From Amycolatopsis thermalba (GTDB lineage: Bacteria; Actinomycetota; Actinomycetes; Mycobacteriales; Pseudonocardiaceae), in assembly GCF_003385215.1 (NCBI RefSeq), contig NZ_PQHW01000007.1, forward strand, positions 62,001 through 126,000: a DNA stretch of 64,000 nucleotides. The letters run 5' to 3'. The notes beneath the pieces were generated by a model. That model was given only the letters and a program-made list of their open reading frames with translations. It did no database searches and was not told where the DNA came from. Made by a program: the position numbers and the translations under genes. Positions 1 to 64,000 of this stretch are shown piece after piece (position 1 is the stretch's first letter; each line of letters starts with the position of its first letter).

Positions 1-236
1 AGCTGTCCGAGGCCGCGGGCATCATGGCCGACGCCCCGGCGGCGTTGCAGCTGCGGCTGCTGGAGACGGTGGTGCAGGTGGCGGCGGAGAAGAACTCCAC
101 GCTCGTGCTGCCGTTCCCGGTCGAGCTGCTCCGCTTTCTCGAACGGCACACCGCCCACCCGGAGAAGTCCGCCGAGCGGCAGGTGAACGGGCAGGCGCCG
201 GCGCCGCGGCAGCCGGAGGAGTCCGCCCCCGGGTGA
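1..236 (+). CDS. SPFH/band 7 (slipin-like) protein, C-terminal fragment
   Basis: The reading frame is open from the left window edge and stops at 234-236, so only the last ~77 residues are present. The segment (AAGIMADAPAALQLRLLET, then EKNSTLVLPFPVELL) is the typical C-terminal helix and strand of slipin-type SPFH proteins, in which an Ala-rich coiled segment is followed by a stretch predicted to drive oligomerisation. Such proteins are membrane scaffolds, usually anchored by an N-terminal hairpin that lies outside this window. The tail after about residue 50 is Pro/Gln/Ala-rich and probably disordered. An acyl-CoA dehydrogenase follows 76 nt downstream on the same strand. The family call is fairly safe; the exact role is unknown. 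Confidence 0.7.
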   Translation, partial: LSEAAGIMADAPAALQLRLLETVVQVAAEKNSTLVLPFPVELLRFLERHTAHPEKSAERQVNGQAPAPRQPEESAPG

Positions 237-312
237 GGCGCGCCATATGCGGGATCGCACGGCGGGCGCGATACTCGCCGGTAATAACGCCCGCAGACAC
301 AGGAGTCGCCCC

Positions 313-1509
313 ATGGCCCGTCTGGCCCGGACCGCCGGTCTCACCGACGTGCAGCACGAGATCCTGTCCACCGTCCGCTCGTTCGTGGACAAGGAGATCA
401 TCCCGCACGCCCAGGAGCTGGAGCACGCGGACGCCTACCCGGCGGACATCGTCGAGGGCATGAAGGAGATGGGGCTGTTCGGGATCACCATTCCCGAGGA
501 GTTCGGCGGGCTGGGCGAGTCGTTGCTGACCTACGCGCTGGTGGTCGAGGAGATCGCGCGCGGGTGGATGAGCGTGTCGGGTGTGATCAACACGCACTTC
601 ATCGTGGCGCACATGATCTCCCGGCACGGCACGCCGGAGCAGAAGCAGAAGTACTTGCCGAAGATGGCACAAGGACTCGTTCGCGGTGCTTTTTCCATGT
701 CCGAGCCGGATCTGGGCTCGGACGTGGCGGCGATCAAGACGCGCGCGCGGCGGGACGGGGACGACTACGTCATCGACGGGTCGAAGATGTGGCTGACCAA
801 CGGCGGCTCGTCGAACCTGATCGCGCTGCTGGTGCGTACCGACGAAGGCGCGGAGAAAGCGCACCAGAACCTCACGACCTTCCTGGTGGAGAAGCCGGAG
901 GGCTTCGGTGAGGTGGCGCCGGGGCTGACGATTCCGGGCAAGATCGACAAGATGGGCTACAAGGGCGTCGACACCACCGAGGCGGTGTTCGACGGCTTCC
1001 GGATCCCGGCGTCGCAGGTCCTCGGCGAGGCCCCGGGCCGGGGGTTCGCGTTCATGATGGACGGCATCGAGGTGGGCCGGGTGAACGTGGCGGCGCGGGC
1101 GTGCGGGATCGCGATCCGGGCGTTCGAGCTGGCGGTGGAGTACGCGCAGCAGCGCCGGACGTTCGGCAAGCCGATCGCCCAGCACCAGGCGATCGCGTTC
1201 AAGCTGGCCGAGATGGCGACCAAGGTCGAGGCCGCGCACCTGATGATGGTCAACGCGGCCCGGCTGAAGGACACCGGCGAGCGCAACGACGTGGCGGCGG
1301 GCATGGCGAAGCTGATCGCGAGCGAGTACTGCGCCGAGGTGACGCAGGAGGCGTTCCGCATCCACGGCGGCTACGGGTACAGCAAGGAGTACGAGATCGA
1401 GCGCCTGATGCGCGAGGCGCCGTTCCTGCTCATCGGCGAGGGCACCAGCGAGATCCAGAAGACGATCATCAGCCGCGGCTTGCTGCGCGAGTACCAGGTC
1501 AAGAGCTGA
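313..1509 (+). CDS. Acyl-CoA dehydrogenase
   Basis: This 398-residue protein has the full acyl-CoA dehydrogenase architecture: N-terminal helical domain, middle beta domain with the FAD-contact motif MSEPDLGSD, and C-terminal helical bundle with RTFGKPIAQHQAI. The last segment, IGEGTSEIQ, contains Glu376, aligned with the catalytic base of medium-chain type enzymes. It should catalyse FAD-dependent alpha,beta-desaturation of an acyl-CoA in the cytoplasm. The ATG at 313 is preferred over the in-frame ATG at 247 because AGGAG lies at 301-305, 7 nt before it, and because family homology begins there. Substrate chain length cannot be read from sequence. Confidence 0.92.
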   Translation: MARLARTAGLTDVQHEILSTVRSFVDKEIIPHAQELEHADAYPADIVEGMKEMGLFGITIPEEFGGLGESLLTYALVVEEIARGWMSVSGVINTHFIVAHMISRHGTPEQKQKYLPKMAQGLVRGAFSMSEPDLGSDVAAIKTRARRDGDDYVIDGSKMWLTNGGSSNLIALLVRTDEGAEKAHQNLTTFLVEKPEGFGEVAPGLTIPGKIDKMGYKGVDTTEAVFDGFRIPASQVLGEAPGRGFAFMMDGIEVGRVNVAARACGIAIRAFELAVEYAQQRRTFGKPIAQHQAIAFKLAEMATKVEAAHLMMVNAARLKDTGERNDVAAGMAKLIASEYCAEVTQEAFRIHGGYGYSKEYEIERLMREAPFLLIGEGTSEIQKTIISRGLLREYQVKS

Positions 1510-1588
1510 TCAACCCCTGGTGTGTCGGGTTCGCGTGGTTTCATGGGGGTTGGCAGGATGAAGTCACTCGATCACTACGACAGCACAG

Positions 1589-2125
1589 GTGATGACCGTG
1601 ACCAGCCCGTTCTCCTCCGGCGGCCGTCAAGTACAGGGCCTGCCGCGCTTGCCGACGCCGCCCACGGGGTGGCCGATCGGCTCCTACGCCACCTACCAGG
1701 AGGCGCAGCGGGCGGTCGACTACCTCGCCGACAACCAGTTCGCGGTCGAGGACGTGACCATCGTCGGCGTCGACCTGATGCTCGTCGAGCGGGTGCTGGG
1801 CCGGCTGTCGTGGGGTCGCGTCCTCATGACCGGCGCGATCTCCGGCGCCTGGTTCGGCCTGTTCGTGGGTTTCCTGCTGGCGATGTTCGCCTCCGGCGCG
1901 ACGGTCACCTACCAGCCGATCCTGGTCGGCCTGGTCTCCGGTGTGCTGTTCGGCCTGGTGTTCGCCGCCATCAGCTACGCCTCCTCGCGCGGCCGCCGCG
2001 ACTTCGCCTCGGCCAGCCAGCTGGTCGCGGGCCGCTACGACGTCCTGTGCCAGCCCCGCAACGCTGAGCAGGGCCGTGACCTGCTGGCGAAGCTCGCGAT
2101 GCGGCCATCCGGGGCAACGGACTGA
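1589..2125 (+). CDS. Small membrane protein, general-stress YflT/Rv1234-like
   Basis: The 178-residue product has an N-terminal ~75-residue soluble part (SYATYQEAQRAVDYLADNQF, then VEDVTIVGVDL) resembling the general stress protein 17M fold. Two hydrophobic helices follow (about residues 85-105 and 112-130) and a short polar tail. In M. tuberculosis the homologue Rv1234 precedes the lpqY-sugABC trehalose importer, and the same order is kept here. GTG at 1589 and ATG at 1592 are adjacent possible starts. The function is unknown; a link to trehalose uptake is suggested only by conserved position. Confidence 0.75.
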   Translation: MMTVTSPFSSGGRQVQGLPRLPTPPTGWPIGSYATYQEAQRAVDYLADNQFAVEDVTIVGVDLMLVERVLGRLSWGRVLMTGAISGAWFGLFVGFLLAMFASGATVTYQPILVGLVSGVLFGLVFAAISYASSRGRRDFASASQLVAGRYDVLCQPRNAEQGRDLLAKLAMRPSGATD

Positions 2126-2198
2126 ATCGTGACCTCCACCGCTTGCGGACGGTGATCGCCGGGCATAGTTTCAGTTCCCACCGATCGTGCGACCCGGG

Positions 2199-2226
2199 TT
2201 GACACCCTCGGGTTGCTTGATTGCAT
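2199..2226 (+). promoter_or_regulatory. Candidate promoter of lpqY-sugABC
   Basis: TTGACA at 2199-2204 is a perfect -35 hexamer, followed after 16 nt by TTGCAT at 2221-2226 as a weak -10. The inverted repeat GCACG-ACGG-CGTGC at 2227-2240 lies directly downstream and could be an operator. Assigned by inspection only. Confidence 0.45.
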
Positions 2227-2282
2227 GCACGACGGCGTGCGGGGTGGGTCTCCCGCCGGCCGCGTGCCGAGGAGGAGGCCTG

Positions 2283-3599
2283 ATGGGGAACGGTAAGAGC
2301 CGGGGCAGGCCGCCCGGCCGGATCGCAGCGGTGGTCGGCGCGGGCATGCTGACCGCCGGGCTGGTGACCGCCTGTGGATCCGAACAGGGGATCACGCTCA
2401 ACCTGTACTACGCGCCGGAGGACACGTTCCAGTCGGTCGTGGACAACTGCAACGCCAAGGCCGAGGGGCGCTACCGGATCGTCTACAACAAGCTCCAGCG
2501 CGGCGCCGACGACCAGCGGCTGCAGATGGCGAGACGGCTCGCCGCCGGTGACGACGGCCTGGACATCCTGGGCCTGGACGTCACCTGGGTGCCGGAGTTC
2601 GCCGAGGCCGGCTGGGCCGAGGAGTGGACGGGGCCGAACAAGGCGCAGGCGGAGGCGGGCGTGCTGCCCGGCCCGCTGGCCACCGCCACCTGGAACGGCA
2701 AGCTGTACGCGGCCACGAAGAACACCAACGTCCAGCTGCTCTGGTACGACGACCGGATCACACCGCGGCCGCCCGCGACCTGGGACGAGATGATCAACCA
2801 GGCCGAGCAGCTCAAGGCGGCCGGCAAACCGCACAACATCCTGTTCACCGGCGCCCAGTACGAGGGCCTGGTGGTCATCTACAACACGCTGGTCGCCTCC
2901 GCGGGCGGGCGCATCCTCTCCGACGACGGCAAGTCCGTGGTCATGGACGAGGGCGCGGTGCAGGCGCTGGAGCTCCTCAAGCGGGTCACCTCCAGCGGCA
3001 TAACCGACCCGTCGCTGACGAACCAGAAGGAGGACGACGTCCGGCAGGCGTTCCAGCGCGGCAACGGCGCGTTCGAGCTGAACTGGCCGTTCGTCTACGC
3101 CTCCTACGCCGACGAGCAGCCGCAGGACCTGCAGCACTTCAAGTGGTCCACCTACCCGGCCGTCGACCCGGGGATCCCGGCGAAGACCACGATCGGTGGC
3201 TACGACCTCGCGGTCAGCACCACCTCCAAGCACAAGCCGGAGGCGTTCGAGGCGGCGCTGTGCCTGCGCAGCCCGGAGAGCCAGAAGTTCTCCGCGCTCA
3301 ACGACGGTGTCCCGCCGAGCATCGAGGCGCTCTACACCGACGACACCCCGCTCGACCCGACCAAGCCGGTCGACGCGGACAACAACCCGAGCATGGCCAC
3401 CGCGTACCCGATGCGGGACGCGATCCTCGCCGCGCTCAAGGATCCGGCGGTGCGCCCGCTGACCCCGGCGTACCAGAGCCTGTCCACGGTGATCTCCAAG
3501 GTGCTGTCGCCGCCGTCGGAGATCGATCCGCAGCGGACGGCCGAAGAGCTGCGCAGCAAGCTGACCGACGCGCTGAACTCGAAAGGGGTGATCCCGTGA
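2283..3599 (+). CDS. lpqY: Trehalose ABC transporter substrate-binding lipoprotein LpqY
   Basis: The protein has 438 residues. A basic N-terminus and hydrophobic stretch lead to the lipobox LVTAC, with Cys31 as the lipidation site, so the protein is anchored outside the membrane. The rest is a family 1 extracellular solute-binding protein. Stretches such as [33 protein letters not shown] and [10 protein letters not shown] match mycobacterial LpqY as I remember it. Start at ATG 2283 is set by GAGGAGGAGG at 2269-2278; the frame extends further upstream but without homology. The stop overlaps the GTG of sugA, so translation is coupled. With sugABC it forms an importer that in mycobacteria recycles trehalose. 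Confidence 0.9.
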
Positions 3600-4543
3600 G
3601 CACGGTCGAGGACGTTTCCACGACGCCACAGACCACGGCGAGAACGGGGAAAGCGGCCCTGAGCGAAGGGAAGAGGGCGGAGCGGCGGCTGGGCTGGCTG
3701 CTGTGCGCGCCCGCGGCGCTCGTGATGGTCGCGGTCACCGGGTACCCGATCGTCTACTCGATCTGGCTGTCGCTGCAGCGGTACGACCTGCGGTTCCCGC
3801 AGAACACCGAGTTCGTCGGGCTCGCCAACTACGCGGCGGTACTGTCGGACTCCTACTGGTGGACGGCGTTCGGCACCACGATGGCCCTCACGATCATCTC
3901 GGTGGCCATCGAGCTGGTGCTGGGCATGGTGCTCGCGCTGATCATGCACCGCACGCTCGTCGGGCGCGGCCTGGTGCGCACGGTGTCGCTGATCCCGTAC
4001 GGCATCGTGACCGTGGTCGCCGCGTTCTCCTGGTACTACGCGTGGACCCCGGACACCGGCTACCTGGCCAACACCCTGGCCGGGGACTCGGCGCCGCTGA
4101 CGCAGTACCTGCCGTCGATGGCGATCATCATCCTCGCCGAGGTGTGGAAGACGACGCCGTTCATGGCGCTGCTGCTGATGGCCGGGCTCGCGCTGGTGCC
4201 GGACGACCTGCTCAAGGCCGCGGCGATGGACGGCGCGAGCGCTTGGCAGCGGTTCATCAAGGTCATCGTGCCGGTGATGAAGCCGGCGATCCTGGTGGCG
4301 CTGCTGTTCCGCACCCTGGACGCGTTCCGCATCTTCGACAACATCTACGTGCTCACCGGCGGCCAGAACGACACGTCGTCGGTGTCCATGCAGACCTACA
4401 ACAACCTGATCAAGGGCCTGAACCTGGGCATCGGGTCGACGATGTCGGTGCTCATCTTCATCACGGTCGCGATCATCGCGTTCATCTTCATCAAGCTGTT
4501 CGGCACCGCGGCGCCGGGCAGCGACAAGGGAGGGAAGCGCTGA
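3596..4543 (+). CDS. sugA: Trehalose ABC transporter permease SugA
   Basis: The product is a 315-residue MalF-type permease with about six transmembrane helices, starting near residue 33. The cytoplasmic EAA loop that docks on the ATPase is visible as [20 protein letters not shown]. The GTG start at 3596 overlaps the lpqY stop by four bases (GTGA), and the gene ends in an ATGA-type overlap with sugB. It forms the channel together with SugB. Confidence 0.9.
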
Positions 4544-5385
4544 TGGTGATGGGCGGAGCGGTCACCACCGGCCGCAAGACGAAGTGGACGCTGATCGACA
4601 TCGTGGTGGTGGTCTACGCGCTGGTGCCGGTGCTGTGGATCCTGTCGCTGTCGCTGAAGACGAAGGACACCATCGACGACGGGAAGTTCATCCCGCGTTC
4701 GTGGACGCTGGAGAACTACGCGGACATCTTCCAGACCCTGGACTTCGTGCGGGCGCTGATCAACTCGATCGGCATCTCGATCATCGCGACGCTGATCGCG
4801 GTGATCCTGGGGACGATGGCGGCGTACGCGATCGCGCGGCTGGATTTCCCCGGCAAGCAGCTGCTGGTCGGGGTCTCGCTGCTGATCGCGATGTTCCCGC
4901 AGGTGTCGCTGGTGAGCCCGCTGTTCAACATCGAGCGCACGCTCGGGCTGTTCGACACCTGGCCGGGGCTGATCCTGCCGTACATCACGTTCGCGCTGCC
5001 GCTGGCGATCTACACGTTGTCGGCGTTCTTCCGGGAAATCCCGTGGGAACTGGAGAAGGCGGCCAAGATGGACGGCGCCACGCCCGGCCAGGCGTTCCGG
5101 CGGGTCATCGCGCCGCTGGCGGCGCCGGGCGTGTTCACCACCGCGATCCTGGTGTTCATCTTCTGCTGGAACGACTTCCTGTTCGCCATCTCACTGACCT
5201 CGACCAACGCGTCGCGGACGGTGCCGGCGGCGTTGTCGTTCTTCACCGGGGCCTCGCAGTTCGAGGACCCGACCGGGACGATCTGCGCCGCCGCGGTCGT
5301 GATCACCGTCCCGATCATCCTGTTCGTGTTGTTCTTCCAGCGCCGCATCGTCGCGGGGCTGACCTCCGGTGCGGTGAAGGGGTAG
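4543..5385 (+). CDS. sugB: Trehalose ABC transporter permease SugB
   Basis: This is a 280-residue MalG-type inner-membrane permease with six predicted helices and the EAA loop [20 protein letters not shown]. The ATG at 4543 overlaps the sugA stop codon (TGATG); a second in-frame ATG at 4549 is possible. It pairs with SugA to make the translocation pore. Confidence 0.9.
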
Positions 5386-5389
5386 CGCC

Positions 5390-6571
5390 ATGGCTGAGAT
5401 CGTGCTGGACAAGGTGAGCAAGCGCTATCCGGACGGTGCGCTCGCCGTGTCCGAAGTGGACTTGCAGGTCGCCGACGGTGAGTTCATCATCCTGGTCGGC
5501 CCGTCCGGGTGCGGGAAGTCGACCACGCTGAACATGGTGGCCGGGCTGGAGGACATCTCCTCCGGCGAGCTGCGCATCGACGGCGAGCGGATGAACGAGA
5601 AGGCGCCGAAGGACCGGGACATCGCGATGGTGTTCCAGTCCTACGCGCTGTACCCGCACATGAGCGTGCGGGAGAACATGGCCTTCCCGCTGCGGCTGGC
5701 GAAGATCGACGACGCCACGGTGAAGGCGAAGGTCGAGGAGGCCGCCGAGATCCTGGACCTGACCCCGCACCTGGACCGCAAACCGTCCAACCTGTCCGGT
5801 GGGCAGCGGCAGCGGGTGGCGATGGGCCGGGCGATCGTGCGCAGCCCCAAGGCGTTCCTGATGGACGAGCCGCTGTCCAACCTGGACGCCAAGCTGCGCG
5901 GGCAGATGCGGACGTCGGTGTCGAAGCTGCAGCGCCAGCTCGGCACGACCACGCTGTACGTCACGCACGACCAGACCGAAGCCATGACGCTGGGTGACCG
6001 GGTCGTGGTGCTGCGGGCCGGGTACGTGCAGCAGATCGGGTCGCCGCAGTTCCTCTACGACCACCCGGCCAACCTGTTCGTGGCCGGGTTCATCGGGTCG
6101 CCGTCGATGAACTTCGTGCCCGCGACGCTGGAGGACGGGAGCCTGAAGAGCCCGCTGGGCACGGTCGAGCTGCCGGACCGGCTGCGCCGCCTGGCGGAGG
6201 CGGCCGGTGCGCCGCGGGAGGTGATCGCCGGCATCCGGCCGGAGCACTTCGAGGACGCCGGGCTGCTCGACGACACCGCCACGCGCGGCGGGTGCGTGTT
6301 CAGCGCCCACGTGGACGTGCTGGAGTCGATGGGCTCGGAGAAGTACGCGTACTTCACGGTGGAAGGCGCGACGGCGACGTCGTCCGAGCTGGCGGAGCTG
6401 GCGGCGGACGCCGGAGCGGACGACGTGCCGGGCGGCGGAGCGTCCATCACGGCCCGGCTGTCCCCGTCGTCGGGCGCCCGGGAGGGCGGCACGCTCGACG
6501 TGTGGTTCGACGTGCAGAAGGTGCAGCTGTTCGATCCGTCGTCGGGGAAGAACCTGACCTACGAAGAGTGA
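5390..6571 (+). CDS. sugC: Trehalose ABC transporter ATPase SugC
   Basis: The 393-residue protein is a MalK/UgpC-type ATPase. Walker A is GPSGCGKST (residues 37-45), followed by the Q-loop region VFQSYALYPHM, signature LSGGQRQRVAMGRA, Walker B AFLMDEPLSNLD and switch VTHDQ. A C-terminal OB-fold region (about 240-385) is typical of sugar importers and contacts the partner subunit or a regulator. It starts 4 nt after sugB and ends the operon before a hairpin terminator. It powers import through SugAB. Confidence 0.92.
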   Translation: MAEIVLDKVSKRYPDGALAVSEVDLQVADGEFIILVGPSGCGKSTTLNMVAGLEDISSGELRIDGERMNEKAPKDRDIAMVFQSYALYPHMSVRENMAFPLRLAKIDDATVKAKVEEAAEILDLTPHLDRKPSNLSGGQRQRVAMGRAIVRSPKAFLMDEPLSNLDAKLRGQMRTSVSKLQRQLGTTTLYVTHDQTEAMTLGDRVVVLRAGYVQQIGSPQFLYDHPANLFVAGFIGSPSMNFVPATLEDGSLKSPLGTVELPDRLRRLAEAAGAPREVIAGIRPEHFEDAGLLDDTATRGGCVFSAHVDVLESMGSEKYAYFTVEGATATSSELAELAADAGADDVPGGGASITARLSPSSGAREGGTLDVWFDVQKVQLFDPSSGKNLTYEE

Positions 6572-6588
6572 CCGCGCTCCGGCGCGAC

Positions 6589-6625
6589 GAGGGCCACTTC
6601 TCCTGGCGGAGGGGTGGCCCTCTTT
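6589..6625 (+). terminator. Rho-independent terminator after sugC
   Basis: GAGGGCCAC at 6589-6597 pairs perfectly with GTGGCCCTC at 6614-6622, with a 16-nt loop and a short TTT tail. It lies 18 nt after the sugC stop. Confidence 0.75.
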
Positions 6626-6716
6626 CGTGCCCGGAGAACGCTGTGATTTAACCCACAAGAGTGATGGATTATTCGGTAATGTCGAATCACCGTTGGTATC
6701 GCGGAAGGGGATTCCG

Positions 6717-8243
6717 ATGACGTTGCCGATCGACGAGGTGCTGACCACCACCCGTGCGGTTCGGAGGCGGTTGCGGTTCGACCGGCCCGTCGCGCCGGAG
6801 GTGATCCGGGAGTGCCTGGAGGTCGCCGTGCAGGCGCCCAGCGGCGGGAACCGGCAGCCGTGGCGGTGGATCGTGGTGCGGGACGCGGAGCAGCGCGCGC
6901 GCATCGCCGAGGTCTACCGGTGGTGCTTCGCCGAATACGTCGCCGAGCTGGGCGACCCCGGGCCGTCCCGGGACCTGGACAGCGCCCGGTTCCTCGCCGA
7001 CAACCTGCACCGGGTGCCGGTGCTGGTGCTGCCGTGCCTCGTCGCGTCGCGGCTGCCCGAGGGCAGCCAGGCCGGTCTGTGGGGCTCGCTGCTCCCGGCC
7101 GCGTGGAGTTACCTGCTCGCCGCGCGGGCCCGCGGTCTCGGCACCGTGTGGACCACCTGTCACCTGCGGCGGGAGGCCGAGGTCGCGGAGATCCTCGGTC
7201 TCCCGCCGGGGATCCGCCAGGGTGCCCTGATCCCGACCGCCTACCACGACGGCGGCCCGTTCCGGCCGGCCCGGCGGGCGCCGCTGGCGGACGTGCTCGT
7301 GGTCGACCGGTGGCGGCGAACCCGGGAACTCGTGGCCGACCTCGACGACCCGTTCTTCTTCGACCACGAGCTCGACCACCTGCCCGGGATGCTGCTCCTG
7401 AGCGCCGCGCTGGACCTCGTGCGCCCGGCCGGGGCGGAGCCCGCTGTAGTCCTGACGCTCGACTTCCGGGGCATGGGGAAACTGGACGCGCCGGTCCAGC
7501 TGACCGCCGAGCCGAGCGAGTCGAGCACCGGGCGGTGGCGGGTGGAGGCCGGTCAGGAGGGGCGGACGATCATGACCGGCACGATCGAGGTGGGCGCCAC
7601 TGCTGAGTGGCCCCTGGGTTCGCTGGGGGATCCGCCGTGGCCTGCCGATTCCGGCGCGGTCGAGGTGGGCGCTGCCGTCGAGTGGCCCGTGGATTCGGTG
7701 GAGGATCCGGTGCGGTCTGCCGGTTCCGGCGCGGTCGAGGTGGGCGCTGCCGTCGAGTGGCCCGTGGATTCGGCGGAGGATCCGCGCCGGGTGGTGCGGC
7801 CCGTCGATCGGCGGCTGGTGCACCGCCGCCGGGCGGAGAACGTGGTCGTCGGCGACCTCGCCGAGAGCGAGCAGGACTGGCGCGTCACCGTGCTGCCGCC
7901 GCCGGCCGGACACCACCTCGACGGCGGGCGGACCGCGGAACGGCTGATCGAGGCGGCGCGGCAGTTCGTGACGCTCCTGGAGTACGCGGACAACCAGCGG
8001 CAGGAGGGCACCCGGTTCGTGCTGACGCGGCTGGCCGCCACGGTGCCCGCCGGCCCGTCCACCGGAGCGGTCCTGAGCTGGGCGAAGACCGGCACCCGAG
8101 GCAACCGGCCACGCTACGACGTACGGATCCTGGACGCGGACGGCCAGTGCGTGGGCTCGGTGACCGTGTGCGGCCGCGCCCTCAGCGATGCGGCGTTCCG
8201 CAGGCTGCGGGGCCGGGCGGTGCCGCAGCCTGCCGCGTTGTGA
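6717..8243 (+). CDS. Nitroreductase fused to a permuted AfsA-type double hotdog
   Basis: Residues 1-200 of this 508-residue protein are an FMN nitroreductase domain (TRAVRRRLRFDRPV, APSGGNRQPWRW, LGTVWTTCHL, then GLPPGIRQGALIPTAY). The rest resembles gamma-butyrolactone synthase AfsA. Residues 210-285 carry DDPFFFDHELDHLPGMLLL, the hallmark of the second AfsA half. Residues 364-498 carry VHRRRAENVVV, RLIEAARQF and SDAAFRRLRG, hallmarks of the first half. The halves are therefore in swapped order. They are joined by a linker (291-357) made of three ~25-residue repeats (EVGAAVEWPVDS...). The start is ATG 6717, where homology begins; no strong ribosome site is visible. AfsA condenses a beta-ketoacyl-ACP with a glycerol derivative and a flavin reductase could act on the product, but that coupling is inference. 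The gene lies in the sugC-corA insert. Confidence 0.75.
   Translation: MTLPIDEVLTTTRAVRRRLRFDRPVAPEVIRECLEVAVQAPSGGNRQPWRWIVVRDAEQRARIAEVYRWCFAEYVAELGDPGPSRDLDSARFLADNLHRVPVLVLPCLVASRLPEGSQAGLWGSLLPAAWSYLLAARARGLGTVWTTCHLRREAEVAEILGLPPGIRQGALIPTAYHDGGPFRPARRAPLADVLVVDRWRRTRELVADLDDPFFFDHELDHLPGMLLLSAALDLVRPAGAEPAVVLTLDFRGMGKLDAPVQLTAEPSESSTGRWRVEAGQEGRTIMTGTIEVGATAEWPLGSLGDPPWPADSGAVEVGAAVEWPVDSVEDPVRSAGSGAVEVGAAVEWPVDSAEDPRRVVRPVDRRLVHRRRAENVVVGDLAESEQDWRVTVLPPPAGHHLDGGRTAERLIEAARQFVTLLEYADNQRQEGTRFVLTRLAATVPAGPSTGAVLSWAKTGTRGNRPRYDVRILDADGQCVGSVTVCGRALSDAAFRRLRGRAVPQPAAL
7587..7787 (+). repeat. In-frame 75-nt tandem repeats in the hotdog linker
   Basis: Three consecutive units begin at 7587, 7662 and 7737. 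Units 2 and 3 are nearly identical over their first ~50 nt; unit 1 is diverged and unit 3 is truncated. Because 75 is divisible by three the reading frame is kept, adding 25 residues per unit (E-V-G-A-A-V-E-W-P motif) between the two hotdog halves. Confidence 0.9.
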
Positions 8244-8500
8244 GGTGGGCTTCGGTGATGGTGTGCGGCGCGCCGTCGGCGGTGCGGTGTTCCGCAGGCT
8301 GCGGGGCCGGGCGGTGCCGCAGCCTGCCGCGTTGTGAGGTGGGCTTCGGTGATGGTGTGCGGCGCGCCGTCGGCGGTGCGGTGTTCGGCAGGCTGCGGGG
8401 TCGGGCGGTGCCGCAGCCTGCCGCGTTGTGAGGTGGGCTTCGGCGATGGCGTGCGGCGCGTCCTCGGTGATGCCGCATTCCGCAGGCCGCGGTGACCGGG
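8157..8500 (+). repeat. 94-nt tandem repeats copying the 3' end of the fusion gene
   Basis: The last ~87 nt of the fusion gene plus its stop codon form unit 0 (8157-8250). Copies start at 8251, 8345 and 8439, exactly 94 nt apart. Copies 1 and 2 are almost identical (core TTCCGCAGGCTGCGGGG, end CCTGCCGCGTTGTGAG); copy 3 decays after ~60 nt. A further partial copy of the core lies at about 8550-8590. The whole 421-nt gap between the convergent stops (8244-8664) is filled by this material and holds no gene. Confidence 0.9.
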
Positions 8501-8664
8501 GGTCTCACCGTCGGCGGGCTCGCTGGGCTTCGGGCCGGTGTTCGGTCGCGCTCTCAGTGATGCGGCGTTCCGCAGGCTGCGGGGCCGCCCGGCGCCGCCG
8601 CCCGGATTGACCGGGGGCCTCGGCGTGCGGCGCGCGCTGCGGGGCCGGGCAGCGGCGCCGGCCT

Positions 8665-9513
8665 TCAGCGCCGGCGGGCCCGCAGCGCTTCGATGACCTC
8701 GTCGTCCCAGCGGTGTTGCCGGATCAGCCGGTAGCGCTCGCCCGCGACCCACATGTACGCCTCGGCCTCGGTGCGGTCCCCGATCAGCTCCGCCTGCCGC
8801 ATCATCTCCACCACCGGCAGGTACTCCTCGTCGTACCAGCGCCGGGCGATCGTCGCGCGGTCGAGGAACTTGCCCTCCGCCTGCATGAGCCGGAACCCCC
8901 ACGCCTCGACGTGCTCACCGAGGTGCGCGTAGTCCCACGGGTCGCTCACCACGATCGCCGCGCGCGCCTCGCCGGTCAGCGGCACCCGCGACAGGAACAG
9001 CCGCCGGTAGTCCTTGACGATCAGGTCGCCCCGGTAGCGGATGCCCTTCGGGTCGAGCTTGGTGTGCACCTCGGTCACCGACGCCTCGATGGTCTCCAGC
9101 CCGAGCGCGTAGGCGACCGACACGCGGTGGTGCCCGTCGATCACGAAGTGCAGGTCACCGACCCGGTACACCTCGATCGGCGGGATGTGCTCGCCGCGGC
9201 GGGCGGCCAGCGCGAGCCGTTCCCAGCGCTCCCGCACCCGGCCGGACGTGGGCCGGAACCGGCGGTCGAAGTCGCGGCCCCGGTCCACGCTGCCGACGAT
9301 CGAGTTCAGCGGGATCACCCGCCGCCCGATCCGCCGCTCGCCCGCGTACCCCAGCGCGTCCACGACCTCGTCGAACGGCAGCATGATGTTGACGTCGTCG
9401 GGTTCCCGGCGCAGCCAGTTCGCCAGCCGGGACAGCACCTGCCGCCGCCGGGCGCGCAGGAAGTCGTGTTCGGCGTCGGCGCGGGGGAAGCCGGTGTCGC
9501 GCGCGGGGGTCAC
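8665..9513 (-). CDS. ParB-like nuclease-domain protein
   Basis: The product has 282 residues. A helical N-terminus (residues ~15-50) precedes a ParB/sulfiredoxin-like core containing RVIPLNSIVGSVDRG and the diagnostic FVIDGHHRVSVAYALG, the segment that forms the CTP/phosphate-binding pocket in ParB folds. The C-terminal ~120 residues are helical and carry an EEYLPVVEMMRQ segment. The GTG start at 9513 overlaps the stop of the upstream metallophosphoesterase (GTGA), so the two are translationally coupled. It is not a chromosome-partition ParB: there is no partner ParA and no HTH of that type. Its biochemical role is unknown. Confidence 0.7.
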   Translation of the reverse strand: MTPARDTGFPRADAEHDFLRARRRQVLSRLANWLRREPDDVNIMLPFDEVVDALGYAGERRIGRRVIPLNSIVGSVDRGRDFDRRFRPTSGRVRERWERLALAARRGEHIPPIEVYRVGDLHFVIDGHHRVSVAYALGLETIEASVTEVHTKLDPKGIRYRGDLIVKDYRRLFLSRVPLTGEARAAIVVSDPWDYAHLGEHVEAWGFRLMQAEGKFLDRATIARRWYDEEYLPVVEMMRQAELIGDRTEAEAYMWVAGERYRLIRQHRWDDEVIEALRARRR

Positions 9514-10178
9514 GTCCGCACCTCGTGCGGGGTGAACTCGATGAGGTGCTTGCCGACGACGTTGCGGACTCGGGTCTCGCCCATCCGGTGCTCCCGGGGG
9601 TGTTCGCCGTAGGGGTGGATGTGGCCGTGCAGCAACCAGTCCGGCCGCATCCGCTCGACCACCGGGTGCAGGCAGTCGAAGCCGCGGTGCGGCGGGTCTT
9701 CGCGGTCGCCGACGCCGCGCGGCGGGGCGTGCGTCAGCAGGAAGTCGACGCCGCGGCCGTCGCGGCGCCGCCGGCGCGCCGCCTGCCGGACCAGGCCCCG
9801 GGCGCGGCGGGCCTGCTGCGCCTGGGTCCACTGGTTCGGCCCGTCGTTGTAGCGGACCGAGCCGCCCAGCCCCGCGATCCGCAGACCGCACACGTCGACC
9901 ACGCGGCCGTCGGCGTTGATGCCACCGGCCGGACCGGGCCACGCCTGCGGGAACCCGGCCCGCAGGAACAGGCCGCCGTGGCGGGTGAACCCGGACAGGT
10001 CCGGGTCGTGGTTGCCGGGCACGAACACGCACGGCACACCGCCCAGCGCGTCGGTCAGGAACTCCAGGTAGTCGAACGGCAGGTCACCGGCGGCCAGGAC
10101 GAGGCCGACGTCGCAGCCGGGGCCGATACCGGCCCACAGCCGCTCGTCGACCTCGTCGGCGACCACCAGTGCGCGCAT
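9510..10178 (-). CDS. Calcineurin-like metallophosphoesterase
   Basis: This 222-residue protein has most family metal-binding motifs: GDLPFDY, GNHDPD, LLTHAPPRG and HGHIHPYG. The first motif, normally DxH, reads ADEVDE (VVADEVDERLW at residues 5-15), so one metal-ligand histidine is replaced. The start is ATG 10178, because a -10-like TATCGT lies 6 nt before it, giving a leaderless message. The frame continues upstream without homology. It is the first gene of an operon with the ParB-like gene. The substrate is unknown; hydrolysis of a phosphodiester or nucleotide is the family expectation. Confidence 0.75.
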   Translation of the reverse strand: MRALVVADEVDERLWAGIGPGCDVGLVLAAGDLPFDYLEFLTDALGGVPCVFVPGNHDPDLSGFTRHGGLFLRAGFPQAWPGPAGGINADGRVVDVCGLRIAGLGGSVRYNDGPNQWTQAQQARRARGLVRQAARRRRRDGRGVDFLLTHAPPRGVGDREDPPHRGFDCLHPVVERMRPDWLLHGHIHPYGEHPREHRMGETRVRNVVGKHLIEFTPHEVRT

Positions 10179-10184
10179 GGGTCC

Positions 10185-10190
10185 ACGATA
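10185..10190 (-). promoter_or_regulatory. -10 element, leaderless start of the phosphoesterase
   Basis: On the minus strand TATCGT is followed by 6 nt (GGACCC) and the ATG at 10178. Confidence 0.5.
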
Positions 10191-10198
10191 GGGACTCC

Positions 10199-10312
10199 TC
10201 AGCGGGCCTGCGCGAGTTCCGGGTGGTCCGCGATCAGGACCGCCACCACCGCGATCCACGTCAGGGTCAACGCGAGCGCCCAGAACTTCACGCTCGTGAG
10301 CAGTCTGGTCAT
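10199..10312 (-). CDS. 37-residue single-pass membrane peptide
   Basis: A short ORF with a good ribosome site (AAAGGAG, 7 nt before ATG 10312) encodes a peptide with one hydrophobic helix (residues ~9-28, FWALALTLTWIAVVAVLIA) flanked by a short basic N-terminus and a polar tail ending HPELAQAR. It lies between corA (36 nt away, same strand) and the metallophosphoesterase. No family is recognised. The strong SD and clean hydrophobic profile argue that it is expressed. It could be a small partner of a membrane protein such as CorA, which is speculation. Confidence 0.55.
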   Translation of the reverse strand: MTRLLTSVKFWALALTLTWIAVVAVLIADHPELAQAR

Positions 10313-10348
10313 GAGTCGACTCCTTTCATCGAACACTTCAGGAATGGG

Positions 10349-11434
10349 CTACAGCCAGTTGTTCTTCCTGAATATTCGGTAAAGAAGCAGGCAGATCCCG
10401 AGAATCATGACGAGAACCGCCGGATAGCCGTACTGCCAGCGCAATTCCGGCATGTAGTCGAAATTCATGCCGTAGATACCCGCGATCATCGTGGGCACCG
10501 TGATCATCGCCGCCCACGAGGTGATCTTGCGCATGTCGCTGTTCTGCTGGAGCGTGATCTTGGCGACCGTCGCGTTCACCAGCGTCGTCAGCAGCTCGTC
10601 GAAGTTGCCCACCCGCTCCGACACGGTGGTCAGGTGGTCGTCGACGTCGCGGAAGTACGACCGGACCTCGTCGGGCACCAGCCGGGTGAACCCCTCGGCC
10701 AGCCGGCGCACCGGCGTGACCAGCGGCAACACCGCCCGGCGCAGCTCCAGCACCTCGCGTTTCATGAGGTAGATCTGCTCCGCGCTGACCGTCGACCGCG
10801 GCGCGAACACGCGCGCCTCCATCTCGTCGATGTCCTCCTCGATCGACGAGGTGACCTCCAGGTACTGGTCGACGATGAGGTCGGTGATGGCGTGCAGCAC
10901 CGCGGCCGGGCCGTTCACCAGCCGCTCCGGGTCCTCGTCGAGCTCGCGGCGCAGCCGGGCCAGCCCGGAGTGCGCCCCGTGCCGGACGGTGATGATGAAG
11001 TCCAGCCCGAGGAACGCCATCAGCTCGCCGCTCTCCACGATCTCGTTGGCCGTGGTGGGCGACTCGTGCTCGACGTAGCGGACCGTCTTGAGCACCATGA
11101 ACAACGTGTCGTCGTAGCGCTCCAGCTTCGGCCGCTGGTGCGCCTGCACGGCGTCCTCGACGGCCAGCTCGTGCAGGCCGTAGACCTCCGCGATGCCCTG
11201 GATCTGCTGCTGGTCGGGCTCGTGCAGGCCGATCCAGACGAACCCGTCACGCCGGCGCCGGACCTCCTTGATGGCCTCGGCGTGCGTCCAGCGCCCGGGC
11301 AGCCGTTCGCCGTCGACGTACACGGCGCAGTCGACGATGTAGGCCGACACCGGGACCGGCACGGGCGGCTCGACCCGGGTCGACCGGCCGTTGCCCCGGC
11401 CGCGCAGGCCACCGAGGGAGGGAATCGCAGGCAT
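10349..11434 (-). CDS. corA: CorA-family magnesium/cobalt transporter
   Basis: This 361-residue protein has a large soluble N-terminal domain, a long coiled-coil segment, and two C-terminal transmembrane helices. The first ends in the CorA signature YGMNF (AGIYGMNFDYM). The protein ends in a basic stretch (FRKNNWL). CorA forms pentameric inner-membrane channels for Mg2+. The start is ATG 11434, with AGGAG 6 nt upstream; the frame extends upstream without homology. In M. tuberculosis corA directly follows sugC on the opposite strand. Here about 3.7 kb of other genes are inserted between them. A small leader ORF lies 98 nt upstream. Confidence 0.92.
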   Translation of the reverse strand: MPAIPSLGGLRGRGNGRSTRVEPPVPVPVSAYIVDCAVYVDGERLPGRWTHAEAIKEVRRRRDGFVWIGLHEPDQQQIQGIAEVYGLHELAVEDAVQAHQRPKLERYDDTLFMVLKTVRYVEHESPTTANEIVESGELMAFLGLDFIITVRHGAHSGLARLRRELDEDPERLVNGPAAVLHAITDLIVDQYLEVTSSIEEDIDEMEARVFAPRSTVSAEQIYLMKREVLELRRAVLPLVTPVRRLAEGFTRLVPDEVRSYFRDVDDHLTTVSERVGNFDELLTTLVNATVAKITLQQNSDMRKITSWAAMITVPTMIAGIYGMNFDYMPELRWQYGYPAVLVMILGICLLLYRIFRKNNWL

Positions 11435-11531
11435 GGGATCTCCTGGCTTTCGCAGTGCGTACCACGACCGCCGGGCGGGCAGGAATGCGTCCGCTCGGCA
11501 CTGACCAGCGTTTTCCCGGGCGAAAAGAGAC

Positions 11532-11609
11532 CTAACGACCGGAGAGGATTCCGGCCATGCGGAGGGAAACGCTGGGTTTACTAGGGAGCGGACTATCGCC
11601 ACTACTCAT
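11532..11609 (-). CDS. Putative corA leader peptide (25 residues)
   Basis: Upstream of corA on the same strand an ATG at 11609 follows a near-perfect anti-16S site (GGAGGAGGTGAGG; the nearest GAGG is 8 nt from the ATG). It opens a 25-codon ORF with an acidic-proline start, MSSGDSPLPSKPSVSL, ending ...RMAGILSGR and TAG. Nothing else explains such a strong site 175 nt before corA. Short Pro-rich leaders control Mg2+ transporter genes in enterobacteria (mgtL), so a regulatory role is plausible but inferred. The remaining 11435-11531 has no other ORF. Confidence 0.5.
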   Translation of the reverse strand: MSSGDSPLPSKPSVSLRMAGILSGR

Positions 11610-11694
11610 CGTGCGTTCCTCACCTCCTCCAGCCGGACCGGCAACGTGGCGGCTGTCGCGTTGACGCACCGCCTCCATTGGCCGAGGGTACTCC

Positions 11695-11710
11695 TCAACA
11701 TCAGTTGACG
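11695..11710 (+). promoter_or_regulatory. Inverted repeat overlapping a -35 upstream of maoC-like gene
   Basis: TCAAC-ATCA-GTTGA (11695-11708) is a perfect 5-bp dyad, and its right half is part of a TTGACG -35-like hexamer at 11705-11710. No clear -10 follows. It could be the operator and promoter for the acyl-metabolism genes downstream. Confidence 0.35.
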
Positions 11711-11753
11711 TCGCTCCAGGTCGGTGTGGCGTTACCCGCAGGGAGGTCGAGCG

Positions 11754-12257
11754 GTGCAGTTCGGGCGGTATTTCGAGGAGTTCGAGGTGGGCGCGGTGTA
11801 CAAGCACTGGCCCGGCAAGACGGTGACCGAGTACGACGACCACCTGTTCTGCCTGCTCACCATGAACCACCACCCGCTGCACCTGGACGCGCACTACGCG
11901 GCCGAGACCACCGACTTCGGCAAGAACGTCGTGGTGGGCAACTACGTCTACTCGCTGCTGCTGGGCATGTCGGTGCCGGACGTGTCGGGCAAGGCGATCG
12001 CGAACCTGGAGATCGAGTCGCTGCGGCACGTCAAGCCGACCTTCCACGGTGACACCATCTACGGTGAGACCGAGGTGCTGGACAAGACCCCGTCGAAGTC
12101 GAAGGACGACCGGGGCGTGGTGTACGTGGAGACCCGGGGCTACAAGCAGGACGGCACGATCGTGTGCATCTTCCGCCGCAAGGTCCTGGTGCCGAAGCAG
12201 AACTACGGTGAGGCGCGTGGGGGCGAGCAACCGGGCCGTCCCGTTCCGCACGAGTGA
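11754..12257 (+). CDS. MaoC-family dehydratase
   Basis: The 167-residue protein is a single hotdog hydratase of the MaoC type. It contains TMNHHPLHLDAHYAAET (catalytic Asp/His region of R-specific enoyl-CoA hydratases) followed by VVGNYVYSLLLGMS. The GTG at 11754 follows GGGAGG at 11741-11746; an in-frame ATG at 11724 lacks such a site. It probably hydrates a trans-2-enoyl-CoA or acts on mesaconyl/beta-methylmalyl-type substrates, as in some actinobacterial homologues. It is first in a same-strand run with a DUF2332 protein and an acyl-CoA synthetase. Confidence 0.85.
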   Translation: MQFGRYFEEFEVGAVYKHWPGKTVTEYDDHLFCLLTMNHHPLHLDAHYAAETTDFGKNVVVGNYVYSLLLGMSVPDVSGKAIANLEIESLRHVKPTFHGDTIYGETEVLDKTPSKSKDDRGVVYVETRGYKQDGTIVCIFRRKVLVPKQNYGEARGGEQPGRPVPHE

Positions 12258-12267
12258 GGGAGAGCGC

Positions 12268-13371
12268 GTGACGATCGGGTTGGCCGAAGCCAAGCGGCAG
12301 CTGAGCGAGTTCGCCGGGAGCGCGGCGGGCGAGTCGCCGCTCTACGAGCACCTCGCGTCGAAGGCCGCCGAGGACGACGAGGTGGCCGGCCTGCTGGCCG
12401 CCGCGCCCGGCGGGGCGAGCCCGGCGCTGCTGTTCGCGGTCGCGCACCGGCTCATCCAGGCCGACCCGATCCACCCGCTCTCGCGCTACTACCCGTCGCT
12501 GGGCGGGTTCGACGGCGTCGACGGCCAGACCTGGCCGGTGTTCCGCGAGTTCCTGCTCGCGCACGCGGACGACGCGGCCGGGATGCTCGCGTCGAAGTCG
12601 CTGGCGAACAACGAGGTGCGCCGGGCCGCGTCGGCCTTCCCCGGGGTCGCGATGGCCGCCAAGCAGGCCGGCGGCAAGATCGCGTTGATCGAGGTCGGCA
12701 CCGCGGGCGGGTTGCTGCTGGGGATGGACAGGTTCGCCTACCGGTACCAGTGCGACGGTGGCGAGCAGCTGGTCGCCGGGCCGGCCAAGGCTGCCGTCGG
12801 GTTGCACTGCGCGCTCGACCTGGCGCCCGGCGCGGTGCTGCCGAAGCTGCCGAAGAAGCTGACCGTCGCCTCGCGGGTCGGGCTCGACCCGGCGCCGCTG
12901 GATCTGTCCGATGAGGACGAGCTGGCGTGGCTGGAGGCGTGCGTGTGGGCCGACCAGCCGGACCGGGTGCGGCTGCTGCGGGCGGCGGCGCTGGCGCAGC
13001 GCAAGTCGCCGCCGGAGATCATCGCCGCGGGCGCGGTCGGCGGGTTCGACGAGGCGGTGTCCCGGGTGCCCGCGGACCTGCCGCTGGTGGTGCTCACCAG
13101 CCGGACCATGGGCCACATTCCGGACGCCGACCGCGCCGAGTTCCTGTCCCGCATGGCCGCGCTGGGCCAGACGCGTCCACTGTGGTGGGTCATGGACGAG
13201 ACGTACGAGCACGGGCTGTCCGCGGTGCTGCCGGGCCGGGACGAGCTGGCCTTCGCCCGGGACGGCCTGACGACGCTCGGGCTGGCGCGGCGCACCGCGG
13301 ACGGCTGGGACGCCGTCGCCCTGGCCCGCACCACGCGCTACGGCGCCCGGATGACCTGGCTGGCCGCCTAG
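12268..13371 (+). CDS. DUF2332 family protein
   Basis: This 367-residue protein has the features of the DUF2332 family common in actinobacteria. The N-terminal part includes DPIHPLSRYYPSLGG, the middle IALIEVGTAGGLLLGMDRF resembles a methyltransferase-like glycine motif, and near the C-terminus is PLWWVMDE. GTG 12268 is chosen because it follows GAGGGAGAG by 4-5 nt. It lies 10 nt after the MaoC gene and 39 nt before the acyl-CoA synthetase, so it is probably cotranscribed. Its biochemical role is not known. Confidence 0.8.
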   Translation: MTIGLAEAKRQLSEFAGSAAGESPLYEHLASKAAEDDEVAGLLAAAPGGASPALLFAVAHRLIQADPIHPLSRYYPSLGGFDGVDGQTWPVFREFLLAHADDAAGMLASKSLANNEVRRAASAFPGVAMAAKQAGGKIALIEVGTAGGLLLGMDRFAYRYQCDGGEQLVAGPAKAAVGLHCALDLAPGAVLPKLPKKLTVASRVGLDPAPLDLSDEDELAWLEACVWADQPDRVRLLRAAALAQRKSPPEIIAAGAVGGFDEAVSRVPADLPLVVLTSRTMGHIPDADRAEFLSRMAALGQTRPLWWVMDETYEHGLSAVLPGRDELAFARDGLTTLGLARRTADGWDAVALARTTRYGARMTWLAA

Positions 13372-13410
13372 CTGTTGTGTGGCCGGGTCCACTGCGGTGA
13401 GGATGTGGTC

Positions 13411-15003
13411 ATGGCTGAGGACACGTGGTTCACCCCGCTCACCCCGCTGGCGTTCCTGGAGCGCTCCGCCGAGGTCTTCGCCGACAAGGAGGCCATCGTC
13501 TACGGCGAGCGCCGCGTGACCTACCGCGAGTTCGCCGCCGAGGCGACGCGCGTGGCGCGGGCGCTGCGGGCGAGCGGTATCGAGCCCGGGGACCGCGTGG
13601 CGTACCTGCTGCCGAACATCCCGGAGATGCTGGTCGCGCACTTCGCGGTGCCGCTCGCCGGCGCGGTGCTGGTCGCGATCAACACCCGGCTCGCGCCGGC
13701 CGAGATCCGCTACATCCTCCAGCACTCCGGGGCGAAGGTGCTGGTCGTGGACGCCGCGTTGCACGCCTCGGTGCCGCCGGACGCCGGCGTGGACATCGTG
13801 ACGGTGGTCGACGGCGCCGCGCCGGATCCGGCCGTCGGCGGCATCACCTACGACGAGCTGCTGGCGCGCGGCAGCGACGAGCCGCTGCCGTGGCGCGTCG
13901 CGGACGAGCGGTCGACGATCTCGATCAACTACACCTCCGGGACGACGGGACGGCCCAAGGGCGTCCAGTACCACCACCGGGGCGCGTACCTGAACTCGCT
14001 CGCCGAGATCATCCATTCGGGTCATTCGCCGGAGTCGAAGTACCTGTGGACGCTGCCGATGTTCCACTGCAACGGCTGGTGCACGACGTGGGCGGTCACC
14101 GCGATCGGCGGCACGCACGTGTGCCTGCGGGCGGTCGACGCGGCGGAGATCTGGCGGCTGCTGGACGGCGAGGGCATCACGCACCTCAACGGCGCGCCGA
14201 CGGTGCTGAACACGATCGCGGGCTACTCCGGGGCGCATCCGCTGTCGCGCGAGGTCGTGGTGACCACGGCCGGGGCGCCGCCGTCGCCGACCGTGATCCG
14301 GCGGATGACGGACCTGGGCGCGCGGCTGGTGCACGTGTACGGGCTGACCGAGACGTACGGCCCGTACACGGTGTGCGAGGCGCAGGAGGGGTGGATCAAG
14401 CTCGACATCGCCGAGCGGAGCAGGCTGATGGCGCGGCAGGGCGTCGGGATGCTGGTGACCGACGGGATCCGCGTGGTGGACGAGCAGATGCGCGACGTGC
14501 CCCGCGACGGCGTCACGATGGGCGAGGTCGTGATGCGCGGGAACAACGTGATGTCCGGCTACTTCGCCGACCCCGAGGCGACGGAGAAAGCGTTTCGCGG
14601 CGGCTGGTTCCACTCCGGCGACCTGGGCGTGTGGCACCCGGACGGCTACATCCAGCTGCGTGACCGGGCGAAGGACATCATCGTCTCGGGCGGCGAGAAC
14701 ATCTCGACGATCGAGGTGGAGGCGGCGCTGGACTCGCACGAGGCCGTCGCGGAGGTCGCGGTGGTCGGCGTCCCGGACGAGAAGTGGGGCGAGCGGCCCA
14801 AGGCGTACGTCGTGCTGCGCCCCGGGGCCGCGGTGACGGCCGAGGAGCTGCGGTCGCACGTGCGGGAGCAGATCGCGCGCTTCAAGGTGCCGGACCGGGT
14901 GGAGTTCGTGGCGGCGCTGCCGAAGACCTCGACGGGGAAGATCCAGAAGTTCCAGCTGCGCGAACGGGACTGGAGTGGCGCGGAGAGCCGCATCCAGGGC
15001 TGA
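13411..15003 (+). CDS. Acyl-CoA synthetase (AMP-forming)
   Basis: The 530-residue protein has the complete ANL-superfamily motif set: P-loop YTSGTTGRPKGV, GLTETYGPYTVCEAQ, HSGDLGVWHPDGYIQLRDRA, then SGGENISTIEVE and the C-terminal catalytic lysine in KTSTGKIQKF. It activates a carboxylic acid to acyl-AMP and then acyl-CoA. Overall it resembles the medium-chain/3-methylmercaptopropionyl-type group of ligases. ATG 13411 is preceded by GGTGAGGA. The neighbouring MaoC gene suggests a shared fatty or short-chain acid degradation role. Confidence 0.9.
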   Translation: MAEDTWFTPLTPLAFLERSAEVFADKEAIVYGERRVTYREFAAEATRVARALRASGIEPGDRVAYLLPNIPEMLVAHFAVPLAGAVLVAINTRLAPAEIRYILQHSGAKVLVVDAALHASVPPDAGVDIVTVVDGAAPDPAVGGITYDELLARGSDEPLPWRVADERSTISINYTSGTTGRPKGVQYHHRGAYLNSLAEIIHSGHSPESKYLWTLPMFHCNGWCTTWAVTAIGGTHVCLRAVDAAEIWRLLDGEGITHLNGAPTVLNTIAGYSGAHPLSREVVVTTAGAPPSPTVIRRMTDLGARLVHVYGLTETYGPYTVCEAQEGWIKLDIAERSRLMARQGVGMLVTDGIRVVDEQMRDVPRDGVTMGEVVMRGNNVMSGYFADPEATEKAFRGGWFHSGDLGVWHPDGYIQLRDRAKDIIVSGGENISTIEVEAALDSHEAVAEVAVVGVPDEKWGERPKAYVVLRPGAAVTAEELRSHVREQIARFKVPDRVEFVAALPKTSTGKIQKFQLRERDWSGAESRIQG

Positions 15004-15399
15004 AAGCGCCCTCAGCAGCGCGGAGGCGGCTCGCTCCGCGGGAACAACGCGCCCCTGCGGGGCGGCTCGGCACGAAGGCAGCGCGTTTCCGTCGGCTCGC
15101 CACAGCCGACAGGCCGCCGCGAGCAGCGATTTTCGCCGCAGCCGAGGCGTCGCCTCGGCAGCCGAGTTGCTGCTGCGGGGGAGGTTGGGGTGTCGCTGGT
15201 GGCGGTGTGCTGGCCGGGTCGCCGCGTAGTGGCCCGGTGAGGTGGCGGTTTCGCCGCAGCCGAGGTGTCGCCTCGGCTGCCGAGTCGCTGCTGCGAAGAA
15301 AGGTGGGCGTCGCCGCGAGTGGGGTGCCGCCCGGGGCCGCTCCTCGCCCGGAGAAGTGGCCCTGGGTTCCGCTGCCGGAAAGCGCCCTCAGCAGCGCGG
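15002..15399. repeat. Repeat-rich convergent intergenic gap
   Basis: The 384 nt between the acyl-CoA synthetase and NUDIX stops hold no gene. A 22-nt exact direct repeat (GAAAGCGCCCTCAGCAGCGC plus GG) occurs at 15002-15023 and 15378-15399. The second copy contains the NUDIX stop codon and last codons; the first abuts the other gene's stop. Between them a 47-nt element at 15131-15177 recurs at 15249-15295 with three mismatches, 118 nt apart. The first copy contains the palindrome CCGAGGCG-T-CGCCTCGG (15142-15158). Confidence 0.85.
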
Positions 15400-15789
15400 C
15401 AGCATCTCCCAGCCACGCAGTGTGTCCGCCAGCCCATCGGTCAGCGCGAGCGCCGTGAAGGTCGCTTCGTCGACCCAGCGCACGTCGGCCGCGTCGTCGC
15501 CCGCCTGCAGGAAACCGCTCTCCACCTGGCAGACGTAGTCGTAGATCTCGTAGCGGCCGCGGACCACGTGCCCCGCCAGCGCGCCCGGCCGGACCACGAG
15601 ACCGGTCTCCTCGCGCATCTCCCGGACCAGGGCCTCACTGTCCGTTTCGCCCGGTTCGACGCGTCCGCCGGGGATCGACCACAGTCCGCGTCCGGGCTCG
15701 TTCGCGCGCTGGACGAGCAGCAACCGGCCCTCGTGATCGTGCAAGATCCCGCCTACGCACCGCACGGACACCGGGCGAATCCCGCTCAT
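15388..15789 (-). CDS. NUDIX hydrolase
   Basis: The 133-residue protein has a full NUDIX box (GGRVEPGETDSEALVREMRE followed by ETGL at residues ~41-64), binding the catalytic Mg2+ ions. It hydrolyses a nucleoside diphosphate linked to another moiety, and small proteins of this size are often house-cleaning or MutT-like. A -10-like TAGGCT lies 6 nt before ATG 15789, so the mRNA is probably leaderless. The gene converges on the acyl-CoA synthetase. The substrate cannot be predicted. Confidence 0.88.
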   Translation of the reverse strand: MSGIRPVSVRCVGGILHDHEGRLLLVQRANEPGRGLWSIPGGRVEPGETDSEALVREMREETGLVVRPGALAGHVVRGRYEIYDYVCQVESGFLQAGDDAADVRWVDEATFTALALTDGLADTLRGWEMLPRC

Positions 15790-15795
15790 GAGGGC

Positions 15796-15801
15796 AGCCT
15801 A
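15796..15801 (-). promoter_or_regulatory. -10 element, leaderless start of the NUDIX gene
   Basis: On the minus strand TAGGCT is separated by GCCCTC (6 nt) from the ATG at 15789. Confidence 0.5.
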
Positions 15802-15961
15802 ACCCGGTCCCGCCGGACGCGGAGAGTAACCAACCGATTAGATCACAGCCGGACACTGACCCAAGCGCGGGACTTACCTCCCGTAACCCTGCGGAGTGCG
15901 GTACAACGTTACTGGTGAGCTTGCCAGTCCGATGCCGGAGTAAGAGACGGGATTGATCGTT

Positions 15962-16126
15962 GTGAACGCGAAGAAGATTGCCGGGCTCGTGGGTATCGCG
16001 TTGGTGCTGTTCTTCGTGATCGCCCAGCCGGGCAACGCGGCCAACCTGGTCAGCAACATCGTCGACTTCCTGCGTGAATCGGCCGAGGCCGTCATCACCT
16101 TCGTCAGCAACGTGTTCACTTCGTAG
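15962..16126 (+). CDS. 54-residue membrane peptide
   Basis: A short frame starting at GTG 15962 encodes 54 residues: a basic N-terminus, a hydrophobic helix (AGLVGIALVLFFVIA, residues 7-21), then an amphipathic helix (NLVSNIVDFLRESAEAVITF). Codon third positions are almost all G or C as in real genes here. It ends 21 nt before the PH-domain membrane protein. Small proteins of this form are seen next to PH-domain genes in related actinobacteria, as I recall, but no function is known. The ribosome site is weak, so TTG 15953 is an alternative start. Confidence 0.6.
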   Translation: MNAKKIAGLVGIALVLFFVIAQPGNAANLVSNIVDFLRESAEAVITFVSNVFTS

Positions 16127-16135
16127 GCGGCCGGA

Positions 16136-16141
16136 TAGGCT
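16136..16141 (+). promoter_or_regulatory. -10 element, leaderless start of the PH-domain gene
   Basis: TAGGCT is followed by GGCTTG (6 nt) and ATG 16148. Confidence 0.45.
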
Positions 16142-16147
16142 GGCTTG

Positions 16148-16708
16148 ATGTTCGCCCCCCGGGATCCCGACGAGTACCTGCTCGACACCGAGCGGCGCGT
16201 GGTTCGGGTCCGCAGGCACTGGGCCTTCCTGGCCTGGGACACCTTCGAGACGATCGCCCTGCTCGCGATCTGCGTGATGGTGTCCTACCTGCTGCCACCG
16301 TCCCTGTGGGTGGTCCAGAACATCCTCTGGTACGCGGCGCTGCTCGTGGTCGTCGTGTACGCGTTCAAGGTCATCGAGTGGTGGGTCGAACGCCTGGTGG
16401 TGACCGACAAGCGGTTCGTGCTCACCAGCGGCGTCATCACCACCAAGGTCGCGATGATGCCGATCTCGAAGGTCACCGACCTGACCTACGAACGCTCGGC
16501 GTGGGGCCGGATGTTCGGCTACGGCACGGTCGTCGTCGAGTCGGCCGGTCAGATCCAGGCGCTGAACCGGATCGAGTTCCTGCCGAGCCCGGAGGAGTTC
16601 TACGACACCATCTCCGAACTCGTCTTCGGCGACAAGCACAAGCAGAGCGAGCGCTTCTCCATGATCAAGGCCCAGCGCCTGGCGCGCGGCAAGAAGATCG
16701 TCGGTTGA
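16148..16708 (+). CDS. Membrane protein with bacterial PH domain (YdbS/DUF304-like)
   Basis: This 186-residue protein has a short cytoplasmic N-terminus, two adjacent transmembrane helices (about residues 31-50 and 55-76, LAICVMVSYLLPPS and ALLVVVVYAFKV), then a bacterial PH-like domain (TDKRFVLTSGVITTKVAMMP, then TYERSAWGRMFGYGTVVVES). The tail is basic (KAQRLARGKKIVG). Such proteins sit in the cytoplasmic membrane; their ligands are unknown. ATG 16148 is preferred over TTG 16145. It directly follows the 54-residue peptide. Confidence 0.85.
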   Translation: MFAPRDPDEYLLDTERRVVRVRRHWAFLAWDTFETIALLAICVMVSYLLPPSLWVVQNILWYAALLVVVVYAFKVIEWWVERLVVTDKRFVLTSGVITTKVAMMPISKVTDLTYERSAWGRMFGYGTVVVESAGQIQALNRIEFLPSPEEFYDTISELVFGDKHKQSERFSMIKAQRLARGKKIVG

Positions 16709-16750
16709 GGTGTCGTCGTGCCTGGTCGGCCGTGTGCCGGCCGGGTAGGC

Positions 16751-16756
16751 GACAAT
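16751..16756 (+). promoter_or_regulatory. -10 element, leaderless start of the PHP gene
   Basis: GACAAT is followed by GATTCCG (7 nt) and ATG 16764. The upstream in-frame ATG at 16755 lies inside this element, arguing against it as the start. Confidence 0.45.
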
Positions 16757-16763
16757 GATTCCG

Positions 16764-17612
16764 ATGCGCATCGATCTGCACACCCACTCCACCGTGTCGG
16801 ACGGCACGGACACGCCGGCCGAACTGGTGGCCACGGCCGCCGCCGCGGGGCTCGACGTGGTCGCGCTGACCGACCACGACACCACGGCAGGCTGGGCCGC
16901 GGCGGCCGCGGCGCTGCCGCCGGGTCTCACGCTCGTGCCCGGCGCCGAGCTGTCGTGCGTGAGCAGTTTCGGCGTCAGCATCCACCTGCTGGCCTACCTG
17001 TTCGACCCGGCGTCCCCGGCGATCGTGGCCGAGCAGACCCGGCTGCGGCAGGAGCGCCGCACCCGGCTGCGGGCGATGGCGGTGCGGATGCAGGCCGACG
17101 GCCTGCCGATCGACGCCGACGAGCTGCTCGAATCGCTCGGCCCGGACTCCCCGGCCGGCCGTCCGCACCTCGCGCAGGCCCTGGTGCGGGCCGGGCTGGT
17201 GACGAGCGTGGACCAGGCGTTCGCCGAGTACCTGGGCGCCGGCCGCGGCTACTACCTGCCGCGGCAGGACACGCCGGTGGAGCGGGCGATCGAGATGATC
17301 GCCGAGGCCGGTGGCGTGACCGTGTTCGCGCACCCGTTCGCGCGCAGCCGCGGGCGGATCGTGTCGGCGGAGTACATCGTCGGGCTGGCGGAGCTCGGGC
17401 TGACCGGGCTCGAGGTCGACCACCCCAACCACGACGAGGCCACGCGCGCCGAGCTGCGCGGGCTGGCCGATGAGCTGGGGCTGGTGCAGACCGGGTCCAG
17501 CGACTACCACGGCACGAACAAGACGATCCCGATCGGTGCGGAGAACACCGATCCCGAGCAGTTCGAGGCGCTCATCGACAAGGCGTCCGGCGCGCGGATC
17601 GTGGTGGGCTGA
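16764..17612 (+). CDS. PHP-domain phosphoesterase (YciV/TrpH type)
   Basis: The product has 282 residues. The PHP motifs are clear: MRIDLHTHSTVSDGTDTP at the very N-terminus, ALTDHDTTAGW, GAELSC, VFAHPFAR, and SSDYHG near the C-terminus. Together they form a trinuclear metal site. The family includes RNase AM/3',5'-nucleoside bisphosphate phosphatases that act on RNA 5' ends or pAp. The ATG at 16764 places the first metal motif at residue 3, as usual. It lies 2 nt before the marC start, suggesting an operon. Confidence 0.85.
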   Translation: MRIDLHTHSTVSDGTDTPAELVATAAAAGLDVVALTDHDTTAGWAAAAAALPPGLTLVPGAELSCVSSFGVSIHLLAYLFDPASPAIVAEQTRLRQERRTRLRAMAVRMQADGLPIDADELLESLGPDSPAGRPHLAQALVRAGLVTSVDQAFAEYLGAGRGYYLPRQDTPVERAIEMIAEAGGVTVFAHPFARSRGRIVSAEYIVGLAELGLTGLEVDHPNHDEATRAELRGLADELGLVQTGSSDYHGTNKTIPIGAENTDPEQFEALIDKASGARIVVG

Positions 17613-17614
17613 CC

Positions 17615-18244
17615 TTGGCGGTCGCCGACTTCTTCGACGCGAAGCTGTTCCTGGAGGCGTCGATCACGCTGGTCGTGATCATGGACCCGCCGGGGACCGT
17701 GCCGGTGTTCCTCAGTCTGGTCGGCCGCAAGCCGCCCGCCGTGCGGGCGCGGGCGGCGCGGCAGGCGGTGCTGGTGTCGCTGCTGGTGATCTCGCTGTTC
17801 GCGATCGCGGGGCAGGCGATCCTGGCCTACCTGGGGATCGGGGTGCCCGCGCTGCAGGGGGCGGGCGGGCTGCTCCTGCTGCTCATCGCGCTGGACCTGC
17901 TGACCGGCCGCGGCGCGACGAGCGAGCCGAACGTGGTGGAGGACGTGAACGTCGCCCTGGTGCCGCTGGGCACGCCGCTGCTGGCGGGCCCGGGAGCGAT
18001 CGCCGCGACGATCGTCTTCGTGCGGCAGGCGGCCGGGCACGTGGGCGCGTACGTGGCGCTGGCCTGCGCGATCGTCGCGGTGCACATCGTGATCTACGCG
18101 TGCATGCGGTTCTCCGGCGTGGTGATCCGGCTCATCAAGGAAAGCGGTATCACGCTGCTGGCGAAGATCGCGGGTCTGCTGCTGGCCGCGATCGCCGTGG
18201 AACTGGTCGCGAACTCGGTGCGCGGCTTCATCGAGGGCGGCTGA
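17615..18244 (+). CDS. MarC-family integral membrane protein
   Basis: The 209-residue protein has six predicted transmembrane helices arranged as two threes, with the conserved MDPPGTVPVFLSL segment in the first and LLAGPGAIAATIVF in the second, typical of MarC/UPF0056. Its transport substrate is unknown; the family was once wrongly linked to multiple antibiotic resistance. The only start consistent with homology is TTG 17615, 2 nt after the PHP stop, so it probably depends on coupling. It converges on the PPE-like gene with a 24-nt gap. Confidence 0.85.
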   Translation: MAVADFFDAKLFLEASITLVVIMDPPGTVPVFLSLVGRKPPAVRARAARQAVLVSLLVISLFAIAGQAILAYLGIGVPALQGAGGLLLLLIALDLLTGRGATSEPNVVEDVNVALVPLGTPLLAGPGAIAATIVFVRQAAGHVGAYVALACAIVAVHIVIYACMRFSGVVIRLIKESGITLLAKIAGLLLAAIAVELVANSVRGFIEGG

Positions 18245-18268
18245 CGCTCCACCGGCGACGCGCAGGTG

Positions 18269-19699
18269 TCAGCCGCCGATCACCGGCGGGCTGATGCGGT
18301 TGCCGTTCTCGTCGGTGCCGCCCTCGTGGCCGAAGATGCTGTCCGGATCGTCTTCGAGCAGGTACGCGGGCCGTTCGTGGTCCTTGTCCTCCTCCTTCTT
18401 CGAGTTGCCTGCCGGACCGGCCAGGCCCGTCCCGGACGCGCCGGCCTTGCCCGCCGCTCCGGCGCGGCCGCTGTTCGCGCTCTCCGCGGCGGCCCGAGCG
18501 CCCGGCTCACCGACCCCGGCCTTGCGGCCCGCCGCCGGTTCCTGGCCCGCGGCGCCGCCGAGACGGCCCGCCGCGCCACCGGCGGCCCGGCCACCCACGC
18601 CTGCCCGCGGCGGGACACCGCCCGGGCCCGCACCCGCACCCGGGCGCGGTGACGTGCGGGTCTGGTCGGCCTGGCCCGGCGCGATCGGCATCATGCCCGC
18701 CCCGGCCGAGGTCCCCGAGCTGCCGGGAACCGTCGTGCCGGGGGAGCGGCCCCAGCCACCGGCGTGGTCGGCGAAACCGGCGGCCGGTGACGCACCGGTG
18801 GTCGGTCCGGCGCCCGGCAGCGGCACCGTGGGCGACGCGATGCTCCCGACGGTCCGCACCCCGCCCGGCGAACCACCCATGGGGCCGACCCCGCCCGAAC
18901 TCGACGCGATGGTGCTGTCGTTGGCGGCGAACTGCGGGGTCGTCGTCCCGCCGGTGTCGGGCTGCGCGGTCGGAGTCGCGTACACGGGCTGGGTCGAGCC
19001 GCCGGAGTGCAGCATCAGGTCCCGCTGCGCCAGGACCGCCGCGGCCTCCTGCTGGGCCTGGTGCTGGAGTAAGGCCTGGTTCTGCATGTCGTTCATGGTG
19101 GCGGTGGCGGCCTGCCAGTCCCCGCCCGCGAGCTGCTGCCGGGCGGCGGCGACCGATTCCTCGACCGACCGGCCCGCCGGTTCCGGCATGCTGTTGCGCG
19201 CCTGAGAGAGGGCCGCGGAGGTCTGCGAATAGCGGTTGGCCGACAGGAAGGCCGCGTCCTTCGAGCTGTCCGCCCACGTCGCGAGCGTGTTGAAGTAGCC
19301 GAAGGCGGAGTTCGCGCCGTCGCCCTGCCAGCCGGCCTGCTCCTTGGCGACACCCTGCCGGAGCGCGGAGGCCATCTCGCCGAAGGCGTTGCCGAGGTCG
19401 TTGACGATGGTGCCCTGCTCGTCGACCTCCTCCGGGGAGACACCGTCGGTGACCATGGACTTCAGCTGCTCGTGCGGCACCCTCTCGTAGAGCTGGTCCG
19501 AGGGCGGCAGGCCGTCGCGGTAGGCGCCGCCCTCGGCCTGCAGCTTCCGCGTGTAGATCTGGCCGGACTTGACCGAGTAGTCGCCCGCGACCGCCTCGGC
19601 GTCCGGCCCGAAGAACTTGCCGGCGGACTTCCCCGCGGTTTCGGCGTAGACCTCCGACTCGTACCGGCGCCGCGAGTACCCGTTGTCGGGCTGCGTCAT
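18269..19699 (-). CDS. PPE/WXG-like secreted substrate, Pro/Gly/Ala-rich
   Basis: The product has 476 residues. The N-terminal ~190 residues are helical and contain GWQGDGANSAFGYFNTLATW, a WXG-type helix turn like those of ESX (type VII) substrates. Residues ~240-430 are low-complexity Gly/Pro/Ala/Ser, and the end is acidic (EEDKDHERPAYLLEDDPDS... PPVIGG), a tail form I recall from Pseudonocardiaceae PPE-domain proteins. ATG 19699 follows GGGGAGGAAG. Directly upstream, 17 nt away, is an EspG-like gene. No ESX core genes (eccC, eccD) are in the window, so secretion would need a distant locus. Exact role unknown. Confidence 0.65.
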   Translation of the reverse strand: MTQPDNGYSRRRYESEVYAETAGKSAGKFFGPDAEAVAGDYSVKSGQIYTRKLQAEGGAYRDGLPPSDQLYERVPHEQLKSMVTDGVSPEEVDEQGTIVNDLGNAFGEMASALRQGVAKEQAGWQGDGANSAFGYFNTLATWADSSKDAAFLSANRYSQTSAALSQARNSMPEPAGRSVEESVAAARQQLAGGDWQAATATMNDMQNQALLQHQAQQEAAAVLAQRDLMLHSGGSTQPVYATPTAQPDTGGTTTPQFAANDSTIASSSGGVGPMGGSPGGVRTVGSIASPTVPLPGAGPTTGASPAAGFADHAGGWGRSPGTTVPGSSGTSAGAGMMPIAPGQADQTRTSPRPGAGAGPGGVPPRAGVGGRAAGGAAGRLGGAAGQEPAAGRKAGVGEPGARAAAESANSGRAGAAGKAGASGTGLAGPAGNSKKEEDKDHERPAYLLEDDPDSIFGHEGGTDENGNRISPPVIGG

Positions 19700-19716
19700 G
19701 ACTTCCTCCCCTGGTG

Positions 19717-20448
19717 TCAGCGATGCACCGCGGTCAGGTGCTGGTTGACCCGGTCCCGCACCCACTGGCCGATGCGCGCCCGGTCGGCCGGGGTGAACGT
19801 GTGCCGCTGGGCGCCGTCGGGCAGCTGCTCGACCGTGGTGAAGAACCGGCCGTCGGGTGTGTCGAACCAGGTCAGGCGGCCGGTGTCGACGCCGCGGACC
19901 GAGCACGAGACCACCCCGGCCCGCAGCGGCGGCGCCGCGAAGTACCGGTCCGCGACGCGCTTCTCCCGCGGCGGCTCCCCGCCGCCGAACAGATCGCCGC
20001 CGCGGGGCTGCGACACGTAGTTGACGGGCGCGATGCGCACCGGCGGCACCTCCGGCAGCGGGTCGAGCAGTTGCGGGAGCACCTGGCCCGCACGCAGCTC
20101 GTGGAACGTGACGTCGTCGCCGGTCTGGCGGCTCAGCACGCCGTGTTCGCCGGCCCAGCCGCCGCGCGCCAGGATCTGCGCGTCGGTGGTCAGCTCGGCC
20201 ACGACCTGGGTGACGAGCACCTCGGGCCGCGCCCACAGCCGCAGCAGGTCCTCGAACTCGGGGTGCAGCCGGTCCCGCGACATGCGTCCGAGCCGGTGCC
20301 AGTGCTCGAACACGCGCCGCCGCTGCTCGGCCCGCTCGGTCCGGGTCCCGCTCACGAACGGGACCTTGTGCGGGTAGACGAACCTCCCGAGGCCCAGTTC
20401 CTCGTCGAGGATGTCCAGTTCGGCCGGCGCCGTTTCGAACGTCAACAC
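19717..20448 (-). CDS. EspG-family ESX secretion chaperone
   Basis: This 243-residue protein resembles EspG. EspG proteins are cytosolic chaperones that bind PPE-type substrates and deliver them to the type VII secretion ATPase. Visible family traits are FETAPAELDILDEELGLGRFVYPH at the N-terminus, the central EFEDLLRLWARPEVLVTQVV and the C-terminal DTPDGRFFTTVEQLPDG. GTG 20448 follows a GGGGGCAG ribosome site by 4 nt. It is cotranscribed with the PPE-like gene, which is the expected client. Confidence 0.75.
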   Translation of the reverse strand: MLTFETAPAELDILDEELGLGRFVYPHKVPFVSGTRTERAEQRRRVFEHWHRLGRMSRDRLHPEFEDLLRLWARPEVLVTQVVAELTTDAQILARGGWAGEHGVLSRQTGDDVTFHELRAGQVLPQLLDPLPEVPPVRIAPVNYVSQPRGGDLFGGGEPPREKRVADRYFAAPPLRAGVVSCSVRGVDTGRLTWFDTPDGRFFTTVEQLPDGAQRHTFTPADRARIGQWVRDRVNQHLTAVHR

Positions 20449-20534
20449 GCACTGCCCCCTGATCCGAATGCCAACCGCCCAGATCATATGCGCAGCGGGG
20501 CGCGGGCGGAGCCGAAAGTGTCGGAGGTGGTGCG

Positions 20535-20540
20535 TACCGT
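20535..20540 (+). promoter_or_regulatory. -10 element, leaderless start of the RecB-like gene
   Basis: TACCGT is followed by AGCGAGC (7 nt) and GTG 20548. Confidence 0.4.
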
Positions 20541-20547
20541 AGCGAGC

Positions 20548-21405
20548 GTGGAGCAACTGGGGTTCGAGTTCGCGGTCCAGCCGCGGCGGTTGACGAAGGT
20601 GAGCCCGGCGCGGCTGGCCACCTTCGCGGACTGCCCGCGCCGGTATCGCCTGGCCTACCTCGACCGGCCGACCCCGCAGCGCACGGGGCCGTGGGCGCAC
20701 AGCACGCTCGGCGCGGTCGTGCACAACGCGTTGCGTGCGCTGTTCGACCTGCCGCCCGCGCGCCGCACGCCGGAGCGCGCCGCGGCGCTGTTGTCGGAGC
20801 ACTGGCAGGACGCCGGTTTCGCCGACGCCGAGCAAGCCGCGACGTACCGCGCGCGTGCCAAGCAGTGGGTGGCCGAGTACGTCGAGCAGCACGACGTGAC
20901 CAGCGATCCGGTGGGCATCGAGCGCTGGGTGTCGGCGCCGGTGAACCCGGAGCCGGGGCAGCCGGCGTCGATGATCATCGAGGGCCGCGCGGACCGGATC
21001 GACCAGCGCGGCGGCGAGCTGGTGATCGTGGACTACAAGACGGGCCGCCGCGCGCCGGACGAGTACGAGGCCCGCAGCTCGCAGGCGCTGGCGATGTACG
21101 CGGTGGCGGCCGAGCGGACGTTGCGGCGCCCGTGCACGAAGGTCGAGCTGCACCACCTGCCCAGCGGCACGGTCGCGGAGGCGACGCACACGCCGGACAG
21201 CCTGCGGCGGCACCTGCGGCGCGCGGAGGAGACCGCGGAGGACGTCCGGCTGGCCACGGACACCCTGGAAGCCGGCGGCGACGGCGACGTGCTGTTCCCC
21301 GCCCGCCCCGACCGCCGCTGCGGCTGGTGCGACTTCCGCCCCAGCTGCGAGGCCGGACAGGCGGCCGCCGCGGCGGCGAAGCCGTGGGAGCTGCTGGCGC
21401 CGTAG
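20548..21405 (+). CDS. RecB-like PD-(D/E)XK nuclease with Fe-S cysteines
   Basis: The 285-residue protein is a stand-alone nuclease of the Cas4/AddB/RecB superfamily. It has SPARLATFADCPRRYRLAYLD (first cluster Cys), EGRADRID (motif with Asp), VIVDYKTGR (D and K of the catalytic triad) and QALAMYAVAAE. The C-terminal CGWCDFRPSC supplies the other three cysteines, so a 4Fe-4S cluster is expected. It resembles Rv2119 of M. tuberculosis. GTG 20548 is chosen from the -10 spacing; ATG 20488 is an alternative. A role in DNA repair is likely but not shown. Confidence 0.8.
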   Translation: MEQLGFEFAVQPRRLTKVSPARLATFADCPRRYRLAYLDRPTPQRTGPWAHSTLGAVVHNALRALFDLPPARRTPERAAALLSEHWQDAGFADAEQAATYRARAKQWVAEYVEQHDVTSDPVGIERWVSAPVNPEPGQPASMIIEGRADRIDQRGGELVIVDYKTGRRAPDEYEARSSQALAMYAVAAERTLRRPCTKVELHHLPSGTVAEATHTPDSLRRHLRRAEETAEDVRLATDTLEAGGDGDVLFPARPDRRCGWCDFRPSCEAGQAAAAAAKPWELLAP

Positions 21406-21600
21406 GGGCGAGGCCGGGCTCAGGAGCCCCGCTCGGCAGCGGGCGGTGGCGGTTGCTGGCGCCGTAGGTGTGGGGGCTGACCGCGTGGCTGGTGTGTGAG
21501 GCGGGCCGTGGGGGTCGTTGGCGCCGTAGGTGTGGACTGGGCGGTCGGCTGGTGTGGGTCGAGGTCGTGGGGGTTGCGGTGCCGGGTGGTTCTCGCCCAG
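21394..21600 (+). repeat. 62-nt degenerate tandem repeats from the RecB-like 3' end
   Basis: CTGGCGCCGTAGG, the end of the RecB-like gene with its TAG stop, recurs at 21456 and, as TTGGCGCCGTAGG, at 21518. Each recurrence is 62 nt after the previous, with related flanking sequence (GTGTGG..., CGTGGGGG...). A decayed copy appears around 21575-21590. The 250-nt convergent gap (21406-21655) contains no gene. Confidence 0.8.
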
Positions 21601-21655
21601 CCGCCGATGGGGTGACCGGCCGGCCGCGGCACGAATTCCCTCGGAAACTCCAGAG

Positions 21656-22267
21656 TCAGGTCGCGCCATCCTCCGCGGGGTTGTCGCCGAAGGCGGCGGC
21701 TTGTGCTTGCGCGATGAGGGCCGGTAGCGAGGTCTTCCCGTCCTCCTCGGCCCAGCGCACCAGCGCCGTGTGCATCGCGGCCAGACAGGCTCCGGCCGCT
21801 GCTCGGGCTTGGAACGTCCCCTCGGGGTCGGTCACGCCGAGGGCGTCCACGATCGCCTCCTGCAGGGCGTAGTGGTTGTCCAGGTGCCTGGCCCGCAGTG
21901 CCGGTGCCGAGATCATCAGCCGGAGACGCGCGAGCAGGTGCCGCCTCGTCGCGGGGTCACCCTCGGTCAGCGTCGCCGTCGCGTCGACGAGTGCCCTGCC
22001 GATCCGGCGGACCAGCGGCTGCGCCGGCGAAGTCGCGGCGAGCCGCTCGGCGACGAGCCCGCCGTGCTGGTCGGCGAGCACGAGGTCTTCCTTCGTGGGG
22101 AAGTGCCGGTACACGGTCATCGCCGAAACACCCGCGGCCTCGGCGACCTCGTTCACGGTCGTCGCGTCGTAGCCGCGTTCGGTGAACAACCGCACCGCGT
22201 GCGCCTGGATCACGCGCTGCGTTTCGGCTCGTTGTCGCGCCCGCAACGTTGATTGCCGCTCAGCCAC
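21656..22267 (-). CDS. TetR-family transcriptional regulator
   Basis: The product has 203 residues. The N-terminal helix-turn-helix is clear (RLFTERGYDATTVNEVAEAA, then SAMTVYRHFPTKEDLVLAD). The rest is an all-helical ligand and dimerisation domain ending AAAFGDNPAEDGAT. GTG 22267 is supported by TACTGT 7 nt upstream; the frame extends upstream without homology. It diverges from an SDR gene across a 59-nt gap holding two related dyads, so it probably represses itself and that gene. The ligand is unknown. Confidence 0.88.
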   Translation of the reverse strand: MAERQSTLRARQRAETQRVIQAHAVRLFTERGYDATTVNEVAEAAGVSAMTVYRHFPTKEDLVLADQHGGLVAERLAATSPAQPLVRRIGRALVDATATLTEGDPATRRHLLARLRLMISAPALRARHLDNHYALQEAIVDALGVTDPEGTFQARAAAGACLAAMHTALVRWAEEDGKTSLPALIAQAQAAAFGDNPAEDGAT

Positions 22268-22269
22268 CT

Positions 22270-22300
22270 GGTAGACAGTACCGCAATGGTAGTCACTAAC
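22270..22300. promoter_or_regulatory. Tandem TetR operator candidates
   Basis: Two related imperfect dyads, GGTAGACAGTACC (22270-22282) and GGTAGTCACTAAC (22288-22300), lie 5 nt apart between the divergent tetR and SDR genes. The first covers the tetR -10 (ACAGTA at 22275-22280 on the + strand, TACTGT on the - strand), which would allow autorepression. Confidence 0.5.
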
Positions 22301-22326
22301 AATTCGGTGGCAGCTAACAGACTGGG

Positions 22327-23085
22327 GTGATCGGTGTGCGAACGGCTTTGGTGACCGGGGCATCGCGTGGCATCGGACGGGCGATCGCGGCTCGCCTCGC
22401 CGCGCAGGGGGCGGTGGTGGTCGTGCACTTCGGCACGGACGCCGAGGGCGCGGCGGCGACGGTCGCCGAGATCGAACGCGACGGTGGGCGCGCGTTCGCC
22501 GTCGGGGCGCGGCTGGGTGTGGACGACGACGTCGAAACGCTCTTCGCGGGCGTCGAGTCCGCCCTGGCGGGGCGGCCGCTGGACATCCTCGTCAACAACG
22601 CCGCGGCCGCACCCGCCGGACCGCTCGGAGCCACGACGCGGACCGAGTTCGACCACCTCTTCGCCGTCAACGTGCGTGCGCCGTACTTCATCATCCAGCG
22701 CGCGTTGCCGCTGTTCCGCGACGGCGGCCGCATCATCACGATCTCGTCGGTCGCGACCCGGATGGCCAACCCGGCCCAGACCTCGTTCGCCATGACGAAG
22801 GGGGCCGTGGAAACGATGAGCATGACGTTGGCCAACGAACTCGGTGCCCGGGGCATCACGGTGAACGCGGTCGCTCCCGGCGCCACGCGGACGGCGACCA
22901 ACGGTTCCGCGTTCGAGGCCCCGGGCCTGGCCGAGTTCATCGCCGGCTCGACGGCGCTGAACCGCCTCGGCGAACCCGGCGACATCGCCGACGTGGTCGC
23001 GTTCCTCGCCTCCGACGCGGCGCGCTGGATCACCGGTCAGGTCATCGACGCCAGTGGCGGCCTGTTCCTCGGGCCGCGCGCCTGA
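22327..23085 (+). CDS. Short-chain dehydrogenase/reductase with Tyr-to-Phe change
   Basis: This 252-residue Rossmann protein has the cofactor motif TGASRGIGRA (residues 10-19), NNA at 90-92 and active-site Ser140/141 (ITISSVAT). The YxxxK motif reads F154-A-M-T-K158, so the catalytic Tyr is replaced by Phe (TTC at 22786-22788). Lys158 is kept. The C-terminal part (PGATRTATNG, GEPGDIADVV, DASGG) is otherwise classical. It may be catalytically altered or inactive unless another residue supplies the proton. GTG 22327 has no strong ribosome site. It is divergently transcribed from the TetR gene, which probably controls it. Confidence 0.85.
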   Translation: MIGVRTALVTGASRGIGRAIAARLAAQGAVVVVHFGTDAEGAAATVAEIERDGGRAFAVGARLGVDDDVETLFAGVESALAGRPLDILVNNAAAAPAGPLGATTRTEFDHLFAVNVRAPYFIIQRALPLFRDGGRIITISSVATRMANPAQTSFAMTKGAVETMSMTLANELGARGITVNAVAPGATRTATNGSAFEAPGLAEFIAGSTALNRLGEPGDIADVVAFLASDAARWITGQVIDASGGLFLGPRA

Positions 23086-23172
23086 CCGGGATCCCCGGTG
23101 CGGGTGGTCCCGATTCGGCCCGTCGCGGGCATGGTGGAATCCTCGGGGGTCCCGGTCGAGGAGTGGAACAGG

Positions 23173-23505
23173 GTGAGCGAGGACATGACGGACACCGAAG
23201 AGCTGGAGCTGGCCCCGGCGCGTGGCCGGAGCCGGACGGCCCGGCGGTGGCGCGGGCTCACCGGCTCGCTGGCGGCCGGGCTCGTCGCGCTGGCTGTGCT
23301 CGTGCTCGGCGCCGGGCTGCTGTGCGCCTTCCTCGACGTCCCCGGGCCGGGTGCCGCGCCGATGATCGCCCACCCGGCGGCCGCCGTGCTGGCCCTTCTC
23401 GCGCAGCGCGTCGCCGATCGGAAGGACGGGGTTCTCGCCGGCGCCGCCGGGCTCGCGGTGCTGATGATCCTCGCCGGCGCGTTGTGGACCTTCTGGTGGG
23501 CCTAA
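23173..23505 (+). CDS. Small two- or three-helix membrane protein
   Basis: The ~110-residue product has a polar N-terminus, acidic then basic (MTDTEELEL, RGRSRTARRW), followed by hydrophobic helices at about residues 34-55, 62-78 and 86-108 (ending LAGALWTFWWA). GTG 23173 follows GAGGAG by 8-9 nt; ATG 23185 and upstream GTG 23098 are alternatives. Its 3' end overlaps the convergent hydrolase by 4 nt. No family recognised. Confidence 0.6.
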   Translation: MSEDMTDTEELELAPARGRSRTARRWRGLTGSLAAGLVALAVLVLGAGLLCAFLDVPGPGAAPMIAHPAAAVLALLAQRVADRKDGVLAGAAGLAVLMILAGALWTFWWA

Positions 23506-24332
23506 CCCAGCCACTCCCGCCACGCGCGTAGCAGCACCCGCAGCAACGCGGCCGGGTTTTCGGTGTTCGGGGAGTGCGCGGCGCCGCGGATGAGTTCGAA
23601 CGGCGCGCCCAGCCGCGCGGCCATCTCGCGCTGCGCCGCCACGCTCCACGCGTCGTCCCACTCGCCCGCGACCACCAGCGTCGGGACGCCCGTCGCGGCG
23701 AGGGCGTCCACCAGGTCCGGCTCGGTCCGCAGGCCGTCGGCCATGCCCAGCAACCCCACCGGGCTCGACGCCAGGAACCGCAACCGCAGGAACTCCTTCA
23801 GGTCCGCCGGCATCGCCGCCCACATCGGTGACCGCGCGCTCACCTGCTCCCGCACCCGGTACACCTCGTCCAGCCCGGACGTCCGCAACACCGGCTCACC
23901 CGCCCCCAGCGCCCGCCGCCGCGCGCCGTCGGGCAACTCGCCGGGGCCGCTGTCCAGCAACGTCAACCCCACGACCGGCGCGCCCGGCGGCACCGCCGCC
24001 CGCGCGACCAGCCCGCCGTAGGAGTGGCCGAGCAACACCACCGGCCCCTCGATGTCTTCGATCAGCTCGGCCACCACCGAACCCAGCGCGGACGGCAGAT
24101 AAGCCTTCTCGTCCGGGGGGCCGGGCGACTCGAACTGGCCCGGCAGATCGATCGCGACCGCGCGGAAACCACCGTCCGCCAAGCCGTCCAGCAGCGGGGC
24201 GAAGTCCTCTTTGGACCCCGTGTACCCGGGCACCAGGACGGCCGTCGCCGTCGCGGGAGCCGGTGTGCGCAGCGCCGCCAGGCCCCGCAGCCGCACCTTC
24301 TCGGCCCCGTGCGGCGTGAGCTGACCGGTCAC
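23502..24332 (-). CDS. Alpha/beta hydrolase
   Basis: The product has 276 residues. It has the alpha/beta-hydrolase core with oxyanion region LVPGYTGSKEDF, nucleophile elbow GHSYGG (Ser), acid region VVAGEWDDAW and catalytic His in GAAHSPNTEN. The GTG at 24332 overlaps the stop of the upstream beta-propeller gene (GTGA), so the two are translationally coupled. Substrate unknown; esterase or peptidase-type activity is possible. Confidence 0.85.
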   Translation of the reverse strand: MTGQLTPHGAEKVRLRGLAALRTPAPATATAVLVPGYTGSKEDFAPLLDGLADGGFRAVAIDLPGQFESPGPPDEKAYLPSALGSVVAELIEDIEGPVVLLGHSYGGLVARAAVPPGAPVVGLTLLDSGPGELPDGARRRALGAGEPVLRTSGLDEVYRVREQVSARSPMWAAMPADLKEFLRLRFLASSPVGLLGMADGLRTEPDLVDALAATGVPTLVVAGEWDDAWSVAAQREMAARLGAPFELIRGAAHSPNTENPAALLRVLLRAWREWLG

Positions 24333-25684
24333 GACAACGCGACCAGCGTGTTCCCGCGCTGCTCGAACAGCACCGGTCCGAGCGCGGCCAGGCGCACCGG
24401 TCCGGTGTAGCCGTGCCGGTCCACCGCGATGGTGCGGATCGTCGACCCGTCCGACTCGTTGAGCACCGCCAGCCCGCCCTGGATCGGCACGACCAGCTGG
24501 TGCGCGAACGTGATGCCCGGCCCCAGCGCGCTGTTCAACGTCCACAGTGCAGTGAGATTGTCCCGGGACAGCGCCATCGTCTTCGAGCCGGTGAACCAGT
24601 ACACGTTCGCCGACGTGGTCGACGTGACCGGCGCCAGGCCCACCGGGTCCTGCGCCAGGTCCGACGCCGGCACGTCCAGCGGGTACGCCGCCGTCTGCTC
24701 GCCGTCGGCGTCGTACCGCACCAGCAGCCGCTGGTCCGGCAGCGCGACCGCCGTGTAGTCACCGGACATCGCGACCAGCTTCGCGTTGTGCCCGGCCACG
24801 ATCGCGCTGAACGACACCTGCGGCTCGTCCGACTCCTTCGGCACGGCCTTCATCACCGTCAGCCGGTCACCCGGATCGCCGGGGCAGCGCTCGATCACGC
24901 CGATCCGCCCGGACGCCATCGCGACCGACCCGTACGTGCACCCGGTGCGCGGCTGCTTGCCGGGGTTCACCAGGGCGGGGACCTCGCCGTACTCGTTGGT
25001 CTCCACGAGGTCGTCCCGCCAGGTCACGAGCAGCTCGGACCCGGTCGCGGTGACCTGGCTGCCGTCGGTCACCAGCCGCGTGCCCAGCGGTGCGCTGCCG
25101 GTGCGCTGCGCCTTGCGCAGCCCGGTGTCGATGCCGAGCCCGACCACCTCGGAGCAGCCGGACTCGCCGTTCACCCCGTCCTTGCGGTACACCGCCAGCA
25201 CCCGGCCCCAGGCCTCGGCGGCGGTGCACAACGTCAGGTCGCGGGCGTAGCGCCAGCGCACCGCGCCGGTGAGCGGGTCGCGACCGGCGATCTCACCGCC
25301 GTTCGCGGTCGCCACCGCCGTGCCCTCGGCGATCGGGACCGGGGCCGCGTCGCTGGGCGCCTGCCACAGCTCACGCAGCGTCGCCGGCACCGTCGCGGGC
25401 GAGGGCGGCAGGGGAGTGCCCGGCGCGGACGTCTCCTGGGTCGTCGCGCGGTTCGCGCTACCGGCCCAGATGACGACGCCGGTGACGACCACGACGACGG
25501 TGATCGCGACCGCGATCACCCGGTCGCGTGGCCGGTTCCACGGCGACGGCCGCTCGCGTCGCGGCCGCTGGGGAGCCGGCGCCGGGGCGGGAGCACCGGC
25601 CAGCACGTCCTCCGCGCCGATCGGCCCGGCGGCCGCATCGCCCTCGGGACGGCGGTGCCGTCCTCCCGCCTCGGGCTCGCTCAC
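24329..25684 (-). CDS. Membrane-anchored PQQ-like beta-propeller protein (Rv3212-like)
   Basis: The product has 451 residues. A Pro/Ala/Arg-rich cytoplasmic N-terminus (~54 residues) leads to one transmembrane helix (about 55-75, VIAVAITVVVVVTGVVIWA). A ~370-residue extracytoplasmic domain of repeated beta-rich units follows (e.g. GRDPLTGAVRWRY, VGLGIDTGLRKAQ), as in PQQ/quinoprotein-like propellers. In M. tuberculosis Rv3212 follows rhlE (Rv3211), and the same order holds here. The GTG at 25684 has GGAG 8 nt upstream. Function is unknown; it may act in the cell envelope. Confidence 0.75.
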   Translation of the reverse strand: MSEPEAGGRHRRPEGDAAAGPIGAEDVLAGAPAPAPAPQRPRRERPSPWNRPRDRVIAVAITVVVVVTGVVIWAGSANRATTQETSAPGTPLPPSPATVPATLRELWQAPSDAAPVPIAEGTAVATANGGEIAGRDPLTGAVRWRYARDLTLCTAAEAWGRVLAVYRKDGVNGESGCSEVVGLGIDTGLRKAQRTGSAPLGTRLVTDGSQVTATGSELLVTWRDDLVETNEYGEVPALVNPGKQPRTGCTYGSVAMASGRIGVIERCPGDPGDRLTVMKAVPKESDEPQVSFSAIVAGHNAKLVAMSGDYTAVALPDQRLLVRYDADGEQTAAYPLDVPASDLAQDPVGLAPVTSTTSANVYWFTGSKTMALSRDNLTALWTLNSALGPGITFAHQLVVPIQGGLAVLNESDGSTIRTIAVDRHGYTGPVRLAALGPVLFEQRGNTLVALS

Positions 25685-25731
25685 GTTCCTGCTCCCGGTG
25701 TTCGCCGGCGCCCCCGCGGCGCCGGTCGGCC

Positions 25732-27351
25732 TCAGTCTGCCGAACCCGGTGTATCAGACGTGTTCGCCGACGCGCTGGCCGAGCCCGAACGGCGACGGCG
25801 GCGACGACGGGCGGGTCGCTCCGCGGACTCGCCGGCCTCTCGCTCGGCCGGGCCCTTCTCGGACGGGCCGGAGGCCTCGCCGACCGCCTTGCCACCGCGC
25901 GTGCGGCGGCGCGGACGGCGCTCCTCACCCGACGACTCGCCGGTGGCCTCGGCCGCCTCGCCCTCGGCGGGCTTCGCCGCGCCACGCGTGCGGCGGCGGC
26001 TGCGGGTGGTCGCACCGCCGCTGCCCCGGCGGCCGCCCATCTGCTCCTCCGGCTCGGCGGCCAGCCCGGCGCGGGTGCGCTTGGACAGCGGCAGCCGCCC
26101 GGTGGCGTCCTCCGGGATGTCCAGGTTGCTGAACAGGTGCTTCGACGTCGAGTACGTCTCGACCGGCTCGGCCATGTCGAGCTTGAGCGCGTCGTTGATG
26201 GCCTGCCAGCGGTGCATGTCGTCCCAGTCGACCAGCGTGATCGCGACACCGGTCTTGCCCGCGCGGCCGGTGCGGCCGATGCGGTGCACGTAGGTGCTCT
26301 CGTCCTCGGGCGTCTGGTAGTTGATCACGTGCGTCACGTCGGTGACGTCGATGCCGCGGGCCGCGACGTCGGTGGCGACCAGCACGTCGACCTTGCCCGA
26401 GCGGAACGCGCGCAGCGCCTGCTCGCGGGCGCCCTGGCCCAGGTCACCGTGCACCGCGGCGGCGGCGAACCCGCGCTCGGCGAGGTCGTCGGCCACCTTC
26501 TGGGCGGTGCGCTTGGTGCGGGTGAAGATCATCGTCAGGCCGCGGTCCTTGGCCTGGAGCACGCGGGCGATCAGCTCCGGCTTGTCCAGCGAGTGCGCGC
26601 GGTAGGCGAACTGGGTGGTGCGCTCGTGCACCGCGCTGGAGTCGTTCTCCTCGGCCCGCACGTGCGTCGGGCGGTTGAGGAAGGTGCGGGCCAGCTTGAT
26701 GATCGGGTCCGGCATCGTGGCCGAGAACAGCATGGTCTGCCGCTCGTCGGGCACCATGGTCAGGATGCGCTCGATGTCCGGGAGGAAGCCCAGGTCGAGC
26801 ATCTCGTCGGCCTCGTCCAGCACCAGCGCGCGGACCTTGCCCAGGACCAGCGCCTTCTGCTCGGCGAGGTCGAGCAGGCGGCCCGGGGTGCCGACGACCA
26901 CGTCGACGCCCTTGCGCAGCGCGCTGATCTGCTGCTCGTAGGGGCGGCCGCCGTAGATGGCGAGCGTGCGCACGTCCAGGTGCTTGGCGGCGTCGGTGAT
27001 GTCGCGGGTGACCTGCAGGCACAGCTCACGCGTCGGGACGACCACGAGCGCCTGCGGGGTGCCGTCGCCGGGGGAGACCACGCGCTGCAGCAGCGGGACG
27101 CCGAAGCCCAGCGTCTTGCCCATGCCGGTGCGGGCCTGGCCGATCAGGTCGTCGCCGGCCAGCGCGAGCGGCAGCGTCAGGGCCTGGATGGCGAAGGTGT
27201 GCTCGATGCCGGCCTCGGCGAGCGCGCGCACGATCTCGGGGCGGACGCCCAGCTCGGCGAAGGTGGGCGTGGCGGGCTCGACGTGGTCGGCCTGCAGCGG
27301 GTGGGAGGTGTCGGTGTCGGGAACCCCGGTCTCGCTGTGCTCGAGGGCCAC
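25732..27351 (-). CDS. rhlE: DEAD-box RNA helicase RhlE
   Basis: The 539-residue product has the DEAD-box motif set: Q motif with TFAELGVRPEIVRALAEAG, Walker A ARTGMGKT, PTREL, GTPGR, VLDEADEML, SAT, and the C-terminal HRIGRTGRAG. The last ~140 residues are basic and low-complexity (RRRTRGG, RRRRRRSG), likely binding RNA. It should remodel RNA or ribosome assembly intermediates. The start is uncertain: GTG 27351 lacks a ribosome site, while a good one (AGAGAGG at 27396-27402) precedes in-frame CTG 27387 and ATC 27393. It keeps M. tuberculosis rhlE/Rv3212/Rv3210c order. Confidence 0.92.
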   Translation of the reverse strand: MALEHSETGVPDTDTSHPLQADHVEPATPTFAELGVRPEIVRALAEAGIEHTFAIQALTLPLALAGDDLIGQARTGMGKTLGFGVPLLQRVVSPGDGTPQALVVVPTRELCLQVTRDITDAAKHLDVRTLAIYGGRPYEQQISALRKGVDVVVGTPGRLLDLAEQKALVLGKVRALVLDEADEMLDLGFLPDIERILTMVPDERQTMLFSATMPDPIIKLARTFLNRPTHVRAEENDSSAVHERTTQFAYRAHSLDKPELIARVLQAKDRGLTMIFTRTKRTAQKVADDLAERGFAAAAVHGDLGQGAREQALRAFRSGKVDVLVATDVAARGIDVTDVTHVINYQTPEDESTYVHRIGRTGRAGKTGVAITLVDWDDMHRWQAINDALKLDMAEPVETYSTSKHLFSNLDIPEDATGRLPLSKRTRAGLAAEPEEQMGGRRGSGGATTRSRRRTRGAAKPAEGEAAEATGESSGEERRPRRRTRGGKAVGEASGPSEKGPAEREAGESAERPARRRRRRRSGSASASANTSDTPGSAD

Positions 27352-27684
27352 CGGGTCGGTCGTGTTTTCCGGATTCGTCGCGGTCAGTGTGATCGCCTCT
27401 CTCTACCAGCGCGCACGGCCTGGTCGAGATTGGGCACTCAACCGGCGGGAAGGTCCACCGGGAATGCCTGGACGGCGTGCACGCGCATTACCTGCCGCTC
27501 GCCCTGCGCCCGGGTGTGCTCGTCCTCCGGCGAGTCGAGGCGGGTGTGCCTCGGGTGGGGCGCATCTGAGCTGATGCGGTAGCTTTCCCGTCCAATTGTA
27601 ACGGGTGCGGCCCCGGCCTCGGCATTTCGGCCCGGTGTGTCCACGTTAGATTCGTCTCTCCGGCGCGGCGGTACGCTCACGGCC
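27352..27684. other. Divergent gap between rhlE and the ferritin-like gene
   Basis: These 333 nt separate divergently transcribed genes. They contain the AGAGAGG site and possible CTG/ATC start of rhlE (27385-27402), the -10 of the ferritin-like gene (27672-27677) and otherwise only short, weakly supported frames. The AT-richer stretch around 27585-27605 (GTCCAATTGTAACG) may hold the rhlE promoter. Confidence 0.5.
27672..27677 (+). promoter_or_regulatory. -10 element, leaderless start of the ferritin-like gene
   Basis: TACGCT is followed by CACGGCC (7 nt) and GTG 27685. Confidence 0.45.
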
Positions 27685-28332
27685 GTGACACGAGAGATCA
27701 GCGAAGGCGTCGTCGACCTGCTCGGGGTCATCGCGTACGGCGAGTTGTCCGCGTTCGACCGGATGGCGGAGGACGCGCGGAAGGCGCCCACCCTGTCCGG
27801 GCGCGCCGCGCTGTCGGCGATGGCGGCCGCCGAGATCGGGCACTACGAGATGCTGGCGAAGTTCCTCGCCGACCACGGCAGGCGCGTCGAGGACGCGATG
27901 GCGCCGTTCGTGGCCCGCTTCGACGCCTGGCACGCGTCCACCGCGCCCCGGTCGTGGCTGGAATCGCTGGTCAAGGCCTATGTGGGGGACGGGCTGGCGG
28001 CGGACCTCTACCGCGAGGTCGGCAGCTGGCTGGACCCGGAGACCAAGGACCTGGTGGTCACCGTGCTCGCCGACACCGGGCACTCGGCCTTCGCCGAGCG
28101 GGAGGTCGCGGCCGGGATCGAGGCCGACCCGAAGACGCGGGACAAGCTGGCGCTGTGGGGGCGGCGGCTGCTCGGCGAGGCGCTCACCCAGGCGCAGTAC
28201 GTGGTGGCCGAGCGGGACCCGCTGGCGGAGCTGATCGTGTCCGGGTCGGGCGACCTGTCGGGAATCGCCGGGCTGTTCCGGCGGTTGCAGCAGGGGCACA
28301 CCAAACGGATGCAGGTGCTCGGGCTGGGCTAG
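27685..28332 (+). CDS. Ferritin-like (MiaE-type fold) protein, Rv3210c-like
   Basis: The 215-residue protein is an all-helical ferritin-like fold of the tRNA hydroxylase MiaE-like group found in actinobacteria. It includes [30 protein letters not shown] (a Glu/His pair typical of diiron ligands) and a late [14 protein letters not shown] helix. It corresponds in position to Rv3210c, between rhlE and the DUF3107 gene. The only in-frame start consistent with homology is GTG 27685. Whether it binds iron or modifies tRNA is not known. Confidence 0.8.
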
Positions 28333-28376
28333 CCTGGGCAGTGGAGTACGTGGCAGAACCCAGTCGGAGGTAGCAG

Positions 28377-28607
28377 GTGGAGGTCAAGATCGGCATCAAG
28401 GACACCCCGCGTGAGCTGGTGGTGTCCAGTGGCCAGTCCGCCGAGGAGGTCGAGAAGCTGGTCGCCGACGCGCTGAAGACCGCGGACGGCCTGTTCAGCC
28501 TCACCGACGACAAGGGGCGCAAGTTCCTGGTCCCGTCGGACCGGATCGCCTACGTGGAGATCGCGCCCACGGACGTGCGCCGGGTCGGGTTCGCGGTCGG
28601 TTCCTGA
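28377..28607 (+). CDS. DUF3107 family protein (TB9.4/Rv3208A-like)
   Basis: The 76-residue protein (VEVKIGIKDTPRELVVSSGQ at the start, ILKV-like beta strands, ending PTDVRRVGFAVGS) matches the small DUF3107 family found next to the TetR/rhlE region in mycobacteria. GTG 28377 follows CGGAGGTAGCAG. It is followed by a strong terminator. Function unknown. Confidence 0.85.
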   Translation: MEVKIGIKDTPRELVVSSGQSAEEVEKLVADALKTADGLFSLTDDKGRKFLVPSDRIAYVEIAPTDVRRVGFAVGS

Positions 28608-28624
28608 CAAGCAGACGCGAAGAA

Positions 28625-28655
28625 GGGGCGCCCACCGGCTGGTGGGCGCCCCTTT
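28625..28655 (+). terminator. Rho-independent terminator after DUF3107
   Basis: GGGGCGCCCACC (28625-28636) pairs perfectly with GGTGGGCGCCCC (28641-28652) over a 4-nt loop, followed by TTT. The symmetric stem may also serve the convergent DUF4873 gene. Confidence 0.9.
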
Positions 28656-28677
28656 CTGCGTTTCACGGGTGACGCGG

Positions 28678-28995
28678 TTATTCGGCCAGTTCGGCCAGTG
28701 TCCTGGGCACCGTGAACGGCGGGGTGCTCGTCCCGAGGATGCGGTAGCGGCCCCACGGGTCCGGGTCCGACAACTCGCCCGCCGCGGAGCCGTCCGGGGT
28801 GCGGATCTCGCCCTTCTTCTTGCGGCCACCGCACAGCTCGTCCAGCCGGGCGTTCGGCGCGATGCGGCCGTACCAGCGGTAGTAGCCGTCGATCGGCTGG
28901 AAGTGGCCCCTCAGCGCCACCTCGACGGGCACCTCGGTGCCGTCCACCACCACCGTCGCGGGACCGGTGTAGCCGTCTTCGTCGTCAGCCGACAT
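28678..28995 (-). CDS. DUF4873 family protein
   Basis: The 105-residue protein has the DUF4873 features: YTGPATVVVDGTEVPVEV, GHFQPIDGYYRWYGR, then GRYRILGTSTPPF. The domain is often fused to or encoded beside flavin monooxygenases and other oxidations. ATG 28995 overlaps the stop of the upstream TetR gene by 11 nt, so it is translationally coupled to the regulator. Function unknown, but the link to a TetR/diiron oxygenase locus is suggestive. Confidence 0.8.
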   Translation of the reverse strand: MSADDEDGYTGPATVVVDGTEVPVEVALRGHFQPIDGYYRWYGRIAPNARLDELCGGRKKKGEIRTPDGSAAGELSDPDPWGRYRILGTSTPPFTVPRTLAELAE

Positions 28996-29743
28996 CCGTT
29001 TCCTCCTTCGGGCGCACCCGTCCGAGCTGGACGATCTTGTTCTCCTCCAGCGGCTTGTTCGGGTCGATCGTGACCCCGTGCTGGCGGGCCAGCCCGTCGA
29101 TGGCGGCCCAGATGATCTGCGTCAGGTACTCCACGACGCTGTCCCGGCTCATCGACCGGCGCTCCAGCCACCACTCACCGGTGTTCTGGACCATTCCGAC
29201 GATCCCGTAGGCCCACGGCTCGGCGGCGCCGGAGTCCATGTTGAACATCCGCATGTAGTCGCCGAGCAGGGCGGTCAGCGCGGTGGCGATCAGTTCCTTG
29301 TCCTCGGCCACCACGTCGGCGTCGGCCTGCTTGCCCGCGAAAGAGCCACGCGCCAGCAGCCGGTACAGGTTCGGGTGCTCCTCGATGACGGTGAAGAACG
29401 CGTCCAGCGCCATGCGGATCCGCGGCACCGGCGCCAGCTCGGCGTTGATCGCCGGCACCAGGCGCGAGAACAGCAGCTCGGTGCCCCGCTGGCCGAGCGC
29501 GTCGTACAGGTCGGCCTTGTCCGCGAAGTGCCGGTACAGCACCGGCTTGGTGACCCCGGCCGCGACGGCGACGTCGTCCATCGCCAGGTCCGGCCCGCGC
29601 TCGTCCAGCGCCTTCAGGGCCGCCTCGACGAACTCGGCCCGCCGCTCCACCCGGTGCTTGCGCCAGCGGTCGCGGCGCGCGTCGCCGGTCGCCGGCTCGC
29701 CGGCCGAGGGGTGCTTGCCGCTGCGCTTGACACGATCCGTCAC
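28985..29743 (-). CDS. TetR-family regulator of the diiron oxygenase locus
   Basis: The product has 252 residues. After a basic N-terminus it has a TetR helix-turn-helix (ALKALDERGPDLAMDDVAVA, then AGVTKPVLYRHFADKADLYD). A C-terminal regulatory domain follows (VPRIRMALDAFFTVIEEHP, YGIVGMVQNTGEWWLERR). GTG 29743 is chosen because TAGCAT lies 7 nt before it; the ATG at 29752 would fall inside that -10. It is divergent from an AurF-type oxygenase, with a perfect palindrome between them, so it most likely represses both directions. The DUF4873 gene is coupled downstream. Confidence 0.88.
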   Translation of the reverse strand: MTDRVKRSGKHPSAGEPATGDARRDRWRKHRVERRAEFVEAALKALDERGPDLAMDDVAVAAGVTKPVLYRHFADKADLYDALGQRGTELLFSRLVPAINAELAPVPRIRMALDAFFTVIEEHPNLYRLLARGSFAGKQADADVVAEDKELIATALTALLGDYMRMFNMDSGAAEPWAYGIVGMVQNTGEWWLERRSMSRDSVVEYLTQIIWAAIDGLARQHGVTIDPNKPLEENKIVQLGRVRPKEETDVG

Positions 29744-29750
29744 GCGCCCC

Positions 29751-29756
29751 ATGCTA
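29751..29756 (-). promoter_or_regulatory. -10 element, leaderless start of tetR
   Basis: On the minus strand TAGCAT is followed by GGGGCGC (7 nt) and GTG 29743. Confidence 0.45.
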
Positions 29757-29761
29757 CCAGA

Positions 29762-29774
29762 GGTAACTGTTACC
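29762..29774. promoter_or_regulatory. Palindromic TetR operator GGTAAC-T-GTTACC
   Basis: A perfect 13-bp palindrome lies in the 61-nt gap between tetR and the diiron oxygenase, directly upstream of the tetR -10. A partial extra half-site, GGTTAC, follows at 29778-29783. Position and symmetry fit binding by the adjacent TetR protein. Confidence 0.65.
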
Positions 29775-29804
29775 ACGGGTTACACAATCAGTGGGGAGCA
29801 CGCG

Positions 29805-30710
29805 ATGACGCGAACGCTGGATGACCACGGCCGGGAGAAGACCGCGGAGCGGTTGCTGAAGTCCTCGGCGAACAAGTTCTACGACCCCGAGGTCGACATC
29901 GACTGGGACGCCCCACTGGACGAGGGCAAACCGTTCCAGCTGGAGCACCGCAGCTCGCTCTACGGCACGCACCTGTGGGACCGGCTCAGCGAGGAGCAGC
30001 GGCTCGAGCTGGGCAGGCACGAGCTGGCCAGCGTCGCCAGCAACGGCATCTTCTTCGAGGTGCTGCTGATGCAGCTGCTGCTCAAGGAGGTCTACAACTC
30101 CGACCCCACCACGCGTCACGTGCAGTACGCGCTCGCCGAGATCGCCGACGAGTGCCGCCACTCGACGATGTTCGCGCGCTCGGTCGAGCGGGTCGGCGCA
30201 CCGGCCTACGGGCCGGTCAAGATCGTGCACCGGCTGGGCAAGCTGCTGCAGTTCATCGGCTACGGGCCCGCGCTCTACGGCTCGATCCTGGTCGCCGAGG
30301 AGATCCTCGACCGCATCCAGCGGGAGAGCATGGCCGACGAGAACATCCAGCCGCTGGTGCGCATGGTCAACCGCATCCACGTGCTCGAAGAGGCGCGGCA
30401 CGTGACCTTCGCCCGTGAGGAGGTCACCCGCGGCATGGCGAAGCTGTCCAAGGCCGAGCTGCTCTACCAGCGCTGGCTGATCGCCGTCGTCAGCTTCGCG
30501 ATCACCCGCAGCCTGATCAACCCGCGCGTCTACAAGGCGGTCGGCCTCAACCCGCGCGAGGCGTGGGAGACCGCGATGAGCAACCCGAACTGGCACGAGA
30601 CGCTGCGCTGGTCCGGCGAACGCATCATGGCGTTCCTGGACGAGGCCGGGCTGGTCGGCCAGCCGGGCACGTACTGGTGGCGCAAGTCCTTCCTGCTGGG
30701 GGCCCGATGA
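29805..30710 (+). CDS. AurF-type diiron oxygenase
   Basis: This 301-residue helical protein resembles the p-aminobenzoate N-oxygenase AurF family. It has the expected carboxylate-bridged diiron ligands spread over four helices, e.g. EIADECRHSTMFAR (E..D E..H), LVAEEILDRIQRE and RIHVLEEARHVTFAREE (E..EARH). It should use O2 to oxidise an amine, lipid or other organic substrate. ATG 29805 follows GGGGAG by 6 nt. Its stop overlaps the start of a hydrolase gene (ATGA). The divergent TetR gene and palindrome imply substrate-induced expression. The substrate is unknown. Confidence 0.82.
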   Translation: MTRTLDDHGREKTAERLLKSSANKFYDPEVDIDWDAPLDEGKPFQLEHRSSLYGTHLWDRLSEEQRLELGRHELASVASNGIFFEVLLMQLLLKEVYNSDPTTRHVQYALAEIADECRHSTMFARSVERVGAPAYGPVKIVHRLGKLLQFIGYGPALYGSILVAEEILDRIQRESMADENIQPLVRMVNRIHVLEEARHVTFAREEVTRGMAKLSKAELLYQRWLIAVVSFAITRSLINPRVYKAVGLNPREAWETAMSNPNWHETLRWSGERIMAFLDEAGLVGQPGTYWWRKSFLLGAR

Positions 30711-31600
30711 CGGCGACGGTCCGTCGAAGGGGGACGGACCGTCGCTTCACCACCAGCGACGGCACCGTCCTCCACGTCGACGCGTCCGGCCCGCGTGACG
30801 CCACCGTCACCCTGGTCCTGGTGCACGCGTGGACGCAGGACCACCTGGAGTGGGACCCGGTCCTGCCGCTGCTGCCGACGGGGGTGCGGGTGCTGCGCTA
30901 CGACCACCGCGGCCACGGCTGGTCCGAGCCGGCCAAGCCCGGCACGGCGACCGTCGCGCAGCTGGCCGACGACCTCGCGGAGCTGATCGCCGAGCTGGCG
31001 CCGGCGGGCAGGCTGGTGCTGGCCGGGCACTCGATGGGCGGGATGACCGTGATGGCGCTGGCCGAGCGGCACCCGGAGCTGGTGGAGTCGCGGGTCGACG
31101 GGGTCGCGTTGATCGCCACGTCGTGCTGCGACATGGACCGGCTCACGCTCGGGCTGAACGGGCGGGCCGGACGGGTGGCGGCGCGCGTGGACAAGACGTT
31201 CGGGCGGCTGCTGAACCGGTGGGGCGCCGAGCACGTGCCGATCCCGGCGCCGCTGGCGCGGCCGTCGGTGAAGTGGCTGGCGTTCGGGAAGAAGGTCCGC
31301 CGCGCGGACGTGCGCGCGATGACGGAGCAGTTCCTGCGGGCGCACCCGCGCAGCGTGGGCGGGTTCCGGGACTCGATGTCCGACCACGACCGGCGCAAGG
31401 CGCTGGCGACCCTGCGCGGCACGCCGACGGTGGTGATGGTCGGGGACCGGGACCGGATCACGCCGGTGCACCACGCGCGGGTGATCGCCGAGGAGCTGCC
31501 GGACGCGGAGTTCGTGCTGTTCCCCGGCGCGGGCCACGAGCTGACCTACGAGCGAACCCGCGAGGTCGCGAAGCGGCTGAGCCGCCTGCTGCGGAACTAG
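30707..31600 (+). CDS. Alpha/beta hydrolase coupled to the diiron oxygenase
   Basis: The product has 297 residues. Core motifs are LVLVHAWTQDHLEW (oxyanion region), YDHRGHGWS, nucleophile GHSMGG, acid VGDRDRI and His in GAGHELTYE. ATG 30707 overlaps the oxygenase stop by 4 nt, so the two are made together and probably act in one pathway, for example hydrolysis of an ester or lactone formed by or feeding the oxygenase. Its stop TAG shares the 4-nt palindrome CTAG (31597-31600) with the convergent TetR gene. Confidence 0.85.
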   Translation: MTATVRRRGTDRRFTTSDGTVLHVDASGPRDATVTLVLVHAWTQDHLEWDPVLPLLPTGVRVLRYDHRGHGWSEPAKPGTATVAQLADDLAELIAELAPAGRLVLAGHSMGGMTVMALAERHPELVESRVDGVALIATSCCDMDRLTLGLNGRAGRVAARVDKTFGRLLNRWGAEHVPIPAPLARPSVKWLAFGKKVRRADVRAMTEQFLRAHPRSVGGFRDSMSDHDRRKALATLRGTPTVVMVGDRDRITPVHHARVIAEELPDAEFVLFPGAGHELTYERTREVAKRLSRLLRN

Positions 31601-32238
31601 CCGGACTCGCCTGGCGCGTGCTGGAGCGGGAAGCCGCCGCCGATGCCGCGCCAGGCGAGCGTCGCGGTCAGCGACACCGCCTCCTCGCGGCTCATCGTGC
31701 TGTGGTGGGCCAGCCAGAAGCGGGCGCTGACCTGGCTCAGCCCGACCAGGCCGACCGCCAGCAGGCGTGCCCGGCCCTCGTCCAGGCCGGCGTCGGCCGT
31801 GATGGTGTCCGTGATCGCGTTCACGCACTCGGTGGTGGCGCGGTCCACGGCCTCCTGCACGACGGGCTCGCCCCGCAGGTCGGATTCGAAGATCATCCGG
31901 AAGGCGCCGGTCTCGCTGGCGACGAAGTCGAAGAACGCGCCGACCGCGGCCCGCACGCGGAGCTTGTTGTCGGTGGTCGAGGCCAGCGCCTCGTTCACGC
32001 GTGCGACCAGCTCGTCGACGTGGTTCTCCAGCAGCGCGGTGTAGAGGTCGAGCTTGCCGGGGAAGTGCTGGTACAGCACGGGCTTGCTGACACCGGCCTG
32101 TTCGGCGATCTCGTCCATGGCCGCCGCGTGGTACCCGTTGGCCGAGAAGACCCGCTGCGCCGCGGCCAGAAGCTGAGCGCGCCGCTCGGTCCGGGGTAGC
32201 CGGACTCCCCGCTGTTGCGCCGCCGCAGTCTCCGTCAT
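31597..32238 (-). CDS. TetR-family regulator (Rv3208-like)
   Basis: The product has 213 residues. The helix-turn-helix is AAAQRVFSANGYHAAAMDEI followed by AEQAGVSKPVLYQHFPGKLD, close to Rv3208 as I recall it. The C-terminal domain contains FFDFVASETGAFRMIFESDL and VGLSQVSARFW. ATG 32238 follows GGGAGGAAA. It ends inside the CTAG shared with the convergent hydrolase and diverges from another hydrolase. In M. tuberculosis the homologue also lies next to the DUF3107 gene, here separated by the TetR/AurF insertion. Confidence 0.88.
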   Translation of the reverse strand: MTETAAAQQRGVRLPRTERRAQLLAAAQRVFSANGYHAAAMDEIAEQAGVSKPVLYQHFPGKLDLYTALLENHVDELVARVNEALASTTDNKLRVRAAVGAFFDFVASETGAFRMIFESDLRGEPVVQEAVDRATTECVNAITDTITADAGLDEGRARLLAVGLVGLSQVSARFWLAHHSTMSREEAVSLTATLAWRGIGGGFPLQHAPGESG

Positions 32239-32322
32239 GCTTTCCTCCCAAAGAACCCGTTCGAGATTACTCGCCGGTATCGCCGAGTCGCCAAGGGACG
32301 GGTCGGTAGGCATCCTGGATTG

Positions 32323-33333
32323 ATGACCGACACCGTCCCGAGTTCCCGGCCGACCCCGGATTCCGGGGCGCCCCGGGTGCCCGTCACGCACGTTCCGCTG
32401 TCCACTCGTGAGTTACCCGAACTGGACCCGAAACTCCCGCCGTGGCCCGGCGAAACCGAGCAGGTGGGCGGCGTCTCCCTGCACGTCCGCCGCACGCCCG
32501 GCGCCCAGGACGAGACCGTCCTCTACGTGCACGGGCTCGGCGGGTCGTCGACGAACTGGACGGATCTGGCCGCGCTGCTCGCGCCGACGGCCGGGGGTGT
32601 CGCGATCGACCTGCCCGGCTTCGGGTTCTCCGAGCCGGAACGCGCGTTCGACTTCAGCCTCGACGCGCACGCCGAGGTGGTCGCCAAGTTCATCACGGGC
32701 CTCGGCGTCGGCCCCGTGCACCTGGTCGGCAACTCGATGGGCGGGGCGGTGTCCCTGCTCGTCGCGGCGCGCCACCCGGACCTGGTCAAGACGCTGACGC
32801 TGATCTCGCCCGCGATGCCGGACCGGCGGCCCGACCCGCGGCGGCTGTCCGATCCGCTGATGGCGCTGGCCTACCTGCCGTTCATCGGCCGCCGCGCCCG
32901 GCGCAGGCTCGCCGCCTACACCGCGCAGGAACGCGCCAAGATGGTGATCAAGCTGTGCTTCGCCGATCCGGACTCCTTCCCCGAGCACCGCATGGCCGAG
33001 CTGGTCGAGGAGCACAGCGCCCGCGCCGAGCTGGCCTGGGCGAACCTCGCGATGTCCCGGAGCACGTTCGGGATCTTCCGGACCTGGTTCGCGCGGGGCG
33101 CGGCGTCGCTGTGGCGGGTGGTGCCGAACGTGACGGTTCCCACGCTCGTGGTGTGGGGCACCGAGGACAAGGTGATCTCCGTCCGCCGGGCGGCGCGGAC
33201 CGCGAAGCTGCTCCCGCGCGGGCGCCTGCTCGTGCTGCCGAGGACCGGTCACGTGGCGCAGATGGAACGCCCGATCGTCGTAGCGAAGGCTGTTCTGGGT
33301 ATGTGGGAGGAAGTCGCCGCCGGTTCGTGGTAG
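32323..33333 (+). CDS. Alpha/beta hydrolase
   Basis: The 336-residue protein has a ~60-residue leader without a clear signal peptide, then the hydrolase core: VLYVHGLGGSSTNW, GFGFSEPE, nucleophile GNSMGG, acid VWGTEDKV and His in RTGHVAQMERP. ATG 32323 is the start nearest the homology; the frame extends further upstream. It diverges from the Rv3208-like TetR gene, which might regulate it. The substrate is unknown. Confidence 0.83.
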   Translation: MTDTVPSSRPTPDSGAPRVPVTHVPLSTRELPELDPKLPPWPGETEQVGGVSLHVRRTPGAQDETVLYVHGLGGSSTNWTDLAALLAPTAGGVAIDLPGFGFSEPERAFDFSLDAHAEVVAKFITGLGVGPVHLVGNSMGGAVSLLVAARHPDLVKTLTLISPAMPDRRPDPRRLSDPLMALAYLPFIGRRARRRLAAYTAQERAKMVIKLCFADPDSFPEHRMAELVEEHSARAELAWANLAMSRSTFGIFRTWFARGAASLWRVVPNVTVPTLVVWGTEDKVISVRRAARTAKLLPRGRLLVLPRTGHVAQMERPIVVAKAVLGMWEEVAAGSW

Positions 33334-33380
33334 CCCATTCGAGCTAATTCGAGTTCGCAGCGTGACGGCTTGGTCGCGCG

Positions 33381-33408
33381 TTGCGTAACTCTGCGCATGT
33401 GGCAATCT
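33381..33408 (+). promoter_or_regulatory. Promoter of the DUF3152 gene
   Basis: TTGCGT (33381-33386), a 16-nt spacer and CAATCT (33403-33408) form a recognisable housekeeping promoter. The -10 is 7 nt before GTG 33416, so the transcript is probably leaderless. Confidence 0.55.
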
Positions 33409-33415
33409 GGGACCC

Positions 33416-34534
33416 GTGAATCGGGCGAGTAACGGCGAGCGTGGCGAAGGACGGCGAGCGCAGTACGCGCCACCGTCGGGCCGGTCGTCGGTCCGCCTGA
33501 GTGAGGACCGCTACCGCCCGCGTGCGCGCCGCGTGCAGGCCGAGCCGCTGACCGCGTCGTGGAAGCCGCCGCAGGCGCAGCTCGAGCAGGACCCGGAGGA
33601 AGCCCGCGAGGCGCGCCGCCGCAAGGGCCGGATGCGGCGTCTCGTCGGCGCCTACGGCTGGCGCGCGTACGCGCTGCCGGTCCTCGTGGTGATCACCGTC
33701 CTGGTGGTGTTCAACACCGCCACCGAGCCGGCCCCGCCGCAGACGAACTCCGCGTCGCAGGCCGTGGACGGAGGTGCCGGGCAGGGCGGGGACAGCGTGC
33801 TGTCCGAACAACCGGCCGCGCCACGCGACCTCAACATCCCCACCGCCGAGCTGCCGACCGGCGGTGATTTCACGCCGGGCGGCTCGATGGCCTACCACGT
33901 CGTGCCGGTGCCCAACGACGGCGTGAGCGGCAAGGAGGCCGGCAGCGGCGGGAAGCTGTACCACTACACGATCGAGGTCGAAAACGGCATCGACCCGGCC
34001 AGCTACGCCGGGGACGACGCCTTCGCCAGCGCCGTCGAGCGGACGTTGTCGGACGTGCGCAGCTGGATCGGCACCGGCAAGGTCAAGCTGCAGCGGGTCG
34101 GCGCGGACTACCCGGACATCGACTTCCGCGTGAGCCTCACCACTCCGGACACCGCCAAGCGGCCGGACGTGTGCGGGTTCAGCATCCCGTTCCCGACCTC
34201 CTGCTACTCGCGGGCGTTCGACCACCGCGTGGTGATCAACCTCGCCCGCTGGGTGCGCGGGGCGATGGCGTTCACCGACCTCGGGCTGTACCGCCAGTAC
34301 GCGATCAACCACGAGGTCGGGCACGCGCTGGGCAAATCGCACGTGGGCTGCCAGGAGAACGGCGCGCTGGCGCCCGTGATGATGCAGCAGACCTTCGGGG
34401 TGTCCAACAACTACGTGGCCCAGCTGAACGCGGTCGACCAGTACAACTCGAAGGCCGTGCCGGCCGACGGCAAGACGTGCGTGCCCAACGCCTGGCCGGT
34501 GCTCCAGTTCGGCGACAGCGCTCCCGCCGGCTGA
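33416..34534 (+). CDS. DUF3152 membrane-anchored zinc metalloprotease (Rv3207c-like)
   Basis: The product has 372 residues. A basic, disordered cytoplasmic N-terminus precedes one transmembrane helix (about 84-100, YALPVLVVITVLVVFNT). A Ser/Gly linker follows, then an extracytoplasmic domain with the metzincin-type zinc motif HEVGHALGKSH at 299-309. Four cysteines in that domain (including VCGF and SCYS) may form disulfides. Rv3207c of M. tuberculosis has the same position, next to moeZ. Substrate unknown; an envelope role is expected. Confidence 0.85.
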   Translation: MNRASNGERGEGRRAQYAPPSGRSSVRLSEDRYRPRARRVQAEPLTASWKPPQAQLEQDPEEAREARRRKGRMRRLVGAYGWRAYALPVLVVITVLVVFNTATEPAPPQTNSASQAVDGGAGQGGDSVLSEQPAAPRDLNIPTAELPTGGDFTPGGSMAYHVVPVPNDGVSGKEAGSGGKLYHYTIEVENGIDPASYAGDDAFASAVERTLSDVRSWIGTGKVKLQRVGADYPDIDFRVSLTTPDTAKRPDVCGFSIPFPTSCYSRAFDHRVVINLARWVRGAMAFTDLGLYRQYAINHEVGHALGKSHVGCQENGALAPVMMQQTFGVSNNYVAQLNAVDQYNSKAVPADGKTCVPNAWPVLQFGDSAPAG

Positions 34535-34633
34535 CCCGGTCCACATCCTGGGACGGCGGGAAGAGTCCGGTCGCGCTCCGTGTTGTGGATACTTGGGGAG
34601 CGACAACGACAGCCGCGCGAACTTGGAGGACCG

Positions 34634-35812
34634 ATGGCAGGCACGCTGCCGCCGCTCGTGGAGCCGGCGGCCGAACTCACCAAAGAAGAGGTGGCCCGCT
34701 ACAGTCGGCACCTGATCATCCCGGATGTCGGGATGGACGGGCAGAAGCGGCTGAAGAACGCGAAGGTCCTGGTCATCGGTGCGGGCGGCCTCGGCAGCCC
34801 GGCGCTGCTGTACCTGGCCGCCGCGGGTGTCGGCACCCTCGGCGTGATCGACTTCGACGTGGTCGACGAGTCGAACCTGCAGCGCCAGGTCATCCACGGC
34901 CAGTCCGACATCGGCAAGCCCAAGGCCGTGTCGGCCAAGGAGTCGATCGCCGAGATCAACCCGTTCGTCGACGTCATCCTGCACACCGAGCAGCTGACCA
35001 CGGCGAACGCGCTGGACGTCTTCCGCGGGTACGACCTGATCCTGGACGGCACGGACAACTTCGCCACCCGCTACCTGGTCAACGACGCCGCCGTGCTGCT
35101 GGGCAAGCCGTACGTGTGGGGCTCGATCTTCCGGTTCGAGGGCCAGGTCAGCGTGTTCTGGGAGGACGCGCCGAACGGGCAGGGCCTGAACTACCGCGAC
35201 CTCTACCCCGAGCCGCCGCCGCCGGGCATGGTCCCCTCGTGCGCCGAGGGTGGCGTGCTGGGCGTGCTGTGCGCCTCGATCGGCTCGATCATGGTGACCG
35301 AGGCGATCAAGCTGATCACCGGCATCGGTGAGCCGCTGCTCGGCCGCCTGATCAGCTACGACGCGCTGGAGATGAAGTACCGCGAGGTCAAGATCCGCAA
35401 GGACCCGGAGACGCCGAAGATCACCGAGCTGATCGACTACGAGGCGTTCTGCGGTGTCGTGTCGGACGAGGCGCAGCAGGCGGCGTCGGGCAGCACCATC
35501 ACCCCGGCGGAGCTGAAGGCCAAGTTCGACGCGGGCGAGGACTTCGAGCTGATCGACGTCCGCGAGCCGCACGAGTACGAGATCGTGAACATCAAGGGCG
35601 CCAAGCTGATCCCGAAGGACCGCATCCTGTCCGGTGAGGCGCTGGCCGAGCTGCCGCAGGACAAGCCGATCGTGCTGCACTGCAAGTCGGGTGCCCGCTC
35701 GGCCGAGGCGCTGGCCGCGCTGCACCGGGCCGGGTTCAAGGACGCCACCCACCTCGGTGGCGGCGTGCTGGCCTGGGCGCGGCAGATCGACCAGAGCCTG
35801 CCGACCTACTGA
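34634..35812 (+). CDS. moeZ: MoeZ: adenylyltransferase/sulfurtransferase with rhodanese domain
   Basis: The product has 392 residues. The N-terminal ThiF/MoeB-type domain has the ATP-binding GAGGLGSPALLYLAAAGVG (around residue 50), the Arg/Asp-rich SNLQRQVIH and a Cys in VPSCAEGG. The C-terminal rhodanese domain has the active-site Cys350 in CKSGARS. MoeZ activates the C-terminal glycine of sulfur-carrier proteins such as MoaD, CysO or ThiS and loads sulfur on them, serving molybdopterin, cysteine and thiamine synthesis. Molybdopterin is needed by the nitrate reductase encoded 3 kb downstream. ATG 34634 follows GGAGG. A strong terminator follows. Confidence 0.93.
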   Translation: MAGTLPPLVEPAAELTKEEVARYSRHLIIPDVGMDGQKRLKNAKVLVIGAGGLGSPALLYLAAAGVGTLGVIDFDVVDESNLQRQVIHGQSDIGKPKAVSAKESIAEINPFVDVILHTEQLTTANALDVFRGYDLILDGTDNFATRYLVNDAAVLLGKPYVWGSIFRFEGQVSVFWEDAPNGQGLNYRDLYPEPPPPGMVPSCAEGGVLGVLCASIGSIMVTEAIKLITGIGEPLLGRLISYDALEMKYREVKIRKDPETPKITELIDYEAFCGVVSDEAQQAASGSTITPAELKAKFDAGEDFELIDVREPHEYEIVNIKGAKLIPKDRILSGEALAELPQDKPIVLHCKSGARSAEALAALHRAGFKDATHLGGGVLAWARQIDQSLPTY

Positions 35813-35824
35813 CGCGTGCCGGAA

Positions 35825-35860
35825 GGGCCCGCCGCGGTGTCGCCGCGGCGGGCCTTTTTT
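35825..35860 (+). terminator. Rho-independent terminator after moeZ
   Basis: GGCCCGCCGCGG (35826-35837) pairs with CCGCGGCGGGCC (35843-35854) over a 5-nt loop, followed by six T. It isolates moeZ from the conflict module downstream. Confidence 0.92.
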
Positions 35861-35942
35861 CGTCAGCGCCGCCCATTCGGCGACCCTTTTCTGCGACGAT
35901 GCGAGTGCGAAGCGTGTCAGTCCGAGCAGGGCGAGGGGGATC

Positions 35943-36284
35943 ATGCGCGGGAAGAACGCGTCCTGCAGCGTCGACGTGGTGGTGTCCGACCCGGCCGAGC
36001 TGCGGTCGCTGCGCGAGCACCTGGGCCGGATCCCCGGTGTGGAGGTCACGCAGGTCCCGGGCCGGCCCGGTGCCGGCGAACAGGGGGCCTGGGACCTGCT
36101 GCAGGTCCTGGCCGCCGGTGGCGGGGTGCTCGCGGTGACGATCAAGACGCTGCCCGAGTTCATCCGGTCGCGGCGCTCGAACGTGACCGTCACGCTGGAG
36201 TCCGGCGATCGCCGCGTGACGGTGACCGCCGAGAACGTCGAAGACGCGGAAGCCGTGGTCGACAAGCTGCTTGGCGATGCCTGA
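35943..36284 (+). CDS. EACC1-like effector-associated constant component
   Basis: The 113-residue protein has the form of EACC1. This is a small alpha/beta component encoded beside diverse effectors in multidomain bacterial conflict systems, mainly of multicellular actinobacteria and cyanobacteria. Visible parts are SVDVVVSDPAELRSLREHLG, IPGVEVTQVP, the central helix DLLQVLAAGGGVLAVTIKTL, the basic FIRSRRSNVTVT and the end ENVEDAEAVVDKLLG. ATG 35943 follows GAGGGGG. Its stop overlaps the caspase gene start by 8 nt, so the pair is translationally coupled. In M. tuberculosis moeZ and the Rv3205c gene are adjacent as I recall, so this pair is an insertion. EACC1 is thought to link sensing or NTP-dependent parts to the effector; the mechanism here is unknown. 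Confidence 0.75.
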   Translation: MRGKNASCSVDVVVSDPAELRSLREHLGRIPGVEVTQVPGRPGAGEQGAWDLLQVLAAGGGVLAVTIKTLPEFIRSRRSNVTVTLESGDRRVTVTAENVEDAEAVVDKLLGDA

Positions 36285-38154
36285 CGCGCTGGATGGGGAG
36301 TTTTCCCGGTCGCGGGCGGTGCTGATCGGTACCTGGAAGTACCGTCACCTGCCGCCCGTACCGGCCGCCGAGTACAGCCTGAACCGGATGACGGCCCTGT
36401 TGACGAGTCCGTTGTGCGGACCGTGGCCCCAGGACCGGATTTCGGTGGTCGGCAATCGGGAGAGGCTCGGCGACCTACCGCACGAACTGGTGGTCGGGTT
36501 GCGCGACGCGGTGGACGTCGCGTTGTTCTACTACGTCGGCCACGGCCAGTACGACAACGAGGACCGGCTCTGCCTCGCGCTGGGCGACTCCAGCCCGGAC
36601 CCGGTCCTGCGCACCACCACCAGCCTCACCTTCGACGCCGTCCGTCAGGCTTTCCGGGCCAGCACGGCGACCACGAAGATCGCGATCCTGGACTGCTGCT
36701 TCGCCGGCCTCGCCGCGGGCCGGGACGGCCACCTCGCCGGAACTCCGGACCTGCCGCGTTCGCCGGGCTTCTACCTGATGATGGCCAGCGGCGAATTCAA
36801 CACCGCCTGGTTCGAGACCGCGGCCGGCAACCCACGACCGCAGACCTACTTCACCAAGTACCTGGTCGACGTGGTCGAGGCCGGGATTCCCGGCCAGCCA
36901 CCCGGGCTCACGCTCGGCCCGATCTTCGACCGGGTTGCGGAAGCCCTGGTGCGGGACGGCAAACCCGAGCCCGGCAGCCGGGTGAGCGACCGTGCCGCCG
37001 ACTTCGTCTTCGCCCGCAACCGCGAAGCCTCGGCAACGGGTGCTGACCAGCCTGCCGGACACCCGGGGAAACCGCAGATCAGTCCGGGGCCGGCGCGAGG
37101 CTGGCGGCCGAGTCGCCGTGCCGTCCTCACCGCCGGGGCAAGCGCACTGGCCGCCACCCTGGCGGTCCCGGTGGCGGCCAAACTGATTTCCTCCCCGTCG
37201 GCGAACCAGGGCGGCCAAGGCACGGCCGCCGCGACCACGCACAGCGGTGCCCCTCCGGTGGATCTCGCTGCCGACGACATCGTGCGCGGGCTGGCGTTCA
37301 GCCCGGACGGCACGCTGCTCGCCGCCGGGGTCTCCTACTCCATCAAGCTCTGGGATCCGGTCACACACCGGTTGCTCGCCCCGCTCAGCGGTCACATCAC
37401 CGTTGCCCGGTCCGTTTCGTTCAGCCCGGACGGCAAAACCCTGGTCTGCGTCGACAGCGGCGGCGAGGTCACCCTGTGGGACCCGATCGCCCGCACCTAC
37501 ACGACCAAGCTGACCGGCACCGGGCACGTGACGGCGACGACGTTCCACCCGGATGGCACCGGTATCGCCTGCGGCAACGAGGACGGAACGATCAGCCTGT
37601 GGAGCACCGTCACCCACCAGCACGCCCGCGACCTGCCGCCCGAGGAGCAGCCGGCGGCGGTCAGCGCGGTGGACTACAACGGCAGCGGTGCGCTCCTGGC
37701 CGCCGGCTGCGCCGACAACGCCGTGCGCGTGTGGCCGCTGCGTCAGCCCGGCACCGTCGTCACCCACGTCGGTCACACCGATCGGGTCACCTGCCTCGCC
37801 TTCGGCCCGGTCGACCCGGTCGGTGTGGTCAGTGGCAGCGCCGATCACACGATCAAGCGGTGGTTCGCCGGCAGGGAGGAGGATGATCTCCTGGGCACGT
37901 TCGTCGGCCACACCGGCGCGGTGAACGCCGTCGCGTACAGTCCCGACGGCAAGACCCTGGCCAGCGCGAGCGACGACGGCACCGTCTGCCTGTGGGATCC
38001 GTGGTCCGTCGACGACGCCGGCGAACGGACCGCACCCGTCGCGGTCCTCACCGGCCACACCGGCCCGGTGAACGCCGTCGCGTTCAGTCCCGACGGCAAC
38101 ACACTCGCCAGCGGCGGTGATGACGGAACGATCAAACTCTGGGTCGTCCGATGA
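36277..38154 (+). CDS. Caspase-like protease with transmembrane helix and WD40 propeller
   Basis: The product has 625 residues. Residues ~10-245 are a caspase/peptidase C14-like domain with His89 (FYYVGHGQYDNEDRL) and Cys141 (AILDCCFAGLA), the expected catalytic dyad. A hydrophobic segment after an Arg-rich stretch (RRAVLTAGASALAATLAVPV, ~281-300) is a likely membrane anchor. Residues ~330-625 contain seven WD40 repeats (e.g. FSPDGTLLAAG...IKLWDP; last HTGPVNAVAFSPDGNTLASG), enough for one propeller. The last two repeats are very similar at DNA level, a sign of recent duplication. It has no own ribosome site and relies on coupling to EACC1. The expected role is an inducible death effector: the propeller senses or scaffolds and the caspase cleaves host proteins. 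That role is inferred from the family. Confidence 0.85.
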   Translation: MPDALDGEFSRSRAVLIGTWKYRHLPPVPAAEYSLNRMTALLTSPLCGPWPQDRISVVGNRERLGDLPHELVVGLRDAVDVALFYYVGHGQYDNEDRLCLALGDSSPDPVLRTTTSLTFDAVRQAFRASTATTKIAILDCCFAGLAAGRDGHLAGTPDLPRSPGFYLMMASGEFNTAWFETAAGNPRPQTYFTKYLVDVVEAGIPGQPPGLTLGPIFDRVAEALVRDGKPEPGSRVSDRAADFVFARNREASATGADQPAGHPGKPQISPGPARGWRPSRRAVLTAGASALAATLAVPVAAKLISSPSANQGGQGTAAATTHSGAPPVDLAADDIVRGLAFSPDGTLLAAGVSYSIKLWDPVTHRLLAPLSGHITVARSVSFSPDGKTLVCVDSGGEVTLWDPIARTYTTKLTGTGHVTATTFHPDGTGIACGNEDGTISLWSTVTHQHARDLPPEEQPAAVSAVDYNGSGALLAAGCADNAVRVWPLRQPGTVVTHVGHTDRVTCLAFGPVDPVGVVSGSADHTIKRWFAGREEDDLLGTFVGHTGAVNAVAYSPDGKTLASASDDGTVCLWDPWSVDDAGERTAPVAVLTGHTGPVNAVAFSPDGNTLASGGDDGTIKLWVVR

Positions 38155-38198
38155 GGCCGGTCGTGCTCGAACGGCCGAAAAACGTCGTCCCCACGCGG

Positions 38199-38204
38199 TA
38201 ATCT
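38199..38204 (+). promoter_or_regulatory. -10 element, leaderless start of the TIGR02569 gene
   Basis: TAATCT is followed by CGGGCG (6 nt) and GTG 38211. Confidence 0.5.
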
Positions 38205-38210
38205 CGGGCG

Positions 38211-39014
38211 GTGCCCGACGGTCCGAGAGCAGGTCAGCCACCGGCGGCTGTGCTCATGGCCTTCGGCCTCCAGCACACCACCCCCGAGCCGCTGCCCGGT
38301 GGGCGGGCGCACCGCTGCGGTGACATCGTCCTGACCCCGGTGCGGGACCGGCCGCGCACGCTGTGGCTCGCCGGCACGCTGCCCACCCTCGACGTCCCCG
38401 ACCTGCGCCTCGCCAAGCCGCAGCGGGCGCGGGACGGGCGGTGGATCGTCGCGGGGTGGGCGGCGCGCCGCTACCTCGACGGCAGTCCCGAGCACCGGCA
38501 CGACGAGATCATGCTCGCCGCCCTCAAACTGGCCCACGCCCTCGACGGCCTGCCGCGCCCGCGGCACCTGGCCGCCCGGACCGATCCGGACGCGGTGGCC
38601 GACCGGGTGGCCTGGGGCGAGGCCGACGTGCCGGTCGACGAGGCCAAGGGCGGCCGCTGGTTCGAGGTCCTCGCGGTGGCGCGAAGACCCGTGCGGCTGC
38701 CGGACCAGGTCGTGCCGGGCGACCTCTTCGGCACCGTCCTCTTCGACGACGACGCCCCGCCCGGCATCGTCGACTTCGACCCGTTCTACCGGCCCGCCGA
38801 ATGGGGCGCCGCGGTGGCCGCCGTCGACGCCGTCGCCTGGGGTGACGCCGCGCCCGGCTTCCTGCGGCGCTGGTCCCACCTGCCGGAATGGCCGCAGCTC
38901 CTGCTGCGGGCCGTGCTGTTCCGGTTGGCGGGCAACGCGCTCAGCCCGCGCGCCACGGCCGCTTCGCTCGACGGTTTGCGTGCCGCCGCGGCCGCGGTGA
39001 GTGAGATCCTGTAG
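38211..39014 (+). CDS. TIGR02569 family protein (Rv3205c-like)
   Basis: The 267-residue protein has the actinobacterial TIGR02569 profile: AFGLQHTTPEPLPGGRAHRC, TLWLAGTLPTLDVPDLRLAK, and GIVDFDPFYRPAEWGAAVAAV (an aminoglycoside-phosphotransferase-like DFD... feature). It may descend from a kinase-like fold, but catalytic competence is not clear. The GTG at 38211 is preceded by a good -10. It occupies the Rv3205c position, with the caspase module inserted before it. Confidence 0.78.
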   Translation: MPDGPRAGQPPAAVLMAFGLQHTTPEPLPGGRAHRCGDIVLTPVRDRPRTLWLAGTLPTLDVPDLRLAKPQRARDGRWIVAGWAARRYLDGSPEHRHDEIMLAALKLAHALDGLPRPRHLAARTDPDAVADRVAWGEADVPVDEAKGGRWFEVLAVARRPVRLPDQVVPGDLFGTVLFDDDAPPGIVDFDPFYRPAEWGAAVAAVDAVAWGDAAPGFLRRWSHLPEWPQLLLRAVLFRLAGNALSPRATAASLDGLRAAAAAVSEIL

Positions 39015-39059
39015 CCCGCGTCACTTCTCACCGGGCATCCCTCGAAATGCCGTAGCAAT

Positions 39060-39096
39060 GTCAAACGCCTGAAACATTCGAGAGTTTCCAGGTAAC
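39060..39096. promoter_or_regulatory. Dyad and GlnR-like half-sites upstream of the nitrate operon
   Basis: CCTGAAAC-ATTCGAGA-GTTTCCAGG (39068-39092) is an inverted repeat with one extra base in one arm. GTCAA-n6-GAAAC (39060-39075) fits the first half of a GlnR box (GTNAC-n6-GAAAC), and GTAAC at 39092 is one base off the next expected spacing. GlnR or the HemD-type regulator of the operon could bind here. No other AT-rich site is near. Confidence 0.4.
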
Positions 39097-39140
39097 ACGC
39101 CGTTCCTACCGTCTCTGGGCAGAGGCGGAAGGAGGTGCGC

Positions 39141-41222
39141 GTGACGCTCACCGCGGAACCCCAGGTCAAGGTGGCCACCCACTGTCCCTACTGCGCCCTG
39201 CAGTGCGGGATGAGCCTGTCCGGCACCGCCGTCGCACCCCGCGAGTTCCCCACCAACGGCGGCGGCCTGTGCCAGAAGGGCTGGACCGCCGGCAGCCTGC
39301 TCACCAGCCCGGCGCGGCTGACCACGCCGCTGGTCCGGGTCGACGGCGAGCTGGTGCCGGCGACCTGGGACGACGCGCTCGACCTGGTCGCGCGCCGGAT
39401 CGCCGAGGTCCAGGCCGAGCACGGCCGGGACGGGGTCGCCGTGTTCGGCGGCGGCGGTCTGACCAACGAGAAGAGCTACCTGCTGGGCAAGTTCGCCCGT
39501 GTCGCACTGGGCACCTCGCAGGTCGACTACAACGGCCGGTTCTGCATGTCGTCCGCGGCGGCGGCCGGAAACAAGGCGTTCGGCCTGGACCGCGGGCTGC
39601 CGTTCCCGCTGACCGACGTCGGCGAGGCGGACGCGGTCCTGCTGATCGGGTCGAACCCGGCGGAGACCATGCCGCCGTTCATGCAGCACCTGCGCAAGGC
39701 CATCGACCTCGGCGGGCTGGTGGTGGTCGATCCGCGCCGCACGCCGACCGCGGACCAGGCGAGCCTGCACCTGGCGCCCGCCCCGGGCACCGATCTCGCG
39801 CTGGCGCTGGGCATCCTGCACGCGCTGGTCGCCGAGGGCCTGCTCGACCGGTCCTACGTGGAGCAGCGCACCCGCGGTTTCGACGCGGTGTGGCAGATCG
39901 TCGCGCGCTGGTGGCCCGAGCGCGTCGAGCGGGTCACCGGTGTCGCCGCCGCCGACCAGCGCCGCGTCGCCACCCTGCTGGCGAACGCCCGCGACGCCTA
40001 CATCCTCACCGCGCGCGGCACCGAGCAGCACGCGAGCGGTTCGGACACCGTGAGCGCCTGGATCAACCTGGCGCTGGCGCTCGGCCTGCCCGGCCGCGCG
40101 GGCTCGGGTTACGGCTGCCTCACCGGTCAGGGCAACGGCCAGGGTGGTCGCGAGCACGGCCAGAAGGCCGACCAGCTGCCCGGCTACCGCAAGATCGACG
40201 ACCCGGCCGCCCGCGAGCACGTCGCGCGCGTGTGGGGTGTCGACCCCGCCGATCTGCCCGGCCCCGGCCGCTCGGCCTACGAGCTGCTCGACGCGCTGGG
40301 CACCGAGACCGGCCCGAAGGCGATGCTCGTGTTCGGCAGCAACGTCGTGGTGTCCGCGCCGCGGTCGGCGCACGTCGCGGATCGCCTGCGCGGCCTGGAC
40401 TTCCTCGTCGTCGCGGACTTCGTGTTGTCCGACACCGCCGCGATGGCCGACGTCGTCCTCCCGGTCACGCAGTGGGCCGAGGAGAGCGGCACGATGACCA
40501 ACCTGGAGGGCCGTGTCCTGTTGCGGCAGAAGGCGATCGACCCGCCCGCCGGGGTGCGCAGCGACCTGGAGGTCCTCAGTGGACTCGCGCGGCGCCTGGG
40601 ACAGCCGGCCGCGCGCTTCCCGGTCGAGGCGGAGACGGTGTTCGCCGAGCTCCGCGAGGCCTCGCGGGGTGGGCTCGCCGACTACTCCGGCGTCACCTAC
40701 GAACGCCTGCGCGACGGTGAGGCCCTGTACTGGCCGGTGACCGGCACCGAGCACGCCGGGACGCCGCGGATGTTCCTGGACTCCTTCGCCCACCCGGACG
40801 GCCGCGCCCGGTTCGTGCCGGTCGAGCACCGCGGCCCGGCCGAGCCGACCGACGACGAGTTCCCGCTGATCGCGACCACCGGCCGGGTGCTGCAGCACTA
40901 CCAGTCCGGCGCCCAGACGCGGCTGATCGGCGAGCTGAACGACGTCGTGCCGGAGGCCTACGTCGAGGTGCACCCGGACACCGCCGCCCGCGCCGGTCTG
41001 GCCGACGGCGACTGGGCGGCGGTGGTCTCCCGGCGCGGGGAGACCACCGCGCGCGTGCGGTGCGTCGCCTCGATGCGGCCGGACACGGTGTTCCTGCCGT
41101 TCCACTTCCCCGGCGCGCAGCGGGCGAACCTGCTGACCAACCCCGCCCTGGACCCGACGAGCCGCATGCCCGAGTTCAAGGTGTGCGCGGTTCGCCTGAC
41201 CACGAAGGACGGTGCGGAATGA
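39141..41222 (+). CDS. nasA: Assimilatory nitrate reductase catalytic subunit
   Basis: The 693-residue protein is a molybdopterin oxidoreductase. The N-terminal CPYCALQCGM with a later GGLCQKG ligates a 4Fe-4S cluster. The molybdopterin domains include GRFCMSSAA (Cys at the Mo-ligand position), LIGSNPAETMP, PRRTPTADQA and GCLTGQGNGQGGREHGQK. The C-terminal domain has ATTGRVLQHYQSG and PFHFPGAQRANLLT. It reduces nitrate to nitrite in the cytoplasm. GTG 39141 is set by GGAAGGAGG at 39127-39135. It overlaps the next gene by ATGA. MoeZ nearby serves the cofactor pathway. Confidence 0.92.
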   Translation: MTLTAEPQVKVATHCPYCALQCGMSLSGTAVAPREFPTNGGGLCQKGWTAGSLLTSPARLTTPLVRVDGELVPATWDDALDLVARRIAEVQAEHGRDGVAVFGGGGLTNEKSYLLGKFARVALGTSQVDYNGRFCMSSAAAAGNKAFGLDRGLPFPLTDVGEADAVLLIGSNPAETMPPFMQHLRKAIDLGGLVVVDPRRTPTADQASLHLAPAPGTDLALALGILHALVAEGLLDRSYVEQRTRGFDAVWQIVARWWPERVERVTGVAAADQRRVATLLANARDAYILTARGTEQHASGSDTVSAWINLALALGLPGRAGSGYGCLTGQGNGQGGREHGQKADQLPGYRKIDDPAAREHVARVWGVDPADLPGPGRSAYELLDALGTETGPKAMLVFGSNVVVSAPRSAHVADRLRGLDFLVVADFVLSDTAAMADVVLPVTQWAEESGTMTNLEGRVLLRQKAIDPPAGVRSDLEVLSGLARRLGQPAARFPVEAETVFAELREASRGGLADYSGVTYERLRDGEALYWPVTGTEHAGTPRMFLDSFAHPDGRARFVPVEHRGPAEPTDDEFPLIATTGRVLQHYQSGAQTRLIGELNDVVPEAYVEVHPDTAARAGLADGDWAAVVSRRGETTARVRCVASMRPDTVFLPFHFPGAQRANLLTNPALDPTSRMPEFKVCAVRLTTKDGAE

Positions 41223-42661
41223 CCCGCAAGGTGGTGGTGCTGGGCTACGGCATGGCCGGGGCCCGGCTCGCCGACGAGATCCGGGCCCGCGACCCGGAAG
41301 GCGCTCGCGTCACGCTGACCGTCATCGGCGAGGAGCCGCACGCCGCGTACAACCGCGTGCTGCTCTCCGCCGTCGTCGCCGGGACGATGCGCCCCGAGAT
41401 GGTCCGCCTGCACGATCCGGACTGGGCGGCCCGGCACGCGATCGACCTGCGCACGGACGTCAGGGCCGAGCACATCGACCGCGCCGCCCGCCGGATCCGG
41501 CTCAGCGACTCCTCCACTGTGGACTACGACGCGCTGGTGCTGGCGACCGGCAGCCGCCCGTGGCTGCCGCCGATCGAGGGCCTGACCGCCGACGACGGCA
41601 CCCCGGCACCGGGCGTGGTCACCTTCCGCACGCTGGACGACTGCGACCGCATCCTGGACGCCGCCCAGGCCGGGGCGCCGGTCGCGGTGCTCGGCGGCGG
41701 CCTGCTCGGCCTGGAGGCCGCCCGCGGCCTGGCCGGACGCGGCAACCTCGTCACCGTCGTGCACCCGGTCGGCCACGTGATGGAACGCCAGCTCGACGCC
41801 GGGGCCGGTGGCGTGCTGGCCAGGGCGCTGGGCGAGCTGGGCATCGACTTCCGGCTCGGCGCGGGCGCGGCCCGGTACGTTCCCGGCGACGGGCTCAAGC
41901 TCGACGACGGCAGCAAGGTCCACGCCGACCTGGTCGTCGTCAGCACCGGCGTGCGGGCCGAGACCACGCTCGCCGCCGAGGCCGGTCTGGCGGTCGACCG
42001 CGGCATCGTGGTCGACGACGCGCTGCGCACCAGCGACGGCCGCATCCACGCGATCGGCGACTGCGCGCAGCACCCGGGCACGGTGTCCGGCCTGGTCGAG
42101 CCGGCCTGGCAGCAGGCGAAGGTGCTGGCCGACCTGCTGACCGGCGCCGACGTGTCGGCGCGGTACCGCGGCACGCAGGTGATCACCAAGCTGAAGGCGC
42201 GCGGCATCGACCTCACCGCGCTCGGCGACGTGCACACCGATGCGAGCGACCCGGACGCCGAGGTGGTGTGCTTGACCGACCCGGCGCGCGGCCGCTACGC
42301 GAAGCTCGTGGTGCGCGGCGAACGGGTGGCCGGGGCGATCCTGCTGGGTGCGCCGGACGCCGCCGCGAACATCACGCACCTGTTCGACCGGGGTGTCCCG
42401 GTCCCCGAAGACCGGCTCGCCGTCCTGCTCGGGCGCGCGCTGCCGGGCGGGGCGACCGTCGCGTCGAGCCCCGCCGACATCCCGGCGGCCGCCGTCGTCT
42501 GCCGGTGCAACTCGGTGACGAAGGGCCGGCTGGTCGAGGCGTTCCGCGCCGGTGCCACCGACGTCACCGAGCTCGCTTCCGTGACCCGAGCGACAACCGG
42601 ATGTGGCAGCTGTCGCGACGCCGTCTGCGGCATCGCCGACTGGCTCGCCACCACCGCCTAG
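41219..42661 (+). CDS. nasC: Nitrate reductase electron-transfer subunit (FAD, [2Fe-2S] BFD domain)
   Basis: The product has 480 residues. FAD/NAD(P)-binding Rossmann units occupy the first ~310 residues (VVVLGYGMAGARLADEI, VLATGSRPWLPP, VAVLGGGLLGLEAARGLA, IHAIGDCAQHPG). The end is a bacterioferritin-associated ferredoxin-like [2Fe-2S] domain (CRCNSVTKGRLVEAF, then CGSCRDAVC). It is related to the N-terminal part of NirB but lacks the siroheme domains. It should pass electrons from NAD(P)H to the nitrate reductase. It starts within the nasA stop (ATGA). Confidence 0.88.
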   Translation: MTRKVVVLGYGMAGARLADEIRARDPEGARVTLTVIGEEPHAAYNRVLLSAVVAGTMRPEMVRLHDPDWAARHAIDLRTDVRAEHIDRAARRIRLSDSSTVDYDALVLATGSRPWLPPIEGLTADDGTPAPGVVTFRTLDDCDRILDAAQAGAPVAVLGGGLLGLEAARGLAGRGNLVTVVHPVGHVMERQLDAGAGGVLARALGELGIDFRLGAGAARYVPGDGLKLDDGSKVHADLVVVSTGVRAETTLAAEAGLAVDRGIVVDDALRTSDGRIHAIGDCAQHPGTVSGLVEPAWQQAKVLADLLTGADVSARYRGTQVITKLKARGIDLTALGDVHTDASDPDAEVVCLTDPARGRYAKLVVRGERVAGAILLGAPDAAANITHLFDRGVPVPEDRLAVLLGRALPGGATVASSPADIPAAAVVCRCNSVTKGRLVEAFRAGATDVTELASVTRATTGCGSCRDAVCGIADWLATTA

Positions 42662-42670
42662 GGAGGCCAC

Positions 42671-44044
42671 ATGACGACAACGATGACCGCGCCAGCGGCG
42701 CGCAAGCACTGGATCGAGCACTGGGAGCCCGAGAACGAGTCGTTCTGGGAGTCCACCGGCAAGAAGATCGCCCGCCGCAACCTGTGGTTCTCCATCTTCT
42801 CCGAGCACATCGGGTTCTCCATCTGGACACTGTGGTCGGTCATGGTCCTGTTCATGGGACCGCAGTACGGGTTCTCGGCCGCCGACAAGTTCCTGCTCAC
42901 CTCGACCCCGACTCTGGTCGGTGCGATCGCGCGGCTGCCCTACAGCTGGGCGGTGGCGCGCTTCGGCGGTCGCAACTGGACGATCGTCAGCGCAACCCTG
43001 CTGCTGATCCCGAGCATCGGCGCGGCGATCGTGATGGAGCCGGGCACCCCGCTGTGGGGCTTCCTGATCGTCGCGGCGCTGGGTGGTGTCGGCGGCGGCA
43101 ACTTCGCGTCCTCGATGACCAACATCAACGCGTTCTTCCCGGAGAAGGCCAAGGGCATGGCGCTGGGCCTGAACGCGGGCGGCGGCAACCTCGGCGTCGC
43201 CGTGATCCAGCTGCTCGGTCTGCTGATCATCGCCACCGTCGGCACCGGCGCGCCGCGGATCATCCTGTTCATCTACATCCCGCTGATCGTCGTCGCGGCG
43301 CTGTGCTCGGCGTTGTTCATGGACAACATCGCGTCCGTCCGCAACGACAAGAAGGCGATGCGGGAGATCATCGGCGACGCCCACACGTGGGTGATGTCGT
43401 TCCTCTACATCGGCACGTTCGGCTCGTTCATCGGCTACAGCTTCGCCTTCGGCCTGGTGCTGCAGAACCAGTTCGGCCGCACCCCGCTGCAGGCCGCGGC
43501 GGTTACGTTCCTCGGCCCGCTGCTCGGCTCGTTCTCCCGCCCGGCCGGGGGCTGGCTGGCGGACAAGCTGGGCGGCTCGCGCGTCACCTTCACCACGTTC
43601 GTCGGCATGGCGGTGATGACCGTCATCCTGATCATCGCGTCGAACACCCAGTCGCTGGCGTTGTTCACCACGGCCTTCATCGTGTTGTTCGTGCTGACCG
43701 GGGTCGGCAACGGCTCCACCTACAAGAGCATCCCGGCCATCTTCCGCACCAAGGCGAGGGCCGCGATCGCGGCCGGCGCCGACGAGGCGACCGAGATGCT
43801 CAAGGCCCGCAAGCGGTCCGGCGCCCTGATCGGCCTGGCCGGTGCGGTCGGCGCGCTCGGCGGCCTGTTCATCAACCTGGCGTTCCGGCAGTCCTTCCTG
43901 GACACCGGCAGCGGCGTGCCGGCGTTCGTCGGGTTCCTCGTCTTCTACGGGATCTGCTTCGTCCTCACCTGGGCCGTGTACCTCCGCAAGTCGGACGCGC
44001 CGGTGAGCGAGCGCGGGCTGGCTCTCGCCGGTGCCCGGGTCTGA
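42671..44044 (+). CDS. nasK: NarK-type nitrate/nitrite MFS transporter
   Basis: This 457-residue membrane protein has about 12 helices and the two nitrate-signature-like glycine-rich motifs (GGVGGGNFASSMTNINAFFP and LNAGGGNLGVAVIQ, later AIAAGADEATEM). An extended, Trp/Glu-rich N-terminus (HWIEHWEPENESFWESTG) is typical of the actinobacterial NarK2/NarK3 group. It imports nitrate or exchanges nitrate and nitrite for the reductases on either side. ATG 42671 follows GGGAGG. Confidence 0.92.
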   Translation: MTTTMTAPAARKHWIEHWEPENESFWESTGKKIARRNLWFSIFSEHIGFSIWTLWSVMVLFMGPQYGFSAADKFLLTSTPTLVGAIARLPYSWAVARFGGRNWTIVSATLLLIPSIGAAIVMEPGTPLWGFLIVAALGGVGGGNFASSMTNINAFFPEKAKGMALGLNAGGGNLGVAVIQLLGLLIIATVGTGAPRIILFIYIPLIVVAALCSALFMDNIASVRNDKKAMREIIGDAHTWVMSFLYIGTFGSFIGYSFAFGLVLQNQFGRTPLQAAAVTFLGPLLGSFSRPAGGWLADKLGGSRVTFTTFVGMAVMTVILIIASNTQSLALFTTAFIVLFVLTGVGNGSTYKSIPAIFRTKARAAIAAGADEATEMLKARKRSGALIGLAGAVGALGGLFINLAFRQSFLDTGSGVPAFVGFLVFYGICFVLTWAVYLRKSDAPVSERGLALAGARV

Positions 44045-44075
44045 AGCAAGAGCAAGCGAGCAGGAGGTTTCGGTA

Positions 44076-46619
44076 ATGCGCACACTCGTCGTCGTCGGGA
44101 ACGGCATGGTGAGCCACCGGCTGGTGGAGGCACTGCGGGCCGAGGACACCGAGGGCGCCTGGCGGGTCGTCGTGCTCGCCGAGGAGCCGCGCCCGGCCTA
44201 CGACCGGGTTGCCCTGACCTCCTACGTGGATGGCTGGGACGTCCAGGCGCTCACCCTGTCCGGTTCGGATTACGAGGGTGACGACCTGGTCGAGCTGCGG
44301 CTGGGCGACCCGGTCACCGCGATCGACCGGGCGACCAGGACGGTCACCACCGCGTCCGGGCACGTGCAGCCCTACGACGCGCTCGTGCTCGCCACCGGCT
44401 CGCGCCCGTTCGTGCCGCCGGTGCCGGGACACGACCTGCCCGGCTGTTTCGTCTACCGCACGATCGAGGACCTGGACGCGATCCGGGCCGCGGTCGAGCA
44501 CGCGAAGGCGACCAAGCGCGGCCGCGCGGCGGCGATGGTCGTCGGCGGTGGACTGCTCGGCCTGGAGGCGGCGAAGGCCCTGCGCGACATGGGCCTGTCC
44601 CCGCACGTGGTGGAGATGGCGCCGCGGCTGATGCCGCTCCAGGTCGACGACGGCGGTGGCCGGCTGCTGCGCAAGCTGGTCACCGACCTGGACCTGACCG
44701 TCCACACCGGAACTTCGGCCGAGAAGATCGAGCAGGACGGCGACCGCCTGTTCACCAGGCTCACCAACGGCACCGAGCTGGACCTGGACCTGGTGGTGTT
44801 CTCCGCCGGTGTCCGCCCGCGCGACGACCTGGCCCGCTCGTCCGGGCTGGCGGTCGGCGAGCGCGGCGGGATCATCACCGACCTGGCCTGCCGCACCAGC
44901 GATCCGGACATCTGGGCGGTCGGCGAGTGCGCCGCGGTCGAGGGCCGCTGCTACGGCCTGGTCGCCCCGGGCTACACGATGGCCGAGATCGTCGCCGCGC
45001 AGCTGCTCGGCAAGACTGGCGAGTTCCCGGGCGCGGACCTGTCCACCAAGCTGAAGCTGATGGGCGTGGACGTGGCCAGCTTCGGCGACGCGCACGCCAC
45101 CACGGAGAACGCGGTCGAGGTCGTGCTCTCCGACGCGGTCGGCGGGTACTACAAGAAGCTCGTCGTGTCCGAACCTGATGAGCACGGGCGCCGACTCCTG
45201 TTGGGCGGTGTGCTGGTCGGTGACGCGAGCGCGTACAACCTGCTCCGCCCGCTGGTCGGCAGCCCGCTGCCGGCCGATCCGGCCGCGATGCTCGCGCCGG
45301 AAGGCGGCTCCAGTGCGGTGGGTGTGGACGCGCTGCCGGACGAGGCGCAGATCTGCTCGTGCAACGCGGTCAGCAAGGGCGCCATCACCAGCGCGATCCA
45401 CGACGAGGGCTGCGACAGCGTCGCGAAGATCAAGGGCTGCACCAAGGCGGGCACGACGTGCGGGTCGTGCGTGCCGATGCTGGCGAAGCTGCTCGACGCC
45501 TGCGGGGTCGAGCAGTCCAAGGCGCTGTGCGAGCACTTCGCCTACTCGCGCCAGGAGCTGTTCCAGATCCTCAGCGCTACCCGCATCACCACGTTCGGCG
45601 AACTGATCGCCAAGCACGGCACCGGCTCGGGCTGTGAGATCTGCAAGCCGGCCGTCGCCTCGATCCTCGCCACGCTCGACACGACCCACCGCGACGGCGG
45701 TCACGTCCTGGCCGGCGAGCAGGCCGCGCTGCAGGACACCAACGACCACTTCCTGGCGAACATGCAGCGCAACGGCACCTACTCGGTCGTGCCGCGGATC
45801 CCCGGCGGCGAGATCACCCCGGCGAAGCTGAAGGTGATCGCCGAGGTCGCCGAGGAGTTCGGGCTCTACACCAAGATCACCGGCGGGCAGCGGATCGACC
45901 TGTTCGGCGCGACCGTGGACCAGCTGCCGCACATCTGGAAACGGCTGGTGGACGCCGGGATGGAGTCCGGGCACGCCTACGGCAAGTCGCTGCGCACGGT
46001 GAAGTCGTGCGTCGGCTCCACCTGGTGCCGCTACGGCGTGCAGGACAGCGTCGGCCTGGCCGTCGAGCTGGAGCTGCGCTACCGCGGCCTGCGCTCGCCG
46101 CACAAGCTCAAGGCCGGGGTGTCCGGTTGCGCCCGCGAGTGCGCCGAGGCCCGCGGCAAGGACTTCGGCGTGATCGCGACCGAGAAGGGCTGGAACCTCT
46201 ACGTCGGCGGCAACGGCGGCGCCCTGCCCCGGCACGCCGAGCTGCTGGCGTCCGACCTGGACAAGGACACGCTGATCACCTACATCGACCGGTTCCTGAT
46301 GTTCTACGTGCGCACCGCCGACCGGCTGCAGCGCACCGCGCCGTGGATCGAGGAGATGGACGGCGGCCTGGACCACCTGCGGGCGGTGATCGTCGACGAC
46401 AAGCTCGGCATCTGCGAGGAGCTGGACGCCGCGATGGCCAAGCACGTGCAGAACTACGCCGACGAGTGGCGCGGCGTGCTGGAGGACCCGGCGAAGCTGG
46501 CCCGGTTCACCTCGTTCGTCAACGCGCCGGGCACGCCCGACCCGACCATCTCGTTCCGCGCCGAACGTGACCAGAAAGTCCCCGTCCTGCTGGGTGTTCC
46601 GGAGGTGGTTTCGCGATGA
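44076..46619 (+). CDS. nirB: NAD(P)H nitrite reductase large subunit
   Basis: The product has 847 residues with the full NirB order. The FAD/NAD(P) domains are residues 1-~310 (VVVGNGMVSHRLVEAL, VVGGGLLGLEAAKALRDMG). The [2Fe-2S] BFD domain is CSCNAVSKGAI with CTKAGTTCGSC. The ferredoxin-like half domain follows, then the siroheme/4Fe-4S ligands SCVGSTWCRYG and SGCARECAEARG. It reduces nitrite to ammonium with six electrons from NAD(P)H and needs siroheme. ATG 44076 follows AGGAGG at 44062-44067. Its stop overlaps the nirD start. Confidence 0.95.
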   Translation: MRTLVVVGNGMVSHRLVEALRAEDTEGAWRVVVLAEEPRPAYDRVALTSYVDGWDVQALTLSGSDYEGDDLVELRLGDPVTAIDRATRTVTTASGHVQPYDALVLATGSRPFVPPVPGHDLPGCFVYRTIEDLDAIRAAVEHAKATKRGRAAAMVVGGGLLGLEAAKALRDMGLSPHVVEMAPRLMPLQVDDGGGRLLRKLVTDLDLTVHTGTSAEKIEQDGDRLFTRLTNGTELDLDLVVFSAGVRPRDDLARSSGLAVGERGGIITDLACRTSDPDIWAVGECAAVEGRCYGLVAPGYTMAEIVAAQLLGKTGEFPGADLSTKLKLMGVDVASFGDAHATTENAVEVVLSDAVGGYYKKLVVSEPDEHGRRLLLGGVLVGDASAYNLLRPLVGSPLPADPAAMLAPEGGSSAVGVDALPDEAQICSCNAVSKGAITSAIHDEGCDSVAKIKGCTKAGTTCGSCVPMLAKLLDACGVEQSKALCEHFAYSRQELFQILSATRITTFGELIAKHGTGSGCEICKPAVASILATLDTTHRDGGHVLAGEQAALQDTNDHFLANMQRNGTYSVVPRIPGGEITPAKLKVIAEVAEEFGLYTKITGGQRIDLFGATVDQLPHIWKRLVDAGMESGHAYGKSLRTVKSCVGSTWCRYGVQDSVGLAVELELRYRGLRSPHKLKAGVSGCARECAEARGKDFGVIATEKGWNLYVGGNGGALPRHAELLASDLDKDTLITYIDRFLMFYVRTADRLQRTAPWIEEMDGGLDHLRAVIVDDKLGICEELDAAMAKHVQNYADEWRGVLEDPAKLARFTSFVNAPGTPDPTISFRAERDQKVPVLLGVPEVVSR

Positions 46620-46966
46620 CCGCGGTGGAGGAGAAGCGCGCCACGGAGGCGGTCGAGATCTGCCCGGTCGACCGGCTGATCCCCGGTCGCGGGGTGGCCG
46701 CCCTGCTGCCCGACGGGCGGCAGGTGGCGATCTTCCGCACGGTGACCGGCGACGTCTATGCCTTGTCCAATGTGGACCCGTTCACCAAGGCGGCGGTGCT
46801 CTCGCGGGGGATCATCGGTGACGTGAAGGGCGTGCCGCACGTCGCTTCGCCCATGCTGAAGCACCGGTTCGAGCTGGCCACCGGCAACTCGCTGGACGAC
46901 GAGACGGTGGCTGTGCGCACGTATCCGGTGCGGGTGATCGAGGGTGTGGTGTACCTCCAGCCATGA
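46616..46966 (+). CDS. nirD: Nitrite reductase small subunit
   Basis: The 116-residue protein has the Rieske-like fold of NirD (ICPVDRLIPGRGVAALLPDG, SNVDPFTKAAVLSRGIIGD, VASPMLKHRFELATG). The Cys/His cluster ligands are absent, as is normal for NirD. It completes the NirBD enzyme. ATG 46616 overlaps nirB, and the gene ends in an ATGA overlap with the HemD-type regulator. Confidence 0.93.
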   Translation: MTAVEEKRATEAVEICPVDRLIPGRGVAALLPDGRQVAIFRTVTGDVYALSNVDPFTKAAVLSRGIIGDVKGVPHVASPMLKHRFELATGNSLDDETVAVRTYPVRVIEGVVYLQP

Positions 46967-48075
46967 TCGATTCCCCCGGTGTCCTCCCGCTCGCCGGGTT
47001 CGCGGTGGGCATCACGGCCGCGCGCCGCGCGGACGAGCTCGGCGCGCTGCTGGTGCGCCAGGGCGCGACCGTGCGGTACGGGCCGGCGATCCGGATCGTG
47101 CCGCTCGCCGACGACACCGAGCTGCACGCCGCGACCGTGCGGATGCTGGCGGAGCCGGTCGACGTGGTCGTGGCGACCACCGGCATCGGGTTCCGCGGGT
47201 GGGTCGAGGCGGCCGAGGGCTGGGGTCTCGGCGAGGCGCTGGTCAGCCGCCTCGGCGAGGCGTCGCTGCTGGCCCGTGGGCCGAAGGCGCGTGGCGCGAT
47301 CCGCGCGGCCGGGTTGTCGGAGAGCTACTCGCCGGCCTCGGAGAGCAGCGCGGAGCTGCTCCAGCACCTGCTGGCGTCCGGTGTGGACGGTCAGCGGGTC
47401 GCGGTGCAGCTGCACGGCGAGCCCCTGCCGTACTTCGTGGAATCGTTGCGGGAGGCCGGGGCCGAGGTCATCGAGGTGCCGGTGTACCGCTGGGTCGGGC
47501 CGTCCGATCCGGGGCCGCTGGACCGGCTGATCGACGCGGTGCTGGACGGCTCGGTGGACGCGATGCCGTTCACCAGCGCGCCGGCCGCGGCGAGCACGCT
47601 GGCGATGGCCAAGCGCACCGGCCGGCTCGCGGCGCTGGTGGAGGCGCTGACGCACCGGGTGCTGGTCGCGTGCGTCGGGCCGATCACGGCGGCCCCGCTG
47701 GCGGCGGTCGGGATCCCCACCGTGCAGCCGGAGCGGGCGCGCATCGGCGCGCTGGCGCGGACGGTGTCGCAGGCGCTGGTCGAGCGGTCACCGAAGCTGC
47801 GGGCGGCCGGGCGGCTCATCGAGCTGCGCGGCCAAGCGGCCATTGTGGACGGTCAGCTGTGCGACGTGGCGCCCGCGCCGATGGCGGTGCTGCGAGCGCT
47901 GGCCCGCGAGCCCGGCCGGGTCGTCTCGCGCCGGGAACTGACGTCGGCACTGCCCGGCGGCGGTGAGGAACACGCGGTGGAGACCGCGATCGGGCGGCTG
48001 CGCACGTCGCTCGGCGAAGGGAAGCTCGTGCAGACCGTGGTGAAGCGCGGATACCGGTTGGCGGTGGAACGATGA
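46963..48075 (+). CDS. HemD-domain protein with C-terminal winged helix (NnaR-type regulator)
   Basis: The product has 370 residues. Residues ~1-265 are a uroporphyrinogen-III synthase-like domain (GITAARRADELGALLVRQGA, VVATTGIGFRGWVEAAEGWG, PFTSAPAAASTLAMA). Residues ~280-370 are an OmpR/PhoB-type winged helix (LRALAREPGRVVSRRELTSA, VETAIGRLRTSLGEGKLVQT, then VVKRGYRL). This architecture matches NnaR of Streptomyces and Rv0260c, which act as activators of nitrate and nitrite genes, NnaR together with GlnR. It is therefore more likely a regulator than a tetrapyrrole enzyme, perhaps sensing a tetrapyrrole or siroheme intermediate. It overlaps both neighbours by 4 nt. Confidence 0.85.
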   Translation: MIDSPGVLPLAGFAVGITAARRADELGALLVRQGATVRYGPAIRIVPLADDTELHAATVRMLAEPVDVVVATTGIGFRGWVEAAEGWGLGEALVSRLGEASLLARGPKARGAIRAAGLSESYSPASESSAELLQHLLASGVDGQRVAVQLHGEPLPYFVESLREAGAEVIEVPVYRWVGPSDPGPLDRLIDAVLDGSVDAMPFTSAPAAASTLAMAKRTGRLAALVEALTHRVLVACVGPITAAPLAAVGIPTVQPERARIGALARTVSQALVERSPKLRAAGRLIELRGQAAIVDGQLCDVAPAPMAVLRALAREPGRVVSRRELTSALPGGGEEHAVETAIGRLRTSLGEGKLVQTVVKRGYRLAVER

Positions 48076-48755
48076 TCGTGCTGGCAGCGCATGGGACGCG
48101 GGACCCGCGGGGCGCGCGGGTGATCGAGGAGCTGGCGGACCGCGTGCGGGCCGGGACGCCGGTGCCGGTGCGGGTGGCCTACGCCGACGTGCGGCAGCCC
48201 GACGTGACGACGGTCCTCGATGCGGTGCGCGGCTACCAGGCGATCGTCGTGCCCGCGTTCCTGGCCGCCGGGTACCACGTGCGAACCGACATCCCGGCGC
48301 AGATCGCCGCGAGCGGGCACCGGAACGTGCTGCTGGCCGACCCGTTCGGCCCGGCGCCCGAGCTGGTCGGCGTGATGCGGGACCGGCTGGAGTGGGCTGG
48401 CTACCGCGCGGGTGACGCGGTCGTGCTGGCCGCGGCGGGCTCCAGCGATCCACGCGCGCTCGCCGAGGTGCGGGTTGCCGCGGATGCCCTGGGTGCGGTG
48501 CTGGGCACGTCCGTGCGGGTGGGTTACGTCGCGACGGCGCAGCCCTCGATCGCCGACGCGGTGGCCCGGGCGCGGGGGCGGGGCCGCCGGGTGGCGGTGG
48601 CGTCGTGGCTGCTGGCGCCGGGGTTGTTCCAGCGGAAGGTGCTGGACGCGGGCGCGGACGTGGTGGCCGATCCGCTGGGCGTGCACCCGGACGTGGTGGA
48701 CCTGGTGCTGGCCCGGTATCAGCAGGCGCAGCGGCGGCTCGCGGTCGCCGCCTGA
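48072..48755 (+). CDS. Sirohydrochlorin chelatase (CbiX/SirB type)
   Basis: The 227-residue protein is a CbiX-type chelatase. The metal/substrate His lies in LAAHGTRDPRG and a second conserved stretch is VVPAFLAAGYHVRTDIP. The C-terminal repeat of the fold (VASWLLAPGLFQRKVLDAGA) is present. It inserts Fe2+ into sirohydrochlorin to give siroheme, the cofactor NirB requires, which explains its place at the end of the operon. ATG 48072 overlaps the preceding stop. Insertion of Co2+ instead is possible. Confidence 0.87.
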   Translation: MIVLAAHGTRDPRGARVIEELADRVRAGTPVPVRVAYADVRQPDVTTVLDAVRGYQAIVVPAFLAAGYHVRTDIPAQIAASGHRNVLLADPFGPAPELVGVMRDRLEWAGYRAGDAVVLAAAGSSDPRALAEVRVAADALGAVLGTSVRVGYVATAQPSIADAVARARGRGRRVAVASWLLAPGLFQRKVLDAGADVVADPLGVHPDVVDLVLARYQQAQRRLAVAA

Positions 48756-48774
48756 GACTTGTGGTTCGCTGGAT

Positions 48775-48793
48775 GAAACAGTAGTTTCTGTTT
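48775..48793 (+). promoter_or_regulatory. AT-rich inverted repeat upstream of the SDR gene
   Basis: AAACAG-TAGTTT-CTGTTT (48776-48793) is a perfect 6-bp inverted repeat, with a second overlapping one, GAAAC-AGTA-GTTTC (48775-48788). It lies 2 nt before GTG 48796 and includes -10-like TAGTTT. In this GC-rich sequence it stands out as a promoter with an operator. Confidence 0.5.
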
Positions 48794-48795
48794 TC

Positions 48796-49539
48796 GTGAA
48801 GCGCTACGTGGGTCGCGTCGTCCTGATCACCGGTGCCGGGCAGGGGCTCGGCCGTGCCATGGCGCGCCGGTTCGCCGACGAGGGGGCGTCGCTGGCGTTG
48901 TGCGACGTCAACGAGGCCGCGGTGAAGGAGACCGCGGCCGACTGCATCGACGTGCGGGCGTCCGTGGTGGACGTGGCCGATCCGGCGCAGGTCGGTTCGT
49001 GGGTGGCGGGGACGCTGGCAGCGTTCGGGCGGGTGGACGTGCTGGTCAACAACGCCGGGGTGATCCGCGACAACCGGCTGGAGCGGATGACCGACGACGA
49101 GTGGGACGCGGTGATCGACGTCAGCCTGCGCGGCATGTTCAACTGCAGCCGGGCGGTGTTCGGTGCGATGAAGCGGCAGGGGTACGGGCGGCTGCTGTCG
49201 TTGTCGTCGATGTGCTGGCGCGGGAACTTCGGCCAGGTGAACTACTCCGCGGCGAAGGCCGGGGTGGTCGGGATGGCACGCACGATCGCGCTGGAAGGCG
49301 CGCGGCACGGCGTGACCTCGAACGCGATCGCACCGGGGCTGATCGCGACGCCGATGCTGGCGTCGATGGACGACAAGGCACGGGCGAAGCTGGCCGCGCG
49401 GGTTCCGGTGGGGCACATCGGCGACCCGGCGGACATCGCGGAGGCGGCGGCGTTCCTGTGCTCGGAGGCGGCCGGCTACGTGACCGGGGTGGTGCTGGAT
49501 GTGGATGGCGGCATCAGCATCGGCAGTGCGTTGCGCTGA
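48796..49539 (+). CDS. Short-chain dehydrogenase/reductase (FabG-like)
   Basis: The 247-residue protein has all classical SDR motifs: TGAGQGLGRAMA (cofactor), DVADP, NNAGVIRDN, Ser in LLSLSSMCWRGN and the intact YSAAK. The end is VVLDVDGGISIGSALR. It is an NAD(P)-dependent oxidoreductase, resembling 3-oxoacyl-ACP/CoA reductases. It follows the nitrate operon but has its own AT-rich promoter region, so it is probably regulated separately. It converges on the AlkZ-like gene. Confidence 0.88.
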   Translation: MKRYVGRVVLITGAGQGLGRAMARRFADEGASLALCDVNEAAVKETAADCIDVRASVVDVADPAQVGSWVAGTLAAFGRVDVLVNNAGVIRDNRLERMTDDEWDAVIDVSLRGMFNCSRAVFGAMKRQGYGRLLSLSSMCWRGNFGQVNYSAAKAGVVGMARTIALEGARHGVTSNAIAPGLIATPMLASMDDKARAKLAARVPVGHIGDPADIAEAAAFLCSEAAGYVTGVVLDVDGGISIGSALR

Positions 49540-49578
49540 CGAGACCGCGGTGCGCCCGCGACGGCTTCGGCGACGGTG

Positions 49579-50700
49579 CTAGTTCCAGCTCACCTTCAGG
49601 TCCGCGAACCACCGCGTGCGCGCCACCCGTTCGGCCTCCTCCTCGACGGCTGTCCGCGCCGCGGGCGGGAGCGGGTCGAACGCGGTGATCGTGAAGTCCA
49701 GCCGCTTGCGGCCGCTGCCCTTCGCGCGCCACACGCCGGCCACCTCGCCGCCCGCGAGCAGCGCTCCGGGGTTGCCGAGGATCCTCCAGACCTCCTTCTG
49801 CCGCGCCCGGTCCGGCACCAGCACCGCCCGGTCCCGCGACTGCAGGAACGGGTCCCACGGCGGCAGCAACCGCACGACGTCGGGCTCCGGCGGGTTCTCC
49901 AGCGCCGCCACGTCACCGGCCGGCAGGAACACCGTCCGCCCGGCGAACCGCACCTCGGCGAGCTCCTCCGGCCACATCCGCTTCACCACGGCGACCTTCG
50001 TCCCCACGAAATCCGCCGCCTCCTTCGGCGCCGCCGGGCCGTGCAGGTGCAGGTAATCCCGGACGACGGCCGTCGCGGCCCCGGCATCGGGCGTCGTCCG
50101 CATCCGCGGCCGGCCGTCCAGCGGCGCCAGCGTCGCGGGCTGGGCCCCGGCTTCCAGCCGCACCCCGCCGTGGATCGCCGCCAGCCGCATGACGTGATCC
50201 AGGATGTGGGTGGCCTGGCAGACGCGGCACTGGTACGACAAGCCGTCCGGGATGATCTTCGTGACGGCCTCGCTCACCGCGCCCTTCGACATCACCCGGG
50301 TGACGACCTTCCGCATCGCCCGCGCCGCGGTGAACAACCCGTCCAGCGCGCCCATCCCGGCCGCCTCGACCTGCTTGCGCTGCCAGCCCATCCGCGCCAT
50401 CGCGTCGTCCTCGTCGAGCGGGACCAGCGCGGCGGTGACCCGGCCGATCTCGTCCGCGCGGTGGAAGTGCGGCGCGCCGCGGTGCGTCCACGCCAGCACG
50501 AACCGCGGATCCTCCACGAAGGACTCCTCGGTGACCGGGCCGGGCAGCCGCGCCGCGAGGGAGATCGCCGCCGTGTCGCGCTGGGTGCTCTGCAGGCCGA
50601 GGTCGAACACGGTCAGCCCGGCCGGGTCGGCGACGTCGCGGTGCAGGCCCTGCGCCGCGATCCGGTGGGCGAGCACCTGCTCGCGGTCGACCTCGAGCAT
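49579..50700 (-). CDS. Winged-helix protein of the AlkZ/YcaQ-like glycosylase family
   Basis: The product has 373 residues. It matches the HTH_42/AlkZ-like family of DNA-binding proteins, some of which are glycosylases that unhook interstrand crosslinks. Visible segments are VLAHRIAAQGLHRD, FDLGLQSTQRDTAAISLAAR (a Gln-rich motif near the AlkZ catalytic QxQ/QxD position), PRFVLAWTHRGAPHFH, and VRLLPPWDPFLQSRDRAVLV. ATG 50700 overlaps the stop of the DUF3224 gene (TGATG), so they form an operon. Glycosylase activity is inferred from family only. Confidence 0.75.
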   Translation of the reverse strand: MLEVDREQVLAHRIAAQGLHRDVADPAGLTVFDLGLQSTQRDTAAISLAARLPGPVTEESFVEDPRFVLAWTHRGAPHFHRADEIGRVTAALVPLDEDDAMARMGWQRKQVEAAGMGALDGLFTAARAMRKVVTRVMSKGAVSEAVTKIIPDGLSYQCRVCQATHILDHVMRLAAIHGGVRLEAGAQPATLAPLDGRPRMRTTPDAGAATAVVRDYLHLHGPAAPKEAADFVGTKVAVVKRMWPEELAEVRFAGRTVFLPAGDVAALENPPEPDVVRLLPPWDPFLQSRDRAVLVPDRARQKEVWRILGNPGALLAGGEVAGVWRAKGSGRKRLDFTITAFDPLPPAARTAVEEEAERVARTRWFADLKVSWN

Positions 50701-51092
50701 CACAATTGGTAGTCGAAGGTGTAGTTCACGGTCTCGCTCGCTCCTCCGATCGTGCCGGTCCCGGTCAGTCCGGTCAGCTCACCCGTGCCCGAGCCCTCGA
50801 CGACCGTGAACGTGCCCTGGATGCCGTCGGCGCCGTAGGCCACGTCGTGCCGGATCACGAAGCTGCCCTTCCGTCCGTCCACACTGCCCTCGATCCGCTC
50901 GAACCCCGGCGCGGTCTGCCCGCTGCCGCTGTAGCCCTCGCCCGGGTAGTACAGCAGGAAGTCGCACGCCGACTCGCCCTCGATCATGCCGGAGTAGGCG
51001 AACGTGGCGTGCGCGTGGGCGTACCGGGGGCCGTTCTCCGGGCCGCTGACGACCTTCTCGTCCCAGGTCCGCGTGGTGAAAGTGTTGGTCAT
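50700..51092 (-). CDS. DUF3224 family protein
   Basis: The 130-residue protein has the DUF3224 beta-barrel features: FTTRTWDEKVVSG, FAYSGMIEGESACDFLLYY, GFERIEGSVDGRKGSFVIRH and TGTGTIGGASETVNYTFDYQ. It resembles allene-oxide-cyclase-like/lipocalin barrels. ATG 51092 is preceded by GGAG but also by a -10-like CACACT 6 nt upstream. It diverges from a WYL regulator across a perfect palindrome and is the first gene of the operon with the AlkZ-like gene. Function unknown. Confidence 0.85.
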   Translation of the reverse strand: MTNTFTTRTWDEKVVSGPENGPRYAHAHATFAYSGMIEGESACDFLLYYPGEGYSGSGQTAPGFERIEGSVDGRKGSFVIRHDVAYGADGIQGTFTVVEGSGTGELTGLTGTGTIGGASETVNYTFDYQL

Positions 51093-51113
51093 GGCTCCAG
51101 TGTGCAACCCATG

Positions 51114-51132
51114 CCTGACACCTTCTGTCAGG
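51114..51132. promoter_or_regulatory. WYL-regulator operator CCTGACA-n5-TGTCAGG
   Basis: A perfect 7-bp inverted repeat with a 5-nt spacer lies midway between the divergent DUF3224 and WYL genes. It covers the -35 region of both: AATACT at 51142-51147 is the -10 on the + side and CACACT the -10 on the - side. It fits control of both directions by the adjacent regulator. Confidence 0.65.
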
Positions 51133-51153
51133 TTTCCGAGGAATACTGGATCC

Positions 51154-52119
51154 ATGCGCGCGAGCAGGTTGTTGTCGGTTCTGCTGCTCCTGCAGAACCG
51201 CGGCCGGATGACCGCCGAGGAGCTGGCCGAAGAGCTCGAAGTGTCGGTGCGGACCGTGTACCGGGACATCGAGTCGCTGTCCGCCGCCGGGGTGCCGGTC
51301 TACGCCGAACGCGGCCGGGCCGGCGGCTACCGGCTGCTCGACGGCTACCGCACCCGCCTCACCGGCCTGACCGGCGAGGAGGCCCAGTCGCTCCCGCTGG
51401 CCGGGCTGCCCGACGCGGCCGCCGAGCTGGGCCTGGGCACCGTGCTGACCGCCGCCCAGCTCAAGCTCTACGCCGCGCTGCCGGACGAGCTGCGCAGCCG
51501 CGCGGGCAAGGTCGCCGAGCGGTTCGTGCTCGGCGTGCCCGGCTGGTTCCGCGGCATCGAAAGCCTGCCGCACCTGGCCGAGGTCGCCCAGGCGGTGTGG
51601 GATTCGCGGCGGGTTTCGGTGAAGTACCGGCGGTGGGACAACAGCGAGACGATCCGGCTGCTGGAGCCGCTGGGGCTGATCCTCAAGGCCGGGAACTGGT
51701 ACCTTGCCGCACAGTGTGAGGGTGCGATCCGGACCTATCGGGTGTCCCGGATCCGCTCGCTCGAACCCGGCGCCGCGTTCGAGCGCCCGGCCGGGTTCGA
51801 CCTGGCCGCCTATTGGCGGGAGTGGTCGGAGCAGTTCGAGCGGCGGATGTACCCGCGGGTCGCCGTGGTGCGGCTGTCTCCGCTGGGCCGGGACCTCGTA
51901 CCGTTCTACCTGGGCGCGGTGGGTGCCCGCGCTCTGCGCGAGTGCCGCGAGGTGCCGGACGAAGACGGGTGGTTGCGCGTGGAGTTACCGGTGGAACCCG
52001 GCGCCCCGGCACTTGGGGAGCTGCTGCGGTTCGGGCCCGAGCTGCGGGTGCTGGAGCCCGCGGACCTGCGTGACCAGGTGGCGGCCGCGGTGGACCGGAT
52101 GGGTGCGTTCTATGGGTGA
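51154..52119 (+). CDS. HTH-WYL transcriptional regulator
   Basis: The product has 321 residues. The N-terminal DeoR/YafY-type helix-turn-helix is MTAEELAEELEVSVRTVYRD. The WYL domain (about 140-230) includes RRVSVKYRRWDNSETIRLLE and GNWYLAAQCEGAIRTYRVSR. The C-terminal WCX extension ends LRDQVAAAVDRMG. WYL proteins sense ligands, some of them nucleic acids, and are common near DNA-repair and defence genes. ATG 51154 has -10-like AATACT 6 nt before it. Its stop overlaps the following HemD-like gene by 8 nt (ATGGGTGA). Confidence 0.9.
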   Translation: MRASRLLSVLLLLQNRGRMTAEELAEELEVSVRTVYRDIESLSAAGVPVYAERGRAGGYRLLDGYRTRLTGLTGEEAQSLPLAGLPDAAAELGLGTVLTAAQLKLYAALPDELRSRAGKVAERFVLGVPGWFRGIESLPHLAEVAQAVWDSRRVSVKYRRWDNSETIRLLEPLGLILKAGNWYLAAQCEGAIRTYRVSRIRSLEPGAAFERPAGFDLAAYWREWSEQFERRMYPRVAVVRLSPLGRDLVPFYLGAVGARALRECREVPDEDGWLRVELPVEPGAPALGELLRFGPELRVLEPADLRDQVAAAVDRMGAFYG

Positions 52120-52918
52120 TCTGAGCGGAGTCACGATCGGGGTGACCGCGGAACGGCGGGCCGAGGAGTTCATCGGCGCGCTGGAACGCCACGGCGCCAC
52201 CGTGCGGCACGCGCCGCTGATCCACATCGTCCCGCTGCCCGACGACGCCCGGCTGCGCGCGGCCACCGAGGAGGTCCTCGCCGAACCGCTGGACATCCTC
52301 GCGGTCACCACCGGCGCCGGGTTCCGCGGCTGGGTGGACGCCGCCGAGGGGTGGGGGCTGCGGGAGGACCTGCTGGCGTCGCTGACCCGGGCGCGGGTGT
52401 TCGTCCGCGGCCCGAAGGGCAAGGGCGCGGTGCGGGGCGTCGGGCTCACCGAGGAGTGGGCCGCGCCCGAGGAGAGCAACCGGCAGCTGTTCGGTCACCT
52501 GCTGGACGCCGGGGTCGCGGGCGCGCGGCTGGCGGTCCAGCTGCACGGCTCGCCGCTGCCCGAGCACACCGCGCCGCTGCGGGAGGCCGGCGCGCGGGTG
52601 ATCGAGGTGCAGCCGTACCGGTGGGAGTGGCCCGCGGACCTGCACCCGGCGCACGAGCTGCTGGACGGCGTGCTGGCCGGCACGGTGCGGGCGCTGGCCT
52701 TCACGAGCGCCCCGGCCAGCGCGAACATGCTGGAGCTGGCCCGCGAGCGCGGCAGGTACGACGAGCTGGTGCGGGCCCTGCGGGGTGACGTGGTGTGCGC
52801 GTGCGTGGGCCCGGTGACGGCCGCACCGTTCACCGAGGCCGGAGTGCCGACCCTGCAACCGGACCGCCAGCGGCTGGGCGCGCTGGTCAAGCTGCTGGTC
52901 GCGGAGCTGGGCACCTAG
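52112..52918 (+). CDS. Uroporphyrinogen-III synthase-like protein (no DNA-binding domain)
   Basis: The 268-residue protein is clearly related to the N-terminal domain of the HemD-winged-helix protein encoded ~5 kb upstream (shared GVTAERRAEEFIGALERHGA, VTTGAGFRGWVDAAEGWGL, QLHGSPLPEHTAPLREAGA, AFTSAPASANMLELA). It ends at residue 268 without a winged helix. It may be an enzyme of tetrapyrrole synthesis or a ligand-binding partner. It is translationally coupled to the WYL regulator, which is an unusual setting for hemD. Confidence 0.82.
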   Translation: MGDLSGVTIGVTAERRAEEFIGALERHGATVRHAPLIHIVPLPDDARLRAATEEVLAEPLDILAVTTGAGFRGWVDAAEGWGLREDLLASLTRARVFVRGPKGKGAVRGVGLTEEWAAPEESNRQLFGHLLDAGVAGARLAVQLHGSPLPEHTAPLREAGARVIEVQPYRWEWPADLHPAHELLDGVLAGTVRALAFTSAPASANMLELARERGRYDELVRALRGDVVCACVGPVTAAPFTEAGVPTLQPDRQRLGALVKLLVAELGT

Positions 52919-52976
52919 GGGAGATCTCCGGGCCGCTCCCGGTGATCAACCCGATGTGCCCGGTCCGGCCGCTTCC

Positions 52977-52982
52977 TAGGTT
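52977..52982 (+). promoter_or_regulatory. -10 element, leaderless start of the secreted hydrolase
   Basis: TAGGTT is followed by CGGTGC (6 nt) and ATG 52989. Confidence 0.45.
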
Positions 52983-52988
52983 CGGTGC

Positions 52989-54107
52989 ATGGTCAAACCA
53001 AGATCGACGATCCGCCGCTTCGCACTGCTCACCGCCGCCGCCTTCGCGCTCACCGTGGTCCCGGCGTCGGCCGGGACGGCACTCGCCCTGCCGGAACCGT
53101 CCGGCCCGTTCGCCGTCGGCGTCACCGAGCTGCACCTGGTCGACCAGGCCCGCGACCGCGAGCTGATGGCGACGGTGCGTTACCCCGCGATCCACGACCG
53201 CGGCCCGCGGGCGCCGTTCCTGACACCCGGCGCCGCCGCCGTGATCGCCGAAGCCGACGCCGCCCGGCTCGGCATGGACCCCGCCCGGCTGGACTACGGC
53301 TTCGCCACCAACGCGCGCTCCGGCGCGCCCGTCGCCGCCGGACATCTGCCCGTCGTGCTCTACACACCGGGCGCCGAGCAGCCCCGCGCGCTGGCGACCA
53401 CCCAGCTGGAGGAGCTCGCGAGCCGGGGGTACGTCACCGTCGCGTTCGACCACCCCGGCGAGACGTCCGTGGTGGAGTTCCCGGACGGCCGCCTGGTGCG
53501 CGGCGCTCTGCCACCGCAGAGCGTCGAGGTCGGCCGCCGGATGATCGCCACCCGCGTCGCGGACGCCCGGTTCGTCCTCGACCAGCTCGAAGTCCTCGCG
53601 CGGGGCGGCAACCCGGACGCGGAACGGCGTGCGCTGCCCGCCCGGCTGGGCCGCTCGCTCGACCTGACCCGGATCGGCATGTTCGGGCATTCGGCCGGCG
53701 GGTTCACCACGGCCGAGACGATGCTGGCCGACCCGCGGATCGACGCGGGTGCCGACCTGGACGGCAGCATGGCCTACTCGCAGCGGGACCGGATCTTCGG
53801 GCAGGCCGCCGAGCAGGGCCTGGACCAGCCGTTCCTGCTGATGAGCGCCGGTGACCACAGCGCCGCCACGGACGGGTCCTGGCAGGAGTTCCTGAGCAAC
53901 CAGCGCGGCCCGGCCGAGCAGCGGCACCTGGCCGGCGGCGAGCACTTCAGCTACACCGACTACCAGTTCCTGCTGCCCCGGCTCGGCGTCGATCCGGCGA
54001 TCACCGCGCCCTGGATCGGCGGCGTCGACGCCGCCCACAGCCTGGACTTCCAGCGCACCGGCCTCGTCGAGTTCTTCGACCAGCGGGTCTACGGCTGCCA
54101 GCGGTAG
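52989..54107 (+). CDS. Secreted alpha/beta hydrolase (PAF-acetylhydrolase-like)
   Basis: The product has 372 residues. A signal peptide (basic start, FALLTAAAFALTVVPASAGT, likely cleavage near residue 29-34) precedes a lipase-type hydrolase. The first part has LMATVRYPAIHDRG and LPVVLYTPGA; the nucleophile elbow is GHSAGG and the late His is in GGEHFSYTDYQF. It resembles actinobacterial platelet-activating-factor acetylhydrolase-type esterases, so an exported esterase acting on short-chain or lipid esters is likely. Its last 19 nt overlap the convergent alkyltransferase-like gene. Confidence 0.82.
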   Translation: MVKPRSTIRRFALLTAAAFALTVVPASAGTALALPEPSGPFAVGVTELHLVDQARDRELMATVRYPAIHDRGPRAPFLTPGAAAVIAEADAARLGMDPARLDYGFATNARSGAPVAAGHLPVVLYTPGAEQPRALATTQLEELASRGYVTVAFDHPGETSVVEFPDGRLVRGALPPQSVEVGRRMIATRVADARFVLDQLEVLARGGNPDAERRALPARLGRSLDLTRIGMFGHSAGGFTTAETMLADPRIDAGADLDGSMAYSQRDRIFGQAAEQGLDQPFLLMSAGDHSAATDGSWQEFLSNQRGPAEQRHLAGGEHFSYTDYQFLLPRLGVDPAITAPWIGGVDAAHSLDFQRTGLVEFFDQRVYGCQR

Positions 54108-54376
54108 GTCTTCAGGTTGACTTTCTGACCGTCCGCCAGCACGCCCTCCGCCCGGAGGAGTTCCAGCTGCCGGTGCACGAGGTGCGGCGCGGGCGTGCCG
54201 TTGGCGCGCAGGATCCGGTGCCACGGCAGGTCCGCGCCGTCCTCGGACAGGATCCGGCCGATCATCCGGGGTGACGGGGCGCCGGCGATCGCCGCGATGT
54301 CACCGTACGTGGCGACCTTCCCCGGCGGCACGGTCGCGACCACCTCGCGCACCCGCTCGTGCAGCTCCTCGTTCAC
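54089..54376 (-). CDS. Alkyltransferase-like (ATL/MGMT fold) protein
   Basis: The 95-residue protein has the DNA-binding half of O6-alkylguanine transferases: VPPGKVATYGDIAAIAG, GRILSEDG, and LPWHRILRANG. The reactive PCHR cysteine is replaced by Trp (PWHR), as in ATL proteins, which cannot transfer alkyl groups but flag O6-alkylguanine for nucleotide excision repair. It corresponds to Rv3204, which also neighbours adnA. The GTG at 54376 has -10-like TAGTTT 6 nt before it. Confidence 0.9.
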   Translation of the reverse strand: MNEELHERVREVVATVPPGKVATYGDIAAIAGAPSPRMIGRILSEDGADLPWHRILRANGTPAPHLVHRQLELLRAEGVLADGQKVNLKTYRWQP

Positions 54377-54382
54377 GTGACC

Positions 54383-54388
54383 AAACTA
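54383..54388 (-). promoter_or_regulatory. -10 element, leaderless start of the ATL gene
   Basis: On the minus strand TAGTTT is followed by GGTCAC (6 nt) and GTG 54376. Confidence 0.45.
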
Positions 54389-54435
54389 CCGCCAGGGTGT
54401 GCCGGTCCCCGGTTCTGTCGGGCGGTCGTGATTCC

Positions 54436-57400
54436 ATGCCAGACGTGAGCGCAGAGGGCACCCGGTCCCGGGCGGGCGCGCGGCTGGTTCGGCCGCCCGC
54501 CCCCGAGCAGCGCCCGGAACGCTGGGACGACGACGCGCGGGCGGTGCTGGCGGCGCCCCGCGGGTTCGTCCGCGTCCTCGGTGGACCGGGCACCGGCAAG
54601 ACCACCCTGATCACGAGCGCGGCGGCGGCCCGCATCGCCGGTGGCGCCGATCCGGAGAGCCTGCTGGTGCTCACCGCGTCCCGCCGCGCGGCGAACGCCC
54701 TGCGTGCCGAGATCACCCGCCGCGTCACCGCCGGTGACGGCGTGCCCCGCACGATCCGCGAGCCGATCGTGCGCACCGTCCACTCCTACGCGTTCTCCTT
54801 GCTGCGCCTGCAGGCCGGGTTGCAGGACGTGCCGGCGCCGCGGCTGCTGTCCAGCCCGGAGCAGGACGTCGTGGTCCGCGAGCGGCTCGCCGGCGACCTC
54901 GCCGAGGGCGCGCCGGACTGGCCCGAGCAGCTGCGGCCCGCGCTGGCCGTGCCCGGCTTCGCCGAGGAGCTGCGCGACCTGCTGCTGCGTGCCGCCGAAC
55001 GCGGTCTGGGCCCGGAGGACCTGGTCAAACTCGGCAGGCGCAAGGACCGCCCGGAGTGGGTCGCGGCCGGGGTGTTCTGGCGGCAGTACGAGGAGGTCAC
55101 GGTCCTGCAGGGCGCGGGAGGCAACGCGCTCGGCGCGCCCGGTTCGCCCGCGCTGGACGCCGCCGAGCTGGTCGCGAGCGCGCTCGTCGAGCTGGAGGGC
55201 GACCCGGACCTGCTGGCGCGCGAGCAGGCGCGGATCCGGCACGTGTTCGTCGACGATGCCCAGCACCTGGACCACCTGCAGTTCCGCCTGCTGCGGCTGC
55301 TCGGCACCGCGGCCGAGGACTTCGTCGTGACCGGCGACCCGGACCAGGCGATCTTCTCCTTCCGCGGCGCCGACCCGAACCTGCTCACGCGCGCCGACGC
55401 CGACGGCGGCCGCACGGTGACGCTGACCCGGACCCACCGGTTGAGCCTGGCCGTGCACGAAGCGGTGACGAAGCTCGGCGCGACCCTGCCGGGCGCGAAC
55501 CGGCACCGCGCGATCAGCGTCGACCCGAAGGCCGACGAAGGCGAGGTGAAGGTCCGGCTGCTGCCGACCCCGTCCGCCGAGGCGAGCTGGGTCGCCGACC
55601 AGCTGCGCCGCGCGCACCTCATCGACGGCGTGCCGTGGTCGGAGATGGCCGTGCTGGTGCGCTCGCCGGGGCGGTCGTTCCCGGTGCTGCAGCGGGCGTT
55701 GCGGGCCGCGGGGGTGCCGATCGCCTCGGCGGTGGAGGAGCTGCCGCTGGCCCGCCAGCCGGCGGTGCGGCCGCTGCTCGCGGTGGTGCGCGTCGCCGGT
55801 GATCCCGCGCTGCTCGACGTCGACACCGCCGAGATGCTGCTGGCGTCCCCGCTCGGCGGCGCCGATCCGCTGGCGCTGCGCCGGATGCGGCGTGGTCTGC
55901 GGCGGCTGGAGCTGGCCGGTGGCGGTGAGCGGTCCAGTGACGAGCTGCTCGTGGAAGTGTTGCGGGACAACGACAAGCTCGGCGGTCTCGCGGAGGCCGA
56001 GGCGGCGCCGATCCGGCGGGTCGGTGGTCTGATCGCGGTCGCGCGCGCGGCGATCGGCCGGGGCGCGGGGGTCGAGCAGGTCCTGTGGGACGTGTGGCAG
56101 GAGAGCGGCCTGCAGAAGCGGTGGGTGCGGCTGTCCGCGCGCGGCGGGACGCTGGGCGCGCAGGCCGACCGCGACCTGGACGCGGTGGTGGCGCTGTTCC
56201 ACGCCGCGGGCAACTACGTCGACCGGCTGCCGAAGGCGAGCGTGGCGGCGTTCGCGGACTACCTGTCGTCGCAGAACATCGCGGGCGACAGCCTGGCGCC
56301 GGTGGCGATGCGCGGCGAGGGCGTGTCCCTGCTGACCGCGCACGGGGCGGCCGGTCGCGAGTGGACGGTCGTGGCCGTGGCGAACGTGCAGGAGGGCAGC
56401 TGGCCGGACCTGCGGCTGCGTGGCTCGCTGCTCGGGGTCGAGCGGCTGGTGGACCTGCTGTCCGGGCTGGAGGAGGAGACGGTGTCGGCGACGGCGCCCA
56501 TCCTGGCCGAGGAGCGGCGGCTGTTCTACCTGGCGCTCGGCCGCGCGAAGCGGACGCTGCTGGTGAGCGCCGTGATCGGGGAGGACGAGCAGCCGTCGCG
56601 GTTCGTCGACGACCTGGAGGCCAACAGCGCGGACGAGTCCGGGCTGGACTCGCGGGTCAAGCCGCCGGGGCGGTCGCTGGTGCTGGCCGAGCTGGTCGGC
56701 GACCTGCGGCGCGCGGTGTGCGACCCGGACGTGCCGCCGGACCGGCGGGCGCGGGCGGCGCGGCAGCTGGCGCGGCTGGCGCTGGCCGTGGTGCCGGGCG
56801 CGCACCCGGATTCCTGGTACGGGCTGGTGGAGACGTCGACGGACACGCCACTGTACGGCGAGGGTGACGTGGTGCGCATTTCGCCGTCCACTGTGGACAC
56901 TCTGAAGAAGTGCCCGTTGCGGTGGCTGATCGAACGGCACGGCGGGTCTGACCCGGCCCAGCTGGCGGCGATCACCGGGACGCTGGTGCACGAGCTGGCG
57001 CAGGCCGCGGCGGACGGCGTGGCCGACGAGGGCCTGCGGCGCGCGCTGGACGAGGCGTGGGCGAAGGTCGACGCGGGCGCGCCGTGGTTCTCGCGGCGCG
57101 AGCGGAACCGGGTCGAGCAGATGGTGCGCAACTTCCTGGCGTGGCTGGCGAGTTCGCGGCACGAGCTGCAGCAGATGGGCATCGAGCAGGACATCGAGGT
57201 CGAGCTGCCGGTCGGTGGCGACGGTCTGCTGGTCAAGCTGCGCGGCCGGGTGGACCGCCTGGAGCACGACGCCGAGGGGCGGCCCGTGATCGTCGACCTG
57301 AAGACGGGGAAGACCGCGGTGAGCGCCGCGGATGCCGAGCTGAACCCGCAGCTGGCGGCGTACCAGTTGTCGGTGCTGCTGGGCGCGTTCGGCGGCGGGA

Positions 57401-57645
57401 AGCGTCCCGGCGGGGCGAAGCTGGTGTACCTGGCGAAGTCGCACAACAAGACGGGCGCGACGGTGCGGGAGCAGCCCCCGCTCGACGACGAGAGCGGCCG
57501 GGAGTGGCTGGAGCTGGTGCGGAAGGTGGCGGCGTCGGCGACGGGCCCGGCGTACGAGGCCACGGAGAACCCGGACTGCGACCGCTGCCCCGCGAAGGGT
57601 TCCTGCCCGCTGCGACCGGAGGGCAGGCAGGTGACGGGGCCGTGA
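54436..57645 (+). CDS. adnA: AdnA, subunit of AdnAB helicase-nuclease
   Basis: The product has 1069 residues. A UvrD-type helicase domain carries Walker A GGPGTGKT (49-56), a Walker B variant VFVDDAQHLDHLQ, GDPDQAIFSFRGAD and the late helicase motif LLTAHGAAGREW. The C-terminal RecB-like nuclease has IVDLKTGKTA, framed by cysteines (KKCPLRWLIE and CDRCPAKGSC) that form a 4Fe-4S cluster. AdnAB is the actinobacterial heterodimer that unwinds and resects double-strand breaks. ATG 54436 or GTG 54445 may start it. Its stop overlaps the GTG of a small repeat ORF, and adnB follows 406 nt later. Confidence 0.92.
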   Translation: MPDVSAEGTRSRAGARLVRPPAPEQRPERWDDDARAVLAAPRGFVRVLGGPGTGKTTLITSAAAARIAGGADPESLLVLTASRRAANALRAEITRRVTAGDGVPRTIREPIVRTVHSYAFSLLRLQAGLQDVPAPRLLSSPEQDVVVRERLAGDLAEGAPDWPEQLRPALAVPGFAEELRDLLLRAAERGLGPEDLVKLGRRKDRPEWVAAGVFWRQYEEVTVLQGAGGNALGAPGSPALDAAELVASALVELEGDPDLLAREQARIRHVFVDDAQHLDHLQFRLLRLLGTAAEDFVVTGDPDQAIFSFRGADPNLLTRADADGGRTVTLTRTHRLSLAVHEAVTKLGATLPGANRHRAISVDPKADEGEVKVRLLPTPSAEASWVADQLRRAHLIDGVPWSEMAVLVRSPGRSFPVLQRALRAAGVPIASAVEELPLARQPAVRPLLAVVRVAGDPALLDVDTAEMLLASPLGGADPLALRRMRRGLRRLELAGGGERSSDELLVEVLRDNDKLGGLAEAEAAPIRRVGGLIAVARAAIGRGAGVEQVLWDVWQESGLQKRWVRLSARGGTLGAQADRDLDAVVALFHAAGNYVDRLPKASVAAFADYLSSQNIAGDSLAPVAMRGEGVSLLTAHGAAGREWTVVAVANVQEGSWPDLRLRGSLLGVERLVDLLSGLEEETVSATAPILAEERRLFYLALGRAKRTLLVSAVIGEDEQPSRFVDDLEANSADESGLDSRVKPPGRSLVLAELVGDLRRAVCDPDVPPDRRARAARQLARLALAVVPGAHPDSWYGLVETSTDTPLYGEGDVVRISPSTVDTLKKCPLRWLIERHGGSDPAQLAAITGTLVHELAQAAADGVADEGLRRALDEAWAKVDAGAPWFSRRERNRVEQMVRNFLAWLASSRHELQQMGIEQDIEVELPVGGDGLLVKLRGRVDRLEHDAEGRPVIVDLKTGKTAVSAADAELNPQLAAYQLSVLLGAFGGGKRPGGAKLVYLAKSHNKTGATVREQPPLDDESGREWLELVRKVAASATGPAYEATENPDCDRCPAKGSCPLRPEGRQVTGP

Positions 57646-58055
57646 CCGGTTCCGCGAAACCCGCCGGCACGGCTGCTACTGCGCACCGGCCACGCGCGAT
57701 CACACTTGTGATCCGGCGCTGGGCGCCTTGGGCGGGGGCAGTGCCGAGCGCCGCGATGCCTGCCACGGCGCCCGGGCGGCGGGCGGTGGTGCGGATGGCG
57801 GTGCCGAATACCTCGGCGACCGCCGAAGCCGCGCTACGCGCGGCGGCTCCTGCGGGGGCGGCGGTCCGCGTGGCGGTGCCGAACGGCTCGACGACCGCCG
57901 AGGCCGCGTTGCGCGTGGCGGTTCCTGCTGAGGCCGCGCTGCGCGTGCCAACCCCCACTGCCTCCGCGCTGTGCGTGGCCGCGCCTGCGCCGGGGCTCGC
58001 GCCGCGGGCGGCGTCGCAAGCCGCTCCCGTGTCCAGCACGGGAGCCAAGCCATGA
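57642..58055 (+). CDS. Ala-rich repeat ORF coupled between adnA and adnB
   Basis: The 406 nt between adnA and adnB contain one complete frame. Its GTG (57642) overlaps the adnA stop (GTGA) and its stop (58053-58055) overlaps the adnB start (ATGA). The 137-residue product is Ala/Val/Arg/Pro-rich, with a 25-residue repeat (VAVPNGSTTAEAALR...) and no recognisable domain. The double 4-nt overlap suggests translation, at least as a bridge for coupling to adnB. The composition suggests it is not a folded enzyme. It may equally be a repeat-expanded spacer. Confidence 0.35.
   Translation: MTGSAKPAGTAATAHRPRAITLVIRRWAPWAGAVPSAAMPATAPGRRAVVRMAVPNTSATAEAALRAAAPAGAAVRVAVPNGSTTAEAALRVAVPAEAALRVPTPTASALCVAAPAPGLAPRAASQAAPVSSTGAKP
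57791..57950 (+). repeat. 75-nt tandem repeat between adnA and adnB
   Basis: GGCGGTGCCGAA recurs exactly 75 nt apart (GTGCCGAA at 57801 and 57876), with similar following sequence (ACCGCCGAGGCCGCG...). A truncated third unit starts near 57918. The period keeps the frame of the bridging ORF. Confidence 0.75.
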
Positions 58056-61000
58056 CCGAGATCGCCTCCCCGGCCGAGATCGCGCACGCGCTCGGCCTGC
58101 ACCCGCCCACCCCGGAGCAAGCGGCGGTCATCGCGGCGCCCATCGAGCCCGCGCTCGTCGTCGCGGGGGCTGGGGCCGGGAAGACCGAGACCATGGCCGC
58201 CCGGGTGGTCTGGCTCGTCGCCAACGGGTTCGTCACCCCGGAGCGCGTCCTGGGCCTCACGTTCACCCGCAAGGCCGCCCGCCAGCTCCGCGACCTCGTC
58301 CGCGCCCGCCTGCGCCGTCTCGCCGGCTCCGGCCTCCTCGACCGGCTCGACCCGGGCGGCGCGCGCCGGGCCGCGGTGCTCGCCGGGGAACCCACCGTCC
58401 TCACCTACCACGCCTACGCCGGCCTCCACCACGCCGAGCACGGCCTGCGCCTGCCCGTGCAACCCGGCGTCCGCCTGCTCTCCGAAACCAGCTCCTGGCA
58501 GCTCGCCCACCGCGTGGTGTCGACCTGGGACGAAGACCTGGACACCGACCGCGTCCCCGCCTCGGTCACCGCGCAACTCCTCGCCCTCACCGGCGAACTC
58601 GGCGAACACCTGGTCACCGAAGAGAAACTCGCCGAGTACACCCGCTGGCTGTGTGACCTCATCGAACGCGCCCCGCGCGCCAAGGGCCAGCGCGCCGCGA
58701 TGCCCAAGTCGCTGACCGACATCATCGCCGCGCAGAAGTTCCGCCTCTCGCTCATCCCGCTCATCGAGGAGTACCAGCGCCGCAAACGAGCCGAGGGCGC
58801 ACTCGACTTCGCCGACCAGATGTCCCTCGCCGCGACCCTCGCCGACCAGCACCCGGCCGTCGCCGAGGGCGAACGCGCCCGCTACGGCGCTGTCCTCCTC
58901 GACGAGTACCAGGACACCGGCCACGCCCAGCGCATCCTGCTGCGCGCGCTCTTCGGCGGCGTCGAGAACGAGCCGCTGCCGGTCACCGCGGTCGGCGACC
59001 CCGCACAGGCCATCTACGGCTGGCGCGGCGCCAGCGCGGCCAACCTGCCCCGCTTCACCACCGACTTCCCGCGCCCGGGCCTCGAACCCGCCCACGAGTA
59101 CGGCCTGCTCACCAGCTTCCGCAACCCCGCCGAGGTCCTCGTCCTCGCCAACGGCATCGCCGAACCGCTGCGCCGGCGCGGCCTCGGCGTCGAACGGCTC
59201 CGCGCCCGCGACAACGCCGACCCCGCCGACATCGAGGTCGCCCTGCTGCCGGACATCCGCACCGAACGCGAATGGGTCGCCGACGCCGTGGCGCGCAGGT
59301 GGTTCGCCCACCAGGACGAGCACGGCGCCCCGCCCACCGCCGCCGTCCTCGTCCGCCGCCGCGCCGACATGGCCCCGATCGCCGCCGAGCTGCGGGCCCG
59401 CGGCCTGCCGGTCGAGGTCGTCGGCCTCGGCGGGCTCCTCGACGAACCCGAGGTGGCCGACCTCGTCGCCACCCTGCGCGTCCTCGCCGACCCGCTCGCC
59501 GGCACCGCCGCCGCCCGCCTGCTCACCGGTGCCCGCTGGCGCCTCGCGGCCGCCGACCTCGCCGCGCTGTGGCGGCGCGCCAACGAGATCTCCGCGCCGC
59601 CGCCCACCGAAGAGTCCAAGGTGGACGACCTGTTCGCCGAACGCGCCGAGCAGACCGGCCTCATCGACGCGCTCGACGACCCGGGCGACCCCAAGCGCTA
59701 CTCCCCGGAGGGCTACCGCCGCATCCGGCAACTCGGCCAGGAACTCGCCGCGCTGCGCCGCCGCCTCGACCAGTCGCTGCCCGAGCTGGTCGCCGACGTC
59801 GAACGGACCATGCTGCTCGACGTGGAAGCGCAGGCCCGCCCCGGCAGCGCCCGCCGCGCCCACCTGGACGCCTTCGCCGACGTGGTCACCGACTTCGCGG
59901 AGACCTCGCCCACCGCCACCCTGATGTCCTTCGTGGACTACCTGGCGACCGCCGCGCACGCCGAGGACGGCCTCACCCCGGGCGAGGTCGAGGTGGTGCC
60001 GGACCGCGTGCAGGTGCTGACCGTCCACTCCGCGAAGGGCCTGGAGTGGGAGGTCGTCGCCGTGCCGCACCTGGCGCGCGAGGTCTTCCCCAACAAGCGC
60101 CGGTCCTCGTCCTGGCTGCGCACCGTCACGTCGCTGCCCGCCGCGCTGCGCGGTGACTCCGCGGACCTGCCGAAGCTGCGCGTGTCCGACGGCATGGACC
60201 GCAAGGAGGTCATCGAGGCGTTCGAGATCCACGAGCAGGACTTCGCCGAGCGCGAGGCCGACGAGGAACGCCGCCTCTGCTACGTCGCGCTGACCCGCTC
60301 CGAGCGCGCGCTCGTCGTGTCCGGGCACTGGTGGAACGAGACGAGCACCCGTCCCAAGGGCCCCTCGGACTTCCTGCTGGAGGTCGGCGAACTGGCCGCC
60401 GACGGCGTCGGCAAGGTCGCCGCGTGGGCCGAGGAACCACCGGCCGACGAGGAGAACCCACTGGTCAGCCAGGCCCGGACGGCGCACTGGCCGTCCGACC
60501 CGCTGACCGGCCGCCGCGACGCCGTGCACGAGGGCGCCGACCTGGTCCGCACCGCGCTGGCCGACGGCGAGGTCGAGGAGGACGAGGACGCGGACGATCC
60601 GGACGGCTGGATCGCCGACACCGACGTGCTGCTCGCCGAGTACGCCAAGCGCGCCGGCACCGCCGACCAGGTCGCGCTGCCCGACCACCTGTCGGTGAGC
60701 CAGCTCGTCGAGCTCGCCGCGGACCCGGCCGGACTCGCGCGCCGCCTGCGCCGCCCGCTGCCGGTGCCGCCCAACACCTTCGCCCGCCGCGGCACCGCCT
60801 TCCACGGCTGGCTGGAGCGCCGCTTCGCCGGTGACCGGCTGTTCGACCTCGACGAGCTGCCCGGCGCCGCCGACCCGGACGAGGCCGGCGACGACGCGCT
60901 CGAAGCGCTGCAGGAGGCCTTCGACCGCAGCGCCTGGGCGTCGCGCACGCCGCACGAGGTGGAGGTGCCGTTCTCCACCGAGGTGGACGGCGTGACCGTG

Positions 61001-61273
61001 CGCGGGCGGATGGACGCCGTGTTCGCCGATCCGGACGGCGGCTGGACCGTCGTGGACTGGAAGACCGGCGCCGTGCCCGAGGAGGGCCGGATGGCCTCGC
61101 TCGCCGTGCAGCTGGCGGCGTACCGTCTGGCTTGGGCGTCGCTGTCCGGAACGCCGTTGGAGAAGGTGCGCGCGGCCTTCCACTACGTGCGCGAGGACCA
61201 CACGGTGCGCCCGGTGGACCTGCTCGACGCGGACGGTCTGCGCGATCTGCTCCGCAGCGTGCCACAGCCCTAG
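58052..61273 (+). CDS. adnB: AdnB, subunit of AdnAB helicase-nuclease
   Basis: The product has 1073 residues. The UvrD-type motor has Walker A GAGAGKT (39-45), LTFTRKAARQL, Walker B LLDEYQDTGHAQR, GDPAQAIYGWRGA, TVHSAKGLEWEVVAV and VALTRSERALVVSG. The C-terminal RecB-like nuclease has GTAFHGWLERRF, GRMDAVFADPDG and VVDWKTGAVPEEG. In mycobacteria AdnB is the lead motor and cuts one strand during end resection. ATG 58052 is favoured because homology begins there. A K+ channel gene follows 11 nt downstream, as next to Rv3201c. Confidence 0.93.
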   Translation: MTEIASPAEIAHALGLHPPTPEQAAVIAAPIEPALVVAGAGAGKTETMAARVVWLVANGFVTPERVLGLTFTRKAARQLRDLVRARLRRLAGSGLLDRLDPGGARRAAVLAGEPTVLTYHAYAGLHHAEHGLRLPVQPGVRLLSETSSWQLAHRVVSTWDEDLDTDRVPASVTAQLLALTGELGEHLVTEEKLAEYTRWLCDLIERAPRAKGQRAAMPKSLTDIIAAQKFRLSLIPLIEEYQRRKRAEGALDFADQMSLAATLADQHPAVAEGERARYGAVLLDEYQDTGHAQRILLRALFGGVENEPLPVTAVGDPAQAIYGWRGASAANLPRFTTDFPRPGLEPAHEYGLLTSFRNPAEVLVLANGIAEPLRRRGLGVERLRARDNADPADIEVALLPDIRTEREWVADAVARRWFAHQDEHGAPPTAAVLVRRRADMAPIAAELRARGLPVEVVGLGGLLDEPEVADLVATLRVLADPLAGTAAARLLTGARWRLAAADLAALWRRANEISAPPPTEESKVDDLFAERAEQTGLIDALDDPGDPKRYSPEGYRRIRQLGQELAALRRRLDQSLPELVADVERTMLLDVEAQARPGSARRAHLDAFADVVTDFAETSPTATLMSFVDYLATAAHAEDGLTPGEVEVVPDRVQVLTVHSAKGLEWEVVAVPHLAREVFPNKRRSSSWLRTVTSLPAALRGDSADLPKLRVSDGMDRKEVIEAFEIHEQDFAEREADEERRLCYVALTRSERALVVSGHWWNETSTRPKGPSDFLLEVGELAADGVGKVAAWAEEPPADEENPLVSQARTAHWPSDPLTGRRDAVHEGADLVRTALADGEVEEDEDADDPDGWIADTDVLLAEYAKRAGTADQVALPDHLSVSQLVELAADPAGLARRLRRPLPVPPNTFARRGTAFHGWLERRFAGDRLFDLDELPGAADPDEAGDDALEALQEAFDRSAWASRTPHEVEVPFSTEVDGVTVRGRMDAVFADPDGGWTVVDWKTGAVPEEGRMASLAVQLAAYRLAWASLSGTPLEKVRAAFHYVREDHTVRPVDLLDADGLRDLLRSVPQP

Positions 61274-61284
61274 CGAGGCCTGAC

Positions 61285-62355
61285 ATGATCCCTTACGATC
61301 CGCGGGTGCGTGTCGCGGACGAACCGGACCACTCGCTCGTCGGCGTCGTCCGGATGCCGGAGCCGGCGGTCAGCCCGATCCGGTCCATCGGCAGACGGGT
61401 CCTGTGGGCGCTGGTCGCGCTGGTGGCGGCCGTGTTCATCGTCTACCTGGGGCGGGACGGCTACCGGGACGTCAACGAGGACGGGCTCTCGCTGCTCGAC
61501 GCGTTCTACTACGCCACGGTGTCGCTCTCGACCACCGGTTACGGTGACATCACCCCGGTCACGAGCACGGCCCGGCTGATCAACGTGCTGGTGATCACGC
61601 CGTTGCGGGTGCTGTTCCTGATCGTCCTGGTCGGCACCACGCTCGAGGTGCTGACCGAGCGGTCGCGGCAGGCGCTCCGGATCCAGAAGTGGAGGACCAA
61701 GGTGCGGGACCACGTGGTGGTCGTCGGGTTCGGGACCAAGGGCCGGGCCGCGGTCAAGACCCTGCTCGGTGACGAGGCGATCGAGCCGAACAAGATCGTC
61801 GTGGTGGACACCGACCAGCAGGCGCTCGACGCGGCCGCCGCGCTGGGCCTGGTCACCGTGCACGGCTCGGCCACCCGGTCGGACGTGCTGCGGGTGGCGG
61901 CGGTGCAGCGGGCGCGCGCGGTCGTGGTGGCCGCGGACCGCGACGACTCGGCGGTGCTGGCCACGCTCACCGCGCGGGAACTGGCGCCCAAGGCGCACAT
62001 CGTGGTGTCGGTGCGCGAGGCGGAGAACGTGCACCTGCTCAAGCAGTCCGGCGCGAACCAGGTGGTGGTGTCGAGCGAGACCGCGGGACGGCTGCTCGGC
62101 ATGGCGACGTCCACGCCGGTCGTGGTGGACATGTTCGAGGACCTGCTGACCCCGGAGTCCGGGCTGGCGATCGCCGAGCGCCCGGCGGAGAAGTCCGAGG
62201 AGGGCGGCTCGCCGCGGCACCTGCCGGACATCGTGCTCGGCGTGGTGCGCGACGGGCAGCTGTACCGGGTGGACTCGCCCGCCGTGGACGCCATCGAACC
62301 CGGCGACCGGTTGCTCTACGTGAGGAAAGTGACCCCGGCCGACCGGGTTGAGTGA
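61285..62355 (+). CDS. Potassium channel with RCK (TrkA-N/TrkA-C) domains
   Basis: The product has 356 residues. It has two transmembrane helices (about 37-55 and 94-117) around a pore loop with selectivity filter TTGYGD. A cytoplasmic RCK domain follows, with the nucleotide-binding VVVGFGTKGRAAVKTLL and VVDTDQQALDAAAALG. A C-terminal TrkA-C part (about 275-350) completes it. It is a ligand-gated K+ channel of the MthK/Kch type in the cytoplasmic membrane. It corresponds to Rv3200c, downstream of adnB. Confidence 0.9.
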   Translation: MIPYDPRVRVADEPDHSLVGVVRMPEPAVSPIRSIGRRVLWALVALVAAVFIVYLGRDGYRDVNEDGLSLLDAFYYATVSLSTTGYGDITPVTSTARLINVLVITPLRVLFLIVLVGTTLEVLTERSRQALRIQKWRTKVRDHVVVVGFGTKGRAAVKTLLGDEAIEPNKIVVVDTDQQALDAAAALGLVTVHGSATRSDVLRVAAVQRARAVVVAADRDDSAVLATLTARELAPKAHIVVSVREAENVHLLKQSGANQVVVSSETAGRLLGMATSTPVVVDMFEDLLTPESGLAIAERPAEKSEEGGSPRHLPDIVLGVVRDGQLYRVDSPAVDAIEPGDRLLYVRKVTPADRVE

Positions 62356-62407
62356 TAGATCTCGGCAGCCCGTCGGCGGCTGTGCTTCACCCGGCGCTTC
62401 TGGAAGC

Positions 62408-62857
62408 ATGGTGATCGTGCTGCGCTGGAACACCCTCGCCGTCGCCGTGCTGGTCGGCATCGCCATCGTGACCGCCGTGTGGTGGGCGGGGCCGGGCGTG
62501 CTGGGCACCGCGGCCGCGGCGCAGGGCACGGTCGCGCAGGCCACGGTCACCAAGGGTGCCGAGTGCACGGCGCCGAACCCGCAGGAGACGGTGGAGATCA
62601 CGGTCGACGGCCGGACCCGCACGGGGATCCTGGACGCGTGCGGGCACGACCAGAACGACCGGGTCGACGTCACGGTGCCGGCCTCCGCGGGCGACGGGGA
62701 GATCCAGGTGCACCTGGCGGACGTGGTCACCGGCCACGACGACCTGCGCCGCCCGATCGGGCTGGCGCTGCTGGCGCTGAGCTGCCTCGGCGGAGGCACC
62801 TACGCATTCCTGATCCACCGCGGCCCGCGCCGCGCGGAGATCCCTGCCGCGAGCTGA
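62408..62857 (+). CDS. Small membrane protein with two transmembrane helices
   Basis: The 149-residue product has an N-terminal helix (about 8-28, TLAVAVLVGIAIVTAVWWAG) and a second near 117-135 (IGLALLALSCLGGGTYAFLI). Between them is an extracytoplasmic ~85-residue loop with two cysteines (AECTAPNP, DACGHDQ) that could form a disulfide. The tail is basic. ATG 62408 is the only start just before the first helix; its ribosome site (GGAAG) is close. Function unknown. Confidence 0.7.
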   Translation: MVIVLRWNTLAVAVLVGIAIVTAVWWAGPGVLGTAAAAQGTVAQATVTKGAECTAPNPQETVEITVDGRTRTGILDACGHDQNDRVDVTVPASAGDGEIQVHLADVVTGHDDLRRPIGLALLALSCLGGGTYAFLIHRGPRRAEIPAAS

Positions 62858-63029
62858 CCCGGCGCGCCGACGCTGCTGGCCCCACCGGAGGAGGTGAGGC
62901 CACATCACCCGCGACACGCGGAGGGCAGCCTTCCCGATGCCACCTGCACCGCGTGGGCGTGACCCGTCGGGCACATCCGGGAAGTGCGCGTCGGCTGGCC
63001 CCGGCCGCGGCGCCCGCCCGGAACCGCCC

Positions 63030-64000
63030 TCAGCGGACCTCCGCCGCCGGGGCCGCGAACGTGTTGCACTTCGCGATCCGGTTGAACTGCGCGCCCGTCC
63101 GCCACCACTGCGCGTAGTGCGCGTTGGTGCCGTGGTCGGAGCTGCCGGAGGTGTTGTCGCCGCGGGTGTCCTGGTCTCGCCAGGCCTTGGCGTACATGTC
63201 GCGCGTCACGGAGCCGCCCCGGTCGACCACCGCGCCCAGGAACATCCCCGAAAAGCACTGCGCCTGCAGCTCCTTGCGCCGGTCCAGCTCCAGCCCGGCC
63301 GGGCTGTTCTGCCCGACGGCGTAGATCTGCTGCCACACCGCGTCCATGATCCCGGCGACCTCCTGCACGTGGTGGCCGTACTCGTGCGCGAACAGCGCCA
63401 GGTAGACACCCGGGTTGTCGCCGTACTGGTCGGTCTGCAGGCCGCGGAAGGGCACGTACAGGTTGTCGTCGCAGTAGTAGGCCGCCGTCGCCACGCTCAC
63501 CGCGATCGTGCCGCACGCGGTGGTGAAGTGGGTGCCGGTCGGGAAGTGCAGGGTCGGCGGGGTGAACGGCAGGTGGTAGCGCTCCAGGAACTCGCCCCAG
63601 GCCTGGTTGAGGCACTGGTCGGCGGCGGTGAAGAACGCCTCGGCCGACGCCTGGTCGCTGCGCCACTCCGGCAGCTCGCACGCGAAGTTCTGCAGCCCGT
63701 CGTCCGGGTTCTGCAGGATCGGGTGGCTCGCCAGCGCAAGGATCTTCTCGCCGTCCACCGAGCTGGTCGCCGCCGCGGGCGCGTTGCCGCCGCTGGCCGC
63801 GGTGCTCGTCGGGGCGGCCACGGTCGGCGACGGCGAGTCCGGCCTGTTGCCGACCGCGATGAACACCACCAGCCCCGCGAGCAGCACCACCACGGCGCTC
63901 AGCGCGAACGCGGTCACCGGCCGCGAGGAACGACGCTCCGCCCGGTGCCGCGGCGCGGACGAGGGCGGCGGCACCGGTTCCCGGGGCGGCGGAGACGTCA
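63030..64000 (-). CDS. Neutral zinc metallopeptidase (YpfJ-like), 5' end outside window
   Basis: The frame is open to the right window edge; GTG 63974 is a possible internal start, but Pro-rich residues continue upstream. The visible 323 residues have a Pro-rich cytoplasmic start, one transmembrane helix (VTAFALSAVVVLLAGLVVFI), a Ser/Thr/Ala-rich linker and an extracytoplasmic peptidase with the zinc motif HEYGHHVQE. Typical YpfJ-family segments are YYCDDNLYVPFRG and ELQAQCFSGMFLG. Cysteines such as FACELPEW, TACGT and YYCDD may form disulfides. The protein is expected at the cell surface; substrate unknown. Confidence 0.85.
   Translation of the reverse strand, partial: TSPPPREPVPPPSSAPRHRAERRSSRPVTAFALSAVVVLLAGLVVFIAVGNRPDSPSPTVAAPTSTAASGGNAPAAATSSVDGEKILALASHPILQNPDDGLQNFACELPEWRSDQASAEAFFTAADQCLNQAWGEFLERYHLPFTPPTLHFPTGTHFTTACGTIAVSVATAAYYCDDNLYVPFRGLQTDQYGDNPGVYLALFAHEYGHHVQEVAGIMDAVWQQIYAVGQNSPAGLELDRRKELQAQCFSGMFLGAVVDRGGSVTRDMYAKAWRDQDTRGDNTSGSSDHGTNAHYAQWWRTGAQFNRIAKCNTFAAPAAEVR

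Follow-up and report, generated by a model that had tools for sequence, protein, structure and literature searches.

AfsA-type enzymes open the best-known hormone pathway of Streptomyces. AfsA, ScbA and BarX (PF03756, NF041195) consist of two hotdog halves; each half carries an E-xx-RQ motif, and the second half also has FDHxxDHxPGM. According to passages of PMC7756379, AfsA joins dihydroxyacetone phosphate (DHAP) to a 3-keto thioester to give a phosphorylated butenolide, and passages of PMC5735094 give reduction of the ring double bond as the predicted step of BprA/GblC. Polyketide synthases that end in an AfsA domain have been described before, in parts of PMC7756379 and PMC7756420; there the AfsA-like PBS domain of the gladiostatin/gladiofungin system also lies inside a larger polypeptide.

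The Amycolatopsis protein described here shares with AfsA, ScbA and BarX both hotdog halves, FDHxxDHxPGM, E-xx-RQ and a half-by-half profile kinship. It differs from them in that its halves are reversed, the second E-xx-RQ is lost, its score falls far under the equivalog cut-off, it is joined to a nitroreductase, and no receptor gene was recognised among the ORFs scanned around it. Whereas the gladiostatin/gladiofungin domain ends a polyketide synthase in the parts of those sources that describe it, the AfsA part here follows a flavin reductase. Among the closest known proteins is the 'AfsA-related hotdog domain-containing protein' of Streptomyces durmitorensis plasmid p1 (WP_249593304.1), which has the swapped order and is 31% identical over 92% of the A. 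deserti copy used as query (A. deserti is the named source of fusion relative L037), but which is unfused, its nitroreductase being a separate gene, the second downstream, in a ten-gene run. None of the literature matches listed, in a search that most subscription journals lay outside, deals with an AfsA that is swapped or joined to a nitroreductase. On balance, we favour a bifunctional enzyme, in which a swapped AfsA domain would act as phosphorylated-butenolide synthase and the attached domain as reductase of its product; by analogy with AfsA and BprA/GblC we give this a probability of about one half.

Domains of the fusion gene and the order of its halves

In the window, by which we mean the whole 64,000-nucleotide stretch of DNA that was analysed, the fusion gene is open throughout for 508 codons plus a stop. 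Its features, together with its upstream neighbour, are as follows.

5390..6571, + strand: upstream neighbour, the ATPase of a sugar-type ABC transporter (ABC_tran and OB_MalK)
6717..8243, + strand: fusion gene, 508 aa, in the order nitroreductase, AfsA second-half-like hotdog, linker, AfsA first-half-like hotdog
6768..7220, + strand: nitroreductase domain, residues 18-168 (PF00881, E 2.6e-26), grouping with the nitroreductases of swapped-AfsA clusters (88/88)
7287..7598, + strand: hotdog half corresponding to the second half of ordinary AfsA, first in order, residues 191-294 (canonical-only HMM, hhalign, tree)
7353..7391, + strand: FFFDHELDHLPGM, residues 213-225, including D216, H217, D220 and H221; D, H, D and H are kept in the swapped and canonical sets
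7576..7785, + strand: in-frame tandem repeat (unit of 75 bp, 2.8 copies) that makes the linker longer
7806..8213, + strand: hotdog half corresponding to the first half of ordinary AfsA, last in order, residues 364-499 (canonical-only HMM, hhalign, tree)
7944..7967, + strand: LIEAARQF, residues 410-417, the kept E-xx-RQ helix motif (E412, R415, Q416)

The nitroreductase that the sequence-only reading had placed at residues 1-200 is confirmed by Pfam, where PF00881 scores 93.3 bits against a cut-off of 23.5 and covers a near-complete domain (model positions 9-159 of 167). The best nitroreductase-type NCBIfam score is that for BluB, at 51 bits far below its cut-off of 150, and the solved structures matched by this domain include deiodinases, BluB and, weakly, albonoursin synthase. 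PF03756 matches the whole protein in two stretches (E 3.8e-10; 40.4 bits, above the curated cut-off of 24), beginning at residue 190, within the nitroreductase tail. The C-terminal half alone scores 19.4 bits, below the 24-bit cut-off, and its assignment therefore rests on other tests. The NCBIfam ScbA model NF041195 likewise matches in two stretches, residues 187-290 aligning with model positions 179-289 and a C-terminal fragment with positions 2-157; the 80.2 bits do not reach the equivalog cut-off of 200. The two signatures lie where they had been placed from the letters, FFFDHELDHLPGM from residue 213 and LVHRRRAENV from residue 367. The window's own genome holds no second AfsA match at E up to 0.001.

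The order of the halves was read with one HMM per half, built from 44 ordinary AfsA proteins only. The second-half HMM matches the fusion at residues 191-294 with 63.8 bits and the first-half HMM at 364-499 with 25.1 bits; as for the cross-assignments, the first-half HMM gives no hit on the N half and the second-half HMM 5.8 bits on the C half. By hhalign, the N half of the AfsA part aligns with canonical columns 200-305 (99.7%) and the C half with columns 16-170 (98.9%); the C half also matches the other canonical half more weakly (90.7%), as related hotdogs would be expected to. A tree of 88 separate halves, taken from 22 of the 44 canonical and 22 of the 37 swapped proteins, divides (100/99) into canonical second halves with swapped N-halves on one side and canonical first halves with swapped C-halves on the other, and a pairing by position is recovered as a single split in none of the 200 bootstrap trees. 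Thus, by profile and by tree, the two AfsA hotdog halves stand in reverse order. Within the same tree the swapped N-halves form one clade (100/98) and so do the swapped C-halves (98/89), a pattern that points to one permutation event and fits a single origin of the swap.

Among 71 AfsA-type ORFs examined as ordinary ones, the order could be read in 50, and it is first-second in all 50: 49 are plainly first-second (44 of them distinct) and one is first-first-second. The other 21 showed a second-type half alone and include L085, a relic of the swapped family. This bears out the sequence-only reading, in which the usual AfsA order is opposite to that of the fusion. In the swapped family, by comparison, 37 of 39 loci, the four fusions included, read second-first, the other two (L172, L175) being partial, so that AfsA homologues cannot all be read in one order. 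Alignments of the swapped proteins to the second-half model leave out its first residues, beginning at position 8 to 24 of the model, so that the first strand of the second-type half is missing or diverged.

One might ask whether misassembly or a chance likeness of motifs explains the order. The genome is a draft of 222 contigs, and tandem repeats lie both within and after the fusion gene: in addition to the linker repeat, a 94-bp repeat of 4.9 copies at 8151-8602 of the window begins within the last coding stretch of the gene and repeats it, with the stop, downstream. Against this, the identical order occurs in three more genomes, of which two (G008, G018) are single-contig or nearly so, as well as in 33 loci beyond the fusions, and the halves tree splits at 100/99; we see practically no chance that the order is an artefact. 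Misassembly is ruled out by the orthologues in the three other genomes, and chance motif resemblance by the canonical-only HMMs, hhalign, the halves tree and the order in 37 of 39 family loci. The reversed halves, the AfsA kinship and the join to a flavin reductase, all proposed by the sequence-only reading, are therefore upheld by the profiles, the tree of halves and three orthologues.

The fusion is found in 4 of 19 genomes of the genus, namely the window's own (G000) and G006, G008 and G018, whose copies are 83-85% identical to that of the window and lack the extra linker length from the 75-bp repeat. When the four fusion genes are compared in pairs, dN/dS in the three domains is 0.09-0.39 for the five pairs that are more distant and 0.00-0.20 for the close pair G008/G018; in the linker it reaches 1.55, over 15 aligned codons only. 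By these ratios the four fusion genes are under purifying selection. As for the neighbourhood, the ABC-transporter ATPase is present in 19 of 19 genus genomes, with fusion domains in its 1.5 kb flank in 3 of 19 (one surveyed stretch, L224, ends short downstream, and the G006 fusion lies about 2 kb beyond the flank). The upstream ABC transporter is thus unsupported as a functional partner and probably not part of the fusion's function. No TetR gene was recognised among the ten neighbouring ORFs from 247 to 15000, of which three lack a family match, the permease stretch at about 3.7-5.4 kb having been scanned in the wrong frames.

A swapped family with its own gene neighbourhood

A search for other proteins with the same domain order, as the sequence-only reading had proposed, returned the three Amycolatopsis orthologues and 33 loci that carry the reversed order unfused to a nitroreductase. 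These 33 are colinear full-length matches outside the fusions, summed over searches of the same family, two further families (f19, f3), one genus (g71) and plasmids. In the same family, 6 of 390 genomes have an unfused swapped AfsA (seven loci); in family f19 15 of 250 genomes, in genus g71 2 of 246 (plus one partial match), and in family f3 7 of 300 (eight loci). A class sample gave 3 of 394 genomes, and the same three recur in f19. The S. durmitorensis plasmid is the sole one of 85 matching plasmid records with at least 80% query coverage. That the swap arose along with the fusion is ruled out, since all 33 loci share the swap. Pfam AfsA matches 37 of 37 swapped proteins (E up to 0.1); matches to other hotdog families are weak and limited to one member per family. 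On NF041195, four swapped relatives score 62-93 bits, while the canonical protein L053 scores 360 in one stretch. Naming rules may pass over the cluster that these proteins mark: with an equivalog cut-off of 200, the scores of the five members tried are 62-93, and the one annotated member seen bears no fuller name than 'AfsA-related'.

Several observations stand beside these. Two genomes have two swapped AfsA loci apiece (L129 and L130 in G115, L203 and L204 in G1394). The partial locus L175 (G1007, about 9.2 kb) holds a 196-aa ORF that is a first-type half alone, swapped-family-like, and close to it lies a PPDK-type match of 39 residues. The plasmid search also matched eight Aliiroseovarius records, which suggests that AfsA-like proteins occur outside Actinobacteria.

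The record annotation of S. durmitorensis gives, after the AfsA-related protein, a run of an ICMT-type methyltransferase, a nitroreductase, a PEP/pyruvate-binding protein, a P450, an NTF2-like protein, a nucleotidyltransferase, a thymidylate kinase and two KASIII. Pfam backs the ICMT, the nitroreductase, PPDK_N with PEP-utilisers, the P450, SnoaL_2 and KASIII; the kinase has a marginal match (27.9 vs 27 bits) and the nucleotidyltransferase none. The 33 loci were searched with these cluster proteins, and some stretches stop at contig ends, so that the counts are lower bounds: ICMT occurs in at least 31, a PPDK/PEP-utiliser type in at least 32, P450 in at least 26, nitroreductase in at least 18, KASIII in at least 14 and at least 3 (two queries), NTF2 in at least 8, and the nucleotidyltransferase and the kinase in at least 6 each. 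None of the cluster genes was found in the stretch of L130. A partial control is provided by 89 loci from ordinary-type AfsA matches, each just 2.7-3.5 kb, which gave ICMT in 0, nitroreductase in 1 (the relic L085), PPDK-type in 1 (L198) and KASIII in 4 and 2. ICMT mostly lies about 1 kb or less from the swapped gene, and the contrast is therefore fair for ICMT, not for more distant genes. On these counts, the swapped proteins are a family with its own gene neighbourhood. The one control locus with a PPDK-type match, L198 (G1293), has an ordinary-looking AfsA match beside it.

This gene content admits a different view of the family, namely that it heads a pathway to cyclic enol-phosphate triesters of the salinipostin, cyclipostin or cyclophostin kind, a product class described before, and that the Amycolatopsis fusion is a remnant or offshoot of this pathway. 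PPDK-type, nucleotidyltransferase-like, kinase-like and methyltransferase genes beside an AfsA relative speak for it, as does a common origin of such compounds with A-factor, suggested in part of PMC6681047; we nonetheless rate it as quite unlikely. When the cluster proteins were run by tblastn against the whole window and 17-19 kb around the three other fusions, only the nitroreductase and AfsA parts were matched; relatives of ICMT, the PPDK type, P450 and KASIII did not turn up beside any of the four. A PPDK-type protein gave no match at E up to 0.001 in G006, G008 and G018, and in G000 a partial match only.

Motif pairs and the predicted reaction

The swap bears directly on where the active site of AfsA may lie. 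All 37 swapped and all 44 canonical proteins have the D, H, D and H of FDHxxDH. In the E-xx-RQ of the first-type half, R and Q are kept in 37 of 37 swapped proteins and the acidic residue is E in 30 and D in 7. In the corresponding columns of the second-type half, Glu is found in 4, Arg in 0 and Gln in 2 of the 37. The fusion protein follows the same pattern: it keeps FDHxxDHxPGM (213-225) in the second-type half and E-xx-RQ (412-416) in the first-type half, and it has S, L and D at the E, R and Q columns of the second-type half, where the motif is thus absent. Of the 37 swapped proteins, 29 retain the His that belongs to the first-type half itself. From these alignments, one putative catalytic motif pair is kept in 37 of 37 and the mirror pair is largely lost. 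A natural swap that keeps one pair throughout names the likely AfsA active site and makes it testable.

In FabZ, the His of one subunit faces the Glu of the other. By sequence the analogy to an AfsA site is weak: the ordinary-AfsA profile reaches FabZ chain 4h4g over the PGxxxxEAxxQ helix at E 1.4, below chance kinase chains at 0.96, and no solved relative of the AfsA part matched by sequence below E 0.1. Taking the analogy as a guide, the halves, as separate hotdog domains, would form the same pseudo-dimer whichever comes first, and their shared active site would survive the swap. Of the two mirror-image sites to be expected from FabZ, a single composite one would be left whole, FDHxxDH from the second-type half with E/D-xx-RQ from the first-type half, indifferent to the order of the halves. 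ScbA mutants at Glu78 and Arg243 are reportedly impaired, and the chemistry of the swapped family may differ from that of AfsA if Arg243 falls in the second-half motif.

Another possibility is that the swapped AfsA domain has kept fold and acyl binding for a different acyl transfer or condensation, with an acceptor other than DHAP or in a dehydratase- or thioesterase-like step, and that the nitroreductase acts on whatever product results. The second E-xx-RQ is mostly lost and the kept one has Glu replaced by Asp in 7 of 37; several canonical near-invariants are also replaced (E to N after VHR; the AQWPR stretch), and NF041195 gives 80 here and 62-93 in four relatives, against the cut-off of 200 and the canonical 360. 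We nevertheless consider it somewhat unlikely, as every one of the 37 proteins retains DHxxDH and E/D-xx-RQ, the halves cluster with those of AfsA, and all 37 match Pfam AfsA, where other hotdog families match one member each, weakly.

Returning to the synthase-reductase that we favour, its reaction can be sketched from what is known of AfsA. Consider the swapped domain presented with a 3-keto-acyl thioester: it would condense this with DHAP or a similar C3 phosphate, ring closure of the resulting ester would yield a phosphorylated butenolide, and the activated C=C of its ring would then be reduced by the attached flavin reductase, as predicted for BprA/GblC elsewhere. The cluster evidence agrees with the proposal of the sequence-only reading that one polypeptide might both make a butenolide-type signal and reduce it, as a predicted activity, the signal role being hypothetical. 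For assays, the fusion offers a ready synthase-reductase link.

Origin of the fusion

In four loci (L131, L135, L200, L202) a separate nitroreductase lies directly upstream of the swapped AfsA gene, on the same strand and in the fusion's order. These four are not one clade; the tree needs four changes to accommodate them, of which well-supported branches force at least three, and the upstream arrangement was therefore gained more than once or lost repeatedly. In the tree of swapped proteins the fusions have their own long branch, without a near unfused relative. The fused nitroreductases form a clade (100/99) within a group of 16 of the 18 cluster nitroreductases and one stand-alone Amycolatopsis enzyme; this group, at 88/88, is not strongly supported, and L131 falls just outside it and L135 elsewhere. 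Around the stand-alone enzyme (L012), the 18.6 kb examined (L230) contain no cluster gene. Since a separate nitroreductase recurs near swapped AfsA, directly upstream in these four loci, the fusion probably joined two neighbouring cluster genes.

The same neighbourhood weighs on what the nitroreductase domain does. Nitroreductase-family enzymes also catalyse other chemistry, and the domain might be a flavin oxidase, a dehydrogenase or an unrelated redox partner whose fusion merely couples expression. The solved-structure matches, with deiodinases, BluB and weakly albonoursin synthase among them, would suit such a role. Moreover, no nitroreductase was found in the fetched stretch of 15 of the 33 loci, and the enzyme is thus not needed in every pathway of the swapped family. 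At the same time, the neighbourhood with swapped AfsA is recurrent, directly upstream on four branches of which at least three are separate, and the ten S. durmitorensis cluster genes include no other BprA-like reductase by annotation and Pfam (BprA itself was not a query), so that we hold a non-reductase role to be unlikely.

With a reductase role preferred, a wider scenario can be put forward tentatively, at somewhat less than even odds. An ancient single permutation would have given rise to a separate family of butenolide synthases with one working site of two, heading an undescribed, widely scattered actinobacterial cluster for methylated and/or phosphorylated butenolides; in a few Amycolatopsis, the synthase and the cluster's reductase would then have fused into a stand-alone bifunctional enzyme, able to produce a reduced butanolide on its own with no need of the other cluster genes.

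A different rearrangement is seen in genome G129, where L085 and the partial locus L172 are the same place. Here a 227-aa ORF (L172, 8878-9561) carries a second-type AfsA half in frame with the C-terminal portion of a nitroreductase; it looks like what a deletion within a swapped-AfsA/nitroreductase cluster would have left behind.
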